Source: a virus. From it: a stretch of 23,012 bases of DNA. The position numbers were made by a program, and so were the translations under genes. The notes beneath the pieces were generated by a model that was not told the DNA's origin, searched no databases, and was given only the letters and a program-made list of their open reading frames with translations. The stretch covers positions 1 through 23,012 of IMG/VR virus record IMGVR_UViG_3300042470_000463; one strand, written 5' to 3'. Positions 1 through 23,012 of the stretch are shown here, piece after piece. How positions within the stretch are numbered: position 1 is the first letter of the stretch; each line of letters begins with the position of its first letter.

Positions 1-1
1 G

Positions 2-100
2 TGGGCTGCCGCCGACCAGGCCGTGCTGCTGCCGAGCGTTGAGGTGATCCCGTGGGCCGACGCTCTCGCACTGCTCCCGCCAGATCCACTGCAAGGCTAA
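2..100 (+). CDS. C-terminal end of an unidentified protein (partial)
   Basis: Reading frame 2 is open from the window edge to a TAA at 98-100 and encodes 32 residues, ending in PPDPLQG. The start lies upstream of the window. The residues are mostly Ala, Leu, Pro and Asp and show no recognisable motif, so no function can be given. It is on the same strand as the late genes that follow, and a 113-base gap separates it from the next start codon. It is called only because the frame is open with typical GC-rich codons up to the edge; a chance open frame of this length is possible. Confidence 0.4.
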   Translation, partial: WAAADQAVLLPSVEVIPWADALALLPPDPLQG

Positions 101-213
101 CGCCACGCCACCCTAGCCTAGAGACACGAAACCCGCCCGATAGCAGCGTGTTGCACGTACGCTAAAGACAGGCCACGCATCGGCACAACGCCGGGCCATT
201 CACGGAGGACGCC

Positions 214-570
214 ATGTCAGAGTCGAAGATCCGCCGCAAGAGCAAGGTGCACTCGTTCACGCTCTCGACCGCCACTGCGGTGGCCAACACCATCCCCATG
301 TTCGACATGGCCGGCGGCATCGTTGAGGTCGGCACCATGAGCACCAACGCCACGCAGTTGAATCTGTTTGTGGCAGACGTTGAGGCCGGGCCGTTCTACC
401 AGCTGTACGACAAGGACGGGGCCGTGGTGAAGATCACGCTGTCGGCGTCCACGGCTGACGGTCGGGCGTATGCCATGCCCGACGAGGTGTTTGCGGCCCA
501 GTTCATCAAGTTCGTGTCCGCGAGCACCAACAGCACTGGCACCGTTGGCACGGTGATGTTCAAGGGCTGA
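214..570 (+). CDS. hypothetical small structural-type protein (118 aa)
   Basis: The gene encodes 118 residues beginning MSESKIRRKS. The ATG is supported by a GGAGG at 204-208 with a 5-base spacer. The first ten residues are basic; the rest is rich in Ser, Thr, Ala and Val with alternating hydrophobic positions and no membrane segment, which suggests an all-beta fold. Its style resembles the small proteins encoded at 7916, 10064 and 15259, all next to head or tail genes. It ends one base before the ATG of the HNH gene, so the two are probably translated together. A virion decoration or accessory role is an inference from composition and context only; no family was recognised. Confidence 0.75.
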   Translation: MSESKIRRKSKVHSFTLSTATAVANTIPMFDMAGGIVEVGTMSTNATQLNLFVADVEAGPFYQLYDKDGAVVKITLSASTADGRAYAMPDEVFAAQFIKFVSASTNSTGTVGTVMFKG

Positions 571-571
571 C

Positions 572-1396
572 ATGCCCGACAGGCTGCCGACGTTCAAGCC
601 GCCGTGGGTTGGGCAGCGAAAGCGGCCACGGGCACCTGACACTAATCGGCCATCGGCAACCGCTCGAGGCTATTGCTCGGCTGGGTGGAAGGCCGCACGG
701 CGTGAAGTGCTGCTGCGTGATAACTACCAGTGCCAGGCTCCTGGCTGTGGCCGTATCGTGACGGGCCGCAACGCTCACGTCGATCACGTCGTACGCAAGA
801 GCGAGCTGCCGAGCGACGACGTGTCTGGCCTACAGACGCTGTGTGCCTCCTGCCACAGCAAGAAGACGCGGCGTGAGATGCAGGGCCGCGAGGCACCGCA
901 GAAGTGGACGCTGCATCCTGAGTGGGTACGGCCAGCCATCATCCCGGTGACGCTTGTGTGCGGCCCTCCTGCGTCTGGCAAGAGCACCTATGTGGACATG
1001 CACAAAGGGCCGACCGACTTGGTCATTGACCTGGACGTGATCGCCTCTTGCTTGGCTGGCACCACGCTGCACGCATGGGGAGCCAAGTGGATCGGGCCTG
1101 CCGTGCGAAAGCGGAATGACATCATCGGTACGCTGAGCAAGTCAGAGGCTAGACGCCATGCACGTGCGTGGCTTGTGGTCGCTGAACCTGAAGCCATGCA
1201 GCGACAATGGTGGGCAGATCGGCTGGGCTGCGACCGCATCATTGTTGTTGAGGCACCTGCCTCTCAATGCGAAGCACGCATCGCAACAGATCCAGAGCGT
1301 GCCATGCAGTCAGGCAGGGCGAACCAATGGTGGTCGAACTACACACGCCGAATTGGCGACGAACGGATCGTGCATCGCAAGTGCGAAAAGCCCTAG
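572..1396 (+). CDS. HNH endonuclease fused to a P-loop NTPase/kinase-like domain
   Basis: The protein is 274 residues and has two parts. Residues about 35-105 form an HNH/McrA-type nuclease: a Cys pair at C54 and C59, the His-Asp-His core HVDH at 69-72, and a second zinc pair with the last His in CASCH at 91-95. The middle Asn usual in the family is not obvious; GLQTLC occupies the place where NLQxLC is common. Residues about 125-274 carry a Walker A motif, GPPASGKST (131-139), then a VIDLD strand (151-155), resembling small P-loop kinases. HNH proteins beside terminase genes are known to assist terminase cleavage and packaging in HK97-like phages, and this position fits that role. The fused P-loop domain is not part of that standard protein; its substrate is unknown. 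A homing-type nuclease is the alternative. Confidence 0.85.
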   Translation: MPDRLPTFKPPWVGQRKRPRAPDTNRPSATARGYCSAGWKAARREVLLRDNYQCQAPGCGRIVTGRNAHVDHVVRKSELPSDDVSGLQTLCASCHSKKTRREMQGREAPQKWTLHPEWVRPAIIPVTLVCGPPASGKSTYVDMHKGPTDLVIDLDVIASCLAGTTLHAWGAKWIGPAVRKRNDIIGTLSKSEARRHARAWLVVAEPEAMQRQWWADRLGCDRIIVVEAPASQCEARIATDPERAMQSGRANQWWSNYTRRIGDERIVHRKCEKP

Positions 1397-1457
1397 AAAA
1401 CAAGGGTAAAACGCACGCGACACGCAGAAAAGCCTAGAAACCAAGGGCAAACGTGCG
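1385..1457 (+). repeat. imperfect direct repeat, two copies
   Basis: Two similar stretches, 1385-1417 and 1427-1457, both read GAAAAGCC, then CTAGAAA, then CAAGGG, then AAACG followed by CACG or TGCG. The offset is about 42 bases, with a few substitutions and small length differences. The stop codon of the HNH gene lies inside the first copy, so the last three codons are part of the repeat. Tandem sites next to terminase genes can be protein-binding sites such as terminase-binding elements of a cos region. That reading is inference; a decayed duplication would look the same. Confidence 0.55.
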
Positions 1458-1640
1458 GCTAAAAAAATTACATCGTGAAAACTTTGGGCCGTCGAAGATA
1501 AACCGCGTTCGGGGCAGCGTGCGTACGCGGCATCGAAATTGCCGAGGTTTTTTAACAATTTAGCCGGCAAAGTTGGCCCCTTAGAGCGGCACGCAACGTG
1601 CAGTTTCGTGAGTTTCCTAACAATCGGCCCGAGGTGAATC
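1397..1640. promoter_or_regulatory. AT-rich intergenic region upstream of terminase, possible cos or regulatory region
   Basis: This is the longest non-coding gap in the window (244 bases) and is clearly richer in A and T than its surroundings, with an A7 run near 1461. It holds the second copy of the direct repeat, an 8-base palindrome GCGTACGC (1521-1528), and an inverted repeat AAATTG (1536-1541) / CAATTT (1556-1561). No convincing -35/-10 pair was found. In lambda- and HK97-like phages, cos lies next to the HNH and small terminase genes, which makes this the best candidate for a packaging site. A late-gene control region is the other possibility. Confidence 0.4.
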
Positions 1641-2108
1641 GTGGCAAAAGCAGGACGCAGACCAAAGCCGACAGCACTTCGGATTCTCGAAGGCACCGTG
1701 AAAGGGCCGCCGAAGCGGGAGCCATCGGCACCGGTCGGAGTTCCGCCGATGCCTGAGCGGCTGAAGGTTGACGAGATCGCCACTGCCAAGTGGCACGAGC
1801 TTGCCGGCATCCTGTCGCGGATGGGCGTGCTGACTACTGGCGACGGCGAAGCCTTGGCCACGCTGTGCGAGGTGCACTCGGCTGAGCAGTCGTGCCTGCT
1901 GCAGCTGCGGGCGGGCGGTGCCGTGATGCACACCGACCTGGGTGGCGTGAAGCCCAACCCGGCAGGTCCGCTTTACCGCTCACTTGTTGCCATGAAGGCT
2001 AGCCTGCTGAGTGAGTTCGGCCTGACGCCTTCCTCGAGGACGAAGCTTGCCACGCAAGTCGAAGTCAAAAAAGACGAGCTCGAAGAGTTCTTCGCCGCCC
2101 ACGGATAA
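1641..2108 (+). CDS. terS: terminase small subunit (P27 family-like)
   Basis: The gene encodes 155 residues. It starts at a GTG preceded by GAGGTG at 1631-1636. The N-terminus, GRRPKPTALRILEGTVKG, is the typical opening of P27-type small terminases, and the following PPMPERLKVDEIATAKWHEL region fits the same family. The small subunit recognises the packaging site on phage DNA and loads the large subunit. The downstream large-subunit frame begins inside this gene, giving a 62-base overlap and probable translational coupling. An antisense frame over the same DNA is a shadow. Function is by family and position; DNA-binding specificity cannot be read from the sequence. Confidence 0.9.
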   Translation: MAKAGRRPKPTALRILEGTVKGPPKREPSAPVGVPPMPERLKVDEIATAKWHELAGILSRMGVLTTGDGEALATLCEVHSAEQSCLLQLRAGGAVMHTDLGGVKPNPAGPLYRSLVAMKASLLSEFGLTPSSRTKLATQVEVKKDELEEFFAAHG

Positions 2109-3657
2109 GCATCGGCCGGGGCTCGACCAGGCGAAGGCCAAGCGGGTCTATGAGTTCTTTGAGAAGGTGCTCAAGCACTCAAAGGGCCAGACGGCCGGTC
2201 AACCATTCCTGCTGCTCCCGTGGCAGAAGTACGTGCTCGGCGAAATCTTCGGTCGGTGTAAGCCGGACGGTACTCGCCAATACCGTCAGGCGTACATCGA
2301 GATCCCGAAGAAGAACGGGAAGTCAACGCTACTCGCCGGCATCAGCCTGTACGCCTTGCTCGCAGACGGCGAAGCCGGGGCGGAAATCTACGGTGCGGCA
2401 AGCGACCGCGAGCAGGCCGGCATCATCTACCGCGAGGCGGCGTCGATGGTCCGCTCTTCACCGGCACTGTCGAAGGTGCTCGAGGTGCTCGACTCGCGGA
2501 AGACGATCATTCACAAGGCGAGCAACTCGTTCTACCGGGTGCTGTCGGCGGATGCGTTTCGGGCTGAGGGGCTGAACGTGCATTGCCTGCTATTCGATGA
2601 GCTGCATGCCCAAAGGGGCGACAGGCGTTTATGGGATGCGCTCCGTTACGGCGGCGCTGCCAGACGACAGCCGCTCTGCCCCGTGTCGATCACGACGGCC
2701 GGCGAGGCCAACAAGTCGCACTTGTGGTACGAGCAGCACGACTACGCCGAGCGGTGCATCGCCGACCCGGCGTTTGATCCATCGTTCTTCGGCTGCATCT
2801 ACGCGGCCGACCGCGAGGATGACTGGAAGTCTCCCAAAGTTTGGCACCGTGCAAATCCGTCCCTCGGCGAGACGATCAGCGAGGAGTCTTTCGCGGCCGA
2901 CTGCCGCGAGGCCGAGAACTCCGCGACAAAGCTGAACTCGTTCCTGCGGTATCGGCTTAACATCCCGACTACGTCAGACGTGCGGTGGCTGCGGCCAGAC
3001 CAAATCGCCGCGTGCATGGGGCCGCTGTCCGAGCCGCTTGAGGGCCGGGAGGTGTGGTGCGGGCTCGATCTAGCCAGCAACTATGACACCACGTGCTTCG
3101 CGGCTGTGGCCCCCAACGATTCGGGTGGCTACGACGTGCATGTTATGGCGTGGATACCTGAGCACAACGCTGCTGAGCGGGAGCGCAACGACCGGGTGCA
3201 GTACACGGCGTGGCACCGGGACGGGTGGCTGACGTACACCGAGGGCCGCAGCACGGACTACAAGCGAGTAAAGGCCGACATTCTGGATTTTGCCCAGAAG
3301 CACCGCGTCCGCAAGTTGGCCATCGACAGATGGAACGCGACGCAGCTGGCCACCGAGCTCTCGGACGAAGGCTTGCCGGTGACGTTGTACGGGCAGGGTT
3401 TTGCGTCGATGACAGCGCCGACGCGCCGCCTAGAGGCTCTTGTGGTCGATGGAAAGGTGCGGTTTGGCTTGAATCCGTTGGTAGGTTGGCAGTTAGGCAA
3501 TGCGGCCGTCCAGACAGATCCAGCCGGGAATCTGAAGGTCAGCAAGGCCAAGAGCACGGAACGTGTGGACGCGGTGGTAGCCACCATCATGGCCGTAGGC
3601 GTTCACATGGGCGAGAGCATGAAGCCCGCCGATATGCCCGAGATTTCCTTCTGGTGA
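2047..3657 (+). CDS. terL: terminase large subunit
   Basis: The protein is 536 residues if the TTG at 2047 is used; a GAGGA at 2036-2040 with a 6-base spacer supports this. It is the packaging motor: an N-terminal ATPase with a Walker A-type loop, IPKKNGKST (residues 86-94), and a Walker B, CLLFDELH (180-187), then an RNase H-like nuclease with acidic residues at GLDLASNYD (339-347), LAIDRW (424-429) and near VDAVVATI (507-514). Length and motif order match HK97-type large terminases (Terminase_1 family). The Lys/Ser-rich first 20 residues are probably flexible, and the exact start is the only uncertain point. The portal gene starts four bases after its stop. Confidence 0.95.
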   Translation: MPRKSKSKKTSSKSSSPPTDKHRPGLDQAKAKRVYEFFEKVLKHSKGQTAGQPFLLLPWQKYVLGEIFGRCKPDGTRQYRQAYIEIPKKNGKSTLLAGISLYALLADGEAGAEIYGAASDREQAGIIYREAASMVRSSPALSKVLEVLDSRKTIIHKASNSFYRVLSADAFRAEGLNVHCLLFDELHAQRGDRRLWDALRYGGAARRQPLCPVSITTAGEANKSHLWYEQHDYAERCIADPAFDPSFFGCIYAADREDDWKSPKVWHRANPSLGETISEESFAADCREAENSATKLNSFLRYRLNIPTTSDVRWLRPDQIAACMGPLSEPLEGREVWCGLDLASNYDTTCFAAVAPNDSGGYDVHVMAWIPEHNAAERERNDRVQYTAWHRDGWLTYTEGRSTDYKRVKADILDFAQKHRVRKLAIDRWNATQLATELSDEGLPVTLYGQGFASMTAPTRRLEALVVDGKVRFGLNPLVGWQLGNAAVQTDPAGNLKVSKAKSTERVDAVVATIMAVGVHMGESMKPADMPEISFW

Positions 3658-3660
3658 CGC

Positions 3661-4920
3661 ATGGAAGCGACGGCAGCACTGCCCGAAATCAAGTTCCTCG
3701 ATACCCGCATGTCCCGCTGGGATGACCTCGTGGCCATGGCCGGCGAGAGTGGCGTGAGGATCACGCCCGAGACGGCGATGAAGACGGCGGCGTACTTCGC
3801 GTGTGCCCGCGTTGTGGCCGAGACGGTGGCGAGCCTTCCACTCCACCTCTACCGCAGGCTTGATGACCACAACAGCGAGCGGGCCAAGGATCTTCCGCTC
3901 TACAACGTGCTGGCCCGCCGGCCCAACAAGTGGCAGACACGCTACGAATGGGTCGAGCAGATGTGCCTTCATCTTGGCTTCTACGGAAATTCGTACCAGT
4001 GTAAGGTGGCCGGCGACCGTGGCAGCGTCAGCGAACTGCACCCGCTGAATCCGGCCGGCATGAAGGTGGTGCAGGAAAACGACATGTCTCTTTCTTACGT
4101 CTACACGGACCCGAGCACGGGCCGGCAGCAGGCGTACCGAGATGACCAGATCATGCACGTGCGGTGGCTGTCGTTTGACGGCGTGCACGGCGAGGTGCCG
4201 GTCGAGCTTGGCAAGGACGCCATCGGGCTGGCCCGTGCCCTCGAGCAGTACGCCGCGACGTTCTACCGGAATAACGCCCAGCCCGGCATCATCCTGCACA
4301 CGGACCAGGCGTTGCCCCGCGAAGTCCGCGAGCAGCTGCGGGACCAGTGGGAGAGCGCCCATCGTGGCCCGGCCAAGGCTGGGCGAACGGCGATCCTCAG
4401 CAACGGACTCAAGGCCGACAGTGTCTCGGCGACGAATCAAGAGAGTCAGCTGGCCGAGCTCTGGATGCAGTCGCTGTTGGCCATCTGCCGCTGCTGGCGG
4501 ATGCCGCCGCACATGATTCAGGAGTTGGGCCGGGCGACCTGGGGCAACCTGCAGAGCGAGATGGTGAGCTTCGAGAAGTTCACCATTGCCCCGTGGCTGC
4601 GGCGGATCGAGGGTGCCATCGAGCGTGACGTGCTGCCAGAGGACGGCGATCTGTACGCCGAGTTCTTGGTCGAAGGGCTGCTGCGTGGCGACATCACGAC
4701 TCGCTATCAGGCGTACGAAATCGCCATCCGAAACGGGTGGATGAAGCCAGAAGAGGTTCGGCAGAAGGAGAACCTCGGGCCGATGCAGTCGCCAACGAAT
4801 GACTCGCCCGGCGAGGTTGAAGACACGCCAGGCGACATGGGCGAAGACGTGGCCGAGGTGGCTGCCGGCACGAGCAAGGACACGCCGGCAGACGTTGAGG
4901 ACGATGCCAATGGCGGTTGA
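3661..4920 (+). CDS. portal protein, HK97 family
   Basis: The gene encodes 419 residues. The segment from about residue 38, AAYFACARVVAETVASLPLH, is the signature opening of HK97/lambdoid phage portals, followed by the expected LPLYNVLARRPN and YEWVEQM regions. Portal proteins form the dodecameric ring at one head vertex, through which the terminase pumps DNA and to which the tail connector binds. The C-terminal 50 residues are acidic and low in complexity (Glu, Asp, Gly, Ala), as is common in portals. It follows terL by three bases and overlaps the first codons of the protease gene by 11 bases. Confidence 0.95.
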   Translation: MEATAALPEIKFLDTRMSRWDDLVAMAGESGVRITPETAMKTAAYFACARVVAETVASLPLHLYRRLDDHNSERAKDLPLYNVLARRPNKWQTRYEWVEQMCLHLGFYGNSYQCKVAGDRGSVSELHPLNPAGMKVVQENDMSLSYVYTDPSTGRQQAYRDDQIMHVRWLSFDGVHGEVPVELGKDAIGLARALEQYAATFYRNNAQPGIILHTDQALPREVREQLRDQWESAHRGPAKAGRTAILSNGLKADSVSATNQESQLAELWMQSLLAICRCWRMPPHMIQELGRATWGNLQSEMVSFEKFTIAPWLRRIEGAIERDVLPEDGDLYAEFLVEGLLRGDITTRYQAYEIAIRNGWMKPEEVRQKENLGPMQSPTNDSPGEVEDTPGDMGEDVAEVAAGTSKDTPADVEDDANGG

Positions 4921-6310
4921 CCTCAAGCCCACGGCTGGCATGGCCGAGGCTGCTCGCACCGGGCTGCGGCTGCACAACGAAGGCAAGAGTGGCGACGGGC
5001 TCAAGCCTGAGACGGTGCGCCGGGCCAACATCATCGCCGCCCGCGAAGAACTCACTGAAGATCACGTACGCGAGATGAACGCCTGGTTTGCTCGGCACGA
5101 GGCCGACCGCAGGCCAGGCTGGAACAAGCCGGGAGACGAGACGCCGGGCTTCGTGGCGTGGATGCTGTGGGGTGGCGACGCTGGCCGCACGTGGTCGGCA
5201 GACAAAGTCGAACAGATGGACCGCGAATCCGAGAGGAGCGAGAGCATGGACGCCAGCAACATTGAGCGCCGCGATTGGGAGTTCGCCGAGGACGGCGGTG
5301 CCGTGGTTGAAACCCGTGCGGACGGGCGGCCCGTGCTGACCGGCTACGCGGTGCGATACAACACGCTGAGCGTGGATCTCGGCGGCTTCCGCGAGACCAT
5401 CCTGCCGGGTGCCTTCGACAAGGTGCTGAGCCGCCAGCGTGGCAAGCAGGACGTGGTGGCACTGTTCAACCACGATCCGAATCAACTGCTGGGCCGCACG
5501 TCAAGCGGGACGCTCGAGCTCACAAGCGATGACAAGGGGCTGAGGTATTCGGTCGTGCTGCCCAACACGGAACTGGGCCGCACCATCGGCGAGCTCGTGG
5601 CCCGTTCCGATTTGCGTGGATCGTCGTTCGCGTTCACCGTGGAGCCACGCGGCGAGCAGTGGGCACCAGGCGAAGACGGCAAGCCGCGACGCTCGATCCG
5701 CGAGGTGTCTGGCCTCTACGATGTAAGCGTAGTGACCCATCCTGCATATAGCAGCAGCACTACGGCAATCGCTCGCCGAAGCATGAATGAGTGGCTTGCG
5801 TCGCAGGCAACTGAAGAGAGGTGCAGCTGCCAAGAGGCTCAGGCCGATCAGCCTGCCGCTGCGCCAGAAATTGACGCCCAGGCTATTGCTGTGCGTCTGA
5901 AGGCGGCGGTTCTCCGCACGTTCCTGCGTGGCTTTTGCCCAACTGGGCAAGGCGGCGGGATCGACAACAGTTGCGGAAAAGAAGGCGGTGGCGGCGGTGG
6001 AGACGGCGGCGATGGTGGAGGATCAGGCGGAAGCGATGGAGGTTCGGCAAAAGGATCTGGCAGCGCCCCTGGCGGACTGAAGTCACCGTCGAAGAAGCAC
6101 GACACGCCGCTGCCGAAGAGCAAGTCGAAGCTCAACCTCGACACCGCCAAGGAAGCCATGGGCAAGATGGGCTACAAGGTCGGAAAAAGCCAGACGAAGA
6201 AAGTCGGCAAGGGCTATGTGACCATGGTCGAAGTCACCGACAGCAGTGGCCATACCGCCAATCTCACGACCGACGAAGTCAAAGACCTTGTGTACGACAA
6301 CCGCAAGTAG
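4910..6310 (+). CDS. prohead protease with extra N- and C-terminal domains
   Basis: The ATG at 4910 is preferred because GAGG at 4897-4900 is nine bases upstream; an in-frame ATG at 4904 is possible. The product has about 466 residues, roughly twice a normal HK97-type prohead protease. Residues 1-110 form an alpha-helical region (GLKPETV, MNAWFARH, ETPGFVAWMLWGG) that I recall from other phage head proteins. Residues about 114-290 are the S78/U35-type protease, with the likely catalytic His in LFNHD (H188) and Ser in LRGSSFAF (238-239). Near residue 343 comes CPTGQGGGIDNSC, then a long Gly/Ser linker, then a small basic C-terminal domain (about 404-466). The protease should cleave scaffold and the capsid N-terminus during head maturation. 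Roles of the end domains are unknown. Confidence 0.88.
   Translation: MAVDLKPTAGMAEAARTGLRLHNEGKSGDGLKPETVRRANIIAAREELTEDHVREMNAWFARHEADRRPGWNKPGDETPGFVAWMLWGGDAGRTWSADKVEQMDRESERSESMDASNIERRDWEFAEDGGAVVETRADGRPVLTGYAVRYNTLSVDLGGFRETILPGAFDKVLSRQRGKQDVVALFNHDPNQLLGRTSSGTLELTSDDKGLRYSVVLPNTELGRTIGELVARSDLRGSSFAFTVEPRGEQWAPGEDGKPRRSIREVSGLYDVSVVTHPAYSSSTTAIARRSMNEWLASQATEERCSCQEAQADQPAAAPEIDAQAIAVRLKAAVLRTFLRGFCPTGQGGGIDNSCGKEGGGGGGDGGDGGGSGGSDGGSAKGSGSAPGGLKSPSKKHDTPLPKSKSKLNLDTAKEAMGKMGYKVGKSQTKKVGKGYVTMVEVTDSSGHTANLTTDEVKDLVYDNRK
5233..5248 (+). promoter_or_regulatory. possible internal ribosome binding site and start in the protease gene
   Basis: GAGGAG at 5233-5238 is followed after seven bases by an in-frame ATG at 5246. 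Starting here would give a protein of about 354 residues beginning MDASNIERRD, which drops the N-terminal helical domain and starts just where the canonical prohead protease fold begins. It may produce a second, shorter isoform. It could also be a chance purine run in a Glu/Arg/Ser-coding stretch. Confidence 0.4.
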
Positions 6311-6318
6311 GAGCAGGC

Positions 6319-6513
6319 GTGGCAAGACCGGGTGACATCTGCCCCCAGTGCGGCAAGGGTCGCATCCGCACTCGCTCGAGCGTGCAGGCCGGCGAACATT
6401 CGCAGGTACGGTACATCGAGTGCCAGTGCTGCACGTTTCGCTCCAAGCAAGTCGTGCCGGCCGAGTACATCTGCCGCCGGTCCCTTGTAAATACAAACAC
6501 TAGGCGAGGCTGA
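6319..6513 (+). CDS. small zinc-ribbon protein (64 aa)
   Basis: A GTG start at 6319 is placed by GGAG at 6310-6313 with a 5-base spacer. It encodes 64 residues with a zinc-binding pattern: CPQCG (C8, C11) and, 23 residues later, CQCC (C35, C37, C38). The spacing and the basic segment RIRTRSS loosely recall the Ogr/Delta-type phage late-gene activators, but the match is too weak to assign. The gene lies between the protease and the major capsid gene and ends five bases before the hairpin that covers the capsid start. A nucleic-acid-binding or regulatory role is therefore plausible but inferred. The last codons contain the AT-rich palindrome TTGTA-aa-TACAA (6485-6496). Confidence 0.75.
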   Translation: MARPGDICPQCGKGRIRTRSSVQAGEHSQVRYIECQCCTFRSKQVVPAEYICRRSLVNTNTRRG

Positions 6514-6515
6514 GT

Positions 6516-6585
6516 GGCATCCTTGGCGTAGTGTGAACGACAGACACGGACTGTCACCGTTCACAACTACGGAGTGCCAAGGATG
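6516..6585 (+). promoter_or_regulatory. long hairpin sequestering the major capsid start codon
   Basis: The left arm, 6518-6539 (CATCCTTGGC, GTAG, TGTGAACG), is complementary without interruption to three right-arm blocks: CGTTCACA (6558-6565), CTAC (6567-6570) and GCCAAGGATG (6576-6585). Only one base (6566) and five bases (6571-6575, GGAGT) are left unpaired. The final block contains the capsid ATG (6583-6585), and the five-base bulge is its Shine-Dalgarno. The loop can form a further ACAG/CTGT pair of 4 bases (6540-6543 with 6551-6554). No run of T follows, so a simple terminator is unlikely. It looks like a translational switch or RNA/protein-binding element. Confidence 0.75.
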
Positions 6586-7887
6586 GCCAGCCAACTCACC
6601 AAGCTTCAGGACCGGGCCGCTGCTGTGGCCGCCATGCTCGATGACCTCTCCAAGGTCGACGAGCGTTCTGCCGAGCAGGTCGCGGAGATGGAGAAGCTGG
6701 CCGGCGAAGCCGAGCAGCTCGAGAAGGAGCTCGCCCGCGAGCACGCCATCGCCGAGCGGATCACCGCCCTGCGTGGCAAGGTGGCTGCGACTGCGAAGCC
6801 CGTCGAGGTTGCCGCCGTTCCTGCGGCCCCGGCCCCGGCTGCCGAGCGTTCGCTGAGCGGCAAGGCCCGCCACTTCCGTTCGTCCAGCGACGCTGAGGCG
6901 TGCGGCCGGTGGATTCGTGGCTACGTTCTCGGCCGTGCCGAGGATCGTTCGTGGTACGAGAAGAACGTCGAGGCTCGCGCCCTGTCGCCCAACGACAACA
7001 ACAAGGGCGGCGTGTTCATCCCCGACACCTTCGCCTCGACGGTCATCCGGCTGGTGGAGTCCTTCGGTGCGTTCCCGGCGCAGGCCAACAACCTGCAGAT
7101 GACGAGCGACACGCTCTACATCCCGCGTCGCGTTGGCGGAAACACGGCGTACCACACGGGCGCCAATGCCGAAACCCAGGCGACCGACATGGCGACCGAC
7201 AACGTGATGCTTTCCAGCAAGGAAGTTCGCGTCGGCACTCGCGTCCCTAATCAGCTGATTGACGACTCGGCGATTGACCTCGCCGGGCTCGTGGCTGAAG
7301 AGTTCGCTCTGGCCATCGCCCAGCGGATCGACGAAGACGGCTTCATCGGCACCGGGGCCAGCCTTTACGGTGGCATCCGTGGCATCCAGTACAAGTTTGA
7401 GAACGAGACGCTGACGGCTGGCATCAACGACTCTTCGCAGTCGGCGGTTACGGCCCTGACGGTCGATGACTTCCTCGCCACCGTCGCCAAGGCTCCGACC
7501 TACGCGACCCAGAGCCCGACCTGCGGCTGGTACGTCACGCCGCAGATGCACGCTCTGGCGATGCAGTCGCTGGCTCTCGGCGGCAGCGGTGCCCTCGCCA
7601 ACGAGGTTCTCGACGGTGCCCGCCGGCCGACGTTCCTAGGGTGGCCGGTGTTCCTCAACAACGTCATGCGGAAGACGGCCTCGGCCGGTCAGTGCGTGGC
7701 GTTGTTCGGCGACCTCAAGCGGTCGAGCCACTTCGCCCTGCGGCGTGCCGTGGCGGTGCGGGCGAGCACCGACCGCTACATCGAGTTCGATCAGACCTAC
7801 TTCCAGGCCACGGTGTCCTACGACGCGGTGACCTCGGACGTGGGCGACGCTTCGACGGCTGGCCCGGTCGTGGCTCTCATCCTCTGA
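6583..7887 (+). CDS. major capsid protein, HK97 fold
   Basis: The product is 434 residues from the ATG at 6583; GGAG at 6571-6574 lies eight bases upstream. An in-frame GTG at 6574 would add three residues but lacks its own ribosome site. Residues 1 to about 95 are a charged coiled coil ending in an Ala/Pro-rich stretch, the usual delta (scaffold) domain that the prohead protease removes. The rest matches the phage capsid family PF05065: GGVFIPDTFASTVIRLV near 140, the N-arm and E-loop region, and IAQRIDEDGFIGTGA, typical of the P-domain helix region. It builds the icosahedral shell. Its start codon is inside the hairpin at 6516-6585, so its expression may be tightly controlled. Confidence 0.95.
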   Translation: MASQLTKLQDRAAAVAAMLDDLSKVDERSAEQVAEMEKLAGEAEQLEKELAREHAIAERITALRGKVAATAKPVEVAAVPAAPAPAAERSLSGKARHFRSSSDAEACGRWIRGYVLGRAEDRSWYEKNVEARALSPNDNNKGGVFIPDTFASTVIRLVESFGAFPAQANNLQMTSDTLYIPRRVGGNTAYHTGANAETQATDMATDNVMLSSKEVRVGTRVPNQLIDDSAIDLAGLVAEEFALAIAQRIDEDGFIGTGASLYGGIRGIQYKFENETLTAGINDSSQSAVTALTVDDFLATVAKAPTYATQSPTCGWYVTPQMHALAMQSLALGGSGALANEVLDGARRPTFLGWPVFLNNVMRKTASAGQCVALFGDLKRSSHFALRRAVAVRASTDRYIEFDQTYFQATVSYDAVTSDVGDASTAGPVVALIL

Positions 7888-7915
7888 ACCTAACCAACCC
7901 AAGGAACCAGAATCC

Positions 7916-8377
7916 ATGAACCACGCGGCCAACGAAAAGTCCGTCATCTCGATCAGCCCCGGCGTTGCGGGCGTTGCCTCTGCGGGCACGCACACCGTGG
8001 CGATTGACTGCCTCGGATACGACTCGGTCAGCATCGACGTGTGCTACCGGTCGCTCGCCAACACGTCTGCCCCCAGCGTCGTGACCATCAAGCACAGCGA
8101 CACGGACGGCAGCTACGCGGCGATCAGCGGGCTGGTCCAAGGCACGGACTACACGCTGTCCGGCGTTGGCAACACGGCCACGGTAAACGTGACTCGCTTT
8201 GAGATTTCGACCAAGGCTCTCAAGCGGTATCTGCAAGTGGCGGTCACGCCGTCTGCGGATGCGTCGGCGAACGGCACGAACAACGACATCGTCGTGGCGG
8301 CCCGCCTGGGTCGCGGCGAGGCGGGTGTCGATTCGGCGTCTGATGCCAACGTCACTACCCGCGTGGTTCTCGGCTGA
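7916..8377 (+). CDS. hypothetical protein following the major capsid gene, possible decoration protein
   Basis: The gene encodes 153 residues with start MNHAANEKSV; AAGGA at 7901-7905 lies ten bases before the ATG. The sequence is rich in Ser, Thr, Ala, Val and Asp in alternating patterns and lacks membrane segments or catalytic motifs, which points to a beta-rich structural protein. Genes placed directly after the capsid gene are often head decoration or stabilising proteins, and this is the inference here. No named family was recognised. It resembles the other small beta-rich proteins in this genome in composition but not in alignable motifs. Confidence 0.8.
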   Translation: MNHAANEKSVISISPGVAGVASAGTHTVAIDCLGYDSVSIDVCYRSLANTSAPSVVTIKHSDTDGSYAAISGLVQGTDYTLSGVGNTATVNVTRFEISTKALKRYLQVAVTPSADASANGTNNDIVVAARLGRGEAGVDSASDANVTTRVVLG

Positions 8378-8417
8378 GCGAAGACGATAGAACGACAACT
8401 CCAACGAAGGAGGAGCC

Positions 8418-9188
8418 GTGGGCGCGGCGACTTCGGCGGTGGCTGGCGTAAAGCCTGCCATCATTCAGACCGGCAGCGGGCCGATCCGATTGCACTGCGC
8501 AATGTCAGTGCCTCGGCTCGGCTGGCAGGATCACATGTTCTGCTGGGCCAGGGGGCTCATCCCGTACGGCATTTCGCCAGTGCGGCTTGAGGGGGCGTTC
8601 TGGGGCCAATGCCTGGAGCGTGTCCTCACGGACATGATCGAGAGCGACACGGACGAAAAAGCCCCTCCGCTCTGGATCTGCACGCTCGACTACGACTCAA
8701 TTTTTGAAGCCGATGCGATTCCTCGGCTGCTGACGTACGCCGTAGCCAGCGACTTCGACTTCGTGGCCGCCGTGCAGATGAAGCGGCGTACCGATGAGCC
8801 GCTGTTCACGATGAAGGCCGACGATGGCTCCCGCGTGGCCGAGGTGGCTAGGGATCACTTCATCTATCACAACGTCATCCAAGCCAACACGGCCCACTTC
8901 GGATTGACGATGCTAAAGGCAGAGGCGTTGAAAAAGATGCCTCACCCGTGGTTCATCGGAAAACCCAATGAGGCTGGCCGGTGGGAGGACGGGCGGATTG
9001 ACGATGACATCGCCATGTGGCTGACGGCCCAAAAGGCCGGGCTGAAGATTGGCGTGTGTCCTCGGGTCGTGTTGGGCCACGCCGAGGTGTGGATCAAGTG
9101 GCCCGACCAGAACATGCGAGCGAGCCTGCAGCACCCTGGCGATTTTTGGGACCGAGGCGGCAGGCCACCGGAGAACGTGTGGAAATGA
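8418..9188 (+). CDS. GT-A-like glycosyltransferase
   Basis: A GTG start at 8418 follows an excellent AAGGAGGAG (8407-8415). The 256-residue product has features of a metal-dependent GT-A glycosyltransferase: a strand ending in the DxD-type motif LDYDS (90-94), a mixed alpha/beta middle with FDFVAAVQM, an acidic catalytic-type stretch RIDDDIAMWL (193-202), and a late His in VLGHAEVW (218-225) that could complete metal binding. No signal peptide or membrane segment is present, so it should act in the cytoplasm. The target cannot be read from sequence: virion protein, phage DNA base or host surface sugar are all possible. Its place between capsid and connector genes favours a virion target. It overlaps the next gene by four bases. 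Confidence 0.75.
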   Translation: MGAATSAVAGVKPAIIQTGSGPIRLHCAMSVPRLGWQDHMFCWARGLIPYGISPVRLEGAFWGQCLERVLTDMIESDTDEKAPPLWICTLDYDSIFEADAIPRLLTYAVASDFDFVAAVQMKRRTDEPLFTMKADDGSRVAEVARDHFIYHNVIQANTAHFGLTMLKAEALKKMPHPWFIGKPNEAGRWEDGRIDDDIAMWLTAQKAGLKIGVCPRVVLGHAEVWIKWPDQNMRASLQHPGDFWDRGGRPPENVWK

Positions 9189-9421
9189 GCACGACGATCC
9201 CGATGGTGCAGGTGCGGTTCCTACGGCCCTACGCCGCGTACAAGGCTGGCCAGGTGGTGCCCGTGACGGGCGGCCTGGCCCGCACGCTCGAGCTCCAGCG
9301 GTACGCCGTGCGGCACGTTGACGCCCCGGCGTTTGAGTTTGCCACGGCCCCCGAGCCGGCGACTGAGCGGGCGGTTGCCCCGGTTGCCAAGGCCAAGCGT
9401 GGGAGGCCGAAGCGTGCGTAA
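9185..9421 (+). CDS. hypothetical protein with basic AT-hook-like tail (78 aa)
   Basis: The ATG at 9185 overlaps the preceding stop (ATGA), indicating coupled translation. The 78-residue product starts MSTTIPMVQVRFLRPYAAYK and has a compact N-terminal part with KAGQVVPVTGGLARTLELQ, resembling short SH3-like or beta-hairpin phage proteins. A Pro/Ala/Glu linker follows, and the protein ends in KAKRGRPKRA, an AT-hook-like RGRP core. AT-hooks bind the minor groove of AT-rich DNA, but in a head operon the tail could equally contact packaged DNA or RNA. The gene is followed by the connector with an 8-base overlap. Function unknown. Confidence 0.7.
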   Translation: MSTTIPMVQVRFLRPYAAYKAGQVVPVTGGLARTLELQRYAVRHVDAPAFEFATAPEPATERAVAPVAKAKRGRPKRA

Positions 9422-10067
9422 CTGGGAACTGCCGCAGACGGGCAGCCGCTACCGCAGCCTCACCGTCGCCACGGCCAGTGGCACCGGCGACCGTCCGGTG
9501 AGTGTGGCCGACGCCAAGGAACACCTGCGGATTGTCGACTTCACCGACGACGATACCTACATCGGTGGCCTGGTCGATGCCGCAACGACGTGGTGCGAGG
9601 ACTACTGCGACCGCACGTTCGCGGACAAGCAATACACCGTGGCGTTCGATGACTTTCCGAGCCTCCGTATCGAGCTCCCGCGCCCGCCGGTGCGGTTGAA
9701 CGCGACTGCCGCGAGCGCCACGGTGACTATCTCGTATGTGGATTCCGCCGGCACCACACAGACACTCACGTGGGCGCAGTCTGGAACGCAACAGTTCCGC
9801 CTGGACCGCGACCACGTTCCTGCCTTGGTCTACCCGCTGTACCTTGAGGATTGGCCCAACGTCCGCCTGGACGACAAGGCCGTGCAGATCACGTACCTCG
9901 CTGGGTACGGCGGTGCGGCGAGCGTGCCGAAGCCGGCCGTGCACGCCATCAAGATGCTGGTCGGGCACTGGTATGCCAACCGCGAGGCCATCGGCAGCGT
10001 CGGCCAGAACGTGCCGCTGGGCGTGCATGCCCTGCTTGAGCCCTTGAAGTGGAAGCAGTACGCATGA
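9414..10067 (+). CDS. head-tail connector protein, HK97 gp6-like
   Basis: The GTG at 9414 is chosen because GGGAGG at 9401-9406 stands seven bases upstream; the frame is open further upstream but only through a basic low-complexity run belonging to another frame. The 217-residue product has the pattern of phage gp6-like connectors: VSVADAKEHLRI, then the acidic DFTDDDTYIGGLVDAAT and WCEDYCDRTF helices, followed by a beta-rich middle with LPRPPV and a C-terminal helix ending near YANREA. These proteins form the ring under the portal. Length is somewhat above the minimal family member because of the inserted beta region, as in many actinobacterial and environmental phages. Confidence 0.85.
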   Translation: MRNWELPQTGSRYRSLTVATASGTGDRPVSVADAKEHLRIVDFTDDDTYIGGLVDAATTWCEDYCDRTFADKQYTVAFDDFPSLRIELPRPPVRLNATAASATVTISYVDSAGTTQTLTWAQSGTQQFRLDRDHVPALVYPLYLEDWPNVRLDDKAVQITYLAGYGGAASVPKPAVHAIKMLVGHWYANREAIGSVGQNVPLGVHALLEPLKWKQYA

Positions 10068-10471
10068 GCCTCGAAGGCCGTATCGCCATCGACGTTTCGT
10101 TTTCGGACTCGTCCGCTGGTTCCGGCGTGCAGTCGCTCAAGCGGCTCGCCCTGACCAGCACGGACGCATACAGCAGTGGCAAGGTGGTCATCCTGACCGG
10201 CACGTGCGGCACGGCCGCCGTGGCTATCGCCGTGGCACCCAGTGCCTACAAAGACGCCAGCGGGGCCGCTGTGTCGTTCGCCAGCGTCAGCCGGTTCGCG
10301 TTTGCGTCATCGGCCGCCGCTGTGTGCAGCGAGGCCGCCGGGTCTGGCGTGGCGATTACGGGTGGCAACCGGGTGGCCCTGTCCGACAGCCGCTCGGGCG
10401 GCACGTCCGGGTTCAACGTCTCGGCCTACTCGGGCACCGCGTCCTACACGCTCGTCATCTACGGAGCGTAG
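10064..10471 (+). CDS. hypothetical small virion-type protein (135 aa)
   Basis: The ATG at 10064 overlaps the connector stop (ATGA). The product is 135 residues, with N-terminus MSLEGRIAIDVSFSDSS and a long Ser/Ala/Gly/Val-rich beta-type sequence ending TASYTLVIYGA. It has no membrane segment and no recognised motif. It lies between two head-tail joining genes, so a role in the virion is likely by context. It shares style with the proteins at 214, 7916 and 15259, all Ser/Thr/Ala-rich and beta-prone, but I see no convincing sequence match between them. Confidence 0.8.
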   Translation: MSLEGRIAIDVSFSDSSAGSGVQSLKRLALTSTDAYSSGKVVILTGTCGTAAVAIAVAPSAYKDASGAAVSFASVSRFAFASSAAAVCSEAAGSGVAITGGNRVALSDSRSGGTSGFNVSAYSGTASYTLVIYGA

Positions 10472-10474
10472 GCC

Positions 10475-10798
10475 ATGCCACTCCGTTCTGGCGACATGGA
10501 CACGCTCGCCACGGTGCAGACTCCCACCGAGAGCACCAACAGCATCGGCGAGCCGGAACTGGCCTGGTCGACGTTTGCCACGCGGTGGATCGCCATCCTG
10601 CCGCTGAGCGGCAACGAGGCCATCAACGCCATGGCGAACGAGGGCGTGGTGACGCACCGCGTCCGCATGCGGTACACGTCAGGGCTCAAGCCCAAGATGC
10701 GGCTGACTGCGGACGGCCGCACTTTTGAAATCATGTCGGCCGTTGAGCGTGGCCGCCGCGAAGAGCACGAGCTGCTGGTGTCGGAGGTCGTGGACTGA
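10475..10798 (+). CDS. head-tail adaptor/head closure protein
   Basis: The gene encodes 107 residues with an ATG supported by ACGGAG at 10461-10466. It matches the phage head-tail joining family (PF05521, SPP1 gp16-like): opening MPLRSGDMDTLATVQTPT with NSIGEPELAWSTFATRWI, then a middle ending HRVRMRYTSGLKPKMRL and the final RREEHELLVSEVV. In the family the order is head-proximal connector, then this closure protein, then the gp10-like and tail-terminator proteins, which is the gene order seen here. It seals the portal channel and accepts the tail. Its stop overlaps the next start (TGATG). Confidence 0.88.
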   Translation: MPLRSGDMDTLATVQTPTESTNSIGEPELAWSTFATRWIAILPLSGNEAINAMANEGVVTHRVRMRYTSGLKPKMRLTADGRTFEIMSAVERGRREEHELLVSEVVD

Positions 10799-11391
10799 TG
10801 GCTATGCAGCTGGGCATGACTGTCGACGGCGTGGAAGACGTTCTGGCGCGTCTGAAGAAAGTGCCAGTGTCTCTCCAGCGAAAGTACCTGCGGGCAGCCG
10901 TCAACAGCGTAGCCAAGTCTCAGCTCGCCGAAATCAAGGCATTCACTCCTCGCGGCCCAACTGGCAACCTTCGCCGCTCCGTAGGCGTCAAGATTGAGGC
11001 CAAAAAACGATTTGTTACGCAGACGGCAATTGTCGGCTACAGGCGTGGCAGCACTAAAAAAGGTCGGTCTGCCAACAAGAGCGAACTGGGCTACCACTCG
11101 TGGTGGATTGAGCGTGGCGTCAAAATGCGGACGGCTAAAAGCGGACTCATGTCTGTGCCGTCAAACGTGGCCTCGCGCTACACATACTTCAAGAACGTCA
11201 GGGGCAAGGATGGCCGTGTAGCGTTTGCGAGGGCCAAGGGCTTTGCAGGCACAGGCAAGTTCGAGGCCTGGGCAAATGCCAACCTGCCGTCTATCCGCGA
11301 AGCCTTGATGCGAGACCTTGGCAAGTTCGTGGACAAGGCGATTGCCGAGCATGAACGCCGCCAACTCAGGAAGGTTGCCGGAAAGGACTGA
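10798..11391 (+). CDS. HK97 gp10-like head-tail/tail protein
   Basis: The gene encodes 197 residues. The opening MTVDGVEDVLARLKKVP and the segment FTPRGPTGNLRRSVGVK (about 47-63) are characteristic of the HK97 gp10 family (PF04883), followed by the expected YHSWWIERG region. Family members take part in head-tail joining or tail completion. It overlaps its neighbours at both ends (TGATG). Codon choice is less GC-biased than in the flanking genes, with several AAA, ATT and ACT codons, which may mean separate acquisition of this cassette. Confidence 0.85.
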   Translation: MAMQLGMTVDGVEDVLARLKKVPVSLQRKYLRAAVNSVAKSQLAEIKAFTPRGPTGNLRRSVGVKIEAKKRFVTQTAIVGYRRGSTKKGRSANKSELGYHSWWIERGVKMRTAKSGLMSVPSNVASRYTYFKNVRGKDGRVAFARAKGFAGTGKFEAWANANLPSIREALMRDLGKFVDKAIAEHERRQLRKVAGKD

Positions 11392-11804
11392 TGCCCACCA
11401 CAACGCACATTGACGAGTCTCTGGTGCAGCTGCTGACGGCGGATGCCGACATTGCCATGCAGGTCGGCGGTCGCATCTACGCCGTCCAGGCTCCGCAGGG
11501 AGCGGGGCTGCCGTGCATCGTCTACCAGCGGGACAACACGGGCCGAGGCCCGTACATGCACATGCGTGGGATGACCGGAATTACCCGCGTCTCGTTCACA
11601 ATTTCAGCGATTGGCGCGTCGTTGATCGAGGTGCGAAACCTCGCCCGTGCCATTCGGCTCGCCCTACAATTCAAGGTAACGGACGGCATCCGCCTGGCCG
11701 TCGTCAAAAGCGACGACGACACGCAGGAGCCGCCCGCCAACGGGGAGCAACTCCCCATCTACCGCACGGATTTGTCAGTAGAGATCACCTTCACGGAGGC
11801 TTGA
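11391..11804 (+). CDS. tail completion/terminator protein (DUF3168-like)
   Basis: The gene encodes 137 residues. The order IDESLVQLLTADADIAMQVG, then GGRIYAVQAPQGAGLPCIVY, then the long beta-alpha part with LARAIRLALQF and a final YRTDLSVEITFTEA matches the DUF3168 family, which includes tail terminator proteins such as HK97 gp10/lambda gpU functional analogues. These form the ring that stops tail tube growth and docks the tail on the head. Start overlaps the upstream stop, with AAAGGA just ahead. Position directly before the major tail protein agrees. Confidence 0.87.
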   Translation: MPTTTHIDESLVQLLTADADIAMQVGGRIYAVQAPQGAGLPCIVYQRDNTGRGPYMHMRGMTGITRVSFTISAIGASLIEVRNLARAIRLALQFKVTDGIRLAVVKSDDDTQEPPANGEQLPIYRTDLSVEITFTEA

Positions 11805-11811
11805 GAAAGCC

Positions 11812-12213
11812 ATGGCAGTCGACATCGGTCAGGGCACTTACGTCACGTTTGGAACCGCACTCGCTGGAACCGCTGCCTACAAGATTACAGGCGTAAATCA
11901 CGGCGGCATCACGCGGGCTGTCGCCGACGCCACGCACATGCTGACTCTTGGCGGCAAGCAGTTCGTCGCTTCAGAGATTTACGATCCAGGCGAGCTGTCT
12001 ATTGAGGTGCTATTCGATCCGTCGATCAAGCCTATCTCCGACTTGACCAACGTTTCAACCACCCAGCCTGTCGCTATCTATTGGGCCAACGGTGGTAACA
12101 CCACCGTTATGTGGTCTGCCTACGGGTTCGCGTCTGGCTTCGAGGCTGGTGCCCAGATGGAAGACATGATGAGCGGGACGCTCACGATCAAGTTGAGCGG
12201 CAGCATCACCTAG
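11812..12213 (+). CDS. major tail (tube) protein
   Basis: The gene encodes 133 residues. It begins MAVDIGQGTYVTFGTALAGT and contains ITGVNHGGITRAVADATHM, a pattern seen in siphovirus tail tube proteins, and the later LSIEVLFDPSIKP and GTLTIKLSGSIT beta strands. The protein is small, all-beta by appearance, and lies between the tail terminator and the frameshifted chaperone genes, the usual place of the major tail protein in lambda-like phages. It should polymerise as hexamer rings around the tape measure. Confidence 0.85.
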   Translation: MAVDIGQGTYVTFGTALAGTAAYKITGVNHGGITRAVADATHMLTLGGKQFVASEIYDPGELSIEVLFDPSIKPISDLTNVSTTQPVAIYWANGGNTTVMWSAYGFASGFEAGAQMEDMMSGTLTIKLSGSIT

Positions 12214-12234
12214 TGCTGACAGGAGGCGCGGACT

Positions 12235-12588
12235 GTGGCTTTGACACGTGAGCAGATCAAGGCCAAGCGTGGCATTAGGCCCCGCGTGGCGCTTGAGGTT
12301 CCAGAGCTTGGCGGCACTGTGTACGTCGCCAAGTTTTCGGCGAAGGACCGCGACCGCTTTGAGCAGATCGTGACCGGCGGCAAGGTTGGCGGCGTCAACC
12401 TCGATAACGTCCGTGCACGATTCGTCGCCATGGTCTGCGTCAACGAAGACGGCACCCGGATGTTTGAGGATGCCGACGCCGATTGGATCGGCGAGCTCGA
12501 CACGGACATCGTGCAGGCAATCGTGGATGCCGGGTTCAAGCTCAACGGAATCGGCGGCAATGCAGTGGAGGAGGCGGCGGGAAAATAG
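12235..12588 (+). CDS. tail assembly chaperone, short form (gpG-like)
   Basis: A GTG start at 12235 follows AGGAGG (12221-12226, spacer eight). The 117-residue product starts MALTREQIKAKRG, has a beta-rich middle (GTVYVAKFSAKDRDRFEQIV) and an acidic C-terminal part with FEDADADWIGEL. It ends in NAVEEAAGK, directly at the slippery site. In lambda-like phages gpG binds the tape measure during tail assembly and a minor fraction is extended by -1 frameshifting into gpGT. Size, gene order and the shift site together make the assignment good although the primary sequence of these chaperones is poorly conserved. Confidence 0.85.
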   Translation: MALTREQIKAKRGIRPRVALEVPELGGTVYVAKFSAKDRDRFEQIVTGGKVGGVNLDNVRARFVAMVCVNEDGTRMFEDADADWIGELDTDIVQAIVDAGFKLNGIGGNAVEEAAGK

Positions 12589-12884
12589 AACGGCAGCCGG
12601 TGCTCGCGTTCCTGTACCGACTCGCCTTGAAGCTCGGCATCTGGGACGTAGAGCGATTGGCCGACGAGATGAGCGTCGATCAGTTGTACGGCTGGATGGG
12701 CTACTACCTGCTCGAGCCGTGGGGCGACGAGTGGCTGCGTGACGCGGTCGCAATCGCTCAGAGATACAACGCCAACCGAGGTAAGCGGCAGCCAGTCAAG
12801 AAGCCAGAGGAGTTCCTGCCGGTTCCGAAGCGGGCACAGACACCAGATCAGATCCTCGCCACGCTGAACGCGATCCCGCGATGA
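12235..12884 (+). CDS. tail assembly chaperone, frameshifted long form (gpGT-like)
   Basis: Reading 12235-12585, slipping one base back and continuing 12585-12884 gives a fusion of about 216 residues: the full 117-residue gpG part plus 99 residues beginning IERQPVLAFLYRLALKLGIW. The second part contains DVERLADEMSVDQLYGWMGY, typical of the T-domain of tail chaperones, and WLRDAVAIAQRYNANRG. The T part has no good start codon or ribosome site of its own near the junction, which supports expression by frameshift. In lambda the T domain recruits major tail protein to the tape measure. The stop lies five bases before the tape measure ATG. Confidence 0.85.
12579..12585 (+). promoter_or_regulatory. 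-1 programmed ribosomal frameshift site GGGAAAA
   Basis: The last two sense codons of the short chaperone are GGA AAA preceded by G, giving the canonical heptamer G GGA AAA, with TAG immediately after. Slipping back one base keeps both tRNAs paired well and enters the overlapping frame that runs to 12884. The site is of the same type as lambda GGGAAAG. A weak downstream stem (GAACG 12588-12592 with CGTTC 12607-12611) could help but starts very close to the heptamer. Confidence 0.88.
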
Positions 12885-12888
12885 AACC

Positions 12889-14340
12889 ATGGCAAACAAC
12901 TTTGGCCGCGTAAACGTCAGCATTACCGCCAGCACTGGCGGTCTCACTGCCGGGCTATCGAAGGCCGGGCGGCAACTGAAGGGGTTCCAGAAGGGCGTTG
13001 GCGGTCTGTCTGCCTTGAGCGGCACGCTCGGCGGCATGATGCCTATGCTGATGCCGGTCGTAGGTGGATTTGCCACGCTGGCCGGTGCAGTTGCGGCCCT
13101 GACTTCGGCGACACGTTCAGCCGAGGCTCTGCACAATCTGTCGCAAGAGTTGGGTGTTGCGGCCGGTGAATTGCAAGTCATGCAGCAGGTGGCCGCCGAG
13201 TCTGGAGTGAGCCAGCAGCTGCTCACAACTGGGCTGAGGCGAACGGCCCGCATGGTTGGAGAGCTGGCCCAAGGCACGCCGGCTGCTGCGAAGGCGTTCG
13301 CTCAACTTGGCCTCACGATGAGCGACATGGCTGGGCTCAGCACGACGGAGCAGTTGGCGTTGATTGCCGACCGCATTGCAGCCCTGCCGCCGCACATGCA
13401 GGCAGCAGCGGCCATCGACATCTTCGGCCGCAGCGGACAGGGGCTGCTCAACTTCCTGCGGCAAGGCGGGCAGGCGTTCCGCGAGATGGATCGTCTGCTC
13501 ACCGACCTGGGCGTGAAGATGACCGGCCCGCAGGTTGCGGCCATCGAAGCCATGGGCGATGCGATTGGCCGGCTGGCATTGCCCATGCAGGGCTTCATCA
13601 ACCAGTTCTTGGCCGGGTTGGCTCCTGCGATTACGGCAGTCTCCGAAATCCTGCTGGCATTTGCTCAGAAAACCGGCGAGCGTTTTTCATTTGCTCAAGT
13701 AATGGCGGATAGCCTGATTGCTATTATCCGCGTCATGGTTGGCGTATGGACTGTTGCATACGGTGCGTTGCAGATGTTTGCAGGTGCGTTGCTAGGCATA
13801 GGCTCCGCAGGCTCTGTGGTGTTTGGTGGACTTTCTGAAGCGGTCGGAAACTTCCTGCAATTTCTTGGCCAAGTTATTCCAGGTCTGACTGAGGTTGGAA
13901 GGGCAATTGAGTCCTTTGGACAAGATACACAGCGATTTGGTGACGCCCTAGCTATTGAAGCCGAAAACACCTTCATGCAAGGCGTCGGCAACTTTGAAAA
14001 TCCACTACAGAACTTCGACGCCAGAATGGCCGCTGCACAGCAAGAGGCTGCGGCCACAGCGGCTGGCGCTACAGCTGCCGCCGCCACGTCTGCCGGCCAG
14101 AGCATCGGTGCCGCCATCAAGGCCGCATCGTCCGAGCTTAACGCCATCGTTGTCGGCACGTCTGGCGGCGAGTCCTACCGCAACATGTTGGCCCGTGGTG
14201 GCGACCCACGGCTGAGCGGCGCAGACGCTGCGAAGCAAACGGCCGACAACACCGAGCGCGCCGCAGACGGCATCGAGGACGTGGCGTCTGCTGTGCGTGA
14301 CATTCCTGGCTTCGGCCAAGCCCAGCTGGCAATGGTGTAA
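12889..14340 (+). CDS. tail tape measure protein (short)
   Basis: The gene encodes 483 residues. The N-terminus (VNVSITASTGGLTAGLSKAG, then RQLKGF) and the later IDIFGRSGQGLLNFL (about 176-190) are typical of tape measure proteins. Hydrophobic stretches occur at about 49-71 and about 273-315, as expected for the part that crosses the host membrane; the ends are Ala/Gln-rich and helical. It sets tail length and is expelled at infection. At 483 residues it is short for a siphovirus, so a short tail is expected. The part near 13690-14010 is visibly richer in A/T codons. No Shine-Dalgarno precedes the ATG; coupling to the chaperone stop is likely. Confidence 0.9.
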   Translation: MANNFGRVNVSITASTGGLTAGLSKAGRQLKGFQKGVGGLSALSGTLGGMMPMLMPVVGGFATLAGAVAALTSATRSAEALHNLSQELGVAAGELQVMQQVAAESGVSQQLLTTGLRRTARMVGELAQGTPAAAKAFAQLGLTMSDMAGLSTTEQLALIADRIAALPPHMQAAAAIDIFGRSGQGLLNFLRQGGQAFREMDRLLTDLGVKMTGPQVAAIEAMGDAIGRLALPMQGFINQFLAGLAPAITAVSEILLAFAQKTGERFSFAQVMADSLIAIIRVMVGVWTVAYGALQMFAGALLGIGSAGSVVFGGLSEAVGNFLQFLGQVIPGLTEVGRAIESFGQDTQRFGDALAIEAENTFMQGVGNFENPLQNFDARMAAAQQEAAATAAGATAAAATSAGQSIGAAIKAASSELNAIVVGTSGGESYRNMLARGGDPRLSGADAAKQTADNTERAADGIEDVASAVRDIPGFGQAQLAMV

Positions 14341-14343
14341 CCG

Positions 14344-15249
14344 ATGGCAATTAGCACCGTCAGGCAGCTGCGTTCGTTTCAGTTCACTGAAACGAAGGGC
14401 GAAAAGGGCAGCATTCAGTACGCCGGATCTGTTGAACTGCTGGTGATCTGCAACTCAACGCCAAACTTTGGGGCCATCAAAGACGACAAAACAAGCTGGC
14501 CGGAGTTCTACAACCGCAAGATCCCGCAGATCAACGACGAAGAGGACGTTGGCGGAATTATTTTCTATGTGACCGGCCGCGACTTTGAATATTACGACGA
14601 TGAGAACGAGTTCTGCGTCAAGGTAACGGTCAAGTACGACAGCAAACCGGTCACGGACAACGACGAGCCAGACAGGACAGACGAGGAGCGGACGTGGCTC
14701 AAGATTTCTGTGCAGTCGCTGCAAGAGCGGCGGCCGGCGAGCGAGTCGAATCAAGAGAACCCAAACGATCCGATCAAGCCGCCGCTGAACTCGGCCGGCG
14801 ATCCCGTGGACGGCCTCGAGGAAGACACGGCCCTGCTGCGGCTGACGTTCACCAACTCCAACGCGACGGCTCCAGATTTTCCGACTCTGTTCTCCTACCT
14901 CAATACGTGCAACCAGACGGCGTTTCTGGGGGCAGAGCCGTACACGCTTCGCGTCACCGGCTACGGGGCCGACTTCGACCAGAAGAATCAAGTGTGGTCT
15001 GTGTCTGTCGAGTGGACGTACAACCCGTCAGACTGGCGTATTCGCTACTACGACGTTGGTTATCACGAGATCGTTTCCGGCGAACGTCAGGCCATCATGG
15101 ACAAGGGCGGCAATCCGGTGAGCAAGCCCGTGCCGCTCAATGCCGATGGTTCTGCCAAAGCTGTCGGCGAAGACCCAGACGTGCTGACCATCAAGCCGTA
15201 CGACGAAAAAGACCACACCATCATGCTCCGCACTTGCGGGCTTTTGTAG
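14344..15249 (+). CDS. hypothetical tail-region protein (301 aa)
   Basis: The gene starts three bases after the tape measure stop and encodes 301 residues. It has many aromatic residues (FYNRKI, FEYYDDENEF, SDWRIRYYDVGYHEIV) and two beta-rich halves linked by an acidic, Pro/Asn-rich stretch near residues 115-160. There are four cysteines and no membrane segment or catalytic motif. In siphoviruses this position is used by distal tail or baseplate proteins, so a tail-tip role is the simplest inference, but I recognise no distal tail family signature. Confidence 0.8.
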   Translation: MAISTVRQLRSFQFTETKGEKGSIQYAGSVELLVICNSTPNFGAIKDDKTSWPEFYNRKIPQINDEEDVGGIIFYVTGRDFEYYDDENEFCVKVTVKYDSKPVTDNDEPDRTDEERTWLKISVQSLQERRPASESNQENPNDPIKPPLNSAGDPVDGLEEDTALLRLTFTNSNATAPDFPTLFSYLNTCNQTAFLGAEPYTLRVTGYGADFDQKNQVWSVSVEWTYNPSDWRIRYYDVGYHEIVSGERQAIMDKGGNPVSKPVPLNADGSAKAVGEDPDVLTIKPYDEKDHTIMLRTCGLL

Positions 15250-15258
15250 GAGATAGCC

Positions 15259-15639
15259 ATGGCCAATGAAGTCACACTGTCGCTCTCGGTTGCCGTGTCC
15301 AACGGAAATCACAACGAGACCTTCACGGCGTCGGGCCTGAAGTTCGACCAGGCGGCCCAGGGCGTACACGCTCAGATCGTCAGCGTGAGCACGGCCGTTG
15401 CCACGCTCTCTGTCGGTGCGATTTCTGCGGCTGGCTACGCCGGGTTCCGCAACATGAGTACAGCCACCAGCGGGACGGCGTACGTGGCCATCGGCTCCTA
15501 TGACGGCACCAACATCCAAGAGTTCTGCAAGCTCGGTCGCGGGGCTGCCGCCGTTGTGCCTCTTGTGCCGACCATCACGCTGGCCGCCAAGGGCTACGGC
15601 ACCACCGGGAAGATCCGCTACGTGGTCTTTCAGGAGTGA
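15259..15639 (+). CDS. hypothetical small beta-rich tail-region protein (126 aa)
   Basis: The gene encodes 126 residues with an AGGAG just ahead of the ATG, overlapping the preceding stop. The sequence, beginning MANEVTLSLSVAVSNGNHNE, is rich in Ser, Thr, Ala and Val and ends GKIRYVVFQE. Its style is that of a small beta-sandwich virion protein. It could be a tail decoration or tip component; no family was recognised. It is close in composition to the proteins at 214 and 10064. Confidence 0.8.
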   Translation: MANEVTLSLSVAVSNGNHNETFTASGLKFDQAAQGVHAQIVSVSTAVATLSVGAISAAGYAGFRNMSTATSGTAYVAIGSYDGTNIQEFCKLGRGAAAVVPLVPTITLAAKGYGTTGKIRYVVFQE

Positions 15640-15642
15640 GCC

Positions 15643-16137
15643 GTGGCTGACACGTTTGGCTTTTCACTTACTGACGCCAAGCGTATCGGCCGGGCGGTTC
15701 GCCTGGTTGAGCGGGACGAGCCGCGCCAGGACTTAAGCGGCGAGAAGGACGCTACTGTATCGCGTGGTGTGCGGTTGCTGCTCGCCAAGCACGAAGGTAC
15801 GGCTGGCTGGCCGAAGGAAACCACGGCCACTGTCACCGTATACAACGGCGACCCGTTTGAGTCTGCCATCACGGTTGTGGCACACAACCAGTTTCTGACG
15901 TTTTCTTCCACCACGCAATGCACGCAGCGGTGGGTGGCTCTCGGCAATAACGGGTGGGGCTGGTACGCGATCAACCAAGAAAAGGCGTGCACTGCCACGT
16001 GCTCAATGGATTGGGCCGGCGTTGATTTTTCGGCAATGCCCAATTTCGACGCAGACAAGATTCAACTGCTGGGGCACAACTCATCTGGGCCGTGCCTCCA
16101 GTGGTATGACATTTTGACCTGCTCTACCGCCGCATGA
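15643..16137 (+). CDS. hypothetical tail-region protein (164 aa)
   Basis: A GTG start at 15643 is supported by AGGAG at 15632-15636. The 164-residue product has an N-terminal charged part (DAKRIGRAVRLVERDEPRQD) and a C-terminal half with five cysteines and many tryptophans (CTQRW, WGWYAI, CTATCSMDW). The cysteines suggest metal binding or disulfides after release. It overlaps the cysteine-rich gene that follows by four bases (ATGA), so the two products may act together. The opening DTFGFSLTDAKRIG recalls other phage tail-region proteins, but I cannot name the family. Confidence 0.78.
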   Translation: MADTFGFSLTDAKRIGRAVRLVERDEPRQDLSGEKDATVSRGVRLLLAKHEGTAGWPKETTATVTVYNGDPFESAITVVAHNQFLTFSSTTQCTQRWVALGNNGWGWYAINQEKACTATCSMDWAGVDFSAMPNFDADKIQLLGHNSSGPCLQWYDILTCSTAA

Positions 16138-16697
16138 CAGTCATATCGTTCTCTGATGGTCGGGCCGTCATGCGTGACGGGAAGGTGGGCACAGAGCAGG
16201 AGTGCTGCTGCTGCTGCGTGACGTTGTACGCAAACCCAAATATCGCTGGTGCCTACCAAGAGGATTGGGACAACTGTTTCAAGCCCGTCTGGCAAGCGAT
16301 CCAGGGACGATTGGCCGATGCAGGATGGACTGCGACCATCAATGAGTCACCTGGCGTTGACCCAAACGGAGACCCACTCGTGCTGGTCAGCATGACGATT
16401 GAGCCGTGCTGCGGCTTGAGTTGTGCAGACATTATCGGCAGCATCGAAGGGCCAGACGGAAACGGTGCGTTCAGCGTGGCAGACGGTGATGGGTGGGTTG
16501 ATACGCAATCGTTTGAGACGGTCAACCCTGGTCCTGGGTGCGGCTTTATCAATTTTGGCGAAATCACGGTAGGCGGCTGCTGTGGTTTAGTTTTAGAATT
16601 AGTTGATGCAAACCTGACCGCCGTAAAAGTGTTTACGGCCGGCGGTGCTGGCGATAACGACAGTGCGTGGATCCCCGTCTGCAACCCACTGCCATGA
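16134..16697 (+). CDS. cysteine-rich tail-region protein with a run of five cysteines
   Basis: The gene encodes 187 residues. After the opening MTVISFSDGRAVMRDGKVGT comes EQECCCCC with cysteines 24-28, followed by further CC pairs (EPCCGLSC, GGCCGL) and single cysteines: 13 in all. The remaining sequence is acidic and beta-prone with no membrane segment. The MRDGKVGT-to-cysteine pattern seems familiar from other environmental phage proteins, but I cannot attach a family name. Metal binding, a disulfide-locked fold, or Cys modification are possible. It lies in a chain of coupled genes (ATGA overlaps on both sides) after the tape measure, so a tail-tip role is likely. Codons near 16580-16620 are unusually A/T-rich. 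Confidence 0.78.
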   Translation: MTVISFSDGRAVMRDGKVGTEQECCCCCVTLYANPNIAGAYQEDWDNCFKPVWQAIQGRLADAGWTATINESPGVDPNGDPLVLVSMTIEPCCGLSCADIIGSIEGPDGNGAFSVADGDGWVDTQSFETVNPGPGCGFINFGEITVGGCCGLVLELVDANLTAVKVFTAGGAGDNDSAWIPVCNPLP

Positions 16698-17011
16698 TTG
16701 CCTGCCGCCTCGCCCATCTCGAGGCCCGGTGCCGCCAGCGTGGGTACACGCTTGAGCAGGTGCGGCCGTGCATCGTAAGCGAGGACGGCGACCGCCTGGT
16801 GGTGGACGAGACGCACCCGGCGTACCCGCGAGCGAAGCCGGGCCTAGGCGACATAGTGGCCGCCGGGCTTGATGCCGTGGGAATCACGAAGCAACGGGTC
16901 CAGGCGGTGGCCTCGGCCGTTGGCGTGAAGGACTGCGGGTGCCGCAAGCGTCAGGATGCCCTCAATCGTCTGGGCGAGAAGCTCGGCCTGCCGCCCGGCC
17001 AGACGAGTTGA
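16694..17011 (+). CDS. hypothetical protein with CGC-RKRQDALN motif (105 aa)
   Basis: The ATG at 16694 overlaps the preceding stop (ATGA); the frame is open a little further upstream but without a ribosome site. The 105-residue product has an N-terminal part with three cysteines, a middle GLGDIVAAGLDAVGITKQRV, and a C-terminal motif DCGCRKRQDALNRLGEKLG. Short phage proteins with a similar middle and a Cys-x-Cys-(K/R)KRxxxLN ending are frequent near tail genes in my memory, but their function is not known to me. The Cys-Gly-Cys could help bind a metal. Confidence 0.78.
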   Translation: MIACRLAHLEARCRQRGYTLEQVRPCIVSEDGDRLVVDETHPAYPRAKPGLGDIVAAGLDAVGITKQRVQAVASAVGVKDCGCRKRQDALNRLGEKLGLPPGQTS

Positions 17012-17031
17012 CGCCCCCGCTAGGGTGGCGT
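17011..17031 (+). promoter_or_regulatory. short intergenic hairpin
   Basis: ACGCCCCC and GGGTGGCGT flank a GCTAG loop, giving seven base pairs with one mismatch. It starts at the last base of the upstream stop codon and ends four bases before the AAAGGA ribosome site (17035-17040) of the small membrane protein. No T-run follows, so it is more likely an mRNA processing or translation-affecting structure than a terminator. Confidence 0.3.
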
Positions 17032-17046
17032 GCGAAAGGACTCAGC

Positions 17047-17193
17047 ATGGCCGGCTGGCTCATTGCACTCACGGGCGTGGTCTACGCCTACGTGGCTGCG
17101 GATCTCGCGTGGCACGGCAAGGCCGGGCTGGCGATCGCCTACGCCGGGTACGCCTTTGCGAATGTGGGTCTGTACATGGCGGCGAAAGGGTGA
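17047..17193 (+). CDS. small membrane protein with two hydrophobic segments (48 aa)
   Basis: The ATG at 17047 is supported by AAAGGA at 17035-17040 (spacer six). The 48-residue product consists almost entirely of two hydrophobic stretches, WLIALTGVVYAYVAADLAW and then AGLAIAYAGYAFANVGLYMA, joined by a short HGKAG turn, with a basic Lys at the end. This is the layout of a small two-helix inner membrane protein. Pinholin-like lysis proteins, small host-membrane effectors and superinfection proteins have this shape. No endolysin is visible nearby, so a holin call is only a possibility. Confidence 0.72.
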   Translation: MAGWLIALTGVVYAYVAADLAWHGKAGLAIAYAGYAFANVGLYMAAKG

Positions 17194-17196
17194 GCC

Positions 17197-17478
17197 ATGC
17201 CAGACGATCACAACGTCAAGATCGACGGCAAGAGGTGGCTGCTGCGGTTCACCAAGCTCACCGGCGACGCTGCCGGCTGGACGTTCTTTGACAACGCCGC
17301 CCGTCCTCGCATCCTCATTGACGAGCGTTCCCGTGGATGGTCCCGCATTGAGACCATCCTGCACGAGATCGCCCACGCCACGCTAGGCCCGAGCATTAGC
17401 GAAGAGGCCGTCACAGAGTTGGCCAAGGTGCAGCGGCGTGTTTTGGCGATGCTCTACACGATGACTCCAAAGGAGTGA
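17197..17478 (+). CDS. small HExxH metallopeptidase-like protein (93 aa)
   Basis: The gene encodes 93 residues. The segment RIETILHEIAHATLGPSISE carries an HExxH zinc motif (HEIAH), followed by EEAVTELAK, which can supply a third ligand Glu as in gluzincin-type peptidases, including ImmA/IrrE- and SprT-like folds. A preceding strand, RPRILIDERSRGW, fits such a minimal peptidase core. The whole protein is shorter than standard ImmA proteins and has no DNA-binding domain. Its substrate is unknown; regulation by repressor cleavage and a structural role are both open. The start is three bases after the membrane-protein stop. Confidence 0.75.
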   Translation: MPDDHNVKIDGKRWLLRFTKLTGDAAGWTFFDNAARPRILIDERSRGWSRIETILHEIAHATLGPSISEEAVTELAKVQRRVLAMLYTMTPKE

Positions 17479-17481
17479 CGC

Positions 17482-17718
17482 ATGGCCAAGGTGACGCTGC
17501 TATCTGCCGTCGAGTCTGGCGTGCGTGACCACCTGCCGTGGCAGTCTCGTCTGCCGAAGGCCGCCGTCTCTGAACTTGAGGAACTGCGTGAGCGGTATCA
17601 GGCTGGGACGCTCGGGCCGAAACCATTCGTCGTGGCCCGGCTGGCGATCCAGGCCGCCAAGGCGAATGGATGGTCGATGCCTTCTGAAAAGGTGATCGCA
17701 CGATGGCTAAAAAGCTAG
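17482..17718 (+). CDS. hypothetical small helical protein (78 aa)
   Basis: The ATG is well supported by AAAGGAG at 17469-17475 (spacer six). The 78 residues are largely helical: SELEELRERYQAGTLGPKP, then VVARLAIQAAKANG and a final SEKVIARWL. The last segment could be a helix-turn-helix (AAKANGWSMPSEKVIARWLK) as in small DNA-binding proteins, but this is weak. It overlaps the phosphoesterase gene by 16 bases, indicating coupled expression. The opening WQSRLPKAAVSELEEL might suit a small phage regulator or adaptor. No family identified. Confidence 0.7.
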   Translation: MAKVTLLSAVESGVRDHLPWQSRLPKAAVSELEELRERYQAGTLGPKPFVVARLAIQAAKANGWSMPSEKVIARWLKS

Positions 17719-18779
17719 CGGACTCGGTGGCCAACGAGATCGACGCGGCGCAGCAACTCGCAGCCGATGCTGAGTTGGCACGTCTGCGGTCTGAGGCCGC
17801 CGCCCTGCGTGGGAAGTACAAGGCCGCCTTGGCACAGATCGACCGAGAGCGGGAGCGTGCGGACGCTTTGGCGTCGCTGCAAGGCGTGAAGCCGGTTGCC
17901 TTGACCAAAACTGTAAAGGGCCGGAAACGCACCAAGCACGACGCAACGGCGATTCTGATGCTGTCGGACGTGCACTGCGAGGAGCGGGTGCTGCCCGAGA
18001 CGGTCAACGGCGAGAACGACTATTCACTAGACGTGTGTGAGCAGCGGATGGCCGAGCTTGAGGAACGGTTCCTTGATTGCCTGCACCACGAGCGGAACCA
18101 GGCCGACATTCGCCGGGTGCTGATCTGGCTGGGCGGCGACTTCATCACGGGGCACATCCACCCTGACTGCGTCGAGGTGGCCCAGTTGTCGCCGATGAAC
18201 GCCACCCGGTGGATTGCCGAGCGTCTGCGTGGGCTCATCGACAACGTGGCGAAGAACGCCGACGAGGTCATCGTCTGCACAAACGCCGGCAATCATGGCC
18301 GCAGCAACGAGGGCAAGCCAAGGATCGCCACAGAGCTTGACCATTCGTGGGAGCAGCTGATGTACTTCACGCTGGCCCGCGAAGAGAAGAACGCCAACGT
18401 GCGGTGGCAGATCGCCGAGGGCCACCTGGGCTACGTGGATCTCGACGGGTTCCTTGTGCGTACTACGCACGGCCACAGCATTCGTTTCGCTGGCGGCGTC
18501 TACGGTCTTGCACTGCCGGCGAGCAAGGCAATCGCCCGGTGGGACGCAGGCCGCAAAGCGGACCTCACCATCTTCGGCCACTACCACTCGTGGGGCTGGC
18601 TTCGCGGTGCGCGATACGTCGCCAATGGCAGCGTGATTGGACACAGCCCATACGCTGAGCGAGTCGCATCACCAGAGCGGCCGTGCCAGGGCATGGCAAT
18701 CATCGACCACGGCCGCAACGAGGTGACGCGGGCATATCCATTGTTCTGTGACCGCGATCTACGAAAGGCAAAGGAATGA
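17703..18779 (+). CDS. calcineurin-like metallophosphoesterase with N-terminal coiled coil
   Basis: The gene encodes 358 residues. Residues 1-60 are charged and helical, likely a coiled coil; 70-80 are basic. The catalytic domain has all metal-binding motifs in order: LSDVHCEE (D89, H91), LGGDF (D146), AGNHGR (N197, H198), THGH (255-258) and FGHYH (H293, H295). Members of this superfamily cleave phosphodiester or phosphomonoester bonds in DNA, RNA or nucleotides; phage members with this layout are often annotated as DNA repair exonucleases or phosphoesterases, but the substrate is unknown. It overlaps its downstream neighbour by four bases (ATGA) and stands in an accessory block near DUF1599-like and GNAT-like genes. 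Confidence 0.88.
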   Translation: MAKKLADSVANEIDAAQQLAADAELARLRSEAAALRGKYKAALAQIDRERERADALASLQGVKPVALTKTVKGRKRTKHDATAILMLSDVHCEERVLPETVNGENDYSLDVCEQRMAELEERFLDCLHHERNQADIRRVLIWLGGDFITGHIHPDCVEVAQLSPMNATRWIAERLRGLIDNVAKNADEVIVCTNAGNHGRSNEGKPRIATELDHSWEQLMYFTLAREEKNANVRWQIAEGHLGYVDLDGFLVRTTHGHSIRFAGGVYGLALPASKAIARWDAGRKADLTIFGHYHSWGWLRGARYVANGSVIGHSPYAERVASPERPCQGMAIIDHGRNEVTRAYPLFCDRDLRKAKE

Positions 18780-19288
18780 GCACGACCCTCGAAGACAGCA
18801 CCGCAGCGATCCGCTCGGCATTTTCAGCCCGCATGGCGGCAACGCCGGCCGATGACCCGAAGATGGTGGGATACGAGCCGTCCTGTTGCGAAGGCGAGCG
18901 GATGTGCGGCGACGGCGTGCTGAGCGAGACATACGCCGAATGGGACAGGCTGCGTGGCGACGGGCTGACGCAGACCGGCGTGCACCCAACAAGCCAGGCG
19001 TTCTTCGAACTGTGTGATGCCCTAAAGGACATGCACCGGAGGAAGAGCCGGGACTACGGCTGTCCTAGCGGGGAAGACCCGCTGGCGAATATCCGCAACG
19101 GTGCGAAGTTTGTCGGCATCCCTTCATGGAAGGGCGCGATGGTCAGGCTGAGCGACAAGGTGACGAGGCTGGCCGCGTACAACGCAACCGGGCGACTGGA
19201 AAACGAGAGCCTGGAGGACAATCTCTTTGACCTGGCGTCGTACTCGCTGCTCGCTCTGTTGCTGCACCGCGAGGAGAAGGCGAAGTGA
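18776..19288 (+). CDS. DUF1599/MazG-like protein with Cys-containing N-terminus
   Basis: The gene encodes 170 residues. The C-terminal half (about 75-165) has the pattern of DUF1599, a MazG-like all-alpha family associated with nucleotide modification: FFELCDALKDMHRRKSRDYG, then NIRNGAKF, then RLSDKVTRLAA, and NESLEDNLFDLASYSLLAL with the acidic residues expected to bind metal. Such proteins act on, or bind, nucleotides; the exact reaction is not settled. The N-terminal 70 residues contain CC and a third Cys near 44 and look like an added small domain. The start overlaps the phosphoesterase stop (ATGA), and the stop overlaps the next start (GTGA). Confidence 0.8.
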   Translation: MSTTLEDSTAAIRSAFSARMAATPADDPKMVGYEPSCCEGERMCGDGVLSETYAEWDRLRGDGLTQTGVHPTSQAFFELCDALKDMHRRKSRDYGCPSGEDPLANIRNGAKFVGIPSWKGAMVRLSDKVTRLAAYNATGRLENESLEDNLFDLASYSLLALLLHREEKAK

Positions 19289-19740
19289 CGCAGCCACGGC
19301 TACACGTCGTGCCGTGCGAATTCTCGGAGGCTGTCTCTTTTGTACGTCAGCACCATCGGCATCATCGTCCGCCAGTGGGCCATAAGTTCTCACTCGCCGT
19401 GGCCGACGAATCCGGCACTGTCCGAGGCGTGTGCATGGTTGGACGCCCGGTGGCCCGTGGTAATGACGATGGGTGGACGCTTGAAGTCACAAGACTCGCC
19501 AGCGATGGATGCCCTAACGCTTGCTCGTGCCTCTACAGTGCTGCGTGGCGTTCGGCCAAATCCCTGGGATATAGGCGGTGCATAACGTACATCTTGGATT
19601 GCGAGCCTGGCGTGACTCTCAAGGCCGCTGGATGGAAGTGCCTTGGTCAGCGTGGAGGCGGCAGCTGGAACTGCCAGAGCCGTCCTCGAGTGGACAAGCA
19701 TCCGACGCAGAAGAAACTGCTGTTTGAGGTTACGCAATGA
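19285..19740 (+). CDS. XF1762-like GNAT-type acetyltransferase family protein
   Basis: A GTG start at 19285 overlaps the previous stop. The 151-residue sequence follows the XF1762 phage family closely: FVRQHHRHHRPPVGHKFSLA (19-38), the MVGRPVAR strand, LEVTRLASDGCPNACSCLY (67-84) and the helix with AKSLGYRRCITYIL, then LKAAGW. The fold is GNAT-like (N-acetyltransferase), but no classical acetyl-CoA loop is clear and the substrate is unknown. The protein has seven cysteines. It sits directly after the DUF1599-like gene, and both families have been discussed in nucleotide or base modification settings, which hints at a shared pathway. The ATG of the next gene overlaps its stop. Confidence 0.82.
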   Translation: MTQPRLHVVPCEFSEAVSFVRQHHRHHRPPVGHKFSLAVADESGTVRGVCMVGRPVARGNDDGWTLEVTRLASDGCPNACSCLYSAAWRSAKSLGYRRCITYILDCEPGVTLKAAGWKCLGQRGGGSWNCQSRPRVDKHPTQKKLLFEVTQ

Positions 19741-19943
19741 GCGAGCCACTCTCTGACGCCTACCTGCAGCAGTGCGAGTTCGACGCCCGCAAGTTCCAGG
19801 GTGCCTACACCGGAACGGCTGGAACGCTCGCCGGCCACGTCATGCGGCTGCTCGCCGAGCTCTCGCGTGTGAAGGGGCGGCTGGCCGTAACGATTGCCCA
19901 GCGGGACGAGTTGCCGTCGCTGTCGCACATCCGTGGAGATTGA
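19737..19943 (+). CDS. hypothetical protein, last gene of the late block (68 aa)
   Basis: ATGA overlap at 19737-19740 couples the start to the GNAT gene. It encodes 68 residues: MSEPLSDAYLQQCEFDARKF, then a helical TLAGHVMRLLAELSRVKGRL ending PSLSHIRGD. It looks all-helical and contains one Cys. No family was recognised. It is the final plus-strand gene before the converging integrase. Confidence 0.65.
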   Translation: MSEPLSDAYLQQCEFDARKFQGAYTGTAGTLAGHVMRLLAELSRVKGRLAVTIAQRDELPSLSHIRGD

Positions 19944-20024
19944 GCCGGGCGGCGGGTTGAGCGGCGCGGGTTTATCCTTTCCCCACGCCGCTCCCCGCTT
20001 GCTCGGTTCAAGCCGCCGGCGGCT
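19942..20024. terminator. GC-rich inverted-repeat region between convergent genes; likely bidirectional terminator and attP region
   Basis: GAGCGGCG (19959-19966) pairs with CGCCGCTC (19986-19993), with GGG/CCC continuing inward around a T/A-rich loop. A second, outer inverted repeat runs from GAGCCG (19942-19947) with GGCGGC to CGGCTC (20019-20024), covering AGCCGCCGGCGGCT at 20011-20024. The region lies between the last late gene and the 3' end of int, so it could stop transcription from both sides. No long T-run is seen on either strand, so termination is inferred. By lambda gene order, attP should be here. Confidence 0.5.
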
Positions 20025-20922
20025 CGTTGATATCCGGCAGGTAGTCGAGGTTGGACTCCCGGCCAGTGATGTCTTCGTCATAGTAGTGGGTCTCGGCCAT
20101 CTCTTCGCTGCTGTGGCCCAGCTGCTTCTTGGCTGAGATTCCGGCCCGCTTCAGGTAAGAGGCCGTCGCCTTGCGGATGCTGTGGAACGGCAGGTATGGC
20201 ACGCCAGCCGTGCGGCACAGCACCCTGAGAGACGAGTAGCAAGACAGCAATTCCCGGTCGTCCAACCAGGGCCACACACGCTCGCCAGGAGCCCCCTTGT
20301 GCATGGCTAGGTATTCGGCCAGCTGCGGCGTGATCGGGCGTGTAATCGTCTCCCTGTGGCCTTTACGTGTGGCGGCGAGGAACGTCAGGGTATGCCGCTC
20401 CAGATCCACCTCGGACCAGCGGAGGGCAAGGACGGCCCCGATCCGCTCGCCGGTCTGGAACATAGCCAAGAGCTTCGTCACCCAGTACCAGGCGGCCGGC
20501 TTGCCAGCTACATGGCCCTTTCGGTGCCGCGCCGTCTTGATGAGCCTAGCGAGCTCATCGGCCTTGTACGCCTTCGGCACGGGCTTTGGGACGCGGGGCC
20601 GGGCGTAGTCGGGAAACTCAAGCAGTTCGCCGTTCGACTTTTTCCATCTCTTCTTGGCTAGCCAAGACCACAGGCTCCGCAATTGTGCAGAATCCTTCGC
20701 CAGCGAGGCAGGGGAGATAAGCCCCCGACGTTCACTGTGCACCGTGCTGGCCCGCCATCGCAGGAACTTGGCAGCCGTCAGATCATCAAGGTCATCAACC
20801 GTGGGCTCGTGGCCCAGAAAGTCCCTGAACCGATCCAGCGTGGACTCGTACATCCCGACCGACCGATCCGACAGATTCTTCAACGGTGCAACCCTGTCTT
20901 TGAGCAACTCTCGCAGCGTCAT
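20008..20922 (-). CDS. int: tyrosine recombinase (phage integrase)
   Basis: The minus-strand gene encodes 304 residues from the ATG at 20922-20920; the strand reads AGGGAGA eight bases before it. The frame is open another 25 codons upstream without a ribosome site. Residues 1-110 are an N-terminal SAM-like arm and core-binding region. The catalytic set is R160 (TGERIGAVL), the beta-hairpin Lys K187 (ATRKGH), H247-x-x-R250 (FHSIRKATASYL), H270 (LGHSS) and the Tyr at 280 or 281 (AETHYY). This is a typical phage integrase, cutting attP and attB through a phosphotyrosine. It points toward the late genes, as lambda int points to attP. A promoter is proposed at 20957-20985. Confidence 0.95.
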   Translation of the reverse strand: MTLRELLKDRVAPLKNLSDRSVGMYESTLDRFRDFLGHEPTVDDLDDLTAAKFLRWRASTVHSERRGLISPASLAKDSAQLRSLWSWLAKKRWKKSNGELLEFPDYARPRVPKPVPKAYKADELARLIKTARHRKGHVAGKPAAWYWVTKLLAMFQTGERIGAVLALRWSEVDLERHTLTFLAATRKGHRETITRPITPQLAEYLAMHKGAPGERVWPWLDDRELLSCYSSLRVLCRTAGVPYLPFHSIRKATASYLKRAGISAKKQLGHSSEEMAETHYYDEDITGRESNLDYLPDINEPPAA

Positions 20923-20956
20923 CTTTCTTCTCTCCCTTTGTTGTGCCAAAGGGACG

Positions 20957-20985
20957 ATTGTAGCCGGTGGTGTACATCCGTTCAA
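20957..20985 (-). promoter_or_regulatory. putative sigma-70-type promoter for the integrase gene
   Basis: On the minus strand TTGAAC (20985-20980) and TACAAT (20962-20957) are separated by exactly 17 bases. The match is 4/6 for -35 and 5/6 for -10. Transcription would begin near 20950 and give a leader of about 30 bases with the AGGGAGA ribosome site. Host promoter preferences are unknown. Confidence 0.5.
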
Positions 20986-21006
20986 TCTGCACCCCATCCG
21001 TTAAAA

Positions 21007-21029
21007 CAATCGCCACCTTTTGGCGGTTG
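21007..21029. promoter_or_regulatory. operator-like inverted repeat between int and the helix-turn-helix gene
   Basis: CAATCGCCA (21007-21015) and TGGCGGTTG (21021-21029) form nine base pairs (one G-T) around a CCTTT loop. It stands in the gap between divergently transcribed int and the HTH gene. The palindrome TGTACA occurs on both sides of it, at 20971-20976 and 21036-21041. This is a plausible site for a repressor, Xis or arm-binding protein; no protein can be assigned. Confidence 0.45.
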
Positions 21030-21109
21030 CGATAGTGTACAGCGTTTCCAGTAAGGACGGCAAGGCGAGTCGGCCCGTACGATTGGGTGCCCCGCAACGG
21101 TTGCGAACC

Positions 21110-21409
21110 ATGGCAAAGAAAAAACGGCCAGCCACTAGACACGTCGGTAAACTCCTTGCCATGGACATGGCGACGGAGACAGAACGGGAATTGGTCGGCA
21201 CGACCGAGGCGGCCAAGATTCTGGGCATAAACGCGACGCACGTCCGCCAGTTGGCCCGAGACAAACAAATCTGGTCAGACACCCGATTCGGCAAGCGTTG
21301 CCCCGTATACGACGCTGTCGAGCTTCGTGAGCGAGCCGAGCAGATCGCAGCCGACAGGGCTGCCGGCAAGCGCCCTGGCCGCCCGCCAAGCGGCGGCCAG
21401 CAGGGCTGA
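21110..21409 (+). CDS. helix-turn-helix DNA-binding protein, possible excisionase or regulator (99 aa)
   Basis: The ATG at 21110 is used; the open frame reaches back to 21020 but only through a TTG with no ribosome site. The product has a basic start (MAKKKRPATRHVGK) and a MerR/excisionase-like helix-turn-helix at about 28-52: LVGTTEAAKILGINATHVRQ, followed by a wing with WSDTRFGKRCPVYDAVEL. The tail AAGKRPGRPPSGGQQG is AT-hook-like. It is transcribed away from int, the usual place of an immediate-early regulator or Xis. It is not a CI-type repressor, since it lacks a dimerisation or protease domain. Confidence 0.8.
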   Translation: MAKKKRPATRHVGKLLAMDMATETERELVGTTEAAKILGINATHVRQLARDKQIWSDTRFGKRCPVYDAVELRERAEQIAADRAAGKRPGRPPSGGQQG

Positions 21410-21414
21410 TTTCT

Positions 21415-21444
21415 AGGCCGAGAAAAATCTTCTCAAGCCGGCCT
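21415..21444 (+). terminator. hairpin after the helix-turn-helix gene, possible terminator or attenuator
   Basis: AGGCC plus GAGAA (21415-21424) can pair with TTCTC (21430-21434) and GGCCT (21440-21444), leaving a five-base bulge AAGCC and the loop AAATC. It is in the gap six bases after the stop codon. No T-run follows, so intrinsic termination is uncertain. Confidence 0.3.
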
Positions 21445-21452
21445 TGACGTTT

Positions 21453-21466
21453 CGCAGATAACTGCG
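21453..21466. promoter_or_regulatory. palindrome CGCAG-ATAA-CTGCG, operator-like
   Basis: Five-base arms around ATAA, perfectly symmetric. A TTGACG at 21444-21449 just upstream resembles a -35 element, but no good -10 (TATAAT-like) was found at the right distance. It lies upstream of a small ORF in the early region, where repressor or activator sites are expected. Confidence 0.35.
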
Positions 21467-21482
21467 TTACCTTTCCGCACGC

Positions 21483-21638
21483 ATGGAGAACGCCGTGAAG
21501 CGAGTGACTTGGAACGACGCCGTGGTTGCCCTGACGCTGGTTCACTTGGGCCAGCAGCTGGGAACAGAAAGCACGCTTGCTCGAGCGGTGTTCGACATCG
21601 CAACGCTTGTAGCGTCTTTTTTTGGCCGCATTTCATAG
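21483..21638 (+). CDS. hypothetical small protein (51 aa)
   Basis: The frame is open from ATG 21483 to TAG 21636-21638, encoding MENAVKRVTWNDAVVALTLV and then a helical part ending ARAVFDIATLVASFFGRIS. An alternative GTG at 21495 (47 residues) has GGAG at 21485-21488 six bases upstream, which is better supported by ribosome-site rules. The C-terminal third is hydrophobic and could touch a membrane. No homologue family is known to me. The gene is small and may not be real. Confidence 0.45.
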   Translation: MENAVKRVTWNDAVVALTLVHLGQQLGTESTLARAVFDIATLVASFFGRIS

Positions 21639-21711
21639 ATAAGTGCGAAACGCAAAACAAAGCGAAAGGAGTTCTTTGCGTCACGCCACTGGAATGTTTG
21701 TTCACCACTAC

Positions 21712-21739
21712 TTGTCAGCAGGATATACGCCCGTACACT
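21712..21739 (+). promoter_or_regulatory. putative promoter upstream of the 70-aa early gene
   Basis: TTGTCA (21712-21717) and TACACT (21734-21739) are separated by 16 bases, matching 5/6 and 4/6 of the sigma-70 consensus. Transcription would start close to the AAGGAGG ribosome site (21749-21755). A weaker alternative uses TTGTTC at 21698-21703. Support is moderate. Confidence 0.4.
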
Positions 21740-21765
21740 ACGCCACCCAAGGAGGAATCCCCCAC

Positions 21766-21978
21766 ATGGACGCTCACGAAAACGAGTACCTCGCTGCTGT
21801 CGCAGCAATGCCCGAGCACACGCCAGGGCGACGCGTCTTCGCCATCGGCGACTACGTCAGCGGCACGTCTGGCGGCAAGCGTTGGCAGGGCCGGATTTGG
21901 GACATCGACGGCGACCGCCTGAGCATCGAGATCGACGGCGGATGGCTGGCGGTGTCGTCAAAGGACGTGACGCACTAG
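21766..21978 (+). CDS. small SH3/KOW-like protein (70 aa)
   Basis: AAGGAGG at 21749-21755, ten bases ahead, fixes the ATG at 21766, although the frame is open further upstream. The 70 residues have a helical start (MDAHENEYLAAVAAMPEH) and a C-terminal segment, RVFAIGDYVSGTSGGKRWQG, then RIWDIDGDRLSIEIDGGWLA, whose alternating pattern with Gly turns fits a small five-strand SH3-like or KOW-like barrel. Such barrels bind nucleic acids or peptides. Function is unknown. It is in the early region, three genes before recT at most, and may be regulatory. Confidence 0.72.
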   Translation: MDAHENEYLAAVAAMPEHTPGRRVFAIGDYVSGTSGGKRWQGRIWDIDGDRLSIEIDGGWLAVSSKDVTH

Positions 21979-22011
21979 CGGGAAATCACGAGCGGTTTGG
22001 CACGGGGGTTG

Positions 22012-22028
22012 CCCCCCCCCCCCCCCCC
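22012..22028 (+). repeat. 17-base C homopolymer
   Basis: An uninterrupted run of C17 is preceded by GGGGG at 22004-22008, in the 217-base non-coding gap between the SH3-like gene and recT. The G run can pair with part of the C tract. Homopolymers of this size are prone to slippage in replication and to sequencing error, so the exact length should not be trusted. It is far from the recT start codon (about 170 bases). Confidence 0.85.
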
Positions 22029-22195
22029 GCTTACGCTCCTTGCCAATTCGGGTGGGTGACAACCGTTCAGGACCGCCGCAAGAAGGAGTCAATCGGTGGA
22101 AGGAGTGGGGCGGAGCCCCAGCAGCACGGACGCAACAACCACCCGCAACGCAGGACGCCGAGCGGGCAATTTCACAACGCAGAAAGGACGCGACG

Positions 22196-23012
22196 ATGAG
22201 CACGGAAATCACAACGCAGCGGGCCGCAACTGGGCTGGCACTGCAAACCTTCGATGACGCCTACCGCTTTTCAAAGATGGTGTCGGCGAGCGAGTTCGCC
22301 CCCAAGGACTTCAGGGGCAAGCCCGAGTCGTGCCTGCTGGCGATCCAGCACGGCAGCGAAGTCGGCCTGTCGCCGATGCAGTCGCTGCAAAGCATCGCCG
22401 TCATCAACGGCCGCCCGACGATCTGGGGCGACGCTGCCCTAGCCCTGGTGCAGAGCAGCCCGGTCTGCGAGTACGTCCGCGAGTACACGGAGGGGGAAGG
22501 CGACGGCCTGGTTGCCGTCTGCGAGGCCAAGCGGAAGGGCTACCCGCAGCCGACCGTTGTGCGGTTCAGCATGGCTGACGCCAAGCGGGCCGGTCTGGCT
22601 GGCAAGTCTGGCCCGTGGTCCCAGTACCCCGGCCGGATGCTGACCCTTCGAGCCCGTGGCTTCGCCCTGCGTAACGCCTTCGCGGACGCCCTGCGTGGGC
22701 TCATTACGGCCGAGGAGGCCCAGGACTACCCGGTTGCCGTGACGCCGCCTGAGCCCGTCGTGGTGCGCCAGGAGAAGCCGCAGACGCTCGCCCCGCGTGA
22801 CGCCACCGAGGATCCGATGGGCAAGGCCAAGCTCGCCGTGAGCAAGGCCGGAACCATCGACGCTCTCGACAAGCTGCGGACGCTGGTGCAGCTGCGGACC
22901 AGCGAGGGCACGTTCACGCAGGCCCAGCACGACGAGCTCGTCACGCTGATGCACCACAAGGCCGAGATGTTGATCGGCGACAACGGCCAGGAGTTCACCC
23001 ACGAGGCCGCTG
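22196..23012 (+). CDS. recT: RecT-like single-strand annealing protein (partial at 3' end)
   Basis: The ATG at 22196 follows AAAGGA at 22183-22188, and the frame is open to the window edge (272 codons), so the C-terminus is missing. The start, with AYRFSKMVSASEFAPKDFRG and then CLLAIQHGSEVGLSPMQSLQ, followed by INGRPTIWGDAALALV, is characteristic of RecT-type recombinases. The later VRFSMADAKRAGL and PGRMLTLRARGFALRNAFAD, typical of RecT, then a linker with VTPPEPVV lead to a C-terminal region with charged helices. The protein anneals single-stranded DNA during phage recombination and normally works with an exonuclease; none is seen in the window and it may lie beyond the edge. The gap 21979-22195 upstream holds a C17 run and a short GGGGC-GGA-GCCCC hairpin (22107-22119). 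Confidence 0.9.
   Translation, partial: MSTEITTQRAATGLALQTFDDAYRFSKMVSASEFAPKDFRGKPESCLLAIQHGSEVGLSPMQSLQSIAVINGRPTIWGDAALALVQSSPVCEYVREYTEGEGDGLVAVCEAKRKGYPQPTVVRFSMADAKRAGLAGKSGPWSQYPGRMLTLRARGFALRNAFADALRGLITAEEAQDYPVAVTPPEPVVVRQEKPQTLAPRDATEDPMGKAKLAVSKAGTIDALDKLRTLVQLRTSEGTFTQAQHDELVTLMHHKAEMLIGDNGQEFTHEAA

Follow-up and report, generated by a model that had tools for sequence, protein, structure and literature searches.

The major capsid protein (MCP) gene of an uncultured HK97-type phage is preceded by a hairpin that we regard with confidence as a real, conserved translational operator. On balance, its sequence features suggest that this operator of the capsid mRNA is most likely a target of the host's CsrA protein, of the RsmA family. 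The hairpin lies within a 23-kb stretch from an IMG/VR viral record (hereafter the window, meaning the whole of the DNA analyzed), which contains genes encoding the terminase large subunit (2047-3657) and portal (3661-4920), a prohead protease frame (4799-6310), and a small zinc-ribbon gene of 64 aa (6319-6513, + strand) directly 5' of the MCP gene (6583-7887, + strand). The MCP is of the HK97 Phage_capsid type (Pfam PF05065, E 9e-26; phrog_10, E 7e-36), and no cultured phage with a recognizable MCP relative was present among 50,697 phage records. The hairpin had no Rfam match at the gathering score and no second copy elsewhere in the 23-kb record, and a literature search of incomplete coverage returned no description of such a hairpin on a capsid gene of the HK97 type. 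Separately, the sequence CACGGAGG occurs at 201-208 and 11792-11799, where it overlaps the likely Shine-Dalgarno (SD) sequences of two other genes with starts near 214 and 11812; the capsid-type hairpin is absent there, and these copies may be ordinary SDs.

Architecture and conservation of the capsid leader

The left arm of the hairpin (6518-6539, CATCCTTGGCGTAGTGTGAACG) is complementary to positions 6558-6585 except for one single-base bulge and the five-base bulge GGAGT (6571-6575) in the right arm, and sequence and fold thus agree with the initial annotation, which had described a 22-base arm with these two interruptions. It had also placed the arm just past the zinc-ribbon stop codon and the capsid ATG in the last block of the right arm, and both placements are correct: the stop is the TGA at 6511-6513, and CAT (6518-6520) at the start of the arm pairs with the capsid start codon (6583-6585). 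The computed folds resolve three elements on the + strand. A left lower arm, CATCCTTGGC (6518-6527), pairs with GCCAAGGATG (6576-6585) and sequesters the start codon in the window's lineage; a core stem, evident from both fold and covariation, joins GTAGTGTGAACG (6528-6539) to CGTTCACAACTAC (6558-6570); and an apical hairpin, GACA[CGGAC]TGTC (6543-6555), lies inside the region first taken as loop. The minimum free energy of positions 6516-6585 was -33.8 kcal/mol, compared with -18.2 +/- 2.9 for shuffled sequences (z -5.3; 0/200 as stable), and that of positions 6500-6600 was -47.1 versus -29.7 (z -5.05; 0/200), confirming a fold better than that of shuffled sequence over both spans.

The hairpin is a conserved RNA element rather than a peculiarity of one contig. 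Scans of IMG/VR and genomes yielded 122 capsid loci with leaders of at least 80 nt, comprising 64 distinct leaders from relatives that span about 59-100% MCP identity, and a structured leader was found at the same place in all 64. In the alignment of these leaders, 84.6% of cells in the core, apical, and start-site stems were paired, versus 24-47% when partners were slid by 1-3 columns, and 24 cells showed changes on both sides of a pair, whereas shuffles gave 7.4 (0/500). The compensatory changes that the initial annotation had named as a check are thus present in relatives that keep the element, including AU to GC and CG to AU replacements in the apical stem. When parsimony changes per leader column were counted on a tree derived from aligned MCP codons, the left arm of the core stem, also supported by the slid controls, showed mostly 0-9 steps per column, with one variable column of 16. 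The length and register of the continuous stem differ among relatives, and in one subgroup (L030, L076, L164, and others) the right arm has lost GTTCA by deletion and the stem pairs again in a different register, which argues for selection on structure. In distant HK97 capsid genes from 392 Planctomycetota genomes, the element was absent from the readable leaders, indicating that it belongs to this phage lineage; some of the loci had been taken from the wrong strand and are uninformative. Conservation, covariation, and fold together lend good support to the earlier proposal of a translational switch or RNA-binding element, although that proposal had missed the two ANGGA motifs described below.

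Start-codon hiding is a property of the family and is achieved by changing left arms. Averaged over the 64 leaders, the AUG was paired with sequence to the left of the core with a probability of 0.59, compared with 0.30 when that sequence was dinucleotide-shuffled. The probability exceeded 0.5 in 39/64 leaders, whereas 18.6 were expected and none of 30 shuffle sets contained more than 26; for 25 representatives sharing less than 85% identity, the averages were 0.55 and 0.26, respectively. It is because this pairing exceeds shuffles despite the differing arms that we assign it to the family as a whole. Columns of the lower-left arm accumulated approximately 10-22 parsimony steps, a near-neutral rate. 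The earlier view that the capsid start codon is held in pairing therefore stands for the family, whereas the specific long arm of the window drifts near-neutrally. The fully complementary 10-bp lower stem with a clean SD bulge characterizes the window's lineage: it is most evident in the window, L006, L035, and L069 (the last with a compensatory U-A to G-C change) and partly visible in L034. Likewise, the capsid SD GGAG (6571-6574, + strand; context ACGGAG) is bulged out as GGAGT in the window, as had been noted, but according to the pairing probabilities its GG is paired with the core stem in most relatives.

Two ANGGA motifs and candidate control by CsrA

The first ANGGA motif (A6546-A6550) lies in the loop of the apical hairpin and is candidate CsrA site 1. 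The second (6579-6583) lies within GCC[AAGGAU]GGC (6576-6587, + strand), a hexaloop motif that holds the start codon and constitutes candidate CsrA site 2. As a neutral yardstick, 37 four-fold degenerate MCP sites on the same tree showed a mean of 11.1 changes, and none had fewer than two. The steps at the apical A-N-G-G-A were 1, 10, 0, 2, and 1, and ANGGA was present in 60/64 leaders with only N free, the loop being kept while its stem changes. The start site was GCC[ANGGAU]GGC in 64/64 leaders (N, A or C), so that the start codon sits within GCCANGGAUGGC, invariant in every leader except at N. Because the start codon accounts for three positions of this motif and an invariant Ala codon for two more, the argument is carried by the six noncoding positions in the GCCA-N-GG that precedes the ATG; these six showed 0 steps compared with 8 at N. 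In the SD columns, GG showed 0 steps and A and G 2 steps each. Among the 93 usable leader columns, only three variable positions stood alone between near-invariant neighbors, and two of these were the N of an ANGGA. Recombination between leader and capsid may inflate these step counts, though in all leader columns alike. The capsid ATG was also the only one with CANGG just before it among the 143 ATGs that open frames of at least 60 aa on the + strand of the window. The apical GGA was lost in L149, L150, L077-L079, and L145 (loop GACACGANGTC), where the start site and the ACGGAG SD remain; the shift from ACGGA to ACGAN occurred in at least two lineages, with the rest of the leader kept.

A high-affinity site for Csr/Rsm proteins (CsrA/RsmE) is a hexaloop, ANGGAX, whose stem is closed by a C-G pair and whose N is looped out (PMC4005645). 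A CsrA dimer bridges two sites separated by 10-63 nt, and glgC and hag each have one CsrA site in the ribosome-binding region (PMC7652899). The two ANGGA motifs, at the apical loop and the start codon, thus point to CsrA as the candidate trans-acting factor. Three features of a CsrA-controlled leader are present here, namely an ANGGA in a hairpin loop, a second GGA site overlapping the start codon (64/64), and a spacing within the bridging range, the GGAs at 6548-6550 and 6581-6583 being 33 nt apart. In the mechanism we propose, one host CsrA dimer would bridge the loops at the apex and at the start codon, excluding the 30S subunit and keeping capsid synthesis low, and repression would be lifted by the antagonist FliW or by titration of CsrA, for instance as phage mRNA accumulates. 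Apart from CsrA, the closed lower stem would hold the AUG paired. In the minimum-energy fold of the window, the start-site GGA is fully base-paired, making it a poor CsrA target until the stem is opened; the hexaloop conformer of this site is 8 kcal/mol less stable than the best fold.

The putative agent of this opening is a ribosome that completes translation of the zinc-ribbon gene. This is plausible geometrically, as the footprint of such a ribosome would cover 6518-6527 and the ribosome could peel off the left arm. Such coupling might also operate independently of any protein, with the hairpin merely blocking de novo capsid initiation until the terminating ribosome opens it and the ANGGA motifs being conserved for structural or ribosomal needs. 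In the leaders examined, approximately 59-85 nt separate the zinc-ribbon stop from the capsid ATG 3' of it, the AUG is sequestered by changing left arms beyond the level of shuffles, and the start region refolds as a weak 4-bp hairpin in computed folds when the left arm is made unavailable, all of which agree with coupling. However, coupling leaves unexplained why the unpaired apical A-GGA is invariant while N and the pairing partners vary, and why GCCANGG is invariant even in leaders with an unsequestered AUG; as a sufficient account of the element, we consider it quite improbable. Long stems are also of the kind that RNase III can cut, and the hairpin, whose stem is long, adjoins the gene of the most abundant protein. 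The capsid protein, the protease, or RNase III might accordingly recognize the stem-loop and limit capsid synthesis or stabilize the mRNA. Such autogenous control or processing is very improbable in our assessment, as stem length and register vary whereas the two ANGGA motifs are kept.

The candidate CsrA operator resembles those of Escherichia coli glgC and Bacillus subtilis hag (the FliW-CsrA-Hag system) in having a pair of GGA sites, the first within a hairpin loop and the second in the ribosome-binding region, at a spacing that allows bridging, and hag likewise encodes a hugely abundant assembling protein. It differs in that those are host genes, whereas a phage capsid gene would here be served by a host-supplied csrA. 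In addition, the second site overlaps the start codon rather than the SD and, in the window, is locked in a long stem, and binding by CsrA is here an inference from the leader. Phage-encoded CsrA homologues are known (PMC11879866, PMC12038007). The csrA gene of phage PTXU04 and the plasmid-type RsmQ are similar examples of mobile elements exploiting the Csr system, but those elements carry the regulator, whereas the phage here appears to carry the target site only. No csrA was found in the 21 viral records searched, so the CsrA factor must be the host's, and an autonomous phage CsrA circuit was dropped from consideration.

The adjacent zinc-ribbon gene

The main rival to control by CsrA is that the adjacent phage zinc-ribbon protein reads the element, switching capsid translation on or off in the manner of phage Mu Com acting on mom. 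Com recognizes a hairpin-loop motif, CC(N)2-3GAG, proximal to a translation inhibition structure that includes the mom GUG start codon (PMC6483171). The layout here is strikingly parallel, with a small zinc-protein gene preceding a gene that has its start codon in a stem and a loop motif nearby, and the zinc-ribbon gene is found immediately upstream of the capsid gene in 62/64 leaders. The encoded protein, with the pattern CPxC...RTRSS...QVRYLEC..C, is conserved beside the capsid gene.

A second conserved palindrome, TTGTAAATACAA (6485-6496, + strand), which also covaries, is located within the zinc-ribbon gene or at its 3' end and adds to this parallel. Its position relative to the capsid ATG is -88 to -94 in 63/64 leaders, and there is compensation between its half-sites (TTTGTA/TACAAA, GTTCTA/TAGAAC, GTTGTA/TACAAC, and TACCTA/TAGGTA) while the encoded amino acids change, and it could be either an RNA hairpin or a DNA operator.

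Family searches, which used typed translations with the start residue written as M, revealed no Com homologue among the Pfam, PHROG, and PDB-sequence matches listed. Nor was the protein a clear Ogr member: the window's copy scored 14.9 bits against Ogr/Delta, a family of DNA-binding activators of late genes, below the Pfam gathering cut-off of 26.3, and 6/11 zinc-ribbon members showed weak similarity to Ogr_Delta (best E 1e-4), with further weak matches to other zinc ribbons. This lack of a match to a Com family counts against a Com-like reading, as does the loop motif, which differs from that of Com. The target is also a different one, a capsid gene instead of a DNA-modification gene. Moreover, the twice-repeated A-N-GGA degeneracy is a signature of CsrA, and host flagellin leaders display the same degeneracy without any phage protein. 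We therefore regard recognition by the zinc-ribbon protein as unlikely.

The likely host and its flagellin leaders

The only named genome matches of the MCP (65% identity) are on two contigs of one metagenome-assembled genome (MAG), Phycisphaerales bacterium UBA4658, which makes a planctomycete the likely host of these phages. The best match of the phage integrase reached only 37-38% identity, yet it fell in the same MAG. Among 61 sampled Phycisphaerae genomes, csrA was present in 54 and fliW in 36, and csrA, fliW, and the flagellin gene were often clustered. The MAG with the two MCP relatives also has csrA, and its CsrA carries the VHR motif. This genome (G021) holds two csrA paralogues, one canonical near fliW and flagellin (L185 and L186 being the pair) and one diverged (53 bits); at least two csrA copies also occur in several other Phycisphaerae genomes. 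Counting against CsrA, both MAG-binned phage relatives on which the host assignment is based (L149 and L150) have lost the apical GGA.

Phycisphaerae appear to use canonical CsrA hairpins, judging from their flagellin leaders. C[ANGGAG]G hairpins with stems of at least 4 bp were present at the SD in 13/18 sampled INTN-type flagellin leaders versus 7% of background ANGGA sites, and in these hexaloop hairpins N is free and the stems covary, as in CAATC[ACGGAG]GATTG, CAATC[ATGGAG]GATTG, TTAATC[ATGGAG]GATTAA, and ACAAC[AGGGAG]GTTGT. The first of these is the flagellin leader of the MAG holding the two MCP relatives. In leaders L245, L246, L250-L257, and L260-L266, the covarying hairpin over the SD is often accompanied by a second upstream ANGGA hairpin. 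By analogy, the phage capsid leader may be built like the flagellin leaders of its host (L245-L266), sharing the C[ANGGAN]G hexaloop at the initiation region, the free N, and the covarying stem, together with the second upstream ANGGA hairpin seen in several of them (L250, L246, and L263); the flagellin hexaloop holds the SD (AGGAG), whereas that of the phage holds the AUG. These flagellin leaders point to an apparent FliW-CsrA-flagellin translational control in Planctomycetota, on which a literature search for CsrA or FliW in Planctomycetes found no paper. A search of similarly incomplete coverage did not find CsrA control of a phage capsid gene.

Discussions of how tailed phages control capsid synthesis usually center on late promoters and stoichiometry. 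Tentatively, and with slightly more doubt than conviction, we propose that an uncultured, probably planctomycete-infecting lineage of HK97-type phages has wired its capsid gene into the FliW-CsrA flagellin homeostasis circuit of the host. The most abundant protein of the phage may thereby have come under the host control that also governs flagellin and, if this is true, one post-transcriptional signal would both set flagellin synthesis and gate virion production. Such an arrangement would also count as evidence that FliW and CsrA control flagellin translation in Planctomycetota. A cis-RNA capsid operator using a global regulator of the host would be a new point at which a phage senses host physiology, such as the motile or sessile state or flagellar assembly.
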